Part shown: in pieces, positions 1-64,000 of the stretch
Numbering within the stretch: position 1 is the stretch's first letter
Layout: every line of letters starts with the position of its first letter
Assembly: GCF_000372065.1 (NCBI RefSeq)
Contig: NZ_AQVB01000005.1
Span: 104-64,103, forward strand
Length of the DNA: 64,000 nucleotides
Direction of reading: 5' to 3'
Origin: Oligella urethralis DSM 7531
GTDB lineage: Bacteria; Pseudomonadota; Gammaproteobacteria; Burkholderiales; Burkholderiaceae_B
Position numbers and translations under genes: made by a program
The notes under the pieces: model-generated
The model's input: the letters and a program-made list of their open reading frames with translations, nothing else
Told to the model about the DNA's origin: nothing
Database searches by the model: none

Positions 1-2
1 CG

Positions 3-341
3 AAGTATCGCCGCAGCGTGTTCGATGGAGATGCTATCAACCGGCTGCTCACCATCTTCGCCAAGGTCTGCGCCGATTTCGAGGCTGAACTGATGGCGAT
101 GGTTGGCGAAGACGATCACGTGCATCTGCTGGTCGAGTACCCGCCCAAGGTCGCCATTTCCAACCTCGTGAACAGCCTCAAGGGTGTGTCCAGCCGCCTG
201 CTGCGCAAGGAACGGCCCGACATCCAGAAACGCTACTGGAAGGGCGTACTGTGGTCGCCGTCTTACTTCGCTTCATCCTGTGGCGGTGCGCCGATTTCCA
301 TCGTGTGGCAGTACATCAAGCAGCAGCAGACACCCCACTGA
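3..341 (+). CDS. tnpA: IS200/IS605-family transposase TnpA, 3' part (cut by window start)
   Basis: This is a Y1 HUH single-strand transposase of the IS200/IS605 family. The frame is open to the window edge (KYRR then VFDG, the typical stretch after the N-terminus), so the true start lies upstream. The metal-binding motif HVHLL is at about nt 118-132, and the C-terminal segment QYIKQQ carries the likely catalytic tyrosine. Visible length is about 112 residues against roughly 140 for the family. The G+C content is clearly higher than in the following genes, which points to acquisition by transfer. No TnpB partner is seen downstream. Family call is firm; whether the copy is intact cannot be judged. 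Confidence 0.85.
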   Translation, partial: KYRRSVFDGDAINRLLTIFAKVCADFEAELMAMVGEDDHVHLLVEYPPKVAISNLVNSLKGVSSRLLRKERPDIQKRYWKGVLWSPSYFASSCGGAPISIVWQYIKQQQTPH

Positions 342-415
342 AACTCAAGGACGGCTACGCCGTCTGCGCTATCCTTCCCCGCCCTGAACGGAGGGGCTTG
401 TCGCGCACCCGGTCA
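342..415 (+). mobile_element. Probable right end of the IS200/IS605 element
   Basis: The roughly 75 bases after the transposase stop keep its high G+C and contain an imperfect hairpin of the CCCT...AGGGG type near 380-398, as expected for the subterminal hairpin at the right end of this family. Base composition changes abruptly to AT-rich at about 415. The exact boundary is inferred from that change; no terminal repeats are expected for this family, so it cannot be confirmed from the sequence alone. Confidence 0.4.
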
Positions 416-466
416 AGTAAAAAAATCAAATACTCACGTATCAGACTGACACTGAGCTTAATATCT

Positions 467-480
467 TTGATTTGCATCAA
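467..480. promoter_or_regulatory. FNR box upstream of fnr
   Basis: The sequence TTGATTTGCATCAA is a perfect match to the FNR/ANR consensus TTGAT-N4-ATCAA. It lies about 75 bp before the fnr start and about 35-40 bp before the AT-rich candidate -10 region around 497-505. This suggests autoregulation by Fnr, either activating or repressing depending on the real start of transcription. Confidence 0.85.
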
Positions 481-482
481 AA

Positions 483-497
483 AACAAATAATTTGTT
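483..497. repeat. Perfect palindrome AACAAAT-A-ATTTGTT in the fnr promoter
   Basis: Seven-base arms around a single central base lie between the FNR box and the candidate -10 element. The position fits an operator for a second regulator, but the AT-rich background makes chance occurrence possible. Confidence 0.4.
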
Positions 498-519
498 AAA
501 ATAATAACCTTGTTGATTC

Positions 520-537
520 AACTAGTGATGACTAGTT
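520..537. repeat. Inverted repeat AACTAGT-GATG-ACTAGTT in the fnr leader
   Basis: Perfect 7-bp arms separated by four bases lie just before the fnr ribosome-binding region. It could be an operator or a short hairpin in the 5' leader. No regulator is assigned. Confidence 0.45.
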
Positions 538-555
538 ATTTTCATAGGTAGTGGT

Positions 556-1284
556 ATGAGCAAAACCATCATTCTTGATGATAAGTCGGTGCACTGTAGT
601 CAGTGCATGAGTAATCATCTCTGTATGCCGGCCGGTTTAAATGCACAGGAGACGGAAAAACTAACAGAGCTGGTTAAGGAGCGTATCCGTATCCCCAAAA
701 ATCAAGTCTTATTTCAAGCCGGTGATTCTTTCAGCGCTATTTATAGTGTGCGCTCTGGCTCGCTCAAAACGCAATTAGAAAGTGAAAATGGTCACATACA
801 GATCACCGGTTTTTCACTACCTGGTGAGTTGATTGGCTTTGATGGTATTGCCACCCAAACGCACTCCTCTACCGCTATGGCCATGGAGGACTCTGAGGTC
901 TGTGTTATTCGTTTAGATGATTTAGATCGTTTAGCTCAATCCATCCCCGCGCTTAATTCACAGTTACGTCAACTGATGGGTAATGAAATTAACCGCTCTC
1001 ACCATATGGCCTTGACCTTAGGCTCACTAAAATCCGATCAACGCGTTGCCGCCTTTATTTTAAATATGGTGGATCGCTTAGCTCGTTTAGGTTATTCATC
1101 CAGTGAATTTATTCTACGCATGACACGTGAGGAAATTGGGGTCTATTTAGGTTTGACCTTAGAGACAGTTAGTCGCTTGCTGTCGCGCTTTGCCCGTGAA
1201 GGCTTAATCACGGTGGAACAAAAAGAGATTAGAGTATTAGACCGTGCAGGCTTACAAGCCTTGATAAAGAAAGAGAATCACTGA
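556..1284 (+). CDS. fnr: Fnr-family oxygen-responsive transcription regulator
   Basis: Oxygen-sensing activator and repressor of the CRP/FNR superfamily that controls anaerobic and microaerobic genes. The 242-residue length is typical. The N-terminal cluster Cys-X2-Cys-X5-Cys (HCSQCMSNHLC, residues 14-24) and a later Cys in SEVCVI supply the four expected ligands of a [4Fe-4S] cluster. A cAMP-binding-like beta-barrel occupies about residues 30-150. The C-terminal helix-turn-helix contains ETVSR, the FNR-type recognition motif that reads TTGAT-N4-ATCAA. Such a box lies upstream of this gene and upstream of ccoN, so it probably controls itself and the adjacent cbb3 oxidase cluster. It is transcribed opposite to that cluster. 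Confidence 0.93.
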   Translation: MSKTIILDDKSVHCSQCMSNHLCMPAGLNAQETEKLTELVKERIRIPKNQVLFQAGDSFSAIYSVRSGSLKTQLESENGHIQITGFSLPGELIGFDGIATQTHSSTAMAMEDSEVCVIRLDDLDRLAQSIPALNSQLRQLMGNEINRSHHMALTLGSLKSDQRVAAFILNMVDRLARLGYSSSEFILRMTREEIGVYLGLTLETVSRLLSRFAREGLITVEQKEIRVLDRAGLQALIKKENH

Positions 1285-1310
1285 TATCAACAGTGAATTA
1301 CACTTATTTA

Positions 1311-1347
1311 AAAAGACCATGACAGTATCAGGCTGCCATGGTCTTTT
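1311..1347. terminator. Bidirectional terminator between fnr and fixH
   Basis: The stem AAAAGACCATG / CATGGTCTTTT has a run of T on one side and a run of A on the other, so it can stop transcription from both convergent genes. A further CAG/CTG pairing extends the stem inward. Confidence 0.8.
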
Positions 1348-1358
1348 ACTATGAAGTA

Positions 1359-1649
1359 TTATTTTTCAAACTGTGAGCGCAAATGCTCAGGAATTGGACG
1401 ATCGACTGGCGGCAGAAAGCGTGGTGCCTCAGCATCGGCACTACGATCAATCTTTAAACCCTGGCGGTTTTGCTTATTCACCAAAGGGATATCTCTATCC
1501 TGAGTAAAGGCTAAATAAATCGTAATAATACACGCCACAACAACAATCGCTGGTCCTGCCATCAGGAACCATGGCCAACGCTCCTTGTACCATGGTTTAC
1601 TTACTTGAGGCTCAATCGCGCCTACTTGATTTAATCCTTTTGAAGACAT
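1359..1649 (-). CDS. fixH: Short FixH/CcoH-like membrane protein
   Basis: This 96-residue protein follows ccoG in the cbb3 oxidase cluster. The N-terminal part (WYKERWPWFLMAGPAIVVV, residues 20-38) and one membrane helix at about 28-48 are characteristic of FixH/CcoH from Burkholderiales. After the helix comes a degenerate version of the family's conserved D-D-Y-Y-K-Q-G-L segment, here ending in RQGLKIDR. The usual periplasmic beta-rich domain that makes most FixH proteins about 160 residues is missing; the protein instead ends in a proline-rich tail. It probably still helps assembly of the oxidase, by gene position, but the family match covers only the first two thirds. Confidence 0.7.
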   Translation of the reverse strand: MSSKGLNQVGAIEPQVSKPWYKERWPWFLMAGPAIVVVACIITIYLAFTQDRDIPLVNKQNRQGLKIDRSADAEAPRFLPPVDRPIPEHLRSQFEK

Positions 1650-1662
1650 AATAAAACCTCAA

Positions 1663-3228
1663 TTATTCGGGTACAAAGAAACTGCTGGATTTATCGATTT
1701 TGAGCTCCTTGCCCTCATCAATACTACGCACATGGAAGTCCATATCATAGCGACCTACCGCACTACCCTCTACTGGAGCACGCACAATCAGTGGAATCCA
1801 TTGGTTGGTACGAGGTGAAACAACGATCGTATTAGAGCCACTATTCTCAAGATTGACATCCAGTTGTGACAGGGCAGGAGAAACAGCATCGATCCTAAAC
1901 TCACGGGTCTCGGAACTCATATTGACTAATAGAACGCGGTAAACGTTTTCATAGTAACCACCTGGCACCTCTCGACCTAATGAATTACGGTCACGCACCA
2001 CATCAAAGCGCAACTCGTTACGTAGGGCTAAGGAGGTCACAATGCTAGTAATAAAAATAACTAACAAGGTCAAATACACTAAGGTACGTGGTTTAAATAA
2101 ACGCTTACGCTCTTCCTTCTTAGTCAGTCCCATCTTGATGCTGTTTTCAGAGGTATAACGAATTAAGCCGCGGGGATAATTCATTTTATCCATCACATCA
2201 TCACAGGCGTCAATACAGGCACCACAGCCAATACACATATACTGTAAGCCATTGCGAATATCAATACCGGTAGGACAGACCTGTACACAGAGCGTACAGT
2301 CAATACAGTCACCTAAACCTAAAGCCTCAAGATCCGCCTTTTTGGAGCGTTTACCGCGTGGCTCACCGCGCTTCTGATCATAGGTTACGATCATTGTGTC
2401 CGCATCTACCATCACACTCTGGAAGCGCGCATAAGGACACATATAACGACAGACGTTTTCGCGCAAGAAACCAGCGGCTAACCAACAGAAACCACCATAG
2501 AGGAAAATCCAGAACCACTCCCAAAAACCAAGATCTAGTTTTAATAAGTTCGGAAATAACTCACGAATCGGTGAGAAATACGCAACAAAGGTAAAGCCCG
2601 TCCAAAAACCAACTAGGACCCATAAAATATGCTTAGTCGCCTTGATTCTAAACTTGCGTGCGCTCATCGGTGCTTCATCTAAGCGCATACGCTGAACTCG
2701 ATCACCCTCTACCCACTTCTCTATATACATAAAGATCTCCGTGTAGACGGTCTGCGGACAGGCGTAACCACAGAATAAACGGCCGGCAATCGCAGTAAAG
2801 AGAAACAGCCCATAGGCCGAAACGATCAAAATAATGGCCAGATAGAAGACATCTTGAGGCCATAGGACAAGACCAAATAAATAAAACTTACGCTCGACCA
2901 AATCAAATAACACGCTTTGGCGACCGTCCCAGTTGATCCAAGGTAAGCCGTAGAATAACACCTGGGTAAACCAGATTAAGGCAATACGCCAATTATTAAA
3001 ACGCCCCTTTACTGAACGCATATAAATTTTTTGCGTCAAGTCAACGAACTCAACCTCATCACCGTCCAGATTAGAGGGGATATGACCAACCACCGCAGTC
3101 TTTGGCTTGTGCTGGGCCTTGGATTTAGCATTTGCTGCGTGCTGACTATGACTTTCTGCTGCTTGAGGCTGCCACTCAGGCACCGCTTGGGGCTGCTCTG
3201 ATGGTTTTTGAGATTTATCTTCGCTCAT
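1663..3228 (-). CDS. ccoG: Cytochrome c oxidase accessory protein CcoG (polyferredoxin)
   Basis: CcoG is a membrane iron-sulfur protein linked to copper handling during cbb3 oxidase maturation. The 521-residue protein has several predicted membrane helices, the conserved GYACPQTVYTE and CRYMCPYARF segments, and two adjacent 4Fe-4S motifs, CIDCTLCVQVCP and CIGCGACIDAC, at about residues 308-342. An extended Ala/Lys/Gln-rich N-terminus of about 45 residues precedes the conserved core. A C-terminal immunoglobulin-like domain follows the last helix. It sits between ccoP and fixH on the same strand, 114 bp after ccoP. Confidence 0.93.
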   Translation of the reverse strand: MSEDKSQKPSEQPQAVPEWQPQAAESHSQHAANAKSKAQHKPKTAVVGHIPSNLDGDEVEFVDLTQKIYMRSVKGRFNNWRIALIWFTQVLFYGLPWINWDGRQSVLFDLVERKFYLFGLVLWPQDVFYLAIILIVSAYGLFLFTAIAGRLFCGYACPQTVYTEIFMYIEKWVEGDRVQRMRLDEAPMSARKFRIKATKHILWVLVGFWTGFTFVAYFSPIRELFPNLLKLDLGFWEWFWIFLYGGFCWLAAGFLRENVCRYMCPYARFQSVMVDADTMIVTYDQKRGEPRGKRSKKADLEALGLGDCIDCTLCVQVCPTGIDIRNGLQYMCIGCGACIDACDDVMDKMNYPRGLIRYTSENSIKMGLTKKEERKRLFKPRTLVYLTLLVIFITSIVTSLALRNELRFDVVRDRNSLGREVPGGYYENVYRVLLVNMSSETREFRIDAVSPALSQLDVNLENSGSNTIVVSPRTNQWIPLIVRAPVEGSAVGRYDMDFHVRSIDEGKELKIDKSSSFFVPE

Positions 3229-3270
3229 AATTTACCACGTCAATTGATTTATATATATCTAGATATTATA

Positions 3271-3302
3271 CAGCCCAATTATCCTTGCGAACAATTGGGC
3301 TG
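3271..3302 (-). other. Intergenic hairpin between ccoP and ccoG
   Basis: Perfect 10-bp arms CAGCCCAATT / AATTGGGCTG enclose a 12-base loop. No run of T follows on the reverse strand, so it looks more like an mRNA-stabilising or processing hairpin than a terminator. It may let ccoNOQP be expressed more strongly than ccoG. Confidence 0.5.
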
Positions 3303-3342
3303 AAATACAGGTGAAGTTTAGTATATTAAAATACGAATAAAA

Positions 3343-4263
3343 TTACTCGTTATTCGATAAACCCCAAACATAAGCAGTTAACACATCAATTTGCTCAGGT
3401 GTTAAGTAATGCTTTTGTGGTGGCATAATGTTAGTACGACCTTCCATAATCGTTTTAACGATGGTTTGGTGTGAAGAGCTACCTAACCAAATATCATCGG
3501 TTAAGTTAGGCGCACCTAGTAATGGATTGCCTGTAGCATCGACACCGTGACATGCCACACAAACCTTGTCATATTGCTGCTTACCCTTAGCAATGAGGGT
3601 AGCGTCAGCATTAAGACCAGAAAGTGAACGCACATAATGCGCAATGGCATTGGCATTATCCGTTTGCTCACCCGCAGTGGTACCCAAGGCCGCACCTAAT
3701 GGCGCCATTAAGCCAACGCGACCGTCAGTGATCACACCATGAATGTATTCTGGTGTACCAGCACCTAACCAATCATTATCAGTCAAATTAGGGAAGTCAG
3801 TTGCACCTCTAGCGTCAGAGCCATGGCACTGAGCACAGGTATTGAGGAATAAACGCTCACCAATAATACGGGCCTCGGGATCCTTGGCTAGTTCCTCTAC
3901 GCTCATATCCTTAAAGCGAGCATATACTGGTGCAATACTTTCGCGTAATTGCTCCTGACCCTGCTCTACCTCATGCGCCGCTTGCCAGTTTCTAAGGCCA
4001 CTCCATGAACCTACCGCTGGGTAAAGTACCATAATGCCCACACCAATCACGGTTAGACCGAGATACATAATAATCCACCAACGAGGTAGCGGATGGTTCA
4101 ACTCTCGAATACCGTCCCACTCGTGACCCGTATCTTCAGTTACAACCGTTTTTTGACCTAGCCAAGAACGTTGAGTCCATAAAAGCCAAAGTACAAAGAC
4201 TACCCCCAAGATTGAGACGACTGCGACCCATAACGCCCAGCCACTATTAACAAAATCACTCAT
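3343..4263 (-). CDS. ccoP: cbb3-type cytochrome c oxidase subunit III (diheme)
   Basis: This is the diheme c subunit that passes electrons to CcoO and CcoN. After the start at 4263 (MSDFVNSGW) come two membrane segments (about residues 8-28 and 55-75), then two cytochrome c domains with CAQCH and CVACH heme-binding motifs. Length is 306 residues, normal for the family. The start is chosen over an in-frame one seven codons upstream because AAGGA precedes it and because it gives an 8-nt overlap with the end of ccoQ, a usual arrangement for coupled translation. Confidence 0.93.
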   Translation of the reverse strand: MSDFVNSGWALWVAVVSILGVVFVLWLLWTQRSWLGQKTVVTEDTGHEWDGIRELNHPLPRWWIIMYLGLTVIGVGIMVLYPAVGSWSGLRNWQAAHEVEQGQEQLRESIAPVYARFKDMSVEELAKDPEARIIGERLFLNTCAQCHGSDARGATDFPNLTDNDWLGAGTPEYIHGVITDGRVGLMAPLGAALGTTAGEQTDNANAIAHYVRSLSGLNADATLIAKGKQQYDKVCVACHGVDATGNPLLGAPNLTDDIWLGSSSHQTIVKTIMEGRTNIMPPQKHYLTPEQIDVLTAYVWGLSNNE

Positions 4264-4441
4264 GATCCTTGTCCTTGCGCTCACTATCAGCGCTTAAATT
4301 TTTTTCGTCCTCTAGACTAAACGGCAGTAGGGCCGCTTCCTCGTTATCCTTACGGCGTTGCTTGGAAAAAGCCCACCACACAATACCGAGGAAAACAACA
4401 ATTGCCAAAAAGGTCGCAATACCGTTAAGCGCACCCCACAT
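4256..4441 (-). CDS. ccoQ: cbb3-type oxidase small subunit CcoQ
   Basis: This 61-residue protein has a single membrane helix at about residues 7-27 followed by a charged tail (FSKQRRKDNEEA), the usual pattern of CcoQ/FixQ. It lies between ccoO and ccoP, with a GAGGGAG ribosome-binding site before the ATG and an 8-nt overlap with ccoP. The role in the family is to stabilise the oxidase complex. Confidence 0.88.
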   Translation of the reverse strand: MWGALNGIATFLAIVVFLGIVWWAFSKQRRKDNEEAALLPFSLEDEKNLSADSERKDKDHE

Positions 4442-4458
4442 AGTTTAGCTCCCTCTAA

Positions 4459-5142
4459 TTACTTCGCTTCAGCTGTTGTATCACGTTGGCGCCATGCGTT
4501 CATATAGCCAACACCAAGACTCTGAAGAAAAGCCACCACGGCATCCTCTTCAGTCTTACCGACTAGGGCTGCTGGTGCCTTCTCGATTTCTTCTTCAGTG
4601 TACATAGGCTTACCGTCATGATGCTCACCTAGCCAGTTAAGCGCACGCATCCGGGCTTGTACATCAAAACCCTCGACACTCTTATGCTGCAACCAAGTAT
4701 AAGCAGGCATATTAGACTCAGCAACCACATCACGTGGATTACGTAAATGCACGCGATGCCATTCGTCCGAGTAACGACCACCCACACGAGCCAAGTCTGG
4801 ACCCATACGGCGAGAACCCCATAAGAAAGGATAGTCGTACACCGTCTCACCGGCTTCAGAGTATGGACCGTAACGCTGCACGTCAGAGTTTAACAGACGA
4901 ATCTGCTGACTATGACAGCCCACACAGCCCTCTTTGATATAGATATCACGACCGATCAACTCAAGTGGTTGATGCGGCTTAACACCCGCTGAAGGCTGGG
5001 TAGTTGAGTGTTGATGGAACAATGGAACAATTTGCACAAGTCCTGAAACACCTACCGTGATAAGGGTCAACACCATCAACATCGGTAGATTTCTCTCAAT
5101 CATCCCGTGAGAGAAAAATTTAACTTTTTTATCATCAGACAT
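4459..5142 (-). CDS. ccoO: cbb3-type cytochrome c oxidase subunit II (monoheme)
   Basis: CcoO is a membrane-anchored monoheme cytochrome c, 227 residues here. There is one N-terminal helix (about residues 19-37) and one heme motif CVGCH in GCVGCHSQQIR at about residue 73, with an axial methionine probably supplied by the NMPAY segment. It directly follows ccoN on the same strand with a 23-bp gap and an AAAGGG ribosome-binding site. Confidence 0.95.
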   Translation of the reverse strand: MSDDKKVKFFSHGMIERNLPMLMVLTLITVGVSGLVQIVPLFHQHSTTQPSAGVKPHQPLELIGRDIYIKEGCVGCHSQQIRLLNSDVQRYGPYSEAGETVYDYPFLWGSRRMGPDLARVGGRYSDEWHRVHLRNPRDVVAESNMPAYTWLQHKSVEGFDVQARMRALNWLGEHHDGKPMYTEEEIEKAPAALVGKTEEDAVVAFLQSLGVGYMNAWRQRDTTAEAK

Positions 5143-5165
5143 TTTTAAAACCCTTTATCTTCAAA

Positions 5166-6635
5166 TTATGCATTTGCTTCAGCAGCCACAACAGGTGCCG
5201 GCTTACCATGAGATGGCGCAGGTACCGGTGGGTTAACACCAGTGCGACCGATAACCGTAGCTAAGGTATTGAACAGCATAATCACAATACCGGTTAAGAA
5301 TAAACCACCACCGATTAGACGCATAATTAATAAGATTTTCTTCGAAGCGAGTGCCTGTACAAAGCTGTAAGTTAAGGTACCGTCAGCCTCAATAGAACGC
5401 CACATCAAGCCTTCCATCACACCGGCAATCCACATAGAGGCAATGTATAACACAATACCAATGGTAGCTAACCAGAAGTGTAATTCGACTAATGATTTTT
5501 TGTACATCTGATCACGACCCCATAAACGAGGAATCATGTAGTAGATAGAACCGAAAGAAATCATCGCAACCCAACCTAAAGCACCAGAGTGTACGTGTGC
5601 AACCGTCCACTCAGTATAGTGAGATAGGGAGTTAACCGTACGAATAGCCATCATTGAGCCTTCGAAGGTAGACATACCGTAGAAAGACAATGAAACCACT
5701 AGGAATTTCAAGATAGGATCGGTTCTAAGCTTATGCCATGCACCGGACAAGGTCATAATACCGTTAATCATACCGCCCCAAGATGGCGCTAATAAGATTA
5801 AGGAGAATAACATACCTAAACTTTGAGTCCAGTCAGGTAGTGAAGTGTATAGCAAATGGTGAGGACCTGCCCACATATAAGTAAAGATCAAGGCCCAGAA
5901 GTGAACAATGGATAAACGATAAGAATAAATCGGACGCTCGGCTTGTTTAGGCACGAAGTAGTACATCATACCCAAGAAACTGGTCGTTAAGAAAAAGCCT
6001 ACTGCGTTATGACCATACCACCACTGTGCCATCGCATCCTGTACGCCAGCATAGTAGGAGTATGATTTGAATAAACTCCAAGGCACTTGCAGGTTATTAA
6101 AGATGTGCAACATGGCAATGGTAATAATATATGCACCATAGAACCAGTTTGCCACATAAATATGCTTAGTGCGACGCTTAGCAACAGTACCGAAGAATAC
6201 GATTGCATAAGCCACCCAAACCAAGGTAATTAGGATATCAAGTACCCACTCGGTCTCAGCATACTCCTTGGATGAGGTGTAACCCATCGAAAAGGAAACC
6301 GCAGCAGCCGCCCAAATAATCATCCAGCCATAAAAAGTAAAGCTGGCTAACCACGGGGCAAACAGCGTGGTATGACAGGTACGTTGTACCACATAGTATG
6401 AGGTCGCAAATAATGCACTACCACCAAAACCGAAAATCACCAAGTTTGTATGAACTGGACGTAAACGCCCATATCCAAAAAACTCGTTAAAGCTCAGCTC
6501 CGGGAACACGAGCTGGCTAGCAATAAATACACCCATTGCCATGCCGAGCACACCCCAGATAACTGTCGCGATCGAGAACTGTCGGACTATCTTATAGTTA
6601 AAGGTTTCCGACCCAATCACATTTTGAGTACTCAT
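5166..6635 (-). CDS. ccoN: cbb3-type cytochrome c oxidase catalytic subunit I
   Basis: Heme-copper oxidase catalytic subunit that reduces oxygen to water at low oxygen tension. The 489-residue product has about twelve membrane helices and conserved histidines, including [32 protein letters not shown] and [12 protein letters not shown]. The start at 6635 ([10 protein letters not shown]) is preferred: a GAGGG/AGGT ribosome-binding site precedes it, and the 42 in-frame codons upstream do not resemble the family. It is the first gene of ccoNOQP, with an FNR box about 190 bp upstream. Confidence 0.95.
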
Positions 6636-6939
6636 AGTACCTACCCTCTTTGTAAACAAAAAACTTATTAATACTAGTAAAGCTTGATTGCGGAAGAAGC
6701 GCTTTATAGTATGGGTTAATAAGAAAGAAACTAAGCTAGTTGTAACAAAACCCAGTCCCAAGTTATAACATTTTACTACAAAAGCTAAGCATTATGTATT
6801 AACTAAAAACCTTGTTCTGATGTAAATCAAAGTTGAAGTGCAGATATTACCCTATTCTGTGGAATTTTTTATGATTATTCCGCTACTCAATGATTTTAAG
6901 AAAGCTTAGGGTGTGCGCTAGCAGGATGACATTGAACCA
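6636..6939. other. Upstream region of ccoN, no gene
   Basis: This 304-bp stretch holds the ccoN promoter (see the FNR box at 6817-6830). No convincing reading frame was seen on either strand. The half nearest ccoS shows no recognisable signal. Confidence 0.6.
6791..6830 (-). promoter_or_regulatory. FNR-activated promoter of ccoNOQP
   Basis: Read on the reverse strand, TTGATTTACATCAG (6830-6817) matches the FNR box with one mismatch in the last base. A -10-like CATAAT lies at 6796-6791, placing the box centre about 40 bp before the expected transcription start, the usual position for FNR class II activation. No good -35 element is present, in keeping with activator dependence. Confidence 0.75.
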
Positions 6940-7125
6940 TCAGCGATGACTTATTTTATGCTGATCGCCATTTAGATGACTCGTACTATCATCATCATAA
7001 AGAATGGAATCACCCTTTTCATCAATATCATCATATTGACCTTTAAATACCGCCCAATATAAAAAGAAACTGATAAAGCCAATAAATACAATCGTTAGGC
7101 TACCGAGAATTAAATAGATTTTCAT
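6940..7125 (-). CDS. ccoS: cbb3 oxidase maturation protein CcoS
   Basis: This 61-residue protein has one membrane helix (residues 4-26) followed by FLYWAVFKGQYDDIDEKG, which is the conserved CcoS signature. CcoS is needed for cofactor insertion into the cbb3 oxidase. It lies 59 bp downstream of the shortened ccoI-like gene on the same strand, as expected for a ccoIS pair. Confidence 0.88.
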   Translation of the reverse strand: MKIYLILGSLTIVFIGFISFFLYWAVFKGQYDDIDEKGDSILYDDDSTSHLNGDQHKISHR

Positions 7126-7184
7126 ACTGAATCGCTTCCAGCTAGCTTAAGTCCTAGCATACGTATTGATGGTTCTCATCATCT

Positions 7185-8177
7185 CTACTGCATTACTGCG
7201 TTTCTTGCTTCCAGCTCAGAGCGGAAGCGCTTATATAAGCGCCAGCCCATGAGACCAACCCACATGGAGGAGATAAACATAATAATGGCAGCTAACCACG
7301 GCGACACCAAACCAATCATTGCCAGTGGCGTCATCAACAGATGAAAAACAATGGAGACAGTTAAACAAAAACGTGCAGTGTGACGCGTTCTCTGCAAGAT
7401 TGACTCAAGCAAGGTCTCATCAACTTGTGATGCGGCAGCGGCATTAATTAACACAGTACGGGCAGCGGCGTAGCAAGACGGCACCGACATAGCCATTGCA
7501 CAGGGGCAACTCATCACAAACAGTGAAACCGTCACTGCTAGGGCATGAGCCGGATCAATATAAAAATACCACACTAAACCACTGACCACCGCCAGGGCTA
7601 TCTGTATCATCACAAAGTAAAAGGCATAACGATCCGCATGCGCCATATCCTCATCACGACACTGCTTAATTCTGTCGAGCACATGGTGCTCACCAGCGAT
7701 ATATGATGACTGCACGGCAATATACTCTAAATAACGTGCCGTCAACAAAAAGGCAATAAACATTACGATAGAATCGTAATACACCTCACCCTGATGATAA
7801 ATGGTGGTATGCACGCTAGGAAAAAAGGCCACTGCAATTCCCAACGCCACGGGTAAATTCATATTGACCATGCTATGGCGATGCGCAAACTCACTATCGG
7901 CGGCAAAGAGTCCCTTCCAGATGGGTACTGCACAATAAAAAAGTACCGGAATAGTCAGCAACAAGCCGATCCAATTTAATAATACCAGAGCAACCTCAAG
8001 CGACTCTTGAATATCCGTGCCCATGTACTGATGCTTGAAGTAGCCAGGCGCAGCAAACATCATCACCTGCATCATAATCAACCACGACAAGCCTAAACGC
8101 ACCACCATGCGGCGACGCTCTAAACGCTCAGCCGCTGGCAGATCCTTTGGTATGGCAAAAATTGAAACCGCTTTCAT
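7185..8177 (-). CDS. Membrane-only CcoI-like copper P-type ATPase remnant without soluble domains
   Basis: This gene occupies the ccoI position before ccoS but encodes only 330 residues instead of roughly 750-800. Eight hydrophobic segments are visible (about residues 28-46, 64-82, 105-122, 134-150, 186-205, 211-230, 271-290 and 293-312), the number expected for copper P1B ATPases. The CPC motif is at 224-226 (SCPCAMAMS). The last helix keeps a MFISS segment like the family's M-x-x-S-S, and PWLAAI resembles the end of CcoI. Absent are the N-terminal CxxC domain, the actuator TGE loop (about 30 residues join helices 4 and 5), and the whole phosphorylation/nucleotide domain with DKTGT and GDGxND (about 30 residues join helices 6 and 7). 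The helix-7 Tyr-Asn pair appears as Phe-His. The frame is open and free of stops. It cannot hydrolyse ATP as drawn; a structural or copper-binding role is inference. Confidence 0.75.
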   Translation of the reverse strand: MKAVSIFAIPKDLPAAERLERRRMVVRLGLSWLIMMQVMMFAAPGYFKHQYMGTDIQESLEVALVLLNWIGLLLTIPVLFYCAVPIWKGLFAADSEFAHRHSMVNMNLPVALGIAVAFFPSVHTTIYHQGEVYYDSIVMFIAFLLTARYLEYIAVQSSYIAGEHHVLDRIKQCRDEDMAHADRYAFYFVMIQIALAVVSGLVWYFYIDPAHALAVTVSLFVMSCPCAMAMSVPSCYAAARTVLINAAAASQVDETLLESILQRTRHTARFCLTVSIVFHLLMTPLAMIGLVSPWLAAIIMFISSMWVGLMGWRLYKRFRSELEARNAVMQ

Positions 8178-8194
8178 TAGTCGTCGTCTAAAAC

Positions 8195-9112
8195 CTAATT
8201 AAAAATACCATCGGACAGATAGCGGTCACCTCGATCACACACGATGAATACCACTGTACCACTGGTCAGGCGCTTAGCTGTGCGAATCGCTGCGACTAGC
8301 GCACCAGCAGAGGAAATACCACCAAAAATACCCTCGCGCGCTGCTAAATCCCGCGCCATTTGCTCAGCCTCGGCCTGCTCAATCGGTTCAAAAACATCAA
8401 TCATCTCAGGCTTAAAGATCGCTGGCTGATACTCCGGCGCCCACTTACGGATACCAGGAATCGAAGCACCGGGCGCTGGTTGCGCACCGATTAATTGGAT
8501 GGATGGATTTTGTTCCTTTAAATACTTGCCGGTGCCCATCATGGTACCGGTGGTACCCATGGCACTCACAAAGTGAGTAATTTGACCCTGCGTTTGCTGC
8601 CAAATTTCAGGACCGGTTGACGTATAGTGAGCTGAAGGATTATCAGGATTACTAAACTGATTGAGAATCAGCCCCTTGCCCTCGCTTTGCATCTGCTCAG
8701 CTAAGTCACGTGCATACTCCATACCACCTTTAGCCGCCTCAGTCAGGATTAATTCTGCACCATAAGCCTTCATTGAAGCCCTACGCTCAAGCGATAAATT
8801 ATCCGGCATGATTAAAATCATCTTATAACCACGAATCGCGGCTGCCATGGCCAACGCAATGCCGGTATTACCACTGGTGGCCTCAATTAAGGTATCACCT
8901 GGTTTAATTTGACCCCTTGCCTCAGCCTCGGCGATCATCTTAAGTGCGGGGCGATCCTTAACCGAGCCGGCGGGATTATTACCCTCTAGCTTAGCTAATA
9001 TCACGACCTGATCCGACACACCGAATTGCTGCGGCAAGCGCTGTAAACGAACTAAAGGGGTATTACCTACCACTTGGTCAATGGTGGGATAATGAACTGA
9101 TTTTTCAGACAT
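8195..9112 (-). CDS. cysM: Cysteine synthase B (O-acetylserine sulfhydrylase)
   Basis: PLP enzyme that makes cysteine from O-acetylserine and sulfide or thiosulfate in the cytoplasm. The 305-residue protein has GNTPLVRL near residue 16, the PLP lysine in GSVKDRPA, the substrate loop EATSGNTGIALA and the phosphate-binding GTTGTMMGTG. The length and short C-terminus favour CysM over CysK. The neighbour upstream is the ComEA-like gene on the same strand; ccoI follows 17 bp downstream. Confidence 0.92.
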   Translation of the reverse strand: MSEKSVHYPTIDQVVGNTPLVRLQRLPQQFGVSDQVVILAKLEGNNPAGSVKDRPALKMIAEAEARGQIKPGDTLIEATSGNTGIALAMAAAIRGYKMILIMPDNLSLERRASMKAYGAELILTEAAKGGMEYARDLAEQMQSEGKGLILNQFSNPDNPSAHYTSTGPEIWQQTQGQITHFVSAMGTTGTMMGTGKYLKEQNPSIQLIGAQPAPGASIPGIRKWAPEYQPAIFKPEMIDVFEPIEQAEAEQMARDLAAREGIFGGISSAGALVAAIRTAKRLTSGTVVFIVCDRGDRYLSDGIFN

Positions 9113-9261
9113 AGACTTAAGGCACCGAAATAGTTAACAAAAAGCAAGCGATATGCAATTACAAGTAATCATTTTAACACTTAAGCCAGCTTCTGCTGCT
9201 AAAGTTTACTATCAGCTAGCGCACGCCATGCCCATCGTCCTTAGCAGCGGCACACAAGCGA

Positions 9262-9684
9262 CTACTTTGGCTTGACCCAATAAGGTTCTGCGCTGACGGA
9301 TGAGGACCTACCTTGCACACGCTTTTTGACCGCCACCACTTCCTGTGCTACCTGCGATTTCAGGGTGGCGCTGGATAACAAGGATGGCTTTGGCTGCCCT
9401 GAGGTTTCCCCATGAGCAATAATCAACCCCGCTTCCACCAGCTTAGCGGCTCGCTTTTGACCTAAGCCCTTAACCCGCAGGGCAAAGTCCTCAAGCGACT
9501 CAAACGCACCAGCACGCTCCCTCTCCTCAATAATTCGCGTCGCTGTTTTTTCACCAATTCCCTTAATACTTTGTAATTCTGTCTTGGTCGCGGTATTGAC
9601 ATTCACCGTTTGGGCAAAGGCCACTGACGCGCCAATAAGAAAAACACTAATAAGCACTGCCAAAAAAGATAATCTGCTACACAT
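9262..9684 (-). CDS. ComEA-like helix-hairpin-helix DNA-binding protein, secreted
   Basis: The product has a clear signal peptide (MCSRLSFLAVLISVFLIGAS...AFAQ) and then a ComEA-type double helix-hairpin-helix domain: VNVNTATKTELQSIKGIG followed by KGLGQKRAAKLV. Such proteins bind DNA in the periplasm during transformation. The C-terminal 50 residues are unconserved and Lys/Ser-rich. The start at 9684 (140 residues) gives the cleanest signal peptide and has GGGGA before it; two in-frame ATG codons lie five and four codons upstream. It is not next to other competence genes here, so a role in DNA uptake is inferred only from the family. Confidence 0.8.
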   Translation of the reverse strand: MCSRLSFLAVLISVFLIGASVAFAQTVNVNTATKTELQSIKGIGEKTATRIIEERERAGAFESLEDFALRVKGLGQKRAAKLVEAGLIIAHGETSGQPKPSLLSSATLKSQVAQEVVAVKKRVQGRSSSVSAEPYWVKPK

Positions 9685-9793
9685 AACAATCCCCATCATC
9701 AATTAAAAACACTTAATTAATTATGGGGAAAGCAAATAGTAAATGTGTTTAAGTGGCTATTTTTAGCCAGTCGACTAGCCGCCGCTTAGTGGT

Positions 9794-10786
9794 TTAGCTC
9801 TGTGCCAGCAAGTGCTTGACGTACTCGGCCACTCCCTCTTGTACCCGCTTAAAGCGATGTTGATAGGCACCCACTTGTCTAAGCTTATCAGTATTCGCTT
9901 GCGTAAAGCTTTGGTAACGCCCCTTTAGATCCTCGGGAAAATCAATGTATTGCAGAAGACCTTGAGCGATCTGCTCCTCCAAACTAAGCGGTGCCTCTCC
10001 GCGCGCTTGACGTACCGTATTAATCACCGTATGAGCAATATCATTAAAAGGTTGCGCTTGCCCAGTACCGCAATTAAAAATACCACTGATTTGCGGGTTT
10101 TGCATAAAATGCAGATTGACGTTGACTACGTCTTCTACATAAATAAAGTCACGCACTTGCTCACCAGGACCGTAACCATCATATTCACCAAATAAGCGCA
10201 CCCGCCCTTCAGTCATAAACTGATTAAAATGATGAAAGGCAACCGAGGCCATGCGGCCTTTATGCTGCTCGTTAGGACCATAGACATTAAAGTAACGCAA
10301 ACCAACAATCTGCGCCTTACGCTCAGCCAAACGACGGCGTACCACCTGATCGAAGAGGAATTTAGAATAGCCATATACATTTAATGGTCCCTCTGACGCT
10401 AACTCTTCAGTAAAGCGCTGTTTGGCCCCATAGGTAGCGGCTGATGAGGCATATATGAAGGGAATACCTCGCTGCTGACAATAATTTAATAACTCCAACG
10501 ATACTTGGTAGTTATTATCCATCATATAGCGACCATCGCGCTCTGTGGTATCGGAGCAAGCCCCTTGGTGAAAGACAATAGAAATGGGGGGCAACTGATC
10601 AGCCAGCAGCTCCTGGCGGAAAAGATCCTTATCCTTATAATCGGCAATTTGATGATTGCGTAAATTCACAAATTTATCGCCTTGCAATAAATCATCAACC
10701 GCTAAAATATCATCCAAGCCCTGTTGATTTAAACCTTTTAGCAATTGACTACCAATAAAGCCAGCGGCTCCAGTTACAACTATCAT
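9794..10786 (-). CDS. hldD: ADP-L-glycero-D-manno-heptose 6-epimerase
   Basis: Short-chain dehydrogenase-type enzyme that converts ADP-D,D-heptose to ADP-L,D-heptose for the LPS inner core. The NAD(P)-binding GAAGFIGS motif is at residues 6-13; the YGYSK catalytic pair lies near residue 140, and the family stretch [20 protein letters not shown] follows. Length 330 is normal. It overlaps the end of hldE by four bases (ATGA), so the two heptose genes are translationally coupled. Confidence 0.94.
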
Positions 10787-11712
10787 AACAATTCCTCTGC
10801 ACTAACAATCGATGTCCCTAACTTGCCCACCACGATACCGCCTGCCTTATTTGCCCACTTAATTGATTCAGACCAACGCATACCAGCCGCACGAGTCACG
10901 GCCATGGTAGCTAACACAGTATCGCCAGCACCGGACACATCAAAGACCTCTTTCGCTTCAGCATTCACATGATGCACGCCATCAGCCGCAAATAAGGTCA
11001 TCCCCTTTTCAGAACGAGTAACCAGCAACGCCTCTAAGGCCAGTTTCTCGCGTAAGGCTTGTGCCTTTTGCACTAACCCCTCTTCATCTTTCCAGGTACC
11101 CACTGCTTGCGTCAATTCCAACTGATTTGGGGTTAATAGACTGGCATATCGATAAAGTGAGTAATCCGTCCCCTTAGGATCGACCAAAACCGGCACCTGA
11201 TGCTGATTAGCAAGTGCGATCATACTTCTAATATCTCTTAAAACGCCCTTGGCATAGTCTGATAACACCAAAATATCATGTTCAGCAATCAAATCAACAA
11301 GATGCTGATAAACACTTCTTAAACTATGATCAGTAGGTGAATGCTCAAAATCAACCCGCAGCATTTGTTGCTTTCTGCCTAAAATTCGCATTTTTAAGGT
11401 GGTGTTGATATGCTGATCTAGGCTAAGCACTGCATTAATACCCATATCATCGCACAGACTTTGCAAACGCTCGCCACCCTCATCAACCCCAATAACTCCC
11501 AACAAGGTTGCTTGGCCACCCAAACTAACCACGTTACGTGCTACGTTAGCGGCACCGCCTAAGCGATCCTCCTTTTTGACCACACGAACAACTGGCACCG
11601 GCGCTTCTGGTGAGATGCGATCGACCTCACCAAACCAATATCGGTCTAGCATCATGTCGCCGATGACTAAAATTTTTTTATTTTTAATTTGAGCGATAGG
11701 ATAAGGGCTCAT
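10783..11712 (-). CDS. hldE: D-glycero-beta-D-manno-heptose-7-phosphate kinase (HldE kinase domain only)
   Basis: PfkB-family sugar kinase for the ADP-heptose pathway of LPS core synthesis. The 309-residue protein contains the [11 protein letters not shown] and GGAANVARN segments and the C-terminal ATP/anion-hole motif [11 protein letters not shown]. Only the kinase domain is present; the adenylyltransferase domain fused to it in E. coli HldE is absent and must be encoded elsewhere, as is common in betaproteobacteria (hldA/rfaE1 arrangement). A GAGGGA ribosome-binding site precedes the ATG, and lapB ends one base upstream. Confidence 0.9.
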
Positions 11713-11713
11713 A

Positions 11714-12964
11714 CTACTTTCCCTCTAAGCGCTTGGTTGAATACGTTTCCCATTGATTACAACCAGGGCACTGCCAATAAAATGATTGAGCTTGAAAACC
11801 ACAAACACGACATTCACGACGATCTAAACGCTGTGCATGTTGATGGATAATTTTATATAGAAAATCCACCTGTAATATCTCGGCTAAGGCACTGGACTCG
11901 CTGGCGGTGAAACCCGTTTCTGCTGCTGACGAGGCTTTGAGTTCGGACTCAAAAAATTTACTTAGACCAAGTAAGCTAGGATGCGCCGCTAAGGTTTTAG
12001 CAGCAAAACGACGAGCCACCTCATCATCACCTTGTAGACGATAGTGCTTAAGTAGTATCACAAATAGATCAAGCGAAAAATGTGCTTCAAAATGATGTGC
12101 TAATAACTCAAGCCCTCGCGCTAACTGATCCGTCTGTTGATAATTTTGTAATAACTTCTCAGCCACCAAGCTACTATAACTAGGTGCATCATTCAGTACA
12201 CTCTCAAGCTGCAATCGTTGATTCTGAGTTTGTCCTTGTTGTGCAGCAATCTCTGCTCGCAGCATGGCTATACGCGCCATGGACGCTTCACTACGTTGTT
12301 CAAGCGAATCCACCTGCATCGCCTGTTCTGCTTGATCTAGATGCTTAATCGCCTCATTCAGATTAGCGGGTTGCGTGCGTAGTGCCTGCTCAACCAATTC
12401 ACAATGATAATGAACCAGGGCTGGCACCGGCTCGTTTAATAGCGCTTTGAGTCTTTCAACCATTTCGATGGCTTTAGGCCAATCATGCACCGACTCATAA
12501 ATACGAATCAGATGACGGATGGCGGAAACACTCAGGCTCTGACTATTCATCACCCGTTTAAAAGCCTCTTCGGAACGATCAAACATCCCGGCTTTAAAAT
12601 AGTCCTGACCAATTTGATATAAAGCCTGCTCCTGATCCTTACGTGGTAAATCGGCACGATTCAAGAGACTCTGATGTACACGAATCGCCCGTTCAATCTC
12701 ACCGCGACGACGGAATAAATTACCTAATGCAAAATGCAACTCGGTGGTTTCTGTATCAAGTTTAGCCACCTCGATAAAGGCATCAATCGCTTTATCGTGA
12801 TCCTCATTTAATAAAAAATTCAGACCTTTAAAATACGAATCTGGCAACTGCCGCGTCTCCGAGAGCATTTGTTTGAAGTCTACTCTAGCGGCTATCCACC
12901 CCAATGCAAACACAATGGGAATTAAAATAAACCACCAAACCTCGAAATCTACACCTGCTTCCAT
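11714..12964 (-). CDS. lapB: LPS assembly protein LapB (YciM)
   Basis: LapB is an inner-membrane TPR protein that adjusts LPS synthesis by guiding FtsH-dependent turnover of LpxC. The 416-residue protein has an N-terminal helix (about residues 8-25), the conserved LPDSYFKGLNFLLNEDHDKAI start of the TPR array, repeated TPR units to about residue 360, and the C-terminal rubredoxin-like metal knuckle CRVCG...CPGC. It follows lapA by four bases and precedes the heptose genes, so the group acts on LPS. Confidence 0.93.
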   Translation of the reverse strand: MEAGVDFEVWWFILIPIVFALGWIAARVDFKQMLSETRQLPDSYFKGLNFLLNEDHDKAIDAFIEVAKLDTETTELHFALGNLFRRRGEIERAIRVHQSLLNRADLPRKDQEQALYQIGQDYFKAGMFDRSEEAFKRVMNSQSLSVSAIRHLIRIYESVHDWPKAIEMVERLKALLNEPVPALVHYHCELVEQALRTQPANLNEAIKHLDQAEQAMQVDSLEQRSEASMARIAMLRAEIAAQQGQTQNQRLQLESVLNDAPSYSSLVAEKLLQNYQQTDQLARGLELLAHHFEAHFSLDLFVILLKHYRLQGDDEVARRFAAKTLAAHPSLLGLSKFFESELKASSAAETGFTASESSALAEILQVDFLYKIIHQHAQRLDRRECRVCGFQAQSFYWQCPGCNQWETYSTKRLEGK

Positions 12965-12967
12965 GGT

Positions 12968-13327
12968 TTATGATTTGCTATTAGGCTGCAAGGCAATAAA
13001 AATATCAGGACCATTGGCGTTAGCTGCTTTTGCATGATCTTCTTGCACCTGTTCGCGGACTTTAGTGGCGGCCTGACGGTGCAAGCTAGCAATCTCATCT
13101 TTTAGCTTAGCCTGTTGATACTTACCCCGGAAGTAAGACGGCGCCATCAAGAAGTAAGCGAAGACTGAACCCGCTACAAAAGCAATGAGAAGCACGAGAA
13201 TCAGTGGCACCCCCTTGGCGCGTAAATCCGCAAAGAAATTCACATCCACCAGATGGGTATTATTAAGCGCAAACAATAAAACAAGAACAAAGATGATTAT
13301 GCGAATAATCCAAACCAAATACTTCAT
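12968..13327 (-). CDS. lapA: LapA-domain membrane protein
   Basis: This 119-residue LapA/YciS-type protein (DUF1049) has two membrane helices (about residues 2-20 and 40-62) and a coiled C-terminal tail. It is paired with lapB as in E. coli and Bordetella. The start at 13327 is preferred because GGAG sits 8 bases before that ATG, while an in-frame GTG three codons earlier overlaps the ribosome-binding site. Confidence 0.85.
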   Translation of the reverse strand: MKYLVWIIRIIIFVLVLLFALNNTHLVDVNFFADLRAKGVPLILVLLIAFVAGSVFAYFLMAPSYFRGKYQQAKLKDEIASLHRQAATKVREQVQEDHAKAANANGPDIFIALQPNSKS

Positions 13328-13411
13328 CGACTTCACTCCGGAAATTTATTTATCGTCTATTGTAATAGGAATTAGCAAAAAACTTAAGTAAATAGCGATT
13401 ATTCTAGCCGA

Positions 13412-13454
13412 AATAAAAAAACCCGAAATCGGGATGGTTCCAGACTTCGGGTTT
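13412..13454 (-). terminator. Rho-independent terminator after ihfB
   Basis: On the reverse strand the stem AAACCCGAA / TTCGGGTTT is followed by a run of seven T. It closes the rpsA-ihfB unit and separates it from lapA. Confidence 0.85.
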
Positions 13455-13486
13455 AGCGAAAAGATCGCAGTACAGCAAACGATAAA

Positions 13487-13846
13487 TTAACCGATAGCTT
13501 CTAATTGACAGTTATCTTGATTGACTCCGGTGGCAGTCCCCGGCGTAGCTGATAACTCCTCTTGGAAGGTCGCATCAACTCGTTCGCGCAACTCCTTACC
13601 GGCTTTAAAGTGTGGCACCTTTTTGCCAGGCACCATCACTTTTTCACCTGATTTAGGGTTACGACCGACACGAGGGGCTCTCTGCGACAAGGAAAAACTT
13701 CCAAAGCCACGCACCTCAATACGCTTACCCTCAACCAAGGCATCAACCATGGCATCAAGAATGGTATTAACTGCGTAATCAATGTCGCGAGCCGGCAGCT
13801 GTGGAAAAGCAGCTGCCAAAGCCTCAATTAACTCAGATTTCGTCAC
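13487..13846 (-). CDS. ihfB: Integration host factor subunit beta
   Basis: DNA-bending nucleoid protein of the HU/IHF family. The 119-residue protein contains the typical [26 protein letters not shown] beta-arm region (quoted only by its ends: VRGFGSF and RNPKSGE). A C-terminal extension of about 22 residues goes beyond the canonical length. The start codon is GTG at 13846, two bases after the rpsA stop, with a weak AAGAG upstream. It follows rpsA as in most proteobacteria. Confidence 0.92.
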
Positions 13847-13848
13847 TG

Positions 13849-15564
13849 TTACTCTTCGTCTTTAGCTTCATCAAGCTTAGCTTTAAGTAAAGCACCTAAG
13901 CTTGTGGTACCGGATTGAGCAGCTGAGCCTTTGATGCTCTCCAGTTGTTCAGCAGTTTCTGCATTATCACGTGCCTTAATAGACAACTGAATTGCGCGCT
14001 GCTTACGATCCACATTAAGAATCATTGCTTCGACTTCATCACCCTCTTTAAGTGCGGTTGTCGCATCCTCTACGCGACCGCTAGAGATTTCCGAAGCACG
14101 TAAGTAACCCTCAACATCTACTGATAAAGTAACGACTGCGCCTTTAGGCTCAACCGATTTAACCGTACCTTTAACAATGGCACCTTTATCATTAGTAGAG
14201 ACGTAGTTATTGAACGGATCACCTTCTAACTGCTTAATACCTAAAGAAATACGCTCTTTATCGGTATCAATCGCAAGCACAACCGCCTCAACCTCGTCAC
14301 CTTTTTTGTAGTTACGAACCGCTTCTTCGCCAGACTCGTTCCAAGAAAGATCAGATAAGTGAACTAAACCGTCGATATTACCAGGTAAACCGATGAATAC
14401 GCCAAAGTCGGTAATTGACTTAATTGCGCCCTGAACCTTGTCGCCACGGTTAAAGTTAGCAGCGAAATCCTCCCACGGATTCGAGCGGCACTGCTTCATG
14501 CCAAGTGAGATACGACGACGATCTTCGTCAATATCCAACACCATCACTTCAACTTCTTCACCTAAGCTGACAACCTTACGAGGATCAACGTTTTTGTTAG
14601 TCCAATCCATTTCAGAGACGTGAACTAAGCCCTCGATACCAGACTCAACCTCAACAAAGGCACCATAGTCAGTTAAGTTAGTTACCTTACCGAATAAGCG
14701 TGTGCCTTTAGGGCAACGACGAGATAAGCCAATCCAAGGATCCTCACCCAATTGCTTAACGCCGAGTGAAACACGGTTTTTCTCGCGATCGAATTTAAGT
14801 ACCTTAGCCTCGATTTCCTCACCAACGGATAGTACTTCAGACGGATGACGAACACGACGCCATGCCATATCCGTAATATGTAATAGACCGTCAATCGCAC
14901 CCAAGTCAATGAAGGCACCGTACTCAGTAATATTTTTAACCGTACCTTTAACTACTGAACCCTCGTTGAGCGTTTCTAATAGCTTCTCGCGCTCTTCGCC
15001 CATGGTCACTTCAAGTACAGCACGACGAGATAGTACAACGTTATTACGCTTACGATCTAATTTGATTACTTTAAACTCGTAAGTCTTACCTTCGAAAATG
15101 CTGGTGTCTTTAACAGGACGTAAGTCAACTAAAGAACCTGGTAAGAAAGCACGGATACCGTTAGTCATCACAGTCAGACCGCCTTTAACGCGACCAGTGA
15201 TAGTACCGTTAACTAACTCGCCTGATTCTAGTGCTTTTTCTAACTGTAACCATGCAGATAAACGCTTCGCACGGTCACGCGAAAGAATGGTTGAACCGTA
15301 GCCATTTTCGATAGAGTCGATAGCAACTGATACGAAATCACCTACCTCAACCTCTAACTCACCCTGATCGTTTAAGAACTCTTCGATAGGGATTAGGGCT
15401 TCAGACTTAAGACCGGCGTTAACAGTCACTAGGTTGCGGTCAATGGCCACAACTTCGGCTGAAATAACTTCACCGGATTTCATTTCTTGATCGTTAATGC
15501 TTTTCTCGAATAAATCGGCAAAGCTTTCGCCACCTAGGGCGTCTTGAAAGTTTAAGGATGTCAT
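13849..15564 (-). CDS. rpsA: 30S ribosomal protein S1
   Basis: RNA-binding ribosomal protein that brings mRNA to the 30S subunit. The 571-residue product begins [20 protein letters not shown] and contains six S1 domains, recognisable by repeated [16 protein letters not shown] and GLVHLSDL segments. The start at 15564 is preferred over an in-frame one 18 codons upstream because the family begins near the ESFA-LFE motif and the upstream codons fall in a structured leader. ihfB follows immediately. Confidence 0.95.
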
Positions 15565-15572
15565 TAAATTAA

Positions 15573-15630
15573 TAATCCAAAGGCAATCAATGCCTAATAA
15601 AAATACACGTCGATGCAAGCACCGACGGAG
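15573..15630 (-). promoter_or_regulatory. Structured rpsA leader with two hairpins
   Basis: Read on the reverse strand, CGTCGGTG-CTTG-CATCGACG (15627-15608) is followed by TGTATTTTTATT, resembling a terminator or attenuator. A second hairpin, AGGCA-TTGAT-TGCCT (15595-15581), lies directly before the rpsA start. In other bacteria S1 represses its own translation through leader structure, so this is a candidate autoregulatory element; the first hairpin could instead end cmk transcription. Confidence 0.5.
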
Positions 15631-15712
15631 TTAACAAACTTTTGTGCAGAAAATACCAACTATCTACGCAAAAGACCAAAAATCGATTGCAACTAATTGC
15701 AGTGCACTAAAG

Positions 15713-16393
15713 CTACTCAGCCGGATCAATACGGTGATACCAATGCTTCAGTACAACGGCCACCGTCTCATCAATATCCAAATCCGACGAGTCTACCGTA
15801 ATCGCATCGTCAGCTGGCCTAAGTGGCGCATACTCACGATTCATATCACGCTGATCGCGCGCTTCTAAATCTGCAATTAAACTACTAAGTTTAACTGAAA
15901 AACCCTTGTTCATCAACTGCTTATAGCGTCTTTCAGCTCTTTTTTGCACGTCCGCAACAAGGTATATTTTTAAATCCGCATCGGGAAACACTAAGGTCCC
16001 CATATCGCGACCATCAGCCACTAGACCTGGGGCACGGCGACAATTACGCTGGCTTTGCAATAAGGTCGCACGCAGCTTAGGATACACCGCTATTTTAGAA
16101 GCGATCGCACCCACTTGCTCACTACCGATGCTCTCGCTTACATTCTCATCGTGCAAAAACACACCCTCAGGTAAGAATTTAATTGATAATCCTGCGGCCA
16201 CGGCAGACACTGCATCCTGGTCATCAAGGTCCACCTTTTTCTTCATACAGTCTAAAGCTGTTAAGCGATAAAGTGCACCAGAATCCAAGGCATACCAGCC
16301 CAACTCACGCGCCAATAATGTCGCCACGGTACCTTTACCAGAGGCGCTGGGGCCGTCAATCGTAATCACCGGGATATTGCTGATGGTATCCAT
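15713..16393 (-). CDS. cmk: Cytidylate kinase
   Basis: Phosphorylates CMP and dCMP. The 226-residue protein has the P-loop GPSASGKGTVA at about residues 14-24, LDSGALYR, and the RDMGTLVFPDA segment for CMP binding. A GAGGAAATA ribosome-binding region precedes the ATG. It lies between aroA and rpsA, the conserved order in Burkholderiales. Confidence 0.94.
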   Translation of the reverse strand: MDTISNIPVITIDGPSASGKGTVATLLARELGWYALDSGALYRLTALDCMKKKVDLDDQDAVSAVAAGLSIKFLPEGVFLHDENVSESIGSEQVGAIASKIAVYPKLRATLLQSQRNCRRAPGLVADGRDMGTLVFPDADLKIYLVADVQKRAERRYKQLMNKGFSVKLSSLIADLEARDQRDMNREYAPLRPADDAITVDSSDLDIDETVAVVLKHWYHRIDPAE

Positions 16394-16430
16394 TATTTCC
16401 TCATTCTTTGTATGATTGGTTGATTTTAAC

Positions 16431-17747
16431 TTATTTCAAGAGTCGCTTATACTCTTGGAAGTAAGTGGGGAAGGTCTTATTCACGCAGGCTGGATCCATA
16501 ATGCGCACCTTGGCATCTGCAAATATCGCTAGCGAAAAGCACATCGCCATACGGTGGTCATCATAGGTCTCAATCGCAGCGTCTTGCCAGTGCTGTGGCG
16601 GCGTGATTTTAAGATAATCAGGTCCTGATTCTACCGTCGCACCCATCTTCGCTAATTCGGCATGCATCGCCTCAATGCGATCGGTTTCCTTAACCCGCCA
16701 GGAAGCAATATTCCTCAAAACACAAGGACCATCTGCATAGAGTGCCAATACCGCCGCTGTCATCGCTGCATCAGGAATCAGGTTAAAGTCTTCATCAAAG
16801 GCCTTAACCCTAGGAAAGCCATCTCCCTGATTAGCGCTCACCTCCACATAATCCGCCCCATATCGCAACTCAGCACCAATTTTTGCCACAAAATCCGCAA
16901 ATAAAATATCACCCTGTATGCTTTGCTGATTAATACCATAAATACGAATTGGGCCTGCACCCAGTAGACCTAAAGCCAGAAAATAGGAAGCTGATGAGGC
17001 ATCACCTTCAACCCAAATTTCCCCCGGTGATTGATAAACTGCATCGGCAGCAATAATATAACGCTGCCAGTTCTGATTTTCCACCTTCACACCAAAACGT
17101 TGCATCAGATTTAGCGTAATACCGATATAAGGCTTAGAAATCAGCTCCCCTACCACCTCAATTTCAATGGCTTGATTAAGTTTTTTTGCCATGATGGGTG
17201 CGGCCATCAGCAATGCAGTTAAAAACTGTGAGGACACAGTGCCTGCCACCTTAATCACCGTATTTGCTTTCAAAGTAGGACTTTCGATTTGTAATGGCGG
17301 ATAACCTGGATTTTGCAAATACTCGATATTTGCACCAATACCCTGCAGCGCTTCAACCAAGTCGCCGATTGGACGCTCATGCATTCTGGGAATACCATGT
17401 AAATGATAACTTCCACCACTCACCGCTAAGGCAGCTGTGAGCGGACGAATCGCCGTACCTGCATTTTGCATAAACAGATCGGCATTTTTAACTGGAAACT
17501 CAGCCACACCATGTACCTTAACCGAGTGATTGCCTAAATCCTCAATGCGTAGACCGAGCTTTTTTAAGGCTTCTAGCATAACCGTGGTATCGTCCGAATC
17601 CAATAGCCCATGCACGGTGGTACTACCTTTTGCTAAAGCCGCCAATAACAAAACCCGATTGGAGATACTTTTTGAACCAGGTAAATGAATCTCACCTGCA
17701 GCTTTTTTCACCGGCGCTAAATCCAAATAAGCCACTGACTGAACCAC
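16431..17747 (-). CDS. aroA: 3-phosphoshikimate 1-carboxyvinyltransferase (EPSP synthase)
   Basis: Sixth step of the shikimate pathway, joining PEP to shikimate-3-phosphate. It contains [10 protein letters not shown] at the N-terminus, NAGTAIRPL, the [13 protein letters not shown] segment, and a C-terminal FPTYF. The start is taken as GTG at 17747 (438 residues), which has GGAGG five bases upstream; another in-frame GTG two codons earlier overlaps that GGAGG. No ATG is near. Confidence 0.94.
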
Positions 17748-17796
17748 GGTCACCTCCGAAACTGTTTATTTTAAATTTAAATGAACAAATCTAGCA

Positions 17797-18753
17797 CTAT
17801 GATTTTAATTGCCAGTTTTTTCTCGCAGATGAGGCAGTATTAAACCATTCGTACATTTTATCCTGCTGCTCATTTTGCAGATAAACTTTTGCTTCATTTA
17901 GCTGCCGTATAAAATCATCAAGCTGCGCTAACATGGCTTCTTTATTAGCGAAGAAAATATCACTCCACATTTCTGGCGAACTGGCAGCAATGCGAGTAAA
18001 ATCCCTAAAACCCGTTCCCGCCATGGCTAAAAATAACTCCCGATGCTCCGAGGCTAATAAACTGTTCATATAAGCCGCACTAATATAATGTGGAAAATGA
18101 CTGGTAGCAGCAAAAATCCTATCGTGTATTTGTGCATCCATACAATACACGGTTGCCCCTAGTGCCTGCCAAGTAGCTGCTAACAAAGCAATATCTGCAA
18201 GGGCATTTTCTGCCAGAGGCGTAATAATCAGCTTGCGATCTTCGTACAAATCACCGCGCGCAGCAGCAACGCCCGATTGATGTGAGCCAGCAATGGGATG
18301 CAAGGGTACAAATTGCCCAATGCGCTCACCTAAAATAAGCCGTGCCTCCATCATCAAATCATATTTGGTGCTGCCACCATCGGTAATAATCGCCGTCTCT
18401 GATAAATGTGGTATTAATTGCTTAAACACCGAAGCAAAGGCTTTAACGGGGACAGCAATAAAAATAAGATCAGCCTCTGCTGCTAAGCACTCAACACTCA
18501 CCACCTCATCAATTACCCCGAGCGCCTTAGCATTGAATAAACTGCTTTGCTGTCTACCAGCCGCTATCACGCGCTCACAAAGCCCTGCGCTTTTCATCGC
18601 CAAAGCGAAGGAGCCGCCAATTAAGCCGACACCAATAATACCAACTGTGTTAAAGGCCGGCGGCTTGGCTAAGTCCTCAATGCGCGCAATCCCATCATTA
18701 AAACTGACACGCACCGCCTCCGCCAGAGGTAGCGCCGACAGCAGTTTAGGCAT
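17797..18753 (-). CDS. tyrA: Prephenate dehydrogenase
   Basis: Oxidises prephenate to 4-hydroxyphenylpyruvate for tyrosine synthesis. The NAD(P)-binding motif GVGLIGGSFA is at about residues 41-50, followed by HPIAGSHQSG with the catalytic histidine. The first 33 residues before the Rossmann fold are longer than usual and weakly conserved. The ATG overlaps the hisC stop by one base (TAATG), so translation is coupled. Confidence 0.92.
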   Translation of the reverse strand: MPKLLSALPLAEAVRVSFNDGIARIEDLAKPPAFNTVGIIGVGLIGGSFALAMKSAGLCERVIAAGRQQSSLFNAKALGVIDEVVSVECLAAEADLIFIAVPVKAFASVFKQLIPHLSETAIITDGGSTKYDLMMEARLILGERIGQFVPLHPIAGSHQSGVAAARGDLYEDRKLIITPLAENALADIALLAATWQALGATVYCMDAQIHDRIFAATSHFPHYISAAYMNSLLASEHRELFLAMAGTGFRDFTRIAASSPEMWSDIFFANKEAMLAQLDDFIRQLNEAKVYLQNEQQDKMYEWFNTASSARKNWQLKS

Positions 18754-19913
18754 TAAGCAAGTACCTCTTTTAAAGCGGCGATAAAGCGCTGATTTTCTTC
18801 TTCAGTACCGATTGAAACGCGTAAATGATTAGGTAAACCGTCACCTACGACAGGGCGCACGATCACACCCTTGGCTAATAAAGCCTCGGCAACCTTAGGC
18901 GCTTCATTCATTTCAAATAAAATAAAGTTTGTAAAGCTCGGCACATAGGCTATCCCCATACGCTCAAACTCAGCCGATAAATAGGCCTTGCCCGCTTTAT
19001 TCATTTGATAACTTTGCGCTAAAAACTCCTCGTCTTCTAAGGCCACCATTGCCGCAATTTGAGCTAAGGTATTAACATTAAATGGCTGTCGCACACGATT
19101 CAGATAATCCGTGACTTCGCTCTGCGCAATCGCAAAACCAACCCGCAAGCCAGCTAAACCATAGGCTTTGGAAAAAGTGCGCAAAACGACTAGATTCGGA
19201 TAGTGCTTTATCAACTCGGCACTATTAAAACGCAGCTCAGGATCAAGGTATTCATTATATGCTTCGTCTAGAACCACCAAGGTCTTATTACCACGACTCG
19301 CATAGACACGATCTAAGAAAGCGATAATGTCATCCCTAGGATGAAAGGTGCCGGTCGGATTATTCGGATTGGCAATATACACCAAGCGAGTATCCTCCTC
19401 AATCGCCTCATACATACGCTCTAAATCCAAACCCAAACCCTTTGTCGACACCGCCAAATGTCGGGCGCCACGAGCTTGGGTGCTGAGCTTATACACCACA
19501 AAGGCATGTTCCGAATAGACAGCTGAACTATGCTCATCCAAAAAAGCTAAAGAGATGATTTCCAACAAATCATTAGAACCATTACCGATGGTGAGATTTG
19601 CCATCTCAACACCGTAATGCTGTGCCAGTACAGCTTTTAAATCAAAGGCATTGGGGTCAGGATAACGACCTAATTCAGCCAATGAACTGGTGCTTAAATA
19701 ATCAATTAAAGCTTGCTTAACCCGTGGCGAAAAACCTAAAGGATTTTCATTCGAGGCTAGCTTAACAATAGAAGCTGGCTCTAAGCCAAACTCACGCGCC
19801 AACTCAGAGCTTGGCTTACCGGCACGATATGGACTAATAGCACGGATATTAGCCGGCACTGAAAAGTCAGATGTTGCTGAAATCGGGGTCTTATTTAAGT
19901 TTAAATCGCTCAT
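18753..19913 (-). CDS. hisC: Histidinol-phosphate / aromatic aminotransferase
   Basis: PLP aminotransferase of fold type I. The 386-residue protein has SPYRAGKPSSELARE, NENPLG, the NPNNPTGT loop and the PLP lysine in RTFSKAYGLAGLR. Its place between pheA and tyrA suggests that it transaminates phenylpyruvate or arogenate-pathway intermediates as well as, or rather than, histidinol phosphate; that is inferred from context. Confidence 0.9.
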   Translation of the reverse strand: MSDLNLNKTPISATSDFSVPANIRAISPYRAGKPSSELAREFGLEPASIVKLASNENPLGFSPRVKQALIDYLSTSSLAELGRYPDPNAFDLKAVLAQHYGVEMANLTIGNGSNDLLEIISLAFLDEHSSAVYSEHAFVVYKLSTQARGARHLAVSTKGLGLDLERMYEAIEEDTRLVYIANPNNPTGTFHPRDDIIAFLDRVYASRGNKTLVVLDEAYNEYLDPELRFNSAELIKHYPNLVVLRTFSKAYGLAGLRVGFAIAQSEVTDYLNRVRQPFNVNTLAQIAAMVALEDEEFLAQSYQMNKAGKAYLSAEFERMGIAYVPSFTNFILFEMNEAPKVAEALLAKGVIVRPVVGDGLPNHLRVSIGTEEENQRFIAALKEVLA

Positions 19914-19928
19914 CGCTATCGCTTAAGA

Positions 19929-21038
19929 TTATATTAATGTGGTCGGATCACTTTGTCGTGGATAGGAGCCAAGAATCTTCAGGAATGAAGACTGCGCCTC
20001 CAGATCACTTAGGGCAGCACGGATATTATCATCATCACGATGACCCAAAATATCGATGTAAAAATAATACTCCCATTGACCAGTACGGGCAGGACGCGAC
20101 TCAAACCTACACATCGAGACGCCATGATTTAAAAAAGGCGCAATTAAGTCGTGCAAAGCTCCAACTCGGTTAGGTACGGCCACAATCAGGCTCGTTTGAT
20201 CATTGCCACTGGCTTGATTAACGATATGACCTATCGCTAAAAATCGGGTTTTGTTATTGGCATCATCCTGGATATTTTCAGACACCATGCTTAAATCCCA
20301 AGCAAGTGCGGCATGCTTACCCGCAATGGCAGCCACGGTCGGATCCTCGGCGGCAATGCGCGCCGCCTCAGAATTACTGGCAGCTGGCTCCTTAGGCAAA
20401 TTAGGGTAATTCACTGACAGCCATTGGTGACATTGAGCAAGCGTCTGCGGATGCGCCATAATGCGCTCCACGCCCTTCATTTCACCCGTTTTAGTCATCA
20501 AACAATGGCGAATGGGTATGGTACGCTCACCGTGCACCTTAAGCGTGGTGCTAAGCAATAAATCCTGCGTACGATTCACCGCTCCCTCGGTGGAGTTTTC
20601 TACCGGTACCATACCGACGTCGGCCTGCCCCGCCTCTACCGCTCGAAATACCTCATCAAAAGAAGGACATTCCAACATCTGCACGGCATGACCGTAAAAC
20701 TCATAGGCGGCCTGCTCGGAAAATGAACCCTTAGGACCCAAATAGGCAATAGTCAGACCACGTTCTAGCCCGCGACAAGCCGAAATAATCTCGGTCCACA
20801 CTGCCTCCACCGACGTATTAGGAAAGGTGCCGTAGAGATTATCCCCTTGCAAGGCACCGATCACCTGTGCCTCACGCTCAGGCTTTAGAATCGCATCATC
20901 GGCATTGTAAGCGTGCTTTACCTTACCTACCTCAATCGCGGTTTGAGCGCGTTGATTTAGCAAATCCAAAATTTGATGATCAATGGCATCAATTCTGTCA
21001 CGCAAAGGCTTAAGTAACTGATTCAATTTGCTGCTCAT
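19929..21038 (-). CDS. pheA: Bifunctional chorismate mutase / prephenate dehydratase
   Basis: Two steps to phenylpyruvate in one protein. The N-terminal chorismate mutase domain (about residues 8-90, RDRIDAIDHQILDLLNQRA) is followed by prephenate dehydratase (YLGPKGSFSEQAA to NNKTRFLAIG) and a C-terminal ACT domain with ESRPARTGQWEYYFYID for phenylalanine feedback. Length is 369 residues. AGGAAG precedes the ATG; serC lies six bases upstream. Confidence 0.95.
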   Translation of the reverse strand: MSSKLNQLLKPLRDRIDAIDHQILDLLNQRAQTAIEVGKVKHAYNADDAILKPEREAQVIGALQGDNLYGTFPNTSVEAVWTEIISACRGLERGLTIAYLGPKGSFSEQAAYEFYGHAVQMLECPSFDEVFRAVEAGQADVGMVPVENSTEGAVNRTQDLLLSTTLKVHGERTIPIRHCLMTKTGEMKGVERIMAHPQTLAQCHQWLSVNYPNLPKEPAASNSEAARIAAEDPTVAAIAGKHAALAWDLSMVSENIQDDANNKTRFLAIGHIVNQASGNDQTSLIVAVPNRVGALHDLIAPFLNHGVSMCRFESRPARTGQWEYYFYIDILGHRDDDNIRAALSDLEAQSSFLKILGSYPRQSDPTTLI

Positions 21039-21044
21039 GGCTTC

Positions 21045-22175
21045 CTATCCGTGCTGACGCTCAAAGTCTTGCATATAGTCGATAAGGGCCTCTACCCCCT
21101 CAATCGGCATGGCATTATAAATCGAAGCACGCATCCCACCCACCGACTTATGGCCCTTAAGATTTAATAAGCCGCGCTCCTTGGCACCTTTTAAAAACTG
21201 AGCATCCAAGGCTTCATTGGCAGTAACAAAAGGAACGTTCATAATCGAACGATGCGACGGCTGCACAAAATTGTGATAAAAGTCGGTACTGTCAATATAG
21301 TCATATAAACGCTTGGCTTTCGCCTTATTTTGTTGTTCTATGGCCGCTAAACCACCCTGAGCTAATAACCATTTAAAGACCAAGCCTGACATATAAATAC
21401 TATAGGTCGGTGGCGTATTAAAGCGTGAGCGCGCCTCATCTAAATTTTTATAATTAAAGACATCAGGACAAATCGCTTCACATTGACCGATCAACTCACG
21501 TCGTATCACAATGATGGTGCTACCGGCTGGACCAGCATTTTTCTGCGCACCCGCATACAGCATATCGACGCCCTCAAGATTCCAAGCACGCGCCAGAAAA
21601 TGGGATGAGGTATCCAAAATCAGTGGCACAGCCTCAGCACCGATAGCTGCCTTATCAGGGAGCTGGGCATACTCAACGCCACCGATCGTTTCATTACTAC
21701 AATAATGCAGATAGGAGGCGTTGGGGTTTATTTGCCATTCACTAAAATCAGGCGCCCACTGCCAAGCTTGATACTGCACGCCGTCAATCTCACGTGCCTC
21801 GGCACTGCTAGCTGCGATGCGCATCTCACCATAGCCCTTGGCCTCTTTATAGGCTTTATTAGACCAAGAGCCAGTCAACACATAATCAGCCGTCCTACCC
21901 TCTTTTAAGGCAATCAGATTCATTGGCAAAATCGCGTTTTGTGCGCTTGCGCCACCCTGACTAAAAAACACCGCCCACTCGTCACCGACGCCTAGCAGCT
22001 TGCGTAAATCCGCTTCCGCCTCATCACAAATCTGTGTGAACTCAGCACCACGGTGACTCATTTCCATCACCGATTGACCACTACCGTGCCAATCCAACAT
22101 TTCCTCAGCTGCCTGCTGTAAAACCTCCTTAGGCAACACAGAGGGACCCGCCGAAAAGTTCCAAAACTGCTTCAT
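21045..22175 (-). CDS. serC: Phosphoserine aminotransferase
   Basis: PLP enzyme of the serine and pyridoxal phosphate pathways. The protein begins MKQFWNFSAGPSVLPKEVL and contains the PLP lysine in YAGAQKNAGPAG and the C-terminal GGMRASIYNA. The ATG at 22175 (376 residues) is chosen over an in-frame GTG two codons upstream: AGGAG is 8 bases before the ATG but only two before the GTG. The gene starts just after the gyrA stop. Confidence 0.94.
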   Translation of the reverse strand: MKQFWNFSAGPSVLPKEVLQQAAEEMLDWHGSGQSVMEMSHRGAEFTQICDEAEADLRKLLGVGDEWAVFFSQGGASAQNAILPMNLIALKEGRTADYVLTGSWSNKAYKEAKGYGEMRIAASSAEAREIDGVQYQAWQWAPDFSEWQINPNASYLHYCSNETIGGVEYAQLPDKAAIGAEAVPLILDTSSHFLARAWNLEGVDMLYAGAQKNAGPAGSTIIVIRRELIGQCEAICPDVFNYKNLDEARSRFNTPPTYSIYMSGLVFKWLLAQGGLAAIEQQNKAKAKRLYDYIDSTDFYHNFVQPSHRSIMNVPFVTANEALDAQFLKGAKERGLLNLKGHKSVGGMRASIYNAMPIEGVEALIDYMQDFERQHG

Positions 22176-22180
22176 ATCCA

Positions 22181-24847
22181 CTACTCCTCAGCCGCTGAGT
22201 CATCAGGCTCGGGGCTTTGATCAACACGCTCACCAGTTGACTCCACAGATGCCTCATCAGCACTCTCGGACTCATCCAAATCACTTTCTACCACACGCTT
22301 AACACCGGTTAAGAAGTCACCCTCATCACAATTAATTAAGGTCACCCCTTGGGTAGCTCGACCCATTTCGCGGATTTGCTCTACCGTGGTACGAACCAAA
22401 ACGCCAGCGGAGGTAATCAACATAATCTCATCCGCCTCTTCAACTAAGACTGCACCTACGACCTTACCATTACGCTCAGAGGTTTGAATGGCAATCACGC
22501 CCTTATTACCACGACGATGACGCGGATACTCGGTAATTGAGGTACGCTTACCGAAGCCGTTTTCAGTCGCAGTTAACACACTGCGACCCTCATCATCAGC
22601 CACTAATAAGGCAATCACCAATTGCTCATCGTCCAGATTCATACCGCGCACACCGCGCGCATTACGACCCATCGGACGGACATCGCTTTCATCAAAGCGC
22701 ACTGCCTTACCATCGTCGGAAAACAGCATTACATCGTGCTTACCGTCAGTTAATTCAGCACCAATTAAGAAGTCACCCTCATCTAGATTAACGGCGATGA
22801 TACCGCCGCGACGCGGATTAGAAAAATCAGTCAATGGTGTTTTTTTCACCGTACCCTTGGAGGTTGCCATAAACACATACTGGTCCTCAGTAAACTCCTT
22901 GACCGGCAAGACCACGTTAATGCGCTCGCCCTCGGCCAGTGGGAACAAATTAACAATAGGACGACCGCGCGAATTACGACCACCCTGTGGCACTGCGTAG
23001 ACCTTGAGCCAATACATGCGACCATGATTAGAGAAACAGAGTAAGTAATCGTGTGTATTAGCAATAAACAAGCTGTCGATAACATCGTCTTCCTTCATCG
23101 ATGTCGCTTGCTTACCACGACCGCCACGACGCTGAGAACGATACTCAGACAATGGCTGACTCTTAATGTAGCCCTCTTGCGATAAGGTCACCACCATATC
23201 CGTCGGCGTAATTAAATCCTCCATATCGATCTCATTGGCATTAAGCTCGATAGTGGAACGGCGCTCATCCTTAGTATTGGTGCTGAACTCCGTCTTAATC
23301 GCGGTCAACTCCTCAGCAATGATATTTGAAATACGCGCTGGCTTAGCAAGAATATCAATCAGATCGGCAATTAAACGCATCACCTCCTCATACTCGGAGA
23401 CAATCTTTTCTTGCTCAAGACCGGTTAAGCGTTGCAGACGCATATTAAGAATTTCTTGGGCCTGCACCTCACTTAGACGATATAGCCCATTTGCCTGCAA
23501 ACCAAACTCCGGCTCTAAGTCCTCTGGGCGATAGGCTGCCGCACCCCCCATCACACTACCCTCATCGGCCGCATCCAACATGGTGCGCACCAGTGAAGCA
23601 TCCCACTCACGTGACATTAACTCTTCACGTGCCACTGGCGGCGTCGGCGCCGCACGAATAATACGAATAAACTCGTCAATATTGGCTAAGGCGACTGCCA
23701 AACCCTCTAACACATGACCACGTTCACGTGCCTTACGCAGTTGAAACACGGTACGCCGAGTGACCACCTCACGACGATGTCGTAAGAAGCACTCGACCAA
23801 TTGCTTAAGATTCAACAAGCGAGGCTGACCCTCAACCAAGGCCACCAAGTTCATGCCAAAGGTATCCTGGAGCTGAGTCATTTTATAGAGGTTATTTAAT
23901 ACCACTTCAGGCATCTCACCGCGCTTTAGCTCAATCACTAAACGCATACCCTCTTTGTCCGACTCGTCACGTATATCAGAAATACCCTCAATACGCTTAT
24001 CGTTGACGAGCTCGGCAATTTTTTCTTGTAGTGTTTTCTTATTGACCTGATAAGGAATTTCGTCCACCACAATGGCCTGGCGATTACCGCGATCAATCTC
24101 TTCAAAATGCGTTTTAGCACGCATCACCACACGACCCCGCCCTGTGCGATAGCCCTCAATCACGCCTTGAGTGCCATAGATAATACCGCCTGTTGGAAAA
24201 TCAGGCGCCGGAATAATTTCGATCAACTCATCAACGCTACACTCTGGATTACGTAAGGCATACAAACAACCATCAACCACCTCGGATAAATTATGTGGCG
24301 GGATATTGGTGGCCATACCCACGGCAATACCCGAGCTGCCATTGACTAGTAAATTAGGTAGGCGTGTAGGCAACACCAGTGGCTCTAACTCAGAGCCATC
24401 ATAGTTAGGTCCGAAATCGACGGTTTCCTGCTCAATATCAGCCAATAACTCGTGGGCAATCTTAGATAAGCGGACCTCGGTATAACGCATGGCGGCCGCA
24501 CCATCACCATCAATCGAGCCGAAGTTACCCTGACCATCAACCAAGGTATAGCGTAGCGAGAAATCCTGCGCCATACGCACAATCGTATCGTATACGGCAC
24601 TATCACCATGAGGGTGATATTTACCGATGACGTCACCGACAATACGGGCAGATTTTTTATGCGGACGGTTCCAGTCATTGTTTAGTACATCCATCGCATA
24701 CAGTACACGACGGTGAACCGGCTTTAAGCCATCACGCGCATCAGGTAGCGCACGACCAACGATAACACTCATGGCGTAGTCTAAATAGCTACGACGCATT
24801 TCGTGCTCTAAAGAGATTTGAATCGTTTCCTTAGCAAAAGAATCCAT
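22181..24847 (-). CDS. gyrA: DNA gyrase subunit A
   Basis: Cuts and rejoins DNA in the gyrase heterotetramer. The 888-residue protein has the catalytic Tyr122 in [11 protein letters not shown] and the quinolone-resistance region HGDSAVYD with Ser83 and Asp87, the sensitive residues in E. coli numbering. The GyrA-box QRRGGRG lies near residue 577, and C-terminal beta-propeller repeats follow. The acidic tail (about the last 40 residues, rich in Glu/Asp/Ser) is typical. It heads the gyrA-serC-pheA-hisC-tyrA-aroA run. Confidence 0.96.
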
Positions 24848-25305
24848 ATTTACTCGCTAACAGCTATAACGCTTTATTTTACAAATTTAACCCTTTATTC
24901 TAACATTTATCGACCAGCTAAAACTTAGGCGTGAACCCAGGAGCAAATTTATACAAAAACATCAAGTATCTTTTTTAAGATGCACTTGCTTATACATTTG
25001 TTTTTTTACAACATTCTAGTGCGCAATTGAGTCGAGAAAAATCAGCTTCTATCCATATCGCAGTTGCTTATAAACAACAATTACAACCAAAAAGCTGTAT
25101 TTATCTATAAAATACAGATACTTACATGATTAACTTAAGCAAAAAAATAGGAAATCATTTAACATCTTAAACGGGCATCTTAGAAAATCTATTCAAAACA
25201 CTTTGAATGATGTTTCATTGATTGCTATACTAAACCTGATTTCCATTCTGCGGCGGTTTCGCTGCGAGTAACTTTTTAGCTTTATTTAGCTCATCGAGGA
25301 GAAAC
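24848..25305. other. Divergent gyrA-ompA intergenic region, no gene
   Basis: This is a 458-bp AT-rich region. It holds the ompA promoter (25203-25231) near the right edge. No convincing reading frame was found, and no gyrA promoter could be chosen with confidence. A poly-T stretch at about 25001-25007 and several A-rich tracts suggest curved DNA. Confidence 0.6.
25203..25231 (+). promoter_or_regulatory. Sigma-70 promoter of ompA
   Basis: TTGAAT (25203-25208) and TATACT (25226-25231) are separated by exactly 17 bp, close to consensus. Transcription would start near 25238, giving a leader of about 68 nt with a strong GAGGAG ribosome-binding site before the ATG. This fits the high expression expected for a major outer membrane protein. 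Confidence 0.8.
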
Positions 25306-25875
25306 ATGAACAAAGCCTCTAAATTCGCATTAGCATTCGCCGTTGCAGCCTCTGCAACTACTGGCGTAGCATCTGCTCAAACAATTGATAACTGGGTAAA
25401 CAACTACGGTATCGTTTGGATGAACGGTTCAGACGAGCACTGCTGGCGTAACAACTACTGGACTCCAGCAACTGCAGCTCAAGGTTGTGGCGCTCCAGAA
25501 GCTGCACCTGAGATGGTTGCTAACAAAGTAGCGTTTAACGCAGATACTTTCTTTGATTTCGACAAAGCTACTATCAAACCTGAGGGTCGTAATATTCTTG
25601 ACCAAGTTGCTCAACAAGCACAGCAACTTTCTTTAGAGTCAATCATTGCGGTTGGTCACACCGACAGCGTTGGTTCTGAACAGTACAACCAGGGTTTATC
25701 TGAGCGTCGTGCAGCTGCTGTTAAAAACTACTTAGTTTCTCGCGGCATCCCTGCTGATTCAATCATCGCTTCCGGTCGTGGTGAGACTCAGCCTATCGCT
25801 GACAACTCTACTCGCGAAGGTCGCGCACGCAACCGCCGTGTTGAGATTGAAATCGTTGGTACACGCGCTCAGTAA
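25306..25875 (+). CDS. ompA: OmpA-family outer membrane protein
   Basis: The 189-residue protein has a signal peptide (to ASAQ at about residue 25), a short N-terminal region with two cysteines (DEHCWRNNYW...GCGAPEA), and a C-terminal OmpA peptidoglycan-binding domain (about residues 75-185) with FFDFDKATIKPEG, GHTDSVGS and NRRVEIEI. It lacks the eight-stranded barrel of enterobacterial OmpA, as in Bordetella OmpA. Codon use is strongly biased toward common codons, in line with high expression. Confidence 0.92.
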   Translation: MNKASKFALAFAVAASATTGVASAQTIDNWVNNYGIVWMNGSDEHCWRNNYWTPATAAQGCGAPEAAPEMVANKVAFNADTFFDFDKATIKPEGRNILDQVAQQAQQLSLESIIAVGHTDSVGSEQYNQGLSERRAAAVKNYLVSRGIPADSIIASGRGETQPIADNSTREGRARNRRVEIEIVGTRAQ

Positions 25876-25890
25876 TTACTGCATAGCGTT

Positions 25891-25917
25891 TACTTCTGCT
25901 TTGATTAAGCAGAAGTA
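25891..25917 (+). other. Perfect 11-bp hairpin after ompA
   Basis: TACTTCTGCTT / AAGCAGAAGTA with a 5-base loop lies 15 bases after the stop codon. It has no T run and is probably a 3' stabilising stem in front of the true terminator. Confidence 0.55.
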
Positions 25918-25933
25918 CCACTGATATTGCAAT

Positions 25934-25964
25934 AGGCTCCGTTTAGTAGCGGGGCCTTTTTTTA
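25934..25964 (+). terminator. Rho-independent terminator of ompA
   Basis: The stem AGGCTCCG / CGGGGCCT (one G-T pair) is followed by a run of seven T. Confidence 0.8.
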
Positions 25965-26009
25965 TGATAAATTGATTTAATTCCCCTAGTAGAGAGCACA
26001 ACGTACACC

Positions 26010-26723
26010 ATGAGTGATCACCCAAAGCATATTAATGTTGACCCCTCTGAGATTGAAAAGTTCAGCGCTGTTGCCTCCAAGTGGTGGGATACCGAGGGTG
26101 AATTCGGTCCCCTCCATCAAATTAATCCCCTACGTAGTCAATGGATCATCGATCATGTCGGCAGTTTAGATGGCTTAGATGTTATTGATGTGGGTTGCGG
26201 CGGTGGCATTTTAGCGGAAAGCCTTGCTAAAGCCGGTGCCAATGTGACCGGTATCGATATGGCACAAAAGTCCCTAACCGTCGCCAGACTGCATAGCCTA
26301 GAAAGTCAACTCAGCATCGACTATAAAAAAATCCCTGCTGAGGAAATGGCGGCACAGTATCCCGAGCATTTTGATGTGGTTACGTGTATGGAGATGCTAG
26401 AGCATGTACCCGATCCGCATTCGATTATTCGCGCTTGTGCTCAAATGGTCAAGCCCGGTGGTTGGGTGTTTTTCTCTACCATTAATCGCAATGCCAAGTC
26501 CTTTTTACAATTAATTGTCGCGGCCGAATATATTTTGGGACTCGTCCCTAAGGGTACTCATAGTTATAAGCAACTGTTAAAGCCTAGTGAGCTGCGTCAA
26601 ACCATTGAGCAATCTGGTTTATCTCTAAGATCGATCTGCGGTCTTAAATACAATATTTTTTCTAAACACTACACCTTAACGCAAGATGCCACGGTTAATT
26701 ACTTTATGGCCGCTCAAAAATGA
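26010..26723 (+). CDS. ubiG: Ubiquinone O-methyltransferase UbiG
   Basis: SAM-dependent enzyme that carries out both O-methylations in ubiquinone synthesis. The 237-residue protein has FSAVASKWWDTEGEFGPLH, the SAM loop DVGCGGGILAESLA and CMEMLEHVPDP, all diagnostic of UbiG. It overlaps gph by four bases (ATGA), a common pairing. Confidence 0.95.
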   Translation: MSDHPKHINVDPSEIEKFSAVASKWWDTEGEFGPLHQINPLRSQWIIDHVGSLDGLDVIDVGCGGGILAESLAKAGANVTGIDMAQKSLTVARLHSLESQLSIDYKKIPAEEMAAQYPEHFDVVTCMEMLEHVPDPHSIIRACAQMVKPGGWVFFSTINRNAKSFLQLIVAAEYILGLVPKGTHSYKQLLKPSELRQTIEQSGLSLRSICGLKYNIFSKHYTLTQDATVNYFMAAQK

Positions 26724-27403
26724 TTGATACGGTTTTATTTGATTTAGACGGCACGCTTGTTGATAGTGCGCCTGGCTTAGCCTTAGCAGCAAACTTACAG
26801 CGTCAAAAATGCCAACTACCAGACTTGCCTTATGAGCGCTTACGCGTCGTCGCCTCACAAGGTACGCGTGGCTTATTAAAGGTTGCGCTGGAGCTAAATC
26901 AGGAGGACTTGGTTTATCCCTATTTCAGGGATAGGTTTTTAGAGGATTATCGTGATTGCATGCTTGATAATAGCCACCTTTTTCCACAAATCAGCGAGCT
27001 ATTAGATACAATTGAGTCACGTCATTTACTTTGGGGCATTGTGACCAATAAAAGTGAGGCTCTCACACTACCACTATTGGACTATTTAAAACTAAGCGCT
27101 CGCAGCAGTGTAAATGTTTGCGGCGACACCACCCCTTATATTAAGCCTCATCCCGGGGGTTTAATTTATGCCACTGAAAAAATAGGTAAAACACCTAATC
27201 AATGTGTGTATATCGGTGATGATGAACGTGATATTATTGCCGGTAAAGAAGCTGGCATGAAAACGATTGCACTCAGTTACGGTTACAGCTTAGACAAACA
27301 GGGTGCAATAGCTACTCAAGCCGACGCAATTGCGCATCACCCGGCAGACATTGCCACTATCCTTTTTGGTGATGCTGATACAAAAGGTATGATTAATGCA
27401 TAG
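26720..27403 (+). CDS. gph: Phosphoglycolate phosphatase
   Basis: HAD-superfamily hydrolase that removes the phosphate of 2-phosphoglycolate. The 227-residue protein has motif I DLDGTLVDS near residue 7, a cap domain, GIVTNKSE as motif II, and GDDERDIIAGKEAGM as motifs III/IV. It overlaps ubiG by four bases at its start and the next lipoprotein gene by eight at its end. Confidence 0.9.
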   Translation: MIDTVLFDLDGTLVDSAPGLALAANLQRQKCQLPDLPYERLRVVASQGTRGLLKVALELNQEDLVYPYFRDRFLEDYRDCMLDNSHLFPQISELLDTIESRHLLWGIVTNKSEALTLPLLDYLKLSARSSVNVCGDTTPYIKPHPGGLIYATEKIGKTPNQCVYIGDDERDIIAGKEAGMKTIALSYGYSLDKQGAIATQADAIAHHPADIATILFGDADTKGMINA

Positions 27404-28013
27404 TACAAGCCCTTACTCTCCCCTAGTTAAACTCTCCAAAGCGGGCGTGATTATTAGCACGCTCCTTTTGAGTGCCTGCACCGCCACGATGGACAGCAGC
27501 AGCCAAGGCGGCAAAGGTAGTTTTAGAGTTGAACCAGATGGTCGACCTGCTACTGGTAGCCCTGTGACATGGGTCGCCGGCAATTGGCAGGAACTCACCA
27601 AGACGATTAATACTGCTAATACGACGAATTTAGCGATTGAAGTCAATCAAGTGCACGATGGTAGTTTGCGTGTACTTATACCTGCGGCTGATGTTTTTGT
27701 GGGTAATACCGTCAGAATTAATCGTAAATCTCACGCATTTTTGAACAGAATCGTTGAGGTTATGAACGCCCGTCAAGAATTACGTGTGCGCATTGTCGGT
27801 CATACCGACAGCAGTGGTGACGATCTACAAAACCAGATCCTATCGCTCAATCGATCCAGCAGTGTCGCTAACTACATGATCAAAAAAGGCCTTAGAAGCT
27901 CTAGAATTGAGTTAGAGGGACGCGGTTCGGTTGACCCCTTGGTAAGTAATGATAGCCGCGAGAACCGTCTGATAAACCGGCGTATTGAGCTGTATCTATA
28001 TCGCTTAAAGTAA
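27396..28013 (+). CDS. OmpA-domain lipoprotein
   Basis: This 205-residue protein has a lipoprotein signal with lipobox LLSAC (Cys28), a variable middle part, and a C-terminal OmpA-like domain from about residue 85 with VRIVGHTDSSGD and NRLINRRIELYLY. The domain suggests binding to peptidoglycan from the outer membrane. It begins inside the end of gph and is the last gene of the ubiG-gph unit. It resembles Pal or YiaD-type lipoproteins; lack of a tol cluster makes Pal itself unlikely. Confidence 0.82.
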   Translation: MHSTSPYSPLVKLSKAGVIISTLLLSACTATMDSSSQGGKGSFRVEPDGRPATGSPVTWVAGNWQELTKTINTANTTNLAIEVNQVHDGSLRVLIPAADVFVGNTVRINRKSHAFLNRIVEVMNARQELRVRIVGHTDSSGDDLQNQILSLNRSSSVANYMIKKGLRSSRIELEGRGSVDPLVSNDSRENRLINRRIELYLYRLK

Positions 28014-28039
28014 TTTACACAAGCACAAGCTGAGCAAAT

Positions 28040-28090
28040 AAAAAAGGGGCCGAAGCCCCCTAATATAAGAAAAGGGGCCGAAGCCCCTTT
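28040..28090 (-). terminator. Tandem terminators of the tmRNA gene
   Basis: Two near-identical GGGGC-TTCG-GCCCC hairpins, each followed by T runs on the reverse strand, lie at about 28090-28069 and 28060-28040. They end the tmRNA precursor; the second may also act on the convergent lipoprotein gene. Confidence 0.88.
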
Positions 28091-28253
28091 AATCCGTTCT
28101 GTTGCCAAGTGGATCAAACTCCTAGCGACACCATATTAGGCGGCTAATGCGTAACTTTCGTCATTTGCATTTATAAGGTTTGCTAGATTTACGGTCTTCG
28201 CCTACCGGCTGCCAATCTCCCTATTTTTCCCTGTCGAAACCAATGACGCCCCC
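28091..28253 (-). ncRNA. ssrA: tmRNA coding piece (two-piece, permuted), tag ANDESYALAA
   Basis: The coding piece of a split tmRNA. It starts with GGGGGCG at 28253, which pairs with the CGCCTCC before the CCA of the acceptor piece (one G-U pair), then has the conserved TTGGTTTCGACAGGG. The tag frame runs from 28168 to 28136: GCA resume codon, then A-N-D-E-S-Y-A-L-A-A and TAA. E. coli uses ANDENYALAA. Only about 45 nt lie between the tag stop and the first terminator, so the pseudoknots after the tag are reduced or missing. The 3' end is estimated. The RNA rescues stalled ribosomes together with SmpB. Confidence 0.92.
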
Positions 28254-28286
28254 ATCATAAGTACACCGCCGTGCGCAATGCACTTA
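28254..28286 (-). other. Intervening segment removed between tmRNA pieces
   Basis: The 33-nt segment between the CCA of the acceptor piece and the first G of the coding piece folds into a stem of about nine pairs (ATAAGTGCA / TGTACTTAT, one G-T). In known two-piece tmRNAs such a loop is cut out during maturation. Confidence 0.75.
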
Positions 28287-28351
28287 TGGTGGAGGCGGCG
28301 GGAATCGAACCCGCGTCCAGAAAACTGTCAGTCAATCAGATATACAGCTTA
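28287..28351 (-). ncRNA. ssrA: tmRNA acceptor piece (two-piece, permuted)
   Basis: This is the 3' tRNA-like part of the tmRNA, located upstream of the coding piece in transcription order. It ends at 28287 with a T-arm (GACGCGGGTTCGATTCCCGC) and CGCCTCC-ACCA. The 5' end is set by the promoter at about 28351. The order acceptor-then-coding is the circularly permuted arrangement known from alphaproteobacteria, some cyanobacteria and a betaproteobacterial lineage (Rfam beta_tmRNA). Confidence 0.9.
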
Positions 28352-28357
28352 ATTACT

Positions 28358-28386
28358 ACTATAGCAAAATTGATTTAAGATAGCAA
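28358..28386 (-). promoter_or_regulatory. Sigma-70 promoter of the permuted tmRNA gene
   Basis: On the reverse strand TTGCTA (28386-28381) and TATAGT (28363-28358) are spaced by 17 bp. Transcription would begin near 28351, directly before the acceptor piece, which independently supports the permuted order. Confidence 0.85.
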
Positions 28387-28488
28387 GATGCGCCGTGATG
28401 GACTAAATTTAGGTTATGATTAAGGGTTATCTATTGCTGCTCGGCATCCCTAATGACCGGGCTTTTTGCTTATTTCTGCTCCATCGTT

Positions 28489-29157
28489 ATGAAAGCTGCA
28501 TTTCTTATTTTATCTGCTATTAATCAAGTACCAGCTACCGCTTCAGCGGCACTAACACAGCTTCAACAATGCGTATTTAGCCTCAACCGCGATTATGAGG
28601 CATGTCCAATCGCAGTGATTGAATACGCTGAAGAGGCGCTCAATCCACAGCAAAAGCAAGCCTTGCTTGAACATACCGATCTGTTGGCTGAATTTAAAGC
28701 CAATCAAGTATTGCAGGATTTAAAAGCGAGCGGAGTAGATGCGCAAGCCTATCAAGCGCTATTAAAAATAGTCGCTCTTAATTGGTTTCTACAAAATGCA
28801 CAGGGTGCTGGTTTATTTAATGAAGTAGATTATGTGGTAGTGATTGAAGATGGCGTTGCGCTCGATAAGAGCCTTATCCATTTATTAAATCAGTCGGCAG
28901 CAGTCAAAAACAAGTTCTTTTTCAAAAAAGCGGTGAGCAGCGCAAGCCCAAATGAAAAAGCTAAAAGCCTAATGCACTACCCCACTGAGCAATGGGCATA
29001 CGCTGCCGAACTAACAGAAGGCGTGATTGACGATCTGATTGAGGCCTCAGAAAATGCCTATCATTTACTGCAAGCCAATGACAATCCTTCAGCGACGGAC
29101 TTAGGGCAAGAGCTTTTTAAAGCAGTGGATCTATCGAAAGTACACTTTCTAATTTAA
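28489..29157 (+). CDS. Protein of unknown function
   Basis: The family is not recognised. From the ATG at 28489 the product has 222 residues; an in-frame ATG at 28453 adds 12, and neither start has a clear ribosome-binding site. There is no signal peptide or membrane helix beyond a mildly hydrophobic start (MKAAFLILSAINQVP). The middle has a beta-like stretch EVDYVVVIEDGVALD that recalls a nucleotide-sugar site, but no glycosyltransferase fold could be confirmed. It is acidic overall and probably cytoplasmic. It is transcribed divergently from the tmRNA gene and converges on prc. Confidence 0.6.
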   Translation: MKAAFLILSAINQVPATASAALTQLQQCVFSLNRDYEACPIAVIEYAEEALNPQQKQALLEHTDLLAEFKANQVLQDLKASGVDAQAYQALLKIVALNWFLQNAQGAGLFNEVDYVVVIEDGVALDKSLIHLLNQSAAVKNKFFFKKAVSSASPNEKAKSLMHYPTEQWAYAAELTEGVIDDLIEASENAYHLLQANDNPSATDLGQELFKAVDLSKVHFLI

Positions 29158-29161
29158 ATAT

Positions 29162-29198
29162 AAAGCGCTTATGAATTTAAACTCATAAGCGCTTTTTT
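29162..29198. terminator. Bidirectional terminator between the unknown gene and prc
   Basis: Perfect 13-bp arms AAAGCGCTTATGA / TCATAAGCGCTTT with T on one side and A on the other separate two convergent genes. Confidence 0.88.
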
Positions 29199-29205
29199 AA
29201 TCACC

Positions 29206-31431
29206 TCAATATAAATCGACCAAATCAGCGGCAATATTTGCCGCTTCGCGCGTCGGCGTATCGATACTTTCCTTGCGGCGCTTTTCGATTTCCAGCTCTT
29301 CCTTAAGATTACCCTCACCAAAGGATAGTCCATCATCCAAGCGGAAAACACCGACATCCGACTCACCTAAGCCCTTGCGACGCTCATTAAACTGCTGGCG
29401 CTGTTGCTCCATATCCTTACGCTCTTGTAGACGCTTCTCGTAATTTAAGGAGACCTCCTTGCGCTCAGATAACTTCACGCTGTAGTCTGTTTCATCCACA
29501 TACAGCTGCCATGAACCGGATTCCTTAGCCCGTTGCTCATGTAACTTTCGCAGCTCTTTAATAATCGGCTGCATATCCTTAAATTGACGATGTTTAACTG
29601 GATTAATCTGGGTCCATGGCAAGGCATTAGGGTAACTCGACTCGCCAAACTCCTCATGATTAAACTGTGAAGGGAAATGAATATCTGGCTCAACCCCTTT
29701 GGCTTGCGTGGAAGCGCCATTTACTCGGAAGAACATTTGAATCGTCCATTTTAAAGCACCGATTTCAGGATTAGTGATCATTTGTTGCTTGATAAAATCA
29801 GACAAATTCGTCAGGGTCTGCACCGTGCCTTTACCCCAAGTATCATCACCGACCACAATACCACGTCCATAATCCTGTATCACGGCAGCAAAGATCTCCG
29901 AAGCAGAGGCAGAAACACGATTCACCATCACCACCACTGGTTTATCCCAAACCATGGCTTGACTGTTACTACGTACATGAGAAACACGATCGTTATTATC
30001 CTTGACCTGCACAATATGATTCATCGGCCCAACGAATAAACCGCTCAAATTCGCTGCTTCTGATAAGGAACCGCCGCCATTATTACGCAAATCCAGCACC
30101 ACGGCTGAGACATCTTGCTGATTCAAGTCCTCTAGGATTTTTTTCACATCACGCGTCACGCTCTTATAGTCATCTTGACGATTGGAGCGCCCCTCAAAAT
30201 CCTCGTAAAAGCTAGGAATCGTAATCACACCAACCTTACGCTGTTTACCTTCAACCTCAACCTCGAGTGTTTTAACGCGTGCCGCTTGATCCTCCATCAT
30301 CACCCGATCACGCACAATGCGCACAATACGACTCTGCGCCTCTACCCCCTCATCTCCGGGCAAAATCTCCACCCGCACCACGGTACCACGCTCACCGCGC
30401 ACCTTAGCGACAATATCATCAAGACGCCAATCAATCACATCCTCCATCGGCCCCTCTTCACCTTGACCAACCGCAACAATACGATCGCCTGGTTGAATCT
30501 GTCCCGATTTTGCTGCCGGCCCACCAGCAACGACTTCGCGAATTTGTGCATACTCATCACGCTTTTGTAGCACCGCTCCAATGCCCTCAACTGAAAGACT
30601 AAGTTGTACATTAAAGTTTTTAGCCGACGTAGGACTAAAATAACTGGTATGGGGGTCAGTGCTGTCAGCATAAGCATTTAAGAACATCTCAGCCACATCT
30701 TCGCTATTAGCCTGAAGGGTTAGCTTCTGATTATTGGTATAACGCTTACGCAAACGGTCGATAATCTCGGCATCCGTTTTATCGACCAGCTTTAAGCGTA
30801 AAAAGTCATTTTTTACACGTTGACGCCATAAATTATGCAGCTCATCCTTGCTTTTGGGCCAAGGCAGTTTCTTACGATCTAAAGAAAAAGACTCATCCTT
30901 AGTGAAATCGAACTGATGACCACTATCTAGTAAGGCAAATATATACTGATAATGCTCCTGCACACGCTCACGATAGAGCGTATAAATATCAAAAGCCATG
31001 CTTAACTCACCATCGGCAATCATGGCTGCGGTATTTAAACGCTGTGGACGGAAACGTTCAATATCTGATTGCAGCAAAAACATACGCTGAGGATCCAAGG
31101 CATCAAAATAAGCATCGAAAATACGCCCCGCCATCTCCTCATCTAGTGGCTGCTTATTGTATTCAAAGCCAGACAAAATACGGCTAGTAATCACAGAGGC
31201 CCGATAAAAATCCTCGCGCGTGGAAAGCTTGGGTAAGATCTCACTGTCTTGATACGTTGTGGGCGCTTGTTTAGACTCTCTGAGCGCAGCCATATAATGA
31301 CTGCCAACTGAACCCACTTGAGCAACTGTTTGAGCCTGTGATTGATGCATCACCGAACTCTCACAAGCACTGACTACAAAGCAGGAAGAAAGCAGCAGTG
31401 CCAACAATCTAATGCGTGATTTAATCGTCAT
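29206..31431 (-). CDS. prc: Tail-specific carboxy-terminal protease Prc
   Basis: Periplasmic S41 protease that trims penicillin-binding protein 3 and lipoproteins and degrades tagged proteins. The product has an N-terminal domain, a PDZ domain (about residues 230-320, with IQPGDRIVAVGQG), and a catalytic region with the serine in RVSASASEIF and the lysine in DTWGKGTVQ. The start at 31431 (741 residues) gives a lipoprotein signal with lipobox VSAC (Cys23); a TTG 11 codons upstream is the only alternative. The family is usually soluble, so lipidation, if real, is unusual but seen in relatives. Confidence 0.92.
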   Translation of the reverse strand: MTIKSRIRLLALLLSSCFVVSACESSVMHQSQAQTVAQVGSVGSHYMAALRESKQAPTTYQDSEILPKLSTREDFYRASVITSRILSGFEYNKQPLDEEMAGRIFDAYFDALDPQRMFLLQSDIERFRPQRLNTAAMIADGELSMAFDIYTLYRERVQEHYQYIFALLDSGHQFDFTKDESFSLDRKKLPWPKSKDELHNLWRQRVKNDFLRLKLVDKTDAEIIDRLRKRYTNNQKLTLQANSEDVAEMFLNAYADSTDPHTSYFSPTSAKNFNVQLSLSVEGIGAVLQKRDEYAQIREVVAGGPAAKSGQIQPGDRIVAVGQGEEGPMEDVIDWRLDDIVAKVRGERGTVVRVEILPGDEGVEAQSRIVRIVRDRVMMEDQAARVKTLEVEVEGKQRKVGVITIPSFYEDFEGRSNRQDDYKSVTRDVKKILEDLNQQDVSAVVLDLRNNGGGSLSEAANLSGLFVGPMNHIVQVKDNNDRVSHVRSNSQAMVWDKPVVVMVNRVSASASEIFAAVIQDYGRGIVVGDDTWGKGTVQTLTNLSDFIKQQMITNPEIGALKWTIQMFFRVNGASTQAKGVEPDIHFPSQFNHEEFGESSYPNALPWTQINPVKHRQFKDMQPIIKELRKLHEQRAKESGSWQLYVDETDYSVKLSERKEVSLNYEKRLQERKDMEQQRQQFNERRKGLGESDVGVFRLDDGLSFGEGNLKEELEIEKRRKESIDTPTREAANIAADLVDLY

Positions 31432-31527
31432 GAAATACAAAATCCTTAAAGCCTGACTAGACAATCTATCATTTTAGCGATCTTTCGCTAAGACTGCTAA
31501 AATGAAGAATAATTCCTTTAATTTTAC

Positions 31528-32769
31528 GTGATGGTAAACAAAGCAATGGCCCTAACCCCCTTTTTTAAATCCAAGCTCAAGCTATACACCACGACTCTGC
31601 TATTAAGTGCCTTTAGCCACAGTGCCTTAGCCCAATCTGCAGCAAGCTTTCCGAGCTGTCTACAATCCCTGCAAGCAGAGGCTACTAGCGCCGGGGTGAG
31701 TCCAGCCACCTACCATGCTTTAACCCATCAATTACAGCCAGAGCTAAGTATTTTAGAAAAGCTCAACTATCAGCCTGAGTTTCGTCAGCCTATCTGGGAC
31801 TATCTGGCGGCGCTCGTTGATGAGCAGCGTGTCGCTGAAGGTAAGGCGCTATTGCGACAGCATCATGATTTATTGCAGCGTGTACAGCAAGTGTACGGTG
31901 TAGATCCCGCCACAGTCGTTGCGGTTTGGGGTGTTGAAAGTAATTACGGGCAAAACTTCGGCAGTTACCAAATCATCCAAGCCCTCGGCACCTTAAGCTG
32001 CTACGGTCGACGTCAGGCTTTTTTCCGTAAGGAGTTTTACTCAGCACTTAGAATCGTCCAGTCCGGTGATATTAAGGCCGATGAGTTTAGGGGTTCATGG
32101 GCTGGTGCCTTTGGCCATACTCAATTTATGCCAACTACCTTTGAGCGCTTAGCGGTTGACTTCGACGGCGATGGTCGTCGTGATCTTATTAGCAATACGG
32201 CAGATGCCTTAGCTTCTACCGCTAACTACCTCAAGCGTAATGGCTGGCAAACAGGGCAAGTATGGGGCTTTGAGGTAAAGCTGCCGGCAGGCTTCAATAC
32301 CAAGGGTGAAGGTAGAAAAACGAAGCGCAGCATTCAGACTTGGCAACAACGTGGGCTCAAGGGCGTATTAGGTCAATCGTTAAGCGAGCTAGCACCTGCT
32401 AGCCAACAGGCGGGATTACTTACGCCGGCAGGCCCACAAGGTCCAGCGTTTTTAGTATTTAAAAACTTTGATGTCATTTATAGCTACAATGCCGCAGAAA
32501 GCTACGCCTTAGCCATTGCACATTTAGCTGATCGTTTAGTTGACGGTCCAGGCTTTTTTACCCCTTGGCCTACGGATGATTTAGGTCTATCACGAGCCGA
32601 ACGCGTACAACTACAAAAGCTGCTATTAGCCCGTGGCCATGCCATCGGTGAAGCGGATGGTCTTATCGGCGCCCGCTCCCGCGAGGCAATTAAAGCAGAA
32701 GAAAGTCGCCTCGGCTTGCCGGTGACTGGTCGAGCGGGTCAGAAAATTCTCAAACGCTTACAGCAATAA
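31528..32769 (+). CDS. Membrane-bound lytic murein transglycosylase B-like protein
   Basis: Cleaves the glycan strand of peptidoglycan in the periplasm. The 413-residue product has a signal peptide, an MltB-type SLT domain (about residues 40-325) with the catalytic Glu in VWGVESNYGQNFG and GAFGHTQFMP, and a C-terminal peptidoglycan-binding domain (about 350-410, ending in ILKRLQQ). The exact start is unsure: GTG at 31528, ATG at 31531 and ATG at 31546 are in frame, and none has a good ribosome-binding site. It is divergent from prc. Confidence 0.88.
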   Translation: MMVNKAMALTPFFKSKLKLYTTTLLLSAFSHSALAQSAASFPSCLQSLQAEATSAGVSPATYHALTHQLQPELSILEKLNYQPEFRQPIWDYLAALVDEQRVAEGKALLRQHHDLLQRVQQVYGVDPATVVAVWGVESNYGQNFGSYQIIQALGTLSCYGRRQAFFRKEFYSALRIVQSGDIKADEFRGSWAGAFGHTQFMPTTFERLAVDFDGDGRRDLISNTADALASTANYLKRNGWQTGQVWGFEVKLPAGFNTKGEGRKTKRSIQTWQQRGLKGVLGQSLSELAPASQQAGLLTPAGPQGPAFLVFKNFDVIYSYNAAESYALAIAHLADRLVDGPGFFTPWPTDDLGLSRAERVQLQKLLLARGHAIGEADGLIGARSREAIKAEESRLGLPVTGRAGQKILKRLQQ

Positions 32770-32793
32770 GCATTTTCTTAACGCTAAAAAATA

Positions 32794-32823
32794 CAGCTCA
32801 CATCAAATACATGATGTGAGCTG
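32794..32823 (-). terminator. Hairpin terminator between the transglycosylase and lipoprotein genes
   Basis: Perfect 12-bp arms CAGCTCACATCA / TGATGTGAGCTG are followed on the reverse strand by TATTTTTT. It serves the reverse-strand lipoprotein gene best. Confidence 0.75.
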
Positions 32824-32851
32824 CATCACTCCTTTAGGTACAGAGGTCGAA

Positions 32852-33424
32852 TCAATCACCGTCTAAAATACGACCCTCTAGCGCAATTGCATCATTGGCT
32901 GATGCCATCGGTACATTTAAAATACCATCGCTAACAGCACGATTAATATTGAGATTAGAAATCAGATTGTCTTTATAGGTAACCGTCAACGAGCGACCGA
33001 TATTCTGAGAGGTAATACGCTGTAACTTCTGGCTGCCGTTGGGGTTAAAGAATAATCTCACATAAGGACGACCCTGATCATCCTGCTCAGCTAAGACATT
33101 TTTCAAATCACTGCGCAATAAGGTCTGACGAGGATCAACATAAATACGCTGATTATTGCGCTCAACCATCACATAACCATCAATCGGTGTTGCCGATGAA
33201 GCATAAATTACCAAAGAGGAGGTGGTGGTACGCTCCGTGCTACCCTGATAAGGTGGTGGTGGGGTCTTAGGAACATTCTCAATTGGTGTGCCTGTGCCCG
33301 TAGTGCGCTGTGTCTTACTAGAGGAGCCGAAGGTACCGTCCATAAAGTCATTAAACGTCTGACAGCCGGCTAATAGCGTTGAGCTAACAACCACGCCCAA
33401 AAGCAACTTTTTATTAATCTGCAT
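32852..33424 (-). CDS. Lipoprotein with SecD P1-head-like domain
   Basis: The 190-residue product starts MQINKKLLLGVVV and has lipobox LAGC with Cys21. A low-complexity Thr/Pro linker (about residues 35-70) is followed by a domain whose pattern (LFFNPNGSQKLQRITSQNIG, then ...LNINRAVSDGILNVP) resembles the periplasmic P1 head of SecD, where an F-x-x-x-G-x-x-x-F/L pattern precedes N-x-G-R. The start at 33424 is chosen for the signal peptide; an in-frame start nine codons upstream lacks support. It stands alone between convergent and unrelated neighbours. Function unknown. Confidence 0.68.
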   Translation of the reverse strand: MQINKKLLLGVVVSSTLLAGCQTFNDFMDGTFGSSSKTQRTTGTGTPIENVPKTPPPPYQGSTERTTTSSLVIYASSATPIDGYVMVERNNQRIYVDPRQTLLRSDLKNVLAEQDDQGRPYVRLFFNPNGSQKLQRITSQNIGRSLTVTYKDNLISNLNINRAVSDGILNVPMASANDAIALEGRILDGD

Positions 33425-33577
33425 TATTCCTATACTCTCAAAAGATATCAATTAGTTGTAGCTATTAAAGTTTCTATTTTACCGTAATGACAAGAAAATT
33501 AATTAAAAATCAACTTTTTACAGTCGATAGCCACTTTGATGAACCACCATCAGCTTGATAATTCACGCACAAAGCGT

Positions 33578-34315
33578 TTATAAAAACCGTTCATGTGCTT
33601 TTAAATAGCGCCATTGACCCTGTGGTAGATCTGCCAAGGTGACATTTCCCATACGTACCCGTTTCAAACCCACGACCGTCAAACCCACCGCCTGACACAT
33701 GCGACGAATTTGACGCTTTTTACCCTCTTGTAGAATAAACTTTAACTGATCATCATTTTGCCAAGTGACTTCTGCTGGCTTTAATTGCTCACCGTCCAGT
33801 GATAGTCCGTAATTTAATAGGCGTAGACCATTATCCGTGAGATTACCCTCAACCCGTACTAAATACTCCTTTTCAACTTCCGAATCCTCAGCGATTAGCT
33901 GACGCGCGATGCGTCCGTCTTGGGTCAACACCAATAAGCCTTGGGAATCGATATCTAAACGCCCTGCTGGCGCTAAGCCTCTTAGGTGTTGTGGCTCAAA
34001 TTGATGTTTATTCCGATCAAATTGGCGCTGGGGTGTAATTAAGGAGGTGGCAAGTTTATAATTGCCATCAGCCTGGTGTGACACATAGCCTACCGGCTTA
34101 TTTAAAATGATGGTGACGCGCATATCTTGCTTTTGCTGAGCAAGTTTATTTAAACTAATCACTTGCTTAGCGGTGGCCTTGGCGCCAAGACCTACCACTT
34201 GACCATCTACCTTAACCCAACCTTTTTCAATATAATGATCAGCTTCACGTCGTGAACAGATACCTCGATCAGCTAAAAGTTTGGATACACGAATTTTTTC
34301 TACTGTTTTTTTCAT
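33578..34315 (-). CDS. RsuA/RluB/E/F-family pseudouridine synthase, RluF-like
   Basis: Modifies a uridine in 16S or 23S rRNA. The 245-residue product has an S4 RNA-binding domain (RVSKLLADRGICSRREADHYI) and a synthase domain with the catalytic Asp in GRLDIDSQGLL, EKEYLVRV and GKKRQIRRMC. The order and the short C-terminus resemble RluF more than RluB. The start at 34315 (MKKTVEKIR) lies 18 bp from the divergent ubiC start; a longer frame to 34351 would overlap ubiC. Confidence 0.85.
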   Translation of the reverse strand: MKKTVEKIRVSKLLADRGICSRREADHYIEKGWVKVDGQVVGLGAKATAKQVISLNKLAQQKQDMRVTIILNKPVGYVSHQADGNYKLATSLITPQRQFDRNKHQFEPQHLRGLAPAGRLDIDSQGLLVLTQDGRIARQLIAEDSEVEKEYLVRVEGNLTDNGLRLLNYGLSLDGEQLKPAEVTWQNDDQLKFILQEGKKRQIRRMCQAVGLTVVGLKRVRMGNVTLADLPQGQWRYLKAHERFL

Positions 34316-34333
34316 AAGTATTAATAAATTATA

Positions 34334-34915
34334 ATGATGACTGATACACACCTAGCACAAAATTCTTGGCGTAGCGAAGTCGAACCCTCATTCAGTGAGG
34401 TAGAAAAATACTGGTTAACACGTCCGGGCGCACTCACTAGCGGCTTACGCCAAGTAGGTGACTTTTCTATCGAGGTCCTAAATGAGTATATTGCCTATGT
34501 TAAAGAGGATGAAGCGTCTGAGCTAAACTTAAAACTAAATGACATCGTTTGGGTACGCGAAATCGTCATGAGCATCAATGCCCAGCAGGCTGTCTATGCT
34601 CGCAGTCTTACCAGCTTAGAAGCTTCAAAGACTATCTGGAAAGGCATCCGAGCACTTAATACGCGACCATTGGCAGATATTTTATACAATGATCCAGCGA
34701 TTAGCCGCAGTCGTTTTGAAACAACTAAACTCACTCCCCCCCTCTCGCTCAGCCAATCCCTTAGGCACTACCTCAAGCTTCCTCAAGGTGCATTTCTTGC
34801 TAGACGTTCGACATTTTTCCAAAATGATATGGGGCTGATGGTTAATGAAGTCTTTTTGCCTGGTTTTTGGCAAGCGCTAGCAAAGCACGCAAAAACGCAG
34901 CAGATCAACTTCTAG
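34334..34915 (+). CDS. ubiC: Chorismate pyruvate-lyase UbiC
   Basis: Removes pyruvate from chorismate to give 4-hydroxybenzoate, the first step of ubiquinone synthesis. The 193-residue product has the VWVREIVMS segment with a conserved Arg, the TRPLADILY stretch, and the Glu of VNEVFLP at the active site. Identity is from the overall pattern of these motifs; sequence conservation in the family is low. It ends six bases before glnB, convergent, without a visible terminator. Confidence 0.82.
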   Translation: MMTDTHLAQNSWRSEVEPSFSEVEKYWLTRPGALTSGLRQVGDFSIEVLNEYIAYVKEDEASELNLKLNDIVWVREIVMSINAQQAVYARSLTSLEASKTIWKGIRALNTRPLADILYNDPAISRSRFETTKLTPPLSLSQSLRHYLKLPQGAFLARRSTFFQNDMGLMVNEVFLPGFWQALAKHAKTQQINF

Positions 34916-34921
34916 TGCTCA

Positions 34922-35263
<342 letters not shown>

Positions 35264-35362
35264 TTATACCTTAAAATAAATTGTTCTTTTCAATAAGACT
35301 TTCGCTATTATCCTTCATTTAATCAAACTTTACAGCTACTCAGCTGCTCTTAACTGTTGTTT

Positions 35363-37048
35363 TTAGTATTTAAAGCCATGAGCAAGTGGATAGCGCCAAT
35401 CCAGACCAAAAGCGCCCTCGCTGATGCGGGGACCTGGCGCTGTTTGACGTCTTTTATACTCATTAAACTTTAATAAACGGCTAATTCTCTGCACGGTGGT
35501 CTCATCAAAACCTGCTTGCACGATCGCTTCACTACTTTGCTTTAGCTCAATCAAGCGATACAAAATCTCATCTAGCACCTCGTAAGGCGGCAAACTATCT
35601 TGATCTACCTGCCCTTCGGCCAACTCCGCCGAGGGCGCACGACTGATTATGCCTGGCGGAATAATCTCTTGCTGCAGATTACGCCAATGCGCCAAGCGAT
35701 AAACTAAAGTCTTAGGCACATCTTTAAGAATCGCAAAACCTCCCACGGTATCGCCGTAGAGGGTGCTGTAACCCGTGGCTGCTTCGGATTTATTACCACT
35801 ACAAATCACCATGCCCCCGAGTTTATTGGATAAGGCCATTAAAATCACGCCGCGAATTCTGGCTTGTAGATTTTCCTCCGTGGTATCTGCCGGTAGGTCC
35901 CCGAATACAGGCGCTAAGCCCGCCATATAGGCATCAAACATGGGTTCAATACTGATTTGGTGATAGCGCACAGCTAAGCGATCAGCCATATCCTCTGCTA
36001 AGTCCAAGGATAATTGCGAAGTATATTTGGATGAGAGCATCACGGCAGTGATATTGTCTGCACCAATGGCATCATAAAGTACCGCTAGCACTAAGGCAGA
36101 ATCCATCCCACCGGATAAACCTAAAGTCGCCTTAGACATGCCACTATCCCTTAAAAAATCACGGGTCGATAACACTAAGGCGCGCCAAATTTCAGCCTCC
36201 GTCGCTTCTGTGCTTTGATATAGAAGCGTCTCTGGTAGCGCCTGGGCATGTGACTCAGGGCTAAGCGCATGGGCCTGGATAAAAGACCAACGCTCGCGTT
36301 GATCCAGTTGAAAGATGGCCATTGCCTCTACAAAGTGGTCTAATTCAAGCTGCAATTCTTGCTCATGATTTAGTAAAAAGGCATGCCCCTCATAAATTAG
36401 CTCATCATGCCCACCCACCTGGTTGGTATAAAAGAGATTGACTGGCTGCTCAGCCAATTGATCGCTTAGACGCTTTTGATACTCACGGATACGACCCACA
36501 TGATACGGTGTAGCATCTAGCAGCAAGATACTTTTAACGCCCTGCTCAGTCATGCGCTCAGTAAATCCAGTGCGCCAAATCTCATCACCAATGGCAGTGG
36601 CAAAATGATGCCCCTTAATATCCAAGCTTGGTGACGCTAAATCAATGCCCTCATCTAAATCAAAGGTATCCCCCAAGCGCTGATTACTTTTTGCCGATAA
36701 TTGATGATGTGTCTGCTTAACTTCACCATTAAACAACACGGAAGCGCTATTAAATAACTGCCCTTCATGTGGACTTAAGTGGCCCACGACCACATATAAA
36801 CCCTGACATTGAGCCAATTCTTGCGCTAAACGTTGGAGCGCCTGTTGTTGCTCAACTAAAAAAGCTTGGCGGCTAACCAGATCCTGTAAACCCACGCCAC
36901 AAAGGGCTAAAGCCGGCAATAACAATAAATCCACCGACTGCGACTGCACTGCTTTGGCAATGGCAACAATTTTTTGAATATTTGCCTGAAAATCGGCAAC
37001 AGCGAAACGGGCTTGGGCAACGGCAATTGTTAAAGGGCGCTCAGTCAT
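35363..37048 (-). CDS. nadE: Glutamine-dependent NAD+ synthetase
   Basis: Final step of NAD synthesis. The 561-residue product combines an N-terminal nitrilase-type glutaminase domain (residues 1-270; the expected Cys region appears as SILLLDATPYHVG and is discussed below) with a C-terminal synthetase domain holding the ATP motif LGLSGGMDSALVLAV. Where family members have a Cys in the glutaminase site (commonly N-A-S-P or C-E-D-x-W context), the visible segment reads AIGDEIWRTG and SILLLDATPYH, with no cysteine at either place. The protein may therefore use ammonia directly. Confidence 0.88.
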   Translation of the reverse strand: MTERPLTIAVAQARFAVADFQANIQKIVAIAKAVQSQSVDLLLLPALALCGVGLQDLVSRQAFLVEQQQALQRLAQELAQCQGLYVVVGHLSPHEGQLFNSASVLFNGEVKQTHHQLSAKSNQRLGDTFDLDEGIDLASPSLDIKGHHFATAIGDEIWRTGFTERMTEQGVKSILLLDATPYHVGRIREYQKRLSDQLAEQPVNLFYTNQVGGHDELIYEGHAFLLNHEQELQLELDHFVEAMAIFQLDQRERWSFIQAHALSPESHAQALPETLLYQSTEATEAEIWRALVLSTRDFLRDSGMSKATLGLSGGMDSALVLAVLYDAIGADNITAVMLSSKYTSQLSLDLAEDMADRLAVRYHQISIEPMFDAYMAGLAPVFGDLPADTTEENLQARIRGVILMALSNKLGGMVICSGNKSEAATGYSTLYGDTVGGFAILKDVPKTLVYRLAHWRNLQQEIIPPGIISRAPSAELAEGQVDQDSLPPYEVLDEILYRLIELKQSSEAIVQAGFDETTVQRISRLLKFNEYKRRQTAPGPRISEGAFGLDWRYPLAHGFKY

Positions 37049-37193
37049 AACATTTTCACAAATAAAATACGCTTTGCATCAGGCGGCGTACAAAGCCTTT
37101 ATAATTAAAGATTAGATTAGCAAAATAATTCATTACATTGCGCCACCTGCTTTTTGCTAGGCGCTGTTCTATTTTACAGATATTTTCAATCAA

Positions 37194-38615
37194 ATGACTG
37201 ATTCTACTACCCCGGATAACAACACTCACAATCAATTTGACAATAAAGCCAAGGCTTGGTCAGCTCGTTTTAGCGAGCCGGTTTCTGAGCTAGTTAAGCG
37301 TTACACTGCATCAGTGGATTTTGATAAACGCCTGGCCCCTTTTGATATTCAAGGTTCGCTTGCGCATGCTGAGATGTTGGCCCATGTGGGCGTTATCAGC
37401 AAGGATGATTTAGCCCAGATTGAACAAGGCATGGCTACGATTCTTCAAGAGATCGAGGCGGGTGATTTTGATTGGTCGCTTGATCTTGAAGATGTGCACT
37501 TGAATATTGAAAAGCGTTTGGTGGAGCTTATCGGCGATGCTGGCAAGCGCCTACATACCGGTCGCTCACGTAATGACCAAGTAGCGACGGATATGCGCCT
37601 CTGGTTACGCGCTGAGATTGACCGCTTACTTGAATTACTCAAGCAGTTACGTCAAGCCTTAGCGCGCGTTGCCCTAGCGCAGCATGCGACGATAATGCCA
37701 GGCTTTACACATTTGCAAGTTGCGCAGCCAGTGACCTTCGGTCATCACTTGCTAGCCTATGCAGAGATGTTCCAACGTGATGCAGAGCGTTTAGCTGACT
37801 GCCGTCGCCGTGTTAATCGCTCTCCTCTGGGCGCTGCTGCTTTAGCCGGCACCTCCTATCCTATTGATCGTGAGCGTAGCGCTGAGCGTCTGGGTTTTGA
37901 GGCGGTCTGTCGTAATTCTTTAGATGCGGTGTCAGATAGGGACTTTGCCATTGAGTTCTGTGCCGCTGCCAGCTTAGTGATGACACATATCTCACGCTTT
38001 TCTGAGGAGTTAATTCTCTGGATGAGCCCACGTTTTGGCTTTATTAGACTCGCTGATCGCTTTTGTACTGGCAGCTCCATTATGCCGCAAAAGAAAAACC
38101 CTGATGTACCGGAACTAGCGCGCGGTAAAACTGGTCGTGTTAATGGTCATTTAATCGCCCTACTTACGCTGATGAAGTCTCAACCACTGGCTTATAACAA
38201 AGACAACCAAGAGGATAAAGAGGGTTTGTTCGATACCGCTGACACCTTACGGGATACCTTAACCATTTTTGTAGATATGGTAGACGGTATAACAGTTAAT
38301 GCGGATAATATGCGGGATGCCGCACTGCAAGGCTTTTCAACAGCCACAGACTTAGCGGATTACCTAGTCAAAAAAGGCCTGCCTTTCCGTGATGCGCATG
38401 AGGCGGTTGCCTTAGCAGTACGCAAATGTGAAGAGCTTAGTTGTGATTTGGCCGAACTGGATTTAGCGCAACTTAAAGCTTTTGACAATCGCATTGAAGA
38501 GGATGTGTTTGAGGTCTTAACCCTTGAGGGCTCGGTTGCTGCTCGCAACCACCTTGGTGGCACCGCCCCCGAGCGTGTTAAAGCCGAGGCTGAGCGAATT
38601 TTGGCAGAAAAGTAG
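37194..38615 (+). CDS. argH: Argininosuccinate lyase
   Basis: Last step of arginine synthesis, splitting argininosuccinate to arginine and fumarate. The 473-residue product has [19 protein letters not shown]-like [14 protein letters not shown], and the fumarase/aspartase signature [12 protein letters not shown]. It is divergent from nadE with a 145-bp spacer. Confidence 0.95.
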
Positions 38616-38629
38616 TTGATAGCCTGAAA

Positions 38630-38666
38630 AAAAGCTAAGGGTGTATATACATCCTTAGCTTTTTTG
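38630..38666 (+). terminator. Rho-independent terminator of argH
   Basis: Perfect 11-bp arms AAAAGCTAAGG / CCTTAGCTTTT are followed by T. It lies 14 bases after the stop codon. Confidence 0.85.
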
Positions 38667-38752
38667 TTGAGCTCCTAGGCTGTTATCGTGTGTGCCTTTA
38701 CTTTGTTAGCATGGATTGGACAGCGTGCCGGCAATTGTTGATAAACCACACA

Positions 38753-39370
38753 TCACTCATCATCCTCAGGTGCACCGAGTGAATTAACTACCCGATAGAC
38801 CACATCCGCAGTAAAGCCTCGGGAGGCCAGAAAACGCATCTGCTTGGCCCTTTCCTTGGCCTGCGCTTCAGGACTCTGCTGCTTGAATTGCTGCAACAGT
38901 GCCTCATCTACCTCGCTCTCTGGATCATAGGGATCTAATCCGTACTTCGCACCAAAGCGCTTTAACCAAAGCTCCCGAGCTCGTTGATACTCCGTATCTT
39001 TGAGATCGTCCCGAAGTTCGGCTAATGTGTCGCTATCAAGCTTGTGCTGCGATAGGGTTTGTAGAATTTTTTGATTACCCCAACGCTGCTCTCGGCTCTG
39101 CACAAAACTCTCTACAAAGCGCTCGTCAGACTGCCAGTTTTCCCGCTGTAGACGGGCCAGCACCGCATCTATCTCATCCAAATCGTCCGTATAGCGCTGC
39201 AACTTTTGCCGCAGCTCTGCTTCAGAATGCTCACGACGTGATAAAAACGCAATGGCTCGTGCTAATAAACTGAGCTGCGATTGCTTGGACTTAGCGGCTG
39301 AAGACTTAAGCAACAGCTCCTCGGAAAGGGAGCTGTAATCTCCGGGATCGTGACTATCGTGCGAACTCAT
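38753..39370 (-). CDS. recX: RecA regulator RecX
   Basis: RecX modulates RecA filament growth. The 205-residue product has the RecX pattern of three-helix repeats, with AIAFLSRREHSEAELRQKL in the first and FLASRGFTADVV in the last. The first 30 residues are Ser-rich and not conserved. It follows recA by nine bases on the same strand, the normal recA-recX operon. Confidence 0.88.
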   Translation of the reverse strand: MSSHDSHDPGDYSSLSEELLLKSSAAKSKQSQLSLLARAIAFLSRREHSEAELRQKLQRYTDDLDEIDAVLARLQRENWQSDERFVESFVQSREQRWGNQKILQTLSQHKLDSDTLAELRDDLKDTEYQRARELWLKRFGAKYGLDPYDPESEVDEALLQQFKQQSPEAQAKERAKQMRFLASRGFTADVVYRVVNSLGAPEDDE

Positions 39371-39379
39371 CTAATTGAC

Positions 39380-40456
39380 TCAGATTTCCTCAGGCGATTC
39401 GGCGTCTGCACCCTCAACCGGATCGGTCGACATGGCACGTTGGATAATGCCTAAGTCCTCGCGGATCTTATTCTCAATCTCCATTGCCATGGCAGGATTT
39501 TCTCGTAAATACTCACGCACATTGTCCTTACCCTGGCCGATACGGGTGCCTTCATAGCTATACCAGGCACCGGCTTTATCCACAATCCCTGCTTTCACTC
39601 CTAGGTCAATAATCTCACCCTCACGTGAAATGCCGGTACCGTACATAATATCAAACTCGGTTTGCTTAAACGGAGGGGCGACTTTATTTTTGACCACCTT
39701 AACACGAGTCTCATTACCAATGGTTTCGTCACCACGTTTAATTGAACCAATGCGGCGGATATCCAGACGTACCGAAGAATAGAACTTCAGTGCATTACCC
39801 CCAGTGGTGGTTTCAGGACTACCGAACATCACACCGATCTTCATACGAATCTGATTAATAAAGATCACCATGCAATTGGTGCGCTTGATGGAGGCAGTTA
39901 ATTTGCGTAGCGCTTGACTCATCAAACGTGCCTGCAGACCGGGTAGATTATCACCCATATCACCCTCAATCTCAGCACGTGGCGTTAAAGCGGCAACCGA
40001 GTCAATCACGATCAAATCCACTGAACCAGAACGTACTAAGGCATCAGTAATCTCAAGCGCCTGCTCACCTGTATCTGGCTGAGAAATCAAGAGATCCTCA
40101 AGATTAATCCCTAAGCGAGCCGCATACTGCACGTCCAAGGCATGCTCAGCATCAATAAAAGCACACGTACCGCCGATCTTTTGCATCTCAGCAATCACCT
40201 GTAAGGTTAAGGTGGTCTTACCTGAAGACTCCGGACCATAGATCTCGATCACACGACCACGCGGCAGCCCGCCGACACCTAAAGCAATATCCAAGCCTAA
40301 GGAACCGGTAGACACAACCTGAATATCGTGCTGGACCTCATTATCACCGTAGCGCATCACGGATCCCTTACCAAATTGCTTTTCAATCTGGGATAAGGCT
40401 GCTGCCAAGGCTTTTGAACGCTCGTCATTAGCCACACTAGTTGCTTTTTTACTCAT
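39380..40456 (-). CDS. recA: Recombinase RecA
   Basis: Central protein of homologous recombination and SOS induction. The 358-residue product has the Walker A motif [10 protein letters not shown], the [12 protein letters not shown] segment and the DNA-binding loops around [18 protein letters not shown] and [21 protein letters not shown] precedes the ATG. A LexA box lies 82 bp upstream. Confidence 0.97.
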
Positions 40457-40537
40457 GCAATTTTCCTTAAAATTAAATTATGGTGCTGATGTAGCGGTAC
40501 TTGCTCTGCTACGGTGCAATCATTATGCCATTAATTA

Positions 40538-40557
40538 TACTGTATATTTGCACAGTA
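40538..40557. promoter_or_regulatory. LexA box shared by recA and rdgC
   Basis: The 20 bases TACTGTATATTTGCACAGTA contain CTGT-N8-ACAG and match the E. coli LexA consensus closely. The site is 82 bp from recA and 77 bp from rdgC, in the middle of their divergent promoter region. Confidence 0.92.
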
Positions 40558-40633
40558 TTGCTAATTTTATCTACCCCTTGTGTTTTTCTTACGACTTAGT
40601 ATTAAGTGCTACACTTAGCTTTTTGGCAAAAAT

Positions 40634-41536
40634 ATGTGGTTCAAAAATCTCAAACTATTTCGTCTCAATCCTGACTGGACAATCTCTGCCCAAGACTTGG
40701 AGGAAAAGTTACAGGCACATGCCTTTGTCGAAGGTAGCCCGGGACCAGACACCAAACTCGGCTGGACTACTCCGCTGGCGGAAAGTGGCTTAGTGTATGA
40801 GCTGGGCCAGTATTATTTCCTTTGCTTACAAGCAGAAAAAAAACTACTACCGGCCAGTGTAATTAACCAATTTACCCGTGAAAAAGCACTCGAAGTTGAG
40901 GAGCAACAAGGTTATAAGCCAGGTCGTAAGCAAATGCGTGAGATTAAGGAGATGGTCACTGACACCCTCATTCCTAAGGCATTTAGCATTTTTAGGCAAA
41001 CCCGTGTCTGCTTGGATTTGGAAAATCACTGGCTCTATATTGATGCAGGCACCGCAGCCAAGGCCGATGAGGTCATCTCCTTATTAGTCAAGGCCTTAGA
41101 CCCCATGCCAATTCAGTCTTTTATGACCGAAGTCTCTCCTAGCACCGCGATGACAGAATGGATCTTTAGTGATGAGGCGCCGGCAAGCTTTAATTTGGAA
41201 CCTCAGGTGGAGTTTAAATCAACCCAAGAGGATCGTGCGACGGTACGTTTTAGCAATGTGATTCCAGGCCAAGAGGAAGTAACTAAGCATATTGAGAGCG
41301 GTAAAATTGTCACTAAGCTTGGTTTAACTTGGCGCGATCGTATCAGTTTTGTACTGAATGACACCATGGAAATTAAGCGCATACAGGCGTTGGACATTCT
41401 AGATGAACAGCGCAACCCGAGTGGCGCCGATGAGATTGAACGCTATGAAGCGGATATGACCTTGATGTGCAAGGAATTTTCAGGCTTACTTGAGGATCTT
41501 AGCAGCGCCCTTGGTGGTGAGAAAAAGCAATCATAG
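40634..41536 (+). CDS. rdgC: Recombination-associated protein RdgC
   Basis: Ring-shaped DNA-binding protein that limits RecA activity. The 300-residue product has the typical start MWFKNLKLFRL, then FVEGSPGPDTKLGWTTPL and GRKQMREIKEMVTDTLIPKAF. Divergent transcription from recA and the shared LexA box suggest that both are controlled by SOS. Confidence 0.92.
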   Translation: MWFKNLKLFRLNPDWTISAQDLEEKLQAHAFVEGSPGPDTKLGWTTPLAESGLVYELGQYYFLCLQAEKKLLPASVINQFTREKALEVEEQQGYKPGRKQMREIKEMVTDTLIPKAFSIFRQTRVCLDLENHWLYIDAGTAAKADEVISLLVKALDPMPIQSFMTEVSPSTAMTEWIFSDEAPASFNLEPQVEFKSTQEDRATVRFSNVIPGQEEVTKHIESGKIVTKLGLTWRDRISFVLNDTMEIKRIQALDILDEQRNPSGADEIERYEADMTLMCKEFSGLLEDLSSALGGEKKQS

Positions 41537-41581
41537 GCGGTCCAAGTCATCACGGGCTAAGCCACTCCTCTAGGCAGTGTG

Positions 41582-42403
41582 CTAGCCCATGGATGATGGC
41601 ACGGGCCAATCAATTAAGGTCCATTTCATCCCGTATTTAGCATCACCAAAATGTGACTTTTCTGCTTCAAAAAAGTCTTTTAATAAGGCGATTTGCTCCG
41701 CCTCCAACTGACCGTACTGCTGCTCCATTTGTTTTAAAAAAGCGGCTTCATCGGTGCAGCTTGCCAAACGACCGGCCGCTTGTACAAAGCTTAGGCTAGG
41801 GTCAATGCCCATTTCATAGAGCACATTAACAATATGAATATAATCAGGATAAGGCGCTTGCTGCTTATTTAAGCGCTCAGCGATGACTGGCTGATCAAAG
41901 CGACCACCCACCAAGTAGGAGTAGTAAATATGCTTTTTAGCGTAGCGGTGAAACTTAGCAAATAATGCCGCTACATCCGCATCTAAACCTGAACGTGAGG
42001 ATATTAATATATCCACCTGAGGCACCTTGCCTTGCCAATCATCTTCTTTGGCTAAGTGGATGGTACTGATATTTTCAATCCCGGCAGCACGCGCATTAAG
42101 CTCCACATAATCTAACATCACACGGCTATAGTCTAGGCAATAGACATGCTCAACCAAGGGCGCCATTTGCATGGCTAAAACACCATTACCCGAACCCACA
42201 TCTAGCACCGTAGCGATACCGTTAAAATCAATGCGGTCCATAAAGGCTTTGATATAGGGGGAGACCACCAGCCCTTTTTGCTGCATGGAATGCGCACGCT
42301 GATCCCAACGTGCTGGCGGCTGCTCTGCAAAGCCAATGTGCGCCATATAATCTTTATACCATTGGCTCATATCAAGGTCTGGTAAAATGCGACGTTGTGA
42401 CAT
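41582..42403 (-). CDS. Class I SAM-dependent methyltransferase
   Basis: The 273-residue product has a Rossmann methyltransferase core with motif I VLDVGSGNGVLAMQMA at about residue 72, an acidic residue at the end of strand 2 (CLDYS), and DILISSRS. The substrate is unknown. The start at 42403 (MSQRRILPD) is preceded by GGAGGAG at good spacing; a TTG seven codons upstream lacks one. It follows the DUF2478 gene with a 27-bp gap, so the two probably work together. Confidence 0.78.
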   Translation of the reverse strand: MSQRRILPDLDMSQWYKDYMAHIGFAEQPPARWDQRAHSMQQKGLVVSPYIKAFMDRIDFNGIATVLDVGSGNGVLAMQMAPLVEHVYCLDYSRVMLDYVELNARAAGIENISTIHLAKEDDWQGKVPQVDILISSRSGLDADVAALFAKFHRYAKKHIYYSYLVGGRFDQPVIAERLNKQQAPYPDYIHIVNVLYEMGIDPSLSFVQAAGRLASCTDEAAFLKQMEQQYGQLEAEQIALLKDFFEAEKSHFGDAKYGMKWTLIDWPVPSSMG

Positions 42404-42430
42404 ATGGCTCCTCCTTTTGCTCAAATCGGG

Positions 42431-42946
42431 CTAATCCTCGGCGAGTTGTGCATCCAACCAAGCCATCACTTCCTCTACCATAGGAAAGAGCTCAACTCCT
42501 AAGTCACCACTGTAACTGCGCCAAGCATCAGCATATTTTTGGTGTACAGCTGCTAGCACCGGCACCCCCTCACTGGCGGCGCGTGTCATTTCCGCAAGTA
42601 AGCCATTGCCCTCTGCCTCAGCAACCCCAAATTTATTAATCACTAAGACATCTACCCCTTGATCCAAAGCCTCACGAGGTACCTCACTGGACTCTGCTAA
42701 CGCCACGCTATCAAGCCGACACCCACTAGCACCGGCACCTCGACTAACAAGTATCGTGTATTCACGATCGTCATTCACCGAGCAAATCACCTCACCAATA
42801 TAGCCACCCGCAGCGTCTTTTTTATTTAATAAGCCACCCACCCTGAGCTGCCTTTGCTTCATTGCGGCAACCGCATTCCACATGGTCATCACCGCTTCGT
42901 TACCATCATCTTCAAAGACTATCACTGCTAAGGGTTTATTTTTCAT
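42431..42946 (-). CDS. DUF2478 protein (molybdenum-associated nucleotide-binding family)
   Basis: The 171-residue product matches the DUF2478 pattern: LRVGGLLNKK in the first third, ASGCRLDSVALAE in the middle, and DVLVINKFGVAEAEGNGL before EGVPVLAAV. Members in other bacteria often lie near molybdate transport genes; none is visible here. The ATG at 42946 is used; a GTG directly before it is possible. It is the middle gene of a three-gene run with a membrane protein upstream and a methyltransferase downstream. Confidence 0.75.
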   Translation of the reverse strand: MKNKPLAVIVFEDDGNEAVMTMWNAVAAMKQRQLRVGGLLNKKDAAGGYIGEVICSVNDDREYTILVSRGAGASGCRLDSVALAESSEVPREALDQGVDVLVINKFGVAEAEGNGLLAEMTRAASEGVPVLAAVHQKYADAWRSYSGDLGVELFPMVEEVMAWLDAQLAED

Positions 42947-42963
42947 CACCTACTCGCTGCCAT

Positions 42964-43503
42964 TTATTTTAATCTTAAGGAAATATTAAAGAGCTGGGGC
43001 ACTGCCTGTTGATTTTCAGCCTCTTGAGCTTGAATTGATTCAATATGCGTGCGGAATACTAAACGTATTTCATACAGCCCGGTGGCGGGAATGGTATAAG
43101 GCTCACCGCTAATCAAGGTATACACACTACTGCTGACATTACTAAATAGGAGCATCTCAAAGGTCTGACTTTCCTGAGCCGCCAACTCCGCTAGCAATTC
43201 CTGACCAGCCGTTGCATGCAGTCGAAAAATGGCATTACCCGCACCTTTAATGTAGCCTGTGTATTGAGCGCCATGTTGCAAATCATCGTCAATATCATGC
43301 GAGAAATTGGTCAGTGAACGTACCATAATCTCTTCCTGCTTTTGCTTGCTAATCACCTTGCCCTCTTCTATTTCTTGAGGCGCCGCAGGGATTTCCTCGG
43401 GTAAACTTTTGGTTGGCGGCATCAGACCCGCCAAAGCCACCAAGGCAAAAGTAACCGCAGCAACAATAACAATGATTTTTTTAGAAAGCGGAGTAATACG
43501 CAT
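42964..43503 (-). CDS. Membrane-anchored periplasmic protein of unknown function
   Basis: The 179-residue product has one N-terminal helix (about residues 9-29) acting as anchor or signal, a Pro/Glu-rich linker, and a C-terminal region predicted to be beta-rich (YTGYIKGAGNAIFRLHAT to PQLFNISLRLK). That pattern faintly recalls PPC or lysozyme-inhibitor-like beta sandwiches, but the match is too weak to name. It lies 70 bp after uvrB on the same strand and 17 bp before the DUF2478 gene. Confidence 0.6.
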   Translation of the reverse strand: MRITPLSKKIIVIVAAVTFALVALAGLMPPTKSLPEEIPAAPQEIEEGKVISKQKQEEIMVRSLTNFSHDIDDDLQHGAQYTGYIKGAGNAIFRLHATAGQELLAELAAQESQTFEMLLFSNVSSSVYTLISGEPYTIPATGLYEIRLVFRTHIESIQAQEAENQQAVPQLFNISLRLK

Positions 43504-43572
43504 CGATCACATTGAATAAACTAAATTAAAAACTAATCATACCTGGATTAATAAGAAAACCCCAGTAGAGCC

Positions 43573-45600
43573 CTATGAGTTTAACAAAACTTCTTGCTTT
43601 AACCGTTGTAACTGATCACGCACCACCGCCGCCTGTTCAAACTCCAGGTTTTTGGCATGATCCAACATTTGTTTTTCTAAGCGCTTAAGCTCTCGACTGA
43701 GGGCCTTTTCGTCCTTAATAAAGCGCTTTATATCATCTTGTGAGAGCGCCATGCTAGGCTCCTCCAACGGTGTCATTACCCCGTCAATCATCTCCTTAAC
43801 TGCTTTATGCACCCCAACTGGGGTAATACCATGCTCCTCATTAAAGGTGATTTGCTTAAGGCGACGTCGCTCGGTTTCATCAATCGCTCTAGCCATGGAG
43901 TCAGTGATGCGATCCGCATATAAAATCGCTTTACCGTTTAAGTTACGTGCGGCACGACCAATGGTCTGAATTAAGCTACGATCGGAGCGTAAAAAACCCT
44001 CCTTATCCGCATCCAAAATCGCCACCAACGATACCTCTGGAATATCTAAGCCCTCTCTTAGGAGGTTAATGCCCACTAGAATATCAAAGGTGCCCAAGCG
44101 CAAATCACGAATAATTTCAACCCGCTCCACCGTATCAATATCCGAATGCAAATAACGTACTTTCAGACCATTTTCCTCTAAATACTCGGTCAGATCCTCG
44201 GCCATACGTTTAGTTAAAGTCGTCACTAACACGCGTTCACCCACGGCAATACGCTCTTTCGCCTCACCCAGCAAATCATCCACCTGAGTCAGTGCAGAGC
44301 GCACTTCAACCACCGGATCCACTAAACCCGTCGGTCGTACCACCTGCTCCACCACCTGATCTGAATGCGCCAACTCATAGTCAGCCGGGGTAGCAGAAAC
44401 AAACACGCTTTGGCGCATGCGTTGCTCAAATTCTTCAATTCTTAAGGGGCGATTATCTAAGGCGGAGGGTAAACGGAAACCGAATTGCACTAGCGTTTCC
44501 TTACGCGAACGGTCACCACGGTACATGCCGCGTAATTGTCCCATCATGACATGACTCTCATCAAAAAACATCAAGGCGTCTTGTGGTAAATAATCAATTA
44601 AGGTAGCCGGTGGCTCACCCGGGGCTGCGCCTGACAAGTGTCGCGAGTAGTTTTCAATGCCCTTACAAAAGCCCAACTCCTGCATCATTTCCAAGTCAAA
44701 TAAGGTACGCTGTTCAATCCGCTGCGCCTCAACCAACATGCCTTGATCGTAGTAATACTGCTTGCGCTCCCGCAGCTCCTCTTTAATGGTTTCAATCGCC
44801 CGCAAAATAGTAGCCCGCGGCGTCACAAAATGGGAACTTGGATAAATCGTAAAGCGAGGAATCTCCTGACGCACTCGCCCAGTCAAGGGATCAAATAGCT
44901 CAATGCGCTCAATTTCATCATCAAACATACTTAAGCGCACTGCTAATTCAGCGTTTTCCGAAGGGAATATATCAATCACATCACCCCGTACTCGGAAGGT
45001 ACCGCGGCTAAAGTCCATATCATTACGTTCATACTGCATGGCTACTAGCCGTGCCAATAGCTCGTTACGAGGGATTTCATCAGCCCGTCTAAGCAATAAA
45101 ATCATCGCATGATAATCGCTTTGATTACCGATACCATAAATTGTCGACACCGTACCTACCACAATGGTGTCACGTCGCTCCAATAAACTTTTGGTCGCCG
45201 ATAAGCGCATCTGCTCAATATGCTCATTTACCGAAGAGTCTTTTTCTATAAATAAATCACGCGCTGGCACATAGGCCTCTGGTTGATAATAATCATAGTA
45301 AGAGACGAAATACTCCACCGCATTGTGCGGGAAGAATTCACGCATTTCCGCATAAAGCTGTGCCGCCAAGGTTTTATTCGGGGCCAAAATCAACGCTGGC
45401 CTACCTAAGCGGGCAATCACATTGGCCATGGTATAGGTTTTACCCGAACCAGTGACCCCCAATAATGTTTGAAACATTAAGCCGTCATTAATCCCCTCAA
45501 CCAGCGTATCAATCGCTCCTGGTTGGTCGCCGGCAGGTGGAAATGGTTGATAAAGTTGAAAGGGGCTATTAGGAAATTCTACAAATTTTGCTTGGCTCAT
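43573..45600 (-). CDS. uvrB: UvrABC excision nuclease subunit B
   Basis: Damage-verification helicase of nucleotide excision repair. The 675-residue product has Walker [15 protein letters not shown], the beta-hairpin segment [16 protein letters not shown]-like [10 protein letters not shown], helicase motif [11 protein letters not shown], and a C-terminal UVR domain ([17 protein letters not shown]). No CTGT-N8-ACAG box is seen in the 93 bp upstream. Confidence 0.97.
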
Positions 45601-45693
45601 TTGATATAATTATTTGCTGTGGATGCGCCCATTGGGCAATAAACCATTATCGCTTTTTTATTCTTTATTTTCAAAATCAGGTGTGTACATACG

Positions 45694-46893
45694 ATGAGTA
45701 GTCTATACCAAAACGTGGCCATGGCTCCACGCGATCCTATCTTAGGTCTTAATGAGCAGTTTAACGCCGACCCCCGCCCGCAAAAGGTCAACCTGGGCAT
45801 TGGGGTTTACAGTGACGACGCTGGTCGCCTGCCTTTACTCAAAGCCGTACGTACCGCTGAGCAATTACATTTTGAGGGGGCTTTGCCACGCGGCTATTTA
45901 CCAATTGAGGGCTTGGCTGCTTATAACCTAGGTGCCCAAAAGCTTCTTTTAGGTGCAGACTCCTCCTTGATCGCTGAAGGTCGTGCAATCACTATTGAAT
46001 CCATCGGTGGTACCGGTGCGCTTAAAATCGGGGCAGATTTTTTAAAAACGATCGTCCCGGATGCGACCGTTTATATCAGTGATCCAAGTTGGCAAAATCA
46101 CCGCGCTATTTTTGAAAACGCCGGCTTTCAGGTGGCTACTTATCCCTATTATTCAGCTGCCACACACAGCTTGGACTTTGAGGCGATGAAGGCACATTTT
46201 GAAAGCTTGGCACCGCGCAGCATTCTGATTTTACATGCCTGCTGCCATAATCCAACCGGTGTGGATCCTAGCTTAGCCCAATGGCAGGAGCTCTTAGCGA
46301 TTATCAAATCGCGTCAGCTTATCCCCTTTTTGGATATTGCTTATCAGGGTTTTGGTGCGGGACTTGAGGAAGATGCCCAAGTGGTACGTCTATTTGCTGA
46401 ATCTGGCATTGAGATGTTAGTTAGCTCCTCATTTTCCAAGTCTTTTTCACTGTATGGTGAACGTGTCGGCGCATTAACCCTCACTACTGATTCTAAAGAG
46501 ATTGCGACTAAGGTATTGAGTCAGATTAAGACCGTAATTCGTACCAACTATTCTAATCCACCAACGCATGGAGCAACGGTGGTCGCCAGTGTACTTAACT
46601 CACCCGAGCTATTCGCCCTATGGGAAGAGGAGCTGAGTGAGATGCGTTGCCGTATTCGTAGCATGCGCGAACAATTAGTTCAAAAGATCAAGGCGGCTGG
46701 CGTGAGCCAGGACTTTTCCTTTATTTTGGCGCAAAATGGCATGTTCTCCTACTCTGGTCTCACCAAGAGTCAAGTCGAACGCTTGCGTGAGGAATTCGGC
46801 ATTTATGCCGTGGATTCGGGTCGTATTTGTGTCGCCGCATTAAACTCAAACAACATTGATTATGTCGCTAAGGCCATTGCAACTGTGCTTTAA
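45694..46893 (+). CDS. tyrB: Aromatic amino acid / aspartate aminotransferase
   Basis: Class I PLP aminotransferase of the AspC/TyrB type. The 399-residue product has DPILGLNEQFNADPRPQKVNLGIG-type start (given here only by its ends), HACCHNPTGVDP, and the PLP lysine in SSFSKSFSLYGERVG. Orthologues in Alcaligenaceae are annotated as aromatic aminotransferases; exact specificity cannot be read from sequence. It is divergent from uvrB. Confidence 0.88.
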   Translation: MSSLYQNVAMAPRDPILGLNEQFNADPRPQKVNLGIGVYSDDAGRLPLLKAVRTAEQLHFEGALPRGYLPIEGLAAYNLGAQKLLLGADSSLIAEGRAITIESIGGTGALKIGADFLKTIVPDATVYISDPSWQNHRAIFENAGFQVATYPYYSAATHSLDFEAMKAHFESLAPRSILILHACCHNPTGVDPSLAQWQELLAIIKSRQLIPFLDIAYQGFGAGLEEDAQVVRLFAESGIEMLVSSSFSKSFSLYGERVGALTLTTDSKEIATKVLSQIKTVIRTNYSNPPTHGATVVASVLNSPELFALWEEELSEMRCRIRSMREQLVQKIKAAGVSQDFSFILAQNGMFSYSGLTKSQVERLREEFGIYAVDSGRICVAALNSNNIDYVAKAIATVL

Positions 46894-46938
46894 TCAGAGG
46901 CTGTGGTCTAAATAGTGCTTGCATTTATCTGCATTATG

Positions 46939-46976
46939 ATAGAAAATGACTGTACAGATGTACAGTCATTTTCTAT
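46939..46976. promoter_or_regulatory. LexA operator inside a perfect 38-bp palindrome
   Basis: The LexA box CTGTACAGATGTACAG (46950-46965) sits at the centre of a perfect inverted repeat with 18-bp arms around a 2-bp centre, 11 bp before the lexA start. It provides LexA self-repression. The flanking arms go beyond what LexA needs and could form an mRNA hairpin just before the ribosome-binding site. Confidence 0.9.
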
Positions 46977-46987
46977 TTCGGAGTACC

Positions 46988-47644
46988 ATGAGCATCAAAC
47001 TCACTGCCCGACAGCAGGAAGTCTTTGACCTGATTCAAGCCAGCATTCGTCGCACTGGCTTTCCACCCACACGCGCCGAGATTGCTCAGAGCTTAGGCTT
47101 TCGCTCTGCTAATGCAGCCGAGGATCATCTTAAGGCCCTAGCTAAAAAAGGCGCGATTATTTTGACACCTGGCACCTCTCGTGGCATACGACTAAACCCC
47201 GACTTAGAAGCTACGACTCCCGCCACGGCAAGCGCTGCCGCAGCCGAATTAAGCGAGCGACTGACTACCCTACCCTTGATCGGTCGAGTTGCTGCGGGTA
47301 GCCCCATCTTGGCGCAAGCACATATTGAAAAGGAGATTCCTGTCGATCCTGCCATGTTTGAAGATAAGGCCGACTATCTGCTGCGTGTACGCGGTGAGTC
47401 GATGATTGATATAGGAATTTATGATGGCGACTTACTAGCGGTTAAAAAGAGCCAATCCGCACATAATGGCCAAATTATCGTGGCCCGGATTAATGACGAT
47501 GTGACGGTTAAGCGCTTTCAAAAGGGTGCAAATCGCATCACGCTCATCGCCGAAAATCAGCATTTTGCGCCCATTATCGTCACTCCCCAAGATGAGTTTG
47601 CGATTGAGGGCTTAGCAGTAGGATTAATTAGAAGCCTAAACTAA
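46988..47644 (+). CDS. lexA: SOS repressor LexA
   Basis: Represses SOS genes until RecA filaments trigger self-cleavage. The 218-residue product has an N-terminal winged helix ([15 protein letters not shown] to [11 protein letters not shown]), the cleavage site Ala-Gly in RVAAGSP, and the Ser-Lys dyad in RGESMIDIG and LLAVKKS. The start at 46988 has GGAG upstream; an in-frame start 14 codons earlier would lie inside the operator. Confidence 0.96.
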
Positions 47645-47712
47645 TTTTAATTTTTATAGCGGGTGAGCGCTCACCATATGCATCATAAACTACGCTCCCC
47701 GGTACAACTAGC

Positions 47713-50013
47713 CTATAGAGGCGCTTTAAAGCTTTTTAAACGCAAGGCATTCGTCAGCACGAAGACGCTTGACAAAGCCATTGCCCCAGCAGCAAACATA
47801 GGCGACAACAAGATCCCCTTAAACGGATAGAGAATACCGGCCGCCACGGGTATTAGCGCTGTATTATAGACAAAGGCCCAAAATAAGTTCTGATGGATAT
47901 TTTTTATGGTCGCCTGCGAAAGAGCAAGGGCATTAGGCACGCCATTTAGGCTACCCGACATCAGCACCACATCCGCCGCTTCCATTGCCACATCCGTACC
48001 GGTACCGATGGCAATACCCACATCGGCTTCAGCTAGTGCTGGTGCATCATTAATCCCATCACCCACAAAGGCAACCGCACCATATTGCTTACGTAAAGCG
48101 TTAATCTGCTCCAGTTTATCCTGCGGCAACACCTCTGCCACCACCTCATCAATACCAAGACGCTTAGCGATGGCTTCCGCAGTTTGTTGCTTATCCCCAG
48201 TAATCATCACTACCTTAAGACCTAAGTCGTGCAAGGCCTGAACCGCTGCGGGGGTACTCTCCTTAATGGGATCGGAGACCGCAATAATGGCAGCCAATTT
48301 ACCATCAATAGCTGCATACATCGGCGACTGAGCCTCATTCGCTAAACGCAAGGCAGTCGCTTCAAACTGACTAGGATCTAAGCCTAAAGAGCGCATGAAG
48401 CGATCTGCGCCGATCGCAACGCTGCGACCCTCGACCTGCGCTCTTACCCCCATCCCGCTAATGGCTTCAAACTGAGTTAGTGTAGGAAGGCTCAGCCCTT
48501 CAGCCTCAGCCGCTGCCACAATCGCATGCGCAATCGGATGCTCAGATTGCTGCTCTACTGCAGCGATTAAGGCTAATACCTCAGAGCGCTGAAAGCCCGC
48601 AGCAGTCTCGAGTGCCGTCATGGTTGGACGCCCCAGGGTTAAGGTACCTGTTTTGTCGACTGCCACTACCTTAGCATCTTTAAGGCTTTGTAAGGCATCG
48701 CCTTTGCGAAATAACACACCCAACTCGGCACCGCGCCCGGTACCCACCATAATTGAAGTCGGTGTCGCCAAGCCCATCGCACATGGGCAAGCAATAATCA
48801 ATACCGCCACGGCATTGACAAGCGCATAGCTTAAGGCTGGTTGCGGTCCTAATACCAACCATAGTACAAAGGTGATAAAGGCTAATAAGATGACCGCTGG
48901 CACAAAGAAATAGGTGACGCGATTGACGACCGATTGAATTGGTAATTTAGCCGCTTGTGCCTGCTCTACCAAACTAATAATCTGCGACAAAACCGTCTTC
49001 TCTCCTACAGCACTTGCCTTAAAAGTAAAAGCACCCTGCTGATTAATGGTGCCGCCAATTAACTGACTACCCGGCACTTTTTCAACGGGAATCGGCTCAC
49101 CGCTAATCATGGCCTCATCAACAAAGCTCTGCCCCTCCAGCAAGATACCGTCTACCGCAATTCGTTCACCGGGACGCACTTGTAACACATCATCTAACTG
49201 CACCTCTGCGAGCGCTATTTGCTGCCATTCGCCGTTACGTAGTACCCGGGCCTCCTTGGGCTGGAGCCCAACTAAACGCTGAATTGCTGCTGAGGTACGA
49301 CCTTTGGCTTTAGCCTCTAAATAGCGACCGAATAAAATCAAGGTGACAATCACCGCTGCCGACTCATAATAGACATGGACTGAAGCCGCAGGCAACACAA
49401 AAGGGAAAAACGTGGCTACCACTGAAAAACCATAAGCCGCTAGCGTACCGATAGCAACCAAGGAATTCATATCTGGTCCCATACGCAATAAGGCAGGAAT
49501 ACCGATTTGATAAAAGCGGCGACCGGGAAAGCTTAATACCAAGCTGGTTAATAAAAATTGTAAATACCAGCTATTGTGCAAACCGATACGAGTTTCCACC
49601 CATTGCTGCATGGCGGGTATTAAATGCGCACCCATCTCCAAAATAAACACCGGTAGACTAAGCAGCAAGGCAACGATCAAATCCCTTTTTAAAAGCGCTT
49701 CTTCTCGATCTTTGCGTTGCGCTAACTGCTCCACCCATGAGCTGTCAACAGGCGAGCGTGCCTCGGACTCAGTCCCTGTCATCGAGGACTGGGGCAATAC
49801 CGTTGCGCTAAAACCAGCTTTATGAATCACCGCCTTAATCGCATCAATCTCGGCAGGCGCAGTGGCATCCAAAACAATATCCGCTCGCTCAGTGGCTAAA
49901 TTGACATTAATTGCTGCTACGCCCTCCATACGTCCCACTAGCCGCTCTATGCGGGCTACACACGAGGCACATGTCATACCCTCAATGGTCATGCTTAGAT
50001 GCGTATTAGACAT
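47713..50013 (-). CDS. copA: Copper-exporting P-type ATPase CopA
   Basis: Full-length P1B copper ATPase, 766 residues. One N-terminal metal-binding domain with CASC (residues 15-18) is followed by eight membrane helices with CPC in [10 protein letters not shown], the actuator [13 protein letters not shown] with the phosphorylated Asp, SEHPIAHAI and [16 protein letters not shown]. It exports Cu(I) from the cytoplasm. Sequence around helices 1-4 is CopA1-like rather than CcoI-like. It is the only complete copper ATPase in the window, so comparison with the shortened one at 7185-8177 is direct. Confidence 0.92.
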
Positions 50014-50258
50014 ACTGATTTACTCCAAATAAATGCATTGTTCTGACACTACCCTTAAAACCAAGGCGCATTAGATTAGATACTATCGAAATCGTATATT
50101 TTAAGTCCTGATTGATATAGGCACTGCCGCTTATACGCTAAAGACCAGGACCGTTCCCCTATTATCATACGAAAAAACAACAGTTAATATTAAAAGCCAT
50201 ACTTTTTATAAAAAAACACTTCACAAATACAAATAGGCACCATATAATTATGAATTCA

Positions 50259-50336
50259 GCGCCCGTAGCTCAGTTGGATTAGAGTGCTTGGCTACGAACC
50301 AAGAGGTCGTGGGTTCAATTCCTGCCGGGCGCGCCA
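50259..50336 (+). tRNA. tRNA-Arg (ACG)
   Basis: A 78-nt cloverleaf with a 7-bp acceptor stem (GCGCCCG / CGGGCGC), D-arm, anticodon stem CTTGG / CCAAG with loop CTACGAA (anticodon ACG), a 5-nt variable loop, T-arm and encoded CCA. Confidence 0.96.
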
Positions 50337-50342
50337 GATTTA

Positions 50343-50373
50343 AAGGGTCACTTCAAATGAAGTGGCCCTTTTT
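50343..50373 (+). terminator. Terminator of tRNA-Arg
   Basis: AAGGGTCACTTC-AAAT-GAAGTGGCCCTT (one G-T pair) is followed by T. Confidence 0.85.
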
Positions 50374-50581
50374 CATTATTGCACCAAGATAGTTTAGTTT
50401 AGGCTTAGCAATCCCCTCCTAGCCCTTTTCACATGCCTATATCCGTTTTTTCAGATAGCAAGGTCACTCTACCTAAGCGAATAATACGAAATACTATGGT
50501 TTTCCCTTAATTTAATAATCTAAGGGAAATTGCTATTTACATCGGTCGCTTTTTACGTTAATTTATTGCTATGCATCAATA

Positions 50582-50604
50582 AGTCTTATGTTTTATATAA
50601 GACT
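50582..50604. promoter_or_regulatory. Inverted repeat AGTCTTAT-N7-ATAAGACT upstream of aceA
   Basis: Perfect 8-bp arms. A related but shorter repeat GTCTT-N4-AAGAC lies at 50635-50648. The shared half-site GTCTT suggests two binding sites for the same dimeric regulator; its identity is not known. Confidence 0.6.
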
Positions 50605-50609
50605 GCTTC

Positions 50610-50674
50610 TAACCTAGTATTATCAAGGCATTAAGTCTTGTATAAGACCAAAAATAAGCAAATTTACTAGGTTA
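50610..50674. promoter_or_regulatory. Distant inverted repeat TAACCTAGTA ... TACTAGGTTA enclosing an aceA operator
   Basis: Perfect 10-bp arms are 45 bp apart and enclose the GTCTT-N4-AAGAC site (50635-50648). The geometry allows a DNA loop with a second regulator or a leader RNA hairpin. Confidence 0.45.
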
Positions 50675-50722
50675 GTACGCTACAACGCAACAAATTTTTT
50701 ATTAATCAACAGGGAGAGTGTT

Positions 50723-52327
50723 ATGACTCAAAACTATCAAGCTGAAGTTCAAAAGGCTCAAGCAGAAATTAATCAAGCCGGCTCTGGTTGGAACGCTATC
50801 AATGCGGATGCTGTTGCACGTATGCGTATTATGAACCGTTTCCAAAATGGTCTGGATATCGCACGTTACACTGCTGATATTATGCGTAAAGACATGGAAG
50901 AGTACGATGCTGATCCATCTAAATACACTCAGTCTTTGGGTTGTTGGCACGGTTTTATTGCTCAGCAAAAATTAATTTCTATCAAAAAGCACTTCAAAAC
51001 CACGGATAAGAAGTATTTATACTTATCCGGCTGGATGGTAGCTGCTTTACGCTCTAAGTTCGGTCCACTTCCGGATCAGTCAATGCACGAGAAAACTTCT
51101 GTTGCTGACTTGATCGAGGAGCTTTACACCTTCTTACGTCAAGCCGATGCACGTGAATTAGACTTACTCTTCACGGCCTTAGATGCTGCTCGTGAAGCTG
51201 GCGATAAAGCAAAAGAAGCTGAAATCATCGACCAAATCGACAATTTTGAAACCCATGTTGTGCCGATTATTGCGGATATTGACGCTGGTTTTGGTAACGA
51301 AGAGGCGACTTACTTACTTGCTAAGAAAATGATTGAGGCCGGTGCATGTGCGATTCAGATCGAGAACCAAGTATCGGATGAGAAGCAATGTGGTCACCAA
51401 GACGGTAAAGTAACTGTGCCACACAACGATTTTTTATCCAAAATCAATGCCGTGCGCTACGCTTTCCTAGAGTTAGGTATTCCTAACGGCGTGATTGTGG
51501 CTCGTACCGACTCCTTAGGTGCTGGCTTAACTAAGCAAATCGCTATCACACATGAAGAAGGTGATTTAGGTGATCAGTACAATAGCTACTTAGACTGTGA
51601 GGAAATCTCTGCTGATCAATTAGCTAATGGCGATATTATCATCAAGCGTGAGGGTAAATTATTACGACCTAAGCGTTTAGCGAGCAATCTCTTCCAATTC
51701 CGTAAGGGCACTGGTGAGGACCGCGTCGTACTTGACTGCATCACCTCACTGCAAAACGGTGCTGATATGATCTGGATTGAGACTGAGAAGCCTCATGTAG
51801 GTCAGATTAAAGCGATGGTGGATCGTATTCGCGAGGTCGTGCCGAATGCGAAGCTAGTCTACAACAACAGCCCATCATTCAACTGGACACTTAACTTCCG
51901 TCAGCAGGTCTTCGACAAATGGCAGGAAGAAGGCAAAGACGTTTCTGCCTACAAACGTGATGCACTTATGAGCGCCGAGTATGATGGTACTGAGCTATGC
52001 GAAGAGGCTGATAAGCTAATTAGCAGCTTCCAAAAAGACGGTTCTGCTCAAGCTGGTATTTTCCACCACTTGATCACCCTACCAACGTACCACACCGCAG
52101 CCCTTTCAACCGATAACTTAGCCAAGGGCTACTTCTCGCCTGAAGAAGCGATGCTTGCCTATGTGAAAGGTGTTCAGCGTGAAGAAATTCGTCAGGGTAT
52201 TGCTTGCGTTAAGCACCAAAATATGGCGGGCTCTGATATCGGTGATAACCACAAAGAGTTCTTCTCAGGTGATGCGGCACTTAAAGCCTCTGGTAAAGAC
52301 AACACAATGAACCAATTCAACTTCTAA
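50723..52327 (+). CDS. aceA: Isocitrate lyase
   Basis: First enzyme of the glyoxylate bypass, splitting isocitrate to glyoxylate and succinate. The 534-residue product belongs to the long-form AceA group of betaproteobacteria and pseudomonads. The catalytic Cys is in the loop DEKQCGHQDGK, a variant of the KKCGH signature, and NNSPSFNW and VARTDSLGAG are conserved. Codon use is strongly biased, implying high expression. glcB follows on the same strand. Confidence 0.95.
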   Translation: MTQNYQAEVQKAQAEINQAGSGWNAINADAVARMRIMNRFQNGLDIARYTADIMRKDMEEYDADPSKYTQSLGCWHGFIAQQKLISIKKHFKTTDKKYLYLSGWMVAALRSKFGPLPDQSMHEKTSVADLIEELYTFLRQADARELDLLFTALDAAREAGDKAKEAEIIDQIDNFETHVVPIIADIDAGFGNEEATYLLAKKMIEAGACAIQIENQVSDEKQCGHQDGKVTVPHNDFLSKINAVRYAFLELGIPNGVIVARTDSLGAGLTKQIAITHEEGDLGDQYNSYLDCEEISADQLANGDIIIKREGKLLRPKRLASNLFQFRKGTGEDRVVLDCITSLQNGADMIWIETEKPHVGQIKAMVDRIREVVPNAKLVYNNSPSFNWTLNFRQQVFDKWQEEGKDVSAYKRDALMSAEYDGTELCEEADKLISSFQKDGSAQAGIFHHLITLPTYHTAALSTDNLAKGYFSPEEAMLAYVKGVQREEIRQGIACVKHQNMAGSDIGDNHKEFFSGDAALKASGKDNTMNQFNF

Positions 52328-52367
52328 ATCAAATTAGAAGCTTTATTATCGAATCGTTCTATGTCTT

Positions 52368-52397
52368 GAAATTGGCTTGCTACGGCAAGCCAATTTC
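52368..52397 (+). other. Hairpin between aceA and glcB
   Basis: Perfect 13-bp arms GAAATTGGCTTGC / GCAAGCCAATTTC around TACG, without an immediate T run. A smaller stem CTTCTAA / TTAGAAG overlaps the aceA stop codon at 52321-52340. Together they could end most aceA transcripts or protect their 3' end. Confidence 0.6.
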
Positions 52398-52423
52398 GTT
52401 TAACACTTTTTCTGGATGATGTT

Positions 52424-54598
52424 ATGACTCAGTACAAGAAAATAGAATCTTTACAAGTTGAAGAGACACTTTTCAATTTGATTAATAATGATATCTTAGC
52501 CAATCACCCCCACAAGTTGGACCGTGATGAGTTTTGGAAAAACTTTTCCGATCTGGTAAAAGCACTAGCACCAAAAAACAAGGCCTTACTTGAAAAGCGT
52601 GATGCCTTACAAGCAAAAATCGATCAATGGTATCAGCAGAATCCTGGCCCTATTCAAGATATGGAGGCTTACAAAGCCTTTTTAAAAGAAATTGGCTACT
52701 TAGTCGATGCACCGGCCGATTTTAAGATCAGCACAGAAAATGTTGACCGTGAAATCGCCGAACAAGCCGGTCCGCAACTCGTCGTACCCGCAACCAATGC
52801 CCGCTACTCCCTCAATGCAGCCAATGCACGCTGGGGCAGCCTGTACGATGCGCTTTACGGCACCGATGCCATTGATCAGGACGGTGAATTAGCGCCCACT
52901 GGCGAATATAATCCACAGCGCGGGGCTGAAGTCATCGCTTTCGGGCGTCGCTTCTTAGATGAGAGCATCCCGCTCGTTGAGGGTTCACACGCAGATGCCG
53001 TTGCTTACCGCATTGAAAATGGTGAGCTCAAAGTAAGACTAAACAATGACCATGAAACAACGCTAAAGCATAATGAGCTCTTCGTTGGTTTTAATGGCGA
53101 TGCCGCGGCACCTAGCTCAATGGTTTTCTTACATAACGGCTTACATTTCGATATTCTAGTCGATAAAAATCACCCCATCGGCCAGCAAGATCCCGCCGGG
53201 ATTAAGGATATTGTAATGGAAGCGGCACTATCCACCATTATTGACTTTGAAGATTCGGTAGCTGCTGTTGACGGTCCTGATAAAGCCTTAATTTATCGTA
53301 ATTGGTTAGGCCTAATGACCGGTGAACTAAGCGAAGAAATTGCTAAAGACGGTAAAGTCTTTGTCCGTCGTTTAAACGAAGATCGCGAGTACTTAAGTGC
53401 GAGCGAGCAAAAGCCTTTTAAACTACCAGGCCGCTCCCTATTGTTCTGCCGCAATGTGGGTCATTTGATGTCTACCCCTGCCGTGTTGGACGAAGCAGGC
53501 AATATGATCCCTGAGGGCATTTTAGATGCCGTCGTCACCGCCATTATTGCGGGCTACGATCAGGCACGCGATAGCAATAAAAACAGCCGCAATGGCAGTG
53601 TGTATATAGTTAAGCCTAAAATGCACGGCCCTGAGGAAGTGGCTTTTGCCAATGAGCTTTTTGCTGCGGCTGAGCGTGTAGCTAAGCTGCCTAAAAACAC
53701 CCTCAAAATGGGGATTATGGATGAGGAGCGTCGTACCTCGGTTAACCTTAAAGCATGTATTTACGAGGCAAAAGAGCGTTGCGTGTTTATTAATACCGGT
53801 TTCTTAGACCGCACCGGTGACGAAATTCACACCTCAATGCTCGCTGGCCCAATGATCCGCAAAGGTGATATGAAAGCAACGCCATGGATCAAAGCCTATG
53901 AAGCCAATAACGTGCAGGTTGGTTTAGCATGTGGTCTGCAGGGCAAAGCACAAATCGGTAAGGGCATGTGGGCCATGCCTGATCTTATGAAAGCCATGCT
54001 AGCACAGAAAATCGCCCACCCACAATCTGGCGCTACCACCGCTTGGGTACCCTCACCTACCGGTGCGACTATCCACAGCTTGCATTATCACCAAGTGAAT
54101 GTATTCGATGTACAAGCCGAAAAAGCAAAAGACAAGACGGACTATCTGGACGATTTATTAACGATTCCGGTCGCTACGGATACCTCATGGTCTGATGCTG
54201 AAAAGCAAGAAGAGCTGGATAACAACTGCCAAGGTATTTTAGGCTATGTGGTACGCTGGGTAGATCAGGGTGTAGGTTGCTCAAAAGTCCCTGATATTCA
54301 CAACGTCGGCTTGATGGAGGATCGTGCAACGCTACGCATCTCCAGTCAGCATATTTGCAACTGGTTAGCCCATGGCGTGGTCAGTGAAGCGGATGTGGAC
54401 GCCGCACTTCGTCGCATGGCTAAAGTCGTTGACGAACAAAATGCTGGCGACCCTTTATACCGTCCAATGTCAGGCAATGAGCAAAGTTCCGCTGCCTTCA
54501 AAGCGGCGAGTGACCTAATCTTTAAAGGTAAAGAACAGCCTAACGGCTACACTGAGCCTTTACTGCATTACTGGCGCGCTGAAGTTAAAAAGGCTTAA
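52424..54598 (+). CDS. glcB: Malate synthase G
   Basis: Second glyoxylate-bypass enzyme, joining glyoxylate and acetyl-CoA to malate. The 724-residue length and the segments [31 protein letters not shown] and [13 protein letters not shown] identify the monomeric G form. The aceA-glcB order suggests joint use on acetate or fatty acids. Confidence 0.95.
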
Positions 54599-54635
54599 TC
54601 ACAGCATCGTTTTAACTAAGCAAGTCAATTAGCTC

Positions 54636-54670
54636 AAGCCCATGTGCGCAACAATGCACATGGGCTTTTT
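54636..54670 (+). terminator. Rho-independent terminator of glcB
   Basis: Perfect 12-bp arms AAGCCCATGTGC / GCACATGGGCTT are followed by TTT. Confidence 0.88.
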
Positions 54671-54726
54671 GCTGTCTTTATATTCTCTATTGAAGCTCCC
54701 AATACACTTTTCCACCAGTATCCGTT

Positions 54727-55018
54727 ATTAACCACAAAAGTTGTGGATAACTTTGTGTATTGCTTGATGAGTTCAAGCTATGTGATTGATTTATAAGCTT
54801 AAGTCACAATTGATTACATACTAAGCATGCGTGCCGCTTGAGGCCGGTCGACAAGGCCAATGCAAGCCAGAGGTAAAAACAAAAAACCTTGATTAATCAA
54901 TAAGCTAGCTATTTTTTGGATAACATTAAGGTGTCTAGCTAGCGCGACTGTGATCGAAGCTACTAAAGTTTCAAATCACATATAAAGCGTCTAGCACGCC
55001 CTGATTTAATGAGCACAG
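54727..55018. repeat. 292-bp tandem repeat, copy 1
   Basis: The unit starts ATTAACCACAAAAG and contains, in order: a DnaA box inside an imperfect palindrome (54742-54750), a GCTTGA/TCAAGC stem, a TGTGA/TCACA pair, a nested stem GCTTG-A-GGCC ... GGCC-AATG-CAAGC, the palindrome TGATTAATCA, the inverted repeat GCTAGCTA / TAGCTAGC (54904-54943), and a stem GTGAT / ATCAC (54950-54979). No open frame was seen. No mobile-element terminal repeats or transposase are associated. Confidence 0.9.
54742..54750 (-). promoter_or_regulatory. DnaA box 1
   Basis: TTATCCACA on the reverse strand is a perfect DnaA box. It lies in the loop region of an imperfect palindrome CACAAAAGTT ... AACTTTGTG. Confidence 0.75.
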
Positions 55019-55310
55019 ATTAACCACAAAAGTTGTGGATAACTTTGTGTATTGCTTGATGACTTCAAGCTATGTGATTGATTTATAAGCTTAAGTCACA
55101 CTTGATTACATACTAAGCATGCGTACCGCTTGAGGCCAGTCGACAAGGCCAATGCAAGCCAGAGGTAAAAACAAAAAATCGTGATTAATCAATAAGCTAG
55201 CTATTTTTTGGATAACATTAAGGTGTCTAGCTAGCGCGACTGTGGTCGAGGCTCCTAAGGTTTTAAACCACCTATAAAACGTCTAGCATGCCTTGATTTA
55301 ATCACCATAG
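55019..55310. repeat. 292-bp tandem repeat, copy 2
   Basis: Second copy in exact register, with about 20 or so substitutions and no net length change. Most differences are in loops or in the last 70 bp. The stem at 55242-55246 / 55267-55271 reads GTGGT / ACCAC against GTGAT / ATCAC in copy 1, a compensatory change. Confidence 0.9.
55034..55042 (-). promoter_or_regulatory. DnaA box 2
   Basis: Perfect TTATCCACA on the reverse strand, exactly 292 bp from box 1. Confidence 0.75.
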
Positions 55311-55347
55311 ATTAACCACAAAAGTTGTGGATAAACTTTGTGTATTA
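55311..55347. repeat. Partial third copy of the 292-bp repeat
   Basis: Only the first 37 bases are retained, again 292 bp from the previous start. They keep the DnaA box and its palindrome with one extra A after GGATAA. Confidence 0.85.
55326..55334 (-). promoter_or_regulatory. DnaA box 3
   Basis: Perfect TTATCCACA on the reverse strand, exactly 292 bp from box 2. Confidence 0.75.
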
Positions 55348-55425
55348 ACTGATGAATGCGCTCTATCCCATTGATCTAGCAGCTGATATTAGCTTTGATA
55401 AGATTTGAAGCAACACCGCGTAACT

Positions 55426-55463
55426 TGCTAGCGGTGAGCATAAGTGCTAGCGGTGAGCATAAG
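55426..55463. repeat. Two tandem 19-bp repeats
   Basis: TGCTAGCGGTGAGCATAAG occurs twice without spacing or mismatch. It is downstream of the 292-bp repeats and may be a variable-number site. Confidence 0.9.
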
Positions 55464-55517
55464 ACATACGCCATGGGTGTGAACTAACTTACACTCACAA
55501 AGCACATTATTAACAGC

Positions 55518-55555
55518 AAAAAAAAGACCTGGCGAAAAATTCAGCACAGGTCTTT
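55518..55555 (-). terminator. Rho-independent terminator of phoU
   Basis: On the reverse strand AAAGACCTG / CAGGTCTTT is followed by a T run of about eight. Confidence 0.85.
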
Positions 55556-55589
55556 GAGACATCAATGGAGGCCGTACGATGACGACAAT

Positions 55590-56348
55590 TTAACTCTCAG
55601 CAGAGTCGCCCTCTTCCTCTTGCGTCTCATACGATGTATTAATACTGTCTCTACTAGCGACTTTCAGTACGTTTTTATTACCAGTGTGACGCACATCCTC
55701 ACCCTGAACCGTATAAATCACACGCTCAGCCATGTTTTTAGCATGGTCGCCAATACGCTCTAAGGAACGTGCCATAAACATTAAATCGATAGCGGAGCTG
55801 ATGGTACGTGGATCCTCAATCATAAAGCTACTGGTTTCACGTAACACGCTGCGCCACTCTTTATTAATCTTTTTATCACGACGCACCACTTCAGCAGCGG
55901 CGATAGGATCGAAACGAGCAAATGCATCCAGTACATCATGCAAGTTTTTGACCACCAGACTACCCATATAACTTAGGTCAACAATGGGCTCAAAACGAGC
56001 TTGTTGCTCGATCAGGCGTCTGGCCGTACGCGCCATTTTCTCGGACTCATCCCCAGAACGCTCCAAGTCGGTTAACATTTTAGTGACCGATAAAAGCAAA
56101 CGTAAGTCAATCGCTGCCGGTTGTTGACGTGCAATCACCTGAGTAATCAAGGAGTCAATCTCGACTTCCAAGTTGTTTACTTCAATTTCATACTCCATGA
56201 CGCGCTCAACTAATGCCGTGTTACCGGAGCTAAGCGTTTCAACTGCGTCATTAATCATGGACTCAACCAAGCCGCCCATGCGTAGAAACTGAGAACGAAT
56301 TTGCTCTAAAGACTCGCCGTAACGGGTACTTGTGTGCTGTTCAATCAT
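55590..56348 (-). CDS. phoU: Phosphate signalling protein PhoU
   Basis: Negative regulator linking the Pst transporter to PhoR. The 252-residue product has two three-helix PhoU repeats with ERSGDESEKMARTARRL and the second-half equivalent ERIGDHAKNMAERVIY. A C-terminal acidic tail follows. ATG at 56348 is preferred because GGAG lies six bases before it; an ATG four codons upstream has no ribosome-binding site. pst genes are not in the window. Confidence 0.93.
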   Translation of the reverse strand: MIEQHTSTRYGESLEQIRSQFLRMGGLVESMINDAVETLSSGNTALVERVMEYEIEVNNLEVEIDSLITQVIARQQPAAIDLRLLLSVTKMLTDLERSGDESEKMARTARRLIEQQARFEPIVDLSYMGSLVVKNLHDVLDAFARFDPIAAAEVVRRDKKINKEWRSVLRETSSFMIEDPRTISSAIDLMFMARSLERIGDHAKNMAERVIYTVQGEDVRHTGNKNVLKVASRDSINTSYETQEEEGDSAES

Positions 56349-56408
56349 CTGACACTCCATATTGAAAATTATTACATTGTAATAGTAGATTATGACAACT
56401 CAATGACA

Positions 56409-57089
56409 TTAGGCCGTGATAACTTTGACGCCCTGCGGTGCTGCCATTAAAACAACGCTGGCCGGACGCAGTGCAAATAAACCGCAAGTCACCACTCCCG
56501 GGATTTGATTAATCTGCTGCTCTAGTGCAGCTGCATCGGCTAATTGAAAGCCAGCCACATCTAAAATAGGATGGCCATTATCCGTAATGAAGCCGCTACG
56601 TTCTACCACCTCGCTCGCCCCCAAGGCTTTAAGCTGATTAGTAACGGCGTGCTTTGCCATCTGAATCACTTCTAGGGGAATCTTAAAACGACCTAAATGC
56701 GTAACCCACTTAGAATCATCTACAATACAAACAAAACGCTCGGCCACTGAGGCAACGATTTTCTCACGCGTTAGGGCACCACCACCCCCCTTAATCATCT
56801 GCAATTTGGGATTCACCTCATCCGCACCGTCCACATACACCGACATCGAATCGATCTCATTTAACTCAAAGACCTGGATACCATGCGCTTGTAAACGTGC
56901 TGCCGTACGTTCTGAACTGGCCACGGTGCCCTTAAACTGATCCTTGTATGGTGCTAAGGCATCGATAAACTTGTCTGCGGTGGAACCGGTGCCCACACCA
57001 ATCACGGCATCGGCCGTAAAAAACTCACGAATATAGGCTACGGCAGCCTCTGCTACTTGCTGCTTTAATTGATCCTGACTTAAACTCAC
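56409..57089 (-). CDS. rpiA: Ribose-5-phosphate isomerase A
   Basis: Interconverts ribose-5-phosphate and ribulose-5-phosphate. The 226-residue product has GVGTGSTADKFIDAL, YVDGADEVNPKLQMIKGGGGALTREK (given by its ends YVDGADE and GGGALTREK) and the C-terminal GVVTCGLF. The start is GTG at 57089, overlapping the stop of the ArsC-like gene (GTGA). Confidence 0.94.
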   Translation of the reverse strand: MSLSQDQLKQQVAEAAVAYIREFFTADAVIGVGTGSTADKFIDALAPYKDQFKGTVASSERTAARLQAHGIQVFELNEIDSMSVYVDGADEVNPKLQMIKGGGGALTREKIVASVAERFVCIVDDSKWVTHLGRFKIPLEVIQMAKHAVTNQLKALGASEVVERSGFITDNGHPILDVAGFQLADAAALEQQINQIPGVVTCGLFALRPASVVLMAAPQGVKVITA

Positions 57090-57433
57090 GCCACGAACTC
57101 CTGATAAGAGGCTTCTGAAAAGCCTAATTTAAAACCACCCGGATAAATCAGTAAAGGCCGCTTCATCACGCTGGGATGGGCTTGGATTAAGGCAATGTGA
57201 TCCGCCTCGCTATTCAACACTTTAGCGCTATCGTCTAATTGACGCCATGTCTGCGAGGCCTTATTAATCAGTTTATCCCAACCTAAGGCGGCTGCCCAGG
57301 TTGTTAATTGTTCAGCACTCGGCACCTGCTCGCGCACATCAATCATAAGCACCTCATGCCCCTGGGCTTCAAGCCACTTTTTTGCCTTAACACAGGTGCT
57401 ACAACGCTTTAAACCAACTATTTGAAATGACAT
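57086..57433 (-). CDS. ArsC/YffB-family thioredoxin-fold protein
   Basis: The 115-residue product has a thioredoxin-like fold with CSTC near residue 12, the ArsC-family segment VMKRPLLI and a C-terminal LGFSEASY. The presence of two cysteines and the short length fit the YffB/Spx-like subgroup rather than true arsenate reductase, and no ars genes are nearby. It overlaps rpiA by four bases and is likely co-transcribed with it. Confidence 0.82.
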   Translation of the reverse strand: MSFQIVGLKRCSTCVKAKKWLEAQGHEVLMIDVREQVPSAEQLTTWAAALGWDKLINKASQTWRQLDDSAKVLNSEADHIALIQAHPSVMKRPLLIYPGGFKLGFSEASYQEFVA

Positions 57434-57555
57434 TCATATACCCTTTACTGTTTCATCGAATTGCTGCGACTCAGACTATCTCGCTCAAACAATACGCTAT
57501 GATCGCTAGTTAAACAAGTAATTAGCGGCCTGAAACGGCCGCTAATTACATCAGT

Positions 57556-58356
57556 TTAACTGTCAGTCTTTTTAAACTGTAAACGATTACCAATGATCAC
57601 GCAAACACCAACGATAAATATCATGATCGTCGCCAAGGCATTGACCTCGGGTTTAATGCCTAAGCGCACACGGGAAAACACCTCGACTGGCAAGGTAGTG
57701 TAGCCTGGTCCATTAAGGAAGGAAGCAATCACCACATCGTCCATCGATAAAGTAAAGGCCAGTAACCAAGCAGCCACCATCGCCGGTGCAATTAGGGGTA
57801 GCACAATGCTAAAAAATACCTTTAGCGGGGTCGCACCCAAATCCATCGCCGCTTCCTCAAGCGAACGATCCAGCTCCCGAATACGTGAGGCAACCACCAC
57901 CGACACATAGGCAACACACAGCACCACATGACCAACCCAAATGGTAAACATGCCATTTTCTGCGGGGAAACCGATAATAGATCTGAGCTCAATAATCATC
58001 AATAAAATTGACACACCCAAGATCACCTCCGGAATCACCAACGGCGCATTTAACATACCGATAAAGAGTGGAAAACCTAAAAAAGGCCCTTTACGGACTA
58101 GGACATAAGCCGCCCAGGTACCCACAATCACCGCTGCTGTGGCTGAAAGTACAGCAATTTTGATGGATAACCAAGCCGCTTTTAAAAGATTCGTATCACT
58201 CATCAGGCTTTGATACCAACGCAAAGAAAAGCCGGTCCAAGTCGATTGCAGTGCAGAGTCATTAAAGGAAAAAACCACTAAGGACAGAATCGGTAAATAT
58301 AAAAACCCGAAACCGACGATAAACACAAAGTATTTAAACAAGGTACTTAGTCTCAT
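57556..58356 (-). CDS. potI: Putrescine ABC transporter permease PotI
   Basis: Second membrane subunit of the polyamine importer. The 266-residue product has six predicted helices and the permease loop EEAAMDLGATPLKVFFSIVLPL, the docking site for the ATPase. It overlaps the potH stop (TGATG). Last gene of potFGHI. Confidence 0.9.
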   Translation of the reverse strand: MRLSTLFKYFVFIVGFGFLYLPILSLVVFSFNDSALQSTWTGFSLRWYQSLMSDTNLLKAAWLSIKIAVLSATAAVIVGTWAAYVLVRKGPFLGFPLFIGMLNAPLVIPEVILGVSILLMIIELRSIIGFPAENGMFTIWVGHVVLCVAYVSVVVASRIRELDRSLEEAAMDLGATPLKVFFSIVLPLIAPAMVAAWLLAFTLSMDDVVIASFLNGPGYTTLPVEVFSRVRLGIKPEVNALATIMIFIVGVCVIIGNRLQFKKTDS

Positions 58357-59267
58357 CAGTTTTGCTCCTTCAATTGCTTAGCCTGGTTAATCTGGAACAA
58401 TACCAAAGGAATCAATAAAATCAATAGCATCACCACGGCAATGGCTGCTGCCATTGGCCAATTGGAGTTAGTAAAGTACTGATCCCACATCACTCGACCA
58501 ATCATATAGGTATTGGTACCGCCTAATAACTCAGGAATCACATACTCACCTACTGAAGGAATAAAGACCAACATCGCACCCGCTATCACGCCAGAAATCG
58601 ATAAAGGTAAGGTGATGGTAATAAATGCTTTAATCGGTCGCGCGCCCAGATCATAGGCCGCATCAATTAAACGCTGATCATGCTTTAATAGATTGGTATA
58701 GAGTGGCAAAATAAAAAAGGGTAAATAGGTATAAACCAAACCGATATACACAGCAATATCCGTACGATAAAGCTCAATCGGCGTATCAATAACGCCAAGC
58801 CAAATTAAAAAGTTATTGAGCAAACCCTCATTGCGCAGAATGCCGGCCCATGCATAGACCCGCAACAGTAAGGAGGTCCAAAATGGCAAAATCACGCCCA
58901 GCAGTAATAAGTTCCGTGTTTTGGGATTGGCTTGGGCAATAAAATAAGCCATGGGATAGCCAATCAAAATACAACATAAGGTGGTGATTGCTGCCATTTT
59001 AATGGAGCGTATATACGCCTCTACAAAAATCGTATCAGTAAATAGCGTGATATAGCTTTCTAAATACAGCGAAAAGCGCAAAACAGCGGATTTATATTCA
59101 AATAATTGCGAATATGGCGGCTGCCCAAAAATAGACTCCGCAAAGCTGATTTTTAAGACAATTAAAAAAGGTATCAATAATGTCAAAATCAGCCAGACAA
59201 ACGGCGGCACAATACTTAAGCGCTCCCGCGTCGGCAACCAAGAAAATAAAGCAGCTAATCTCGTCAT
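58356..59267 (-). CDS. potH: Putrescine ABC transporter permease PotH
   Basis: First membrane subunit, 303 residues with six helices and the loop IDAAYDLGARPIKAFITITLPL. The start overlaps the potG stop by four bases (ATGA). The segment AYFIAQANPKTRNLLLLGVILPFWTS is typical of PotH/PotB. Confidence 0.9.
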   Translation of the reverse strand: MTRLAALFSWLPTRERLSIVPPFVWLILTLLIPFLIVLKISFAESIFGQPPYSQLFEYKSAVLRFSLYLESYITLFTDTIFVEAYIRSIKMAAITTLCCILIGYPMAYFIAQANPKTRNLLLLGVILPFWTSLLLRVYAWAGILRNEGLLNNFLIWLGVIDTPIELYRTDIAVYIGLVYTYLPFFILPLYTNLLKHDQRLIDAAYDLGARPIKAFITITLPLSISGVIAGAMLVFIPSVGEYVIPELLGGTNTYMIGRVMWDQYFTNSNWPMAAAIAVVMLLILLIPLVLFQINQAKQLKEQN

Positions 59268-60385
59268 GATGCTAATACCGTCCCACTATCCGGCCCCCAG
59301 GTAATATACACCTCATCGTCAATGCTGGGTGCATCCTCTAAGGCCATACGCGCTGGCATACTGGCATCCACCACCTTACCAGAATCCAACTCAATTTGAT
59401 AAAGCATATAGCTACCCATCCATGCTACGTGCGTCACCACACCATAGGCCACGTTAACCGAATCATCCGGTTCTTCTGTCAAGACACGAATTTGCTCAGG
59501 ACGAATAGACACATAGACTTCCATCCCTAAAGGCTCATTGACCCCGTGGCTCACATAGAGCGGGCTTTCTAAATCATCGGATTCAATTAACACGTGATCC
59601 GGCTCATCCACCACAATTCGCCCTTTGAAAATATTGGTATTACCGATAAAGCTGGCAACAAAGCGCGAGTTAGGGAAGCTATACACATCCTTTGGTGTAC
59701 CCTGCTGAATAATTTCACCGGCAGTCATCACGGCTAAGCGATTGGCCATGGTCATGGCCTCTTCCTGATCGTGGGTCACCATAATACACGTAACGCCCAC
59801 TTGTTCAATAATTTTAGTCAGCTCAATCTGTGTTTTTTGACGGATTTGCTTATCTAAGGCCGACATCGGCTCATCTAATAACAGTAATTTAGGGCGCTTA
59901 ACCAAGCTGCGCGCTAAGGCCACACGCTGTTGCTGACCACCGGAGAGTTGCGATGGTTTACGACGCGCCATCCCGGCCATTTGCACTAAATCCAAAGCCT
60001 CAAACACACGCTGATGAATTTCTTGCTTATCGACGCCCTCTTGCTTTAGTCCGAAGGCGACATTAGCCTCTACCGTCATATGTGGAAATAAGGCATAGGA
60101 CTGAAACATCATATTTACCGGGCGCTTATAGGCCGGCACATTGGCAATATCAACACCGTCAAGAAAAATCTGACCAGAGGTGGGCTTTTCAAAACCGGCT
60201 AACATCCTCAATAAGGTGGACTTACCACAACCCGAGCTACCTAACAGTGCAAATATCTCATTGCGCTTAACAGTTAGATCCACCCCTTTAACTGCTACTA
60301 CCTCACCATAAATCTTTTTTAAATTGACCAGTTTTAAAAACTCGTCATCAGTCGTTGCTGTCGTCGCTATGCGTCCATCAGTCAT
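59264..60385 (-). CDS. potG: Putrescine ABC transporter ATP-binding protein PotG
   Basis: ATPase of the importer. The 373-residue product has Walker A GSSGCGKSTLLR, the signature LSGGQQQRVALARSL, Walker B KLLLLDEPMSALD and the switch His in VTHDQEEAMT. A C-terminal TOBE domain follows residue 290. An intergenic hairpin precedes it. Confidence 0.92.
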   Translation of the reverse strand: MTDGRIATTATTDDEFLKLVNLKKIYGEVVAVKGVDLTVKRNEIFALLGSSGCGKSTLLRMLAGFEKPTSGQIFLDGVDIANVPAYKRPVNMMFQSYALFPHMTVEANVAFGLKQEGVDKQEIHQRVFEALDLVQMAGMARRKPSQLSGGQQQRVALARSLVKRPKLLLLDEPMSALDKQIRQKTQIELTKIIEQVGVTCIMVTHDQEEAMTMANRLAVMTAGEIIQQGTPKDVYSFPNSRFVASFIGNTNIFKGRIVVDEPDHVLIESDDLESPLYVSHGVNEPLGMEVYVSIRPEQIRVLTEEPDDSVNVAYGVVTHVAWMGSYMLYQIELDSGKVVDASMPARMALEDAPSIDDEVYITWGPDSGTVLAS

Positions 60386-60417
60386 AGTAATCTCAATTCC
60401 TCTTGCTAAAATTGATT

Positions 60418-60459
60418 AATGGCCCGTCAATTAAGAAAGTCTTAATCCTACGGGCCATT
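60418..60459 (-). other. Stable hairpin between potF and potG
   Basis: The outer stem AATGGCCCGT / ACGGGCCATT encloses an inner stem TAAGA / TCTTA. There is no strong T run, so it may protect the potF mRNA and raise binding-protein level over the other subunits. Confidence 0.6.
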
Positions 60460-60491
60460 GATAAAAGCAAAGCTTATCGCTTGTTTAACAA

Positions 60492-61589
60492 CTAGCGTCC
60501 TGCTTTTAGCTCAGCCCATAAGCGGGTTTGTAAACGAAGAATATTCATCGGCTGAGGCTTAATCACAAAGAGTGTTTTAGCCTTTTCAGCGCTCGGGTAT
60601 AACTCTTCATTTTCTGCTAGCTCAGGTAAAACATGTTCACGTGCGCTTTTATTCGCATTGGTAAAGAACATTTCATTGGTAATCGCCGCATGTACTTCGG
60701 GTGTTTCAATGTAGTTAATAAACTTCATTGCATTATCAAAGTTAGGGGCATCTTTAGGTACTGCCATGGTATCAAACCATACTGGCGCACCGTCATTAGG
60801 CGTAAAGTAAGCGACCTCAAAGTCACGCTTCGCTTCTTTGGCTCGGTCAGCAGCAATCATCACATCACCATTAAAACCATAGACAAAGCATAAGTCGCCA
60901 GAAGCTAACTCATCGATATAACCAGAGGAGCTGAACTGACGCACATAAGGACGAATCTTTTTCAAAACCTCTATCGCCTCACGGTAATCCGCCTCTTCAG
61001 AACTATTAGGATCCTTGCCTAAATAATGTAGAACGGCTGGGAAAACCTGTGCCGCCTCATCCAAAATAGACACACCACAACTGCGTAGCTTTTCTACCTT
61101 GGCAGGATCGAATAAATTAGACCAGTCGCGAAAATCGTAGTCCTCACCCATGATTTCTTTGACCTTGGTCACGTTATAGCCCAGACCATTGGTGCCATAA
61201 CCCCAAGGGATTAAGTATTCATTGCCCGGATCGACTTGTGCCACCACGGCCATAATATCTGGATCCAAATGCTTCCAGTTAGGGATTTTGGATTTATCTA
61301 GCTTTTGTAGTAAACCGGCCTCAATCTGACGCGCTGCATAGTGAGTGGCTGGTACAACCACATCATAGCCAGACTTACCAGTTAATAACTTCGCTTGTAA
61401 AATATCATTGGTATCGTAGGTGTCGTAACGGACTTTGATGCCGGTTTCACGTTCAAAACCAGGAATTGTATCGGGTGCAGTATATTCAGCCCAGTTATAG
61501 ACATTGACGACATTATCATCTTGTGCGGTAGCAGTGCCGGCAACAAGGGTGGAAAACATTAAAGCGAGACCAATTGACTTCAGTTTCAT
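60492..61589 (-). CDS. potF: Putrescine-binding periplasmic protein PotF
   Basis: Solute-binding protein of the polyamine importer. The 365-residue product has a signal peptide (MKLKSIGLALMFSTLVAG...ATAQ) and the SBP core VVNVYNWAEYTAPDTIPGFE. The start at 61589 has a GGGGG ribosome-binding site about 11 bases upstream; an in-frame one 10 codons earlier would spoil the signal peptide. First gene of the pot operon. Confidence 0.91.
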   Translation of the reverse strand: MKLKSIGLALMFSTLVAGTATAQDDNVVNVYNWAEYTAPDTIPGFERETGIKVRYDTYDTNDILQAKLLTGKSGYDVVVPATHYAARQIEAGLLQKLDKSKIPNWKHLDPDIMAVVAQVDPGNEYLIPWGYGTNGLGYNVTKVKEIMGEDYDFRDWSNLFDPAKVEKLRSCGVSILDEAAQVFPAVLHYLGKDPNSSEEADYREAIEVLKKIRPYVRQFSSSGYIDELASGDLCFVYGFNGDVMIAADRAKEAKRDFEVAYFTPNDGAPVWFDTMAVPKDAPNFDNAMKFINYIETPEVHAAITNEMFFTNANKSAREHVLPELAENEELYPSAEKAKTLFVIKPQPMNILRLQTRLWAELKAGR

Positions 61590-61653
61590 CTGAGCAAACC
61601 CCCTTATACAAAAAAACAAAAAACTAATGATATAGCTAATTTAGCTTAAAGGG

Positions 61654-62421
61654 CTAATTATTTTCAATTAATTGATAATATTTTGAAATTTGTTCCATAA
61701 ATACAATACTTTGTTCCCCACAAAGCTTGATTAAGGAGCGCTCTAAGCGAGCTAAATTCTGTTGTCGTTGACGCGGAGTCACGGTGATTTTTTTGGCCTT
61801 ATCAAAATCAATGATATAAGCTTGCATTGGCTCACTACCACATAAAATATTATGGGCATTTAAATCTGCATGCCATACGCCTAAATCGTGCATTTGATGA
61901 ATGCTTTTTGCCGTTGCTGCGGCGTAGGCGGCTGCCGTCTCTTCACTCAGCTTCTGCTGCAGATAGTGCTGACAAATCTCAGCCAGGCTTTGGCTATCCG
62001 CAATTAAACTGGTAATTAACGCCATTTCACAAAATAAACCCTGGCGCTGATAACATGCACCTAAGGCTTTGGGCACAGCGAGCCCTGCCTGCTGCAAATA
62101 AGTCAGTATGCTGAACTCCTGAAAGGCCCGACTTTGTTCAGGACCGGTAAAAAAATACTTTGATTGATTAAATTTACCAATCAAACCACCACGCCGATAC
62201 TGTCTTAACACCGCTGGACCTACTGCGGTCGGGACATACCAAGCCGCATTACGACCGCCACTACCCACCTTTACAGCCTCGCGCTGATAATGTGATGGCT
62301 GAAATATCGCTGGGCTAAAGCAAGCTTCTAAACTATGTCCACGACTGAGTATCGCAGCTTGCCACTCTGGATGAATTAACACTCCCCAATTCTTAGCTTG
62401 GACCGTTGCTGTGATTGCCAT
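61654..62421 (-). CDS. kdkA: 3-deoxy-D-manno-octulosonic acid kinase (KdkA)
   Basis: Phosphorylates Kdo in the LPS inner core. The 255-residue product is a small protein-kinase-like fold with GRNAAWYVPT, QYRRGGLIGK, the catalytic loop HADLNAHNIL and DFDKAK in place of DFG. It fits bacteria that carry a single phosphorylated Kdo. Neighbours are unrelated. Confidence 0.85.
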   Translation of the reverse strand: MAITATVQAKNWGVLIHPEWQAAILSRGHSLEACFSPAIFQPSHYQREAVKVGSGGRNAAWYVPTAVGPAVLRQYRRGGLIGKFNQSKYFFTGPEQSRAFQEFSILTYLQQAGLAVPKALGACYQRQGLFCEMALITSLIADSQSLAEICQHYLQQKLSEETAAAYAAATAKSIHQMHDLGVWHADLNAHNILCGSEPMQAYIIDFDKAKKITVTPRQRQQNLARLERSLIKLCGEQSIVFMEQISKYYQLIENN

Positions 62422-62492
62422 AGACCATTATCCTAAACATTTGAATTTGCTTTGCATTGTCAACGACTTCATCATTTTATCGCTGCAGGCAC

Positions 62493-63263
62493 TTATTTAA
62501 ATAGCAGTAATAAAAAGGTCAGCAACAACACCAGCACAAAGAGCCTTTTTAAAAAGACTTCCGATAAATGCATCGCTAATCGGATCGCCTGTCGCACCAT
62601 CAATACCCCACCAATAGCGAGCGGAATTCCAATAGACCAATCGGTATTACCATGCCAAGCATAGGTAATAAGTGCCATGGTCACGCCTGGCAAGACCAAC
62701 GTTAAACCAATACCTTGGGCGACTACCTGTCGATAACCGTAAATTAAGGTTAAGACAGGCACGGCGATTAAGGAACCACCCACACCGAAAAAGCCTCCTA
62801 TCAAACCGGCAGCCAAGCCTAACACCAGAAAGCCCACCGTACCCATTGCTCTATGCGGTGGGCGTGGCTTAGTTAAATCGACATTCTTACGAGGTAAAGT
62901 TTGCCATAAATATAAGCAAGCTAATAATAAGAGCAAAAAAGCAAAGCAGCGTCTTAACAATACGGGATCGATGTGTTGAGCCCAAGTTGATGAAAGATTG
63001 GTAAAAACAATATTCACCAGAATCGCCAGGCTCACACCCTTAAAATCAATTTTATGATGCTTGTTATAACCGTACACTGCGAGCAAAACATTGCCCACAA
63101 TCATCACCAGACCGGTGCCTTGAGCTAATTGCTGTGGCATATCAAAGACAATGGCTAACATTGGTATCGCCACAATACCACCGCCAATGCCGACTAAGGC
63201 ACCTACAAAGCCAATGATCGCTCCGAGCGCCACAAACATGGCAAAATTTAAAACCAGTTCCAA
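62493..63263 (-). CDS. TauE/SafE-family sulfite or anion exporter
   Basis: Membrane permease, 256 residues, about eight helices, with the two family repeats ALVGIGGGIVAIPML and GGFFGVGGSLIAVPVL. Substrate is not determined by sequence; family members export sulfite, sulfoacetate or similar anions. The start codon is TTG at 63263, supported by GAGAG about eight bases before it; the next ATG (63239) has no such site. It starts five bases after the radA stop. Confidence 0.85.
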   Translation of the reverse strand: MELVLNFAMFVALGAIIGFVGALVGIGGGIVAIPMLAIVFDMPQQLAQGTGLVMIVGNVLLAVYGYNKHHKIDFKGVSLAILVNIVFTNLSSTWAQHIDPVLLRRCFAFLLLLLACLYLWQTLPRKNVDLTKPRPPHRAMGTVGFLVLGLAAGLIGGFFGVGGSLIAVPVLTLIYGYRQVVAQGIGLTLVLPGVTMALITYAWHGNTDWSIGIPLAIGGVLMVRQAIRLAMHLSEVFLKRLFVLVLLLTFLLLLFK

Positions 63264-63267
63264 AGCG

Positions 63268-64000
63268 CTACTCTCTTCTTAAATAGTCAAAAATATCAAC
63301 AAGACGAGAAACTGGCCAAATAGTCAGTCCCGGCAGTGGCTGCTTCGGTGCATTATGCTTAGGGATCATGGCAATTTCAAAGCCTAATTTTGCGGCCTCT
63401 TTAAGGCGCTCCTGGCCACGGGTGGCGGGTCGAATTTCACCAGCTAAACCTACCTCACCAAAAGCAAAAAAGCCCTTGGGCAGTGGTTTATCACGCAAAG
63501 AAGAAATTAACGCCAAAATCACCGGCAAGTCGGAAGCGGTTTCACTGATACGGACCCCGCCCACGGCATTAATAAACACATCCTGATTAAAGGTGGGGAT
63601 ACCGCCATGCCGATGTAAGACCGCCAATAGCATAGCTAAACGTCCCCCATCCAAGCCTAGACTAAGACGTCGAGGATTAGGTACATGCGCAGTATCGGCC
63701 AAGGCCTGAATCTCCACCAATAAGGGACGTGTACCCTCTTGTGTCGCCATCACACACGAACCTGCAATATCACTAGAATGCTGGGATAAGAAAATCGCCG
63801 AGGGATTATTAATACCTCGTAAGCCCTTATCCGTCATGGCAAAAACGCCTAATTCATTGACCGCGCCAAAACGGTTTTTAAAAGCACGAATCAAGCGATG
63901 CGAAGAATGACTATCGCCCTCAAAATATAACACCGTGTCAACAATATGCTCCAGCACACGCGGTCCAGCCAGACTGCCATCCTTGGTCACATGACCAATC
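63268..64000 (-). CDS. radA: DNA repair protein RadA, C-terminal part (cut by window end)
   Basis: RecA-like branch-migration ATPase. The visible 244 codons remain open to the window edge; the zinc finger and Walker A lie beyond it. The RadA-specific KNRFG motif is visible (AFKNRFGAVNELG), followed by a Lon-protease-like domain (GGVRISETASDLPVILAL to IPKHN) without the Ser-Lys catalytic pair, as usual for RadA. Confidence 0.92.
   Translation of the reverse strand, partial: IGHVTKDGSLAGPRVLEHIVDTVLYFEGDSHSSHRLIRAFKNRFGAVNELGVFAMTDKGLRGINNPSAIFLSQHSSDIAGSCVMATQEGTRPLLVEIQALADTAHVPNPRRLSLGLDGGRLAMLLAVLHRHGGIPTFNQDVFINAVGGVRISETASDLPVILALISSLRDKPLPKGFFAFGEVGLAGEIRPATRGQERLKEAAKLGFEIAMIPKHNAPKQPLPGLTIWPVSRLVDIFDYLRRE

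Follow-up and report, generated by a model that had tools for sequence, protein, structure and literature searches.

In copper P-type ATPases, the CPC motif of helix M4, the YN pair of M5 and the Met/Ser residues of M6 form the copper path of these pumps. CcoI/FixI proteins are CopA2-type P1B ATPases, and CcoI has been portrayed as the hub, driven by ATP, through which cbb3 oxidase receives copper. According to the consulted part of PMC8475189, R. capsulatus CcoI is a shown ATP-driven exporter, neither added copper nor extra CopA rescues a delta-ccoI strain, and a mutant of the CcoI membrane site does not support cbb3, the N-terminal sites being less important. As extra CopA or copper does not substitute for CcoI in this organism, CcoI may have a role besides pumping, and the rescue and mutant data suggest that the membrane site does something that export alone cannot.

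The window analysed here is a stretch of 64,000 nucleotides from Oligella urethralis DSM 7531. Its minus strand carries, in this order, cysM, a short ccoI-type gene (mini-ccoI), ccoS, ccoN, ccoO, ccoQ, ccoP, ccoG and a short fixH/ccoH (Table 1). Mini-ccoI opens with ATG and has no internal stop in its 330 codons. An initial annotation had described this intact frame, with eight helices, CPC and an MxxSS-like motif, in the position of ccoI; this was borne out, the gene lying on the minus strand and adjoining ccoS/ccoNOQP. Among 80 named mini-ccoI loci, ccoN follows downstream on the same strand in 77 and ccoS in 75; cysM is found upstream in just 13, so the conserved unit starts with mini-ccoI. 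The start of ccoN was set at an ATG, the listed ORF beginning at 6761 with TTG. FNR-box-like sites were located with the pattern that we take to be the consensus; the window holds nine against 2.95 expected, and a perfect one at 467-480 adjoins a Crp/Fnr-family gene (556-1284). At 3-341 the plus strand has a frame with a resemblance to IS200-type transposases.

Table 1. Features of the mini-ccoI locus and the copper ATPase gene in the window.
Feature	Position	Strand	Basis
mini-CcoI, CcoI-type copper P-type ATPase reduced to its 330-aa membrane core, no soluble domains	7185..8177	-	
Join 1, short loop at the site of the lost actuator domain, about residues 157-164	7686..7709	-	Alignment with full-length CcoI and CopA; approximate ends
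Join 2, loop at the site of the lost phosphorylation and nucleotide domains, about residues 240-262	7392..7460	-	Alignment; approximate ends
CPC motif, helix M4, residues 224-226	7500..7508	-	108/108 distinct minis; both Cys in 33/33 full-length CcoI
His279, helix M5, replacing Asn of the canonical YN	7341..7343	-	His in 108/108 minis; Asn in 33/33 full-length CcoI
M6 copper motif M-F-I-S-S, residues 300-304	7266..7280	-	M300 and S303 in 108/108 minis, S304 in 105/108
cysM	9112-8195	-	
ccoS, cbb3 oxidase maturation protein	6940..7125	-	TIGR00847, 35.2 bits (cut-off 28.35); PF03597 FixS
ccoN, catalytic subunit of cbb3 oxidase	5166..6635	-	Translation; PF00115 match
ccoO (name presumed)	4459..5142	-	ORF, between ccoN and ccoP
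ccoQ (name presumed)	4256..4441	-	ORF and position
ccoP	3343..4284	-	PF14715 FixP_N and cytochrome domains
ccoG, cupric reductase of cbb3 assembly	1663..3228	-	PF13746 and PF11614 FixG_C
ccoH, FixH-like, short	1359..1649	-	PF05751, 27.9 bits (cut-off 23)
FNR-box-like site 5' of ccoN, palindromic consensus, 1 mismatch	6817..6830	+	Pattern search
CopA, complete copper ATPase	47713..50013	-	TIGR01511, 591 bits (cut-off 397); PF00403 HMA, PF00122, PF00702

Alignment with full-length CcoI of the same order showed that mini-CcoI retains helices MA, MB and M1-M6, the eight-helix membrane fold of a P1B-type ATPase. As the initial annotation had stated, three parts are missing: the metal-binding region at the N-terminus, the A domain that separates M2 from M3 and, between M4 and M5, the P and N domains with DKTGT. 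A motif search of the window's protein found no DKTGT, TGE or CxxC, and Pfam detected the tail of E1-E2_ATPase (PF00122) alone, at residues 180-240 (E 2.9e-7; profile positions 114-175 of 181). PF00702 gave no match, nor did HMA and PF12156, in contrast to a full-length CcoI (L123) in which such domains are present. Throughout 108 distinct mini-CcoI sequences DKTG and CxxC are absent, and the letters TGE, counted anywhere in the protein, occur in three. The predicted structure shows eight long helices with M4 broken at residues 222-225, at the CPC motif; Foldseek comparison of this model with copper ATPases gave TM-scores of just 0.38-0.47, and the fold match draws on a further comparison. An ATP cycle is impossible within mini-CcoI itself. 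As the ATP-binding and phosphorylation domains are lacking, ATP-dependent Cu(I) export is predicted to be lost, and the protein is classed not as a P-type ATPase, whose defining features it lacks, but as a variant of the CcoI assembly factor. Annotation is affected, since the NCBIfam copper-ATPase model TIGR01511 matched all 56 members scanned (54.3 bits for the window's protein, cut-off 397) and neither Pfam nor NCBIfam returned a model specific for the short form.

The copper site is kept and altered. C224, P225, C226, H279, M300 and S303 are invariant across the 108 sequences, a set from which the partial L212 and near-duplicate loci were left out. The canonical YN of M5 is lost (FH in the window's protein; 98 sequences have Trp and 10 have Phe at position 278), and with His279 in every mini and Asn at this place in 33 of 33 full-length CcoI the Asn-to-His change is general. 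Methionines were gained along M4 and M5 beside the retained Met cluster of MA: M222 is present in 102 sequences, M230 in 95, M282 in 89 and M228 in 87, with all four in 82, three in 5, two in 9 and one in 12. The 33 full-length proteins mostly have Tyr at 278 (32), Val/Ile at 222 (31), Leu at 228 (30) and 230 (32), and Ala at 282 (28). Near-universality of all gained methionines, seen in an earlier comparison of 88 sequences likewise free of near-duplicates, was dropped once more distant members were compared; the sequences that lack Met at 228, 230 or 282 come chiefly from genera g59 and g36. From these residues we infer that the core binds Cu(I). The initial idea of a copper-binding scaffold is thereby supported in part, namely as to the copper site.

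A membrane platform for CcoN, CcoS or CcoG that handles no copper would agree with the position and co-occurrence with the cbb3 genes and with the invariant non-ligand residues R21, W32, N68, W69, Q192 and W203 outside the copper site. Such a platform has no need of Cys224, Cys226, Met300 and Ser303, nor of a possible copper ligand in place of Asn279, so that we regard it as improbable. The same possible ligand at one place in every mini also argues against decay.

In a first survey, 36 of 41 genomes gave a match, and 17 of these were same-length homologues of near-full coverage, all in the window's family. Named genome contigs yielded 87 relatives; the best 80 of 87 are all from Alcaligenaceae, including Oligella, Pelistega, Taylorella, Brackiella, Advenella, Alcaligenes, Achromobacter, Bordetella, Castellaniella and Pusillimonas. 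The homologues compared (97 proteins, 88 distinct, some loci being represented twice) measure 309-341 aa; the same-length orthologues looked for in related Alcaligenaceae thus exist, and this assembly is not the only one with the short form. A profile of 56 members matched 254 of 268 family genomes at E <= 0.001. Mini carriers number 182 (E < 1e-60), classed by E-value with the frame in view for part of the set, and the weaker matches were other P-type ATPases where frames were in view. Two of the 182, G118 and G121, have one TGA inside the match. Twenty of the 268 were classed as having full-length CcoI instead; a complete frame was seen for 10, nine were classed by E-value (G145, G184, G185, G188, G210, G211, G214, G216 and G217) and G243 shows two cut pieces. 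Most relatives in the family hence carry the short form.

Beyond the family, 249 of 399 order genomes matched at E <= 1e-30. Minis occur in only 8, all from the window's family; a second origin of the short form was not found among the 399, no genome outside the family reaching a best E < 1e-49 among the 249 with matches. Three order genomes (G433, G502, G368) with frames of 404-476 aa were discarded as candidates: they match the first helices only, like full-length proteins, and two lie at contig starts. Of 398 phylum genomes, 118 matched at E <= 1e-25, and the mini was seen only in the window's own, the other 117 frames measuring 759-1086 aa. The apparent shortening of the copy in G104 comes from a run of Ns, a gap in the assembly close to a contig end. 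Achromobacter ruhlandii LMG 1866 has two mini copies on two contigs (L101, L102), and G061 has copies on C19 and C47, each beside a ccoN match and one with a TGA inside.

The phylogenetic tree comprised 34 minis and 33 full-length CcoI over 239 membrane columns, with the six changed copper-site columns excluded and near-duplicates left out. All minis fell on one side of a single branch (100/99) with a long stem, and this clade grouped (84/88) with full-length CcoI from G209 and G254 and from a second family of the order, in a midpoint-rooted tree whose bootstrap was not quite settled and in which several full-length rows are long-branched. Nine full-length CcoI from the window's family are scattered over several places. 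With its clade placed amid the full-length CcoI of the order, mini-CcoI is taken to descend from CcoI. G254 is the sole full-length carrier seen in genus g59, where 25 of the 31 other genomes score as mini carriers; its protein (L191, G254:C9:14500-22500, frame 3922-6405, 827 aa), on a long branch and from a ccoN-bearing genome, may be a replacement or a retention. Divergent full-length CcoI of the same family also occur in genus g47 (L192 and L193, from G186 and G174), grouping with that of G019.

Nei-Gojobori counting over 1087 pairs with dS 0.15-1.2 gave a median dN/dS of 0.31 (maximum 0.69), with 0.20 for the membrane segments and a median of 0.50 for the two join loops, values that are rough given overlapping pairs and many GC-rich genomes. 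The loops thus appear loosely held. Among the five genomes of the window's genus dS was saturated in 9 of 10 pairs, with dN 0.06-0.18. The initial view of a remnant under selection rather than in decay agrees with these ratios, which lie below 1. A functionless decaying remnant or an assembly artefact could draw on G120 (L196, G120:C1:2210500-2218500; counted among the 182), whose mini is broken up by about 1.07 kb and whose ccoN gives a weaker match. Mini and oxidase seem to have failed jointly in this genome, which fits a gene that is maintained solely to serve a working oxidase. Independent assemblies across the family, the single clade, purifying selection and the invariant motifs refute this explanation, and with it artefact, frameshift or pseudogene; its likelihood is negligible.

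The association with cbb3 oxidase is close. A CcoN search of the 268 family genomes returned 214 matches at E <= 1e-60, 203 of them strong (< 1e-100). Strong ccoN accompanies the mini in 180 of 182 genomes; in the other two, the contig stops some 0.6 kb past the mini (G059) or ccoN scores 3.8e-96 (G086). Full-length CcoI coincides with strong ccoN in 19 genomes, the twentieth carrier, G232, having a partial ccoN match. Strong ccoN with neither form was seen in G002, G005 and G133, all at contig ends, and in G163, which is 83% complete. With full-length carriers set aside, 180 genomes have both mini and strong ccoN, 2 the mini without strong ccoN, 4 strong ccoN without the mini and 62 neither (Fisher p about 6e-51, descriptive since genomes are not independent; 34 of the ccoN-negative genomes were deduced by exclusion). 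The linkage to ccoS/ccoNOQP in 77 of 80 loci and the presence with ccoN in 180 of 182 genomes are those of a CcoI protein.

Methionine-lined copper channels exist, and the Met pattern of mini-CcoI resembles them. Without ATP gating, the core might let Cu(I) follow its gradient passively, most likely into the cell, and so provide copper uptake linked to the oxidase operon; the methionines gained beside the MA cluster and the complete helix bundle of the predicted model fit such a channel. The tight association with ccoN, however, suggests oxidase assembly and not general uptake, inward flux alone does not load CuB, and a strong invariant Cys/His site would be expected to trap copper and not to conduct it. 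We consider a channel unlikely.

Two complete P-type ATPases were found in the window's own genome, CopA and a ZntA-like pump, and CopA is the likely source of exported Cu(I). P-type ATPases were inspected in 12 mini genomes: nine have a copper ATPase (one as a cut frame), and the three showing none (G201, G268, G276) are fragmented and 90-92% complete. This distribution is compatible with CopA as copper source. Weak CopA scores had raised the possibility that G021, G234, G235, G236 and G238 carry the mini but no copper ATPase; each of these small genomes, however, encodes a single CopA-like pump (L205-L209), distinct, 712-749 aa long, with one CxxC and only 33-36% identity to the window's CopA. 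The availability of copper ATPases would also suit a core driven in trans by soluble domains supplied by a second P-type ATPase, for example CopA, in a hetero-oligomer or by a separate gene, and the initial annotation had proposed to look for a gene with detached domains. PF00122 matched only CopA, the ZntA-like pump and the mini in the own genome, which hence showed no orphan A domain; tblastn with the A and P/N domains of CopA found no such gene in the flanks of the 80 homologous loci. PF00702 has nine matches in the own genome, two in CopA and the ZntA-like pump and seven elsewhere, the latter known as PF00702 matches alone. As the covalent links from domains to helices are also gone, a pump in trans is very improbable.

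The own genome encodes two COX1 proteins, CcoN and a NorB-type nitric oxide reductase, so that cbb3 is its only heme-copper oxidase. A COX1 search in 20 genomes, 18 of them mini carriers, showed CcoN as sole COX1 protein in four carriers (G011, G195, G234, G235), CcoN plus one long COX1 frame of 748-823 aa in nine (G000, G001, G007, G021, G236-G240; typed as NorB-like in G000 only) and further COX1 proteins in five (G004, G008, G010, G102, G103). Full-length CcoI is absent in genomes with cbb3 as the only heme-copper oxidase. Besides the mini, G234 and G235 (1.6 and 1.7 Mb, both 100% complete) each encode a single complete P-type ATPase. This pump is CopA-like, sharing 33% identity with the window's CopA at 371-382 bits, vs <= 320 bits to six CcoI. 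The mini locus of G234 is identical over 3207 bases to that of T. asinigenitalis ATCC 700933 (L046), so G234 is this strain or a near-copy. Taylorella is described, in the consulted part of PMC3250509, as having one terminal oxidase, of cbb3 type, and T. equigenitalis as dependent on oxidative phosphorylation. The Taylorella cbb3 oxidase is thus expected to be active without full-length CcoI.

We propose that mini-CcoI is an ATP-independent Cu(I) relay to CuB of cbb3 oxidase, a non-ATPase CcoI derivative of single origin that leaves export to CopA, and give this reading a probability of about 0.52. All soluble domains would have been lost once, in the ancestor of most Alcaligenaceae. CopA would actively export Cu(I), which would arrive from the periplasmic side, by way of CopA and the chaperones there, or once CcoG has reduced it. 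It would be held in the membrane core by CPC, His279 and the M6 Met/Ser, with the extra methionines in most members, and may be handed to the CuB site of CcoN during assembly. Copper binding, direction, donor and direct contact with CcoN are all putative. Against the relay, M228, M230 and M282 are not universal, 12 of 108 sequences have only one of the four extra methionines, and the two join loops evolve under loose constraint. R. capsulatus CcoI pumps, so the ancestor of the mini pumped as well. According to the part of PMC11257404 consulted, a B. bronchiseptica strain with cco as sole oxidase was not obtainable despite highly transcribed ccoN, which would also count against the relay.

Mini-CcoI is a copper pump without its ATP-burning parts that has kept and changed its membrane copper core, and it probably hands copper to a respiratory enzyme without pumping. 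It represents a separation-of-function mutant of natural origin; Achromobacter, Alcaligenes, Taylorella and some Bordetella belong to the family concerned. Tentatively, and with somewhat less than even confidence, we suggest that a P-type ATPase lineage gave up ATP and became a new membrane copper-transfer class, a CuB insertase for cbb3 with a rebuilt Cys2-His-Met site. If true, pumping and insertion would be two separable jobs of CcoI everywhere. The literature searched, subscription papers being outside its scope, contained no report of a truncated CcoI without ATPase domains, and no openly readable paper was found for 'ccoI' with 'Alcaligenaceae'. The consulted parts of Bordetella papers on copper or oxidases do not mention a short CcoI (PMC6769254, PMC13038864, PMC11257404, PMC10903467).

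Compared with known systems, mini-CcoI shares with CcoI/FixI its place before ccoS-ccoNOQP, a homologous eight-helix core, CPC, MxxSS, the MA Met cluster and the presumed task of loading CuB of CcoN. Unlike CcoI/FixI, it has no metal-binding, A, P or N domain and no ATP-driven cycle, its M5 YN is changed to W/F-H, and most members have gained Met in M4 and M5. CopA, a CopA1-type exporter, differs in being a complete pump encoded elsewhere in the same genome. CTR-type copper channels provide a Met-lined membrane path for Cu(I), one possible mode for mini-CcoI, but have an unrelated fold and no CPC. The soluble P-type ATPase MJ0968 of Methanocaldococcus jannaschii has likewise lost one half of the architecture; it is a catalytic part without membrane domain and thus the mirror image of mini-CcoI. 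To our knowledge, a P-type ATPase that has ceased to be an ATPase, yet has retained and altered its ion site, would be an unusual case. Cox11/CtaG, a CuB insertion factor, is unrelated to mini-CcoI in sequence and fold. It shares the task proposed for mini-CcoI, the ATP-independent delivery of copper to the CuB of a heme-copper oxidase; in contrast to mini-CcoI, it serves aa3 and not cbb3. CtaG is required for aa3 oxidase according to the consulted part of PMC12617631.
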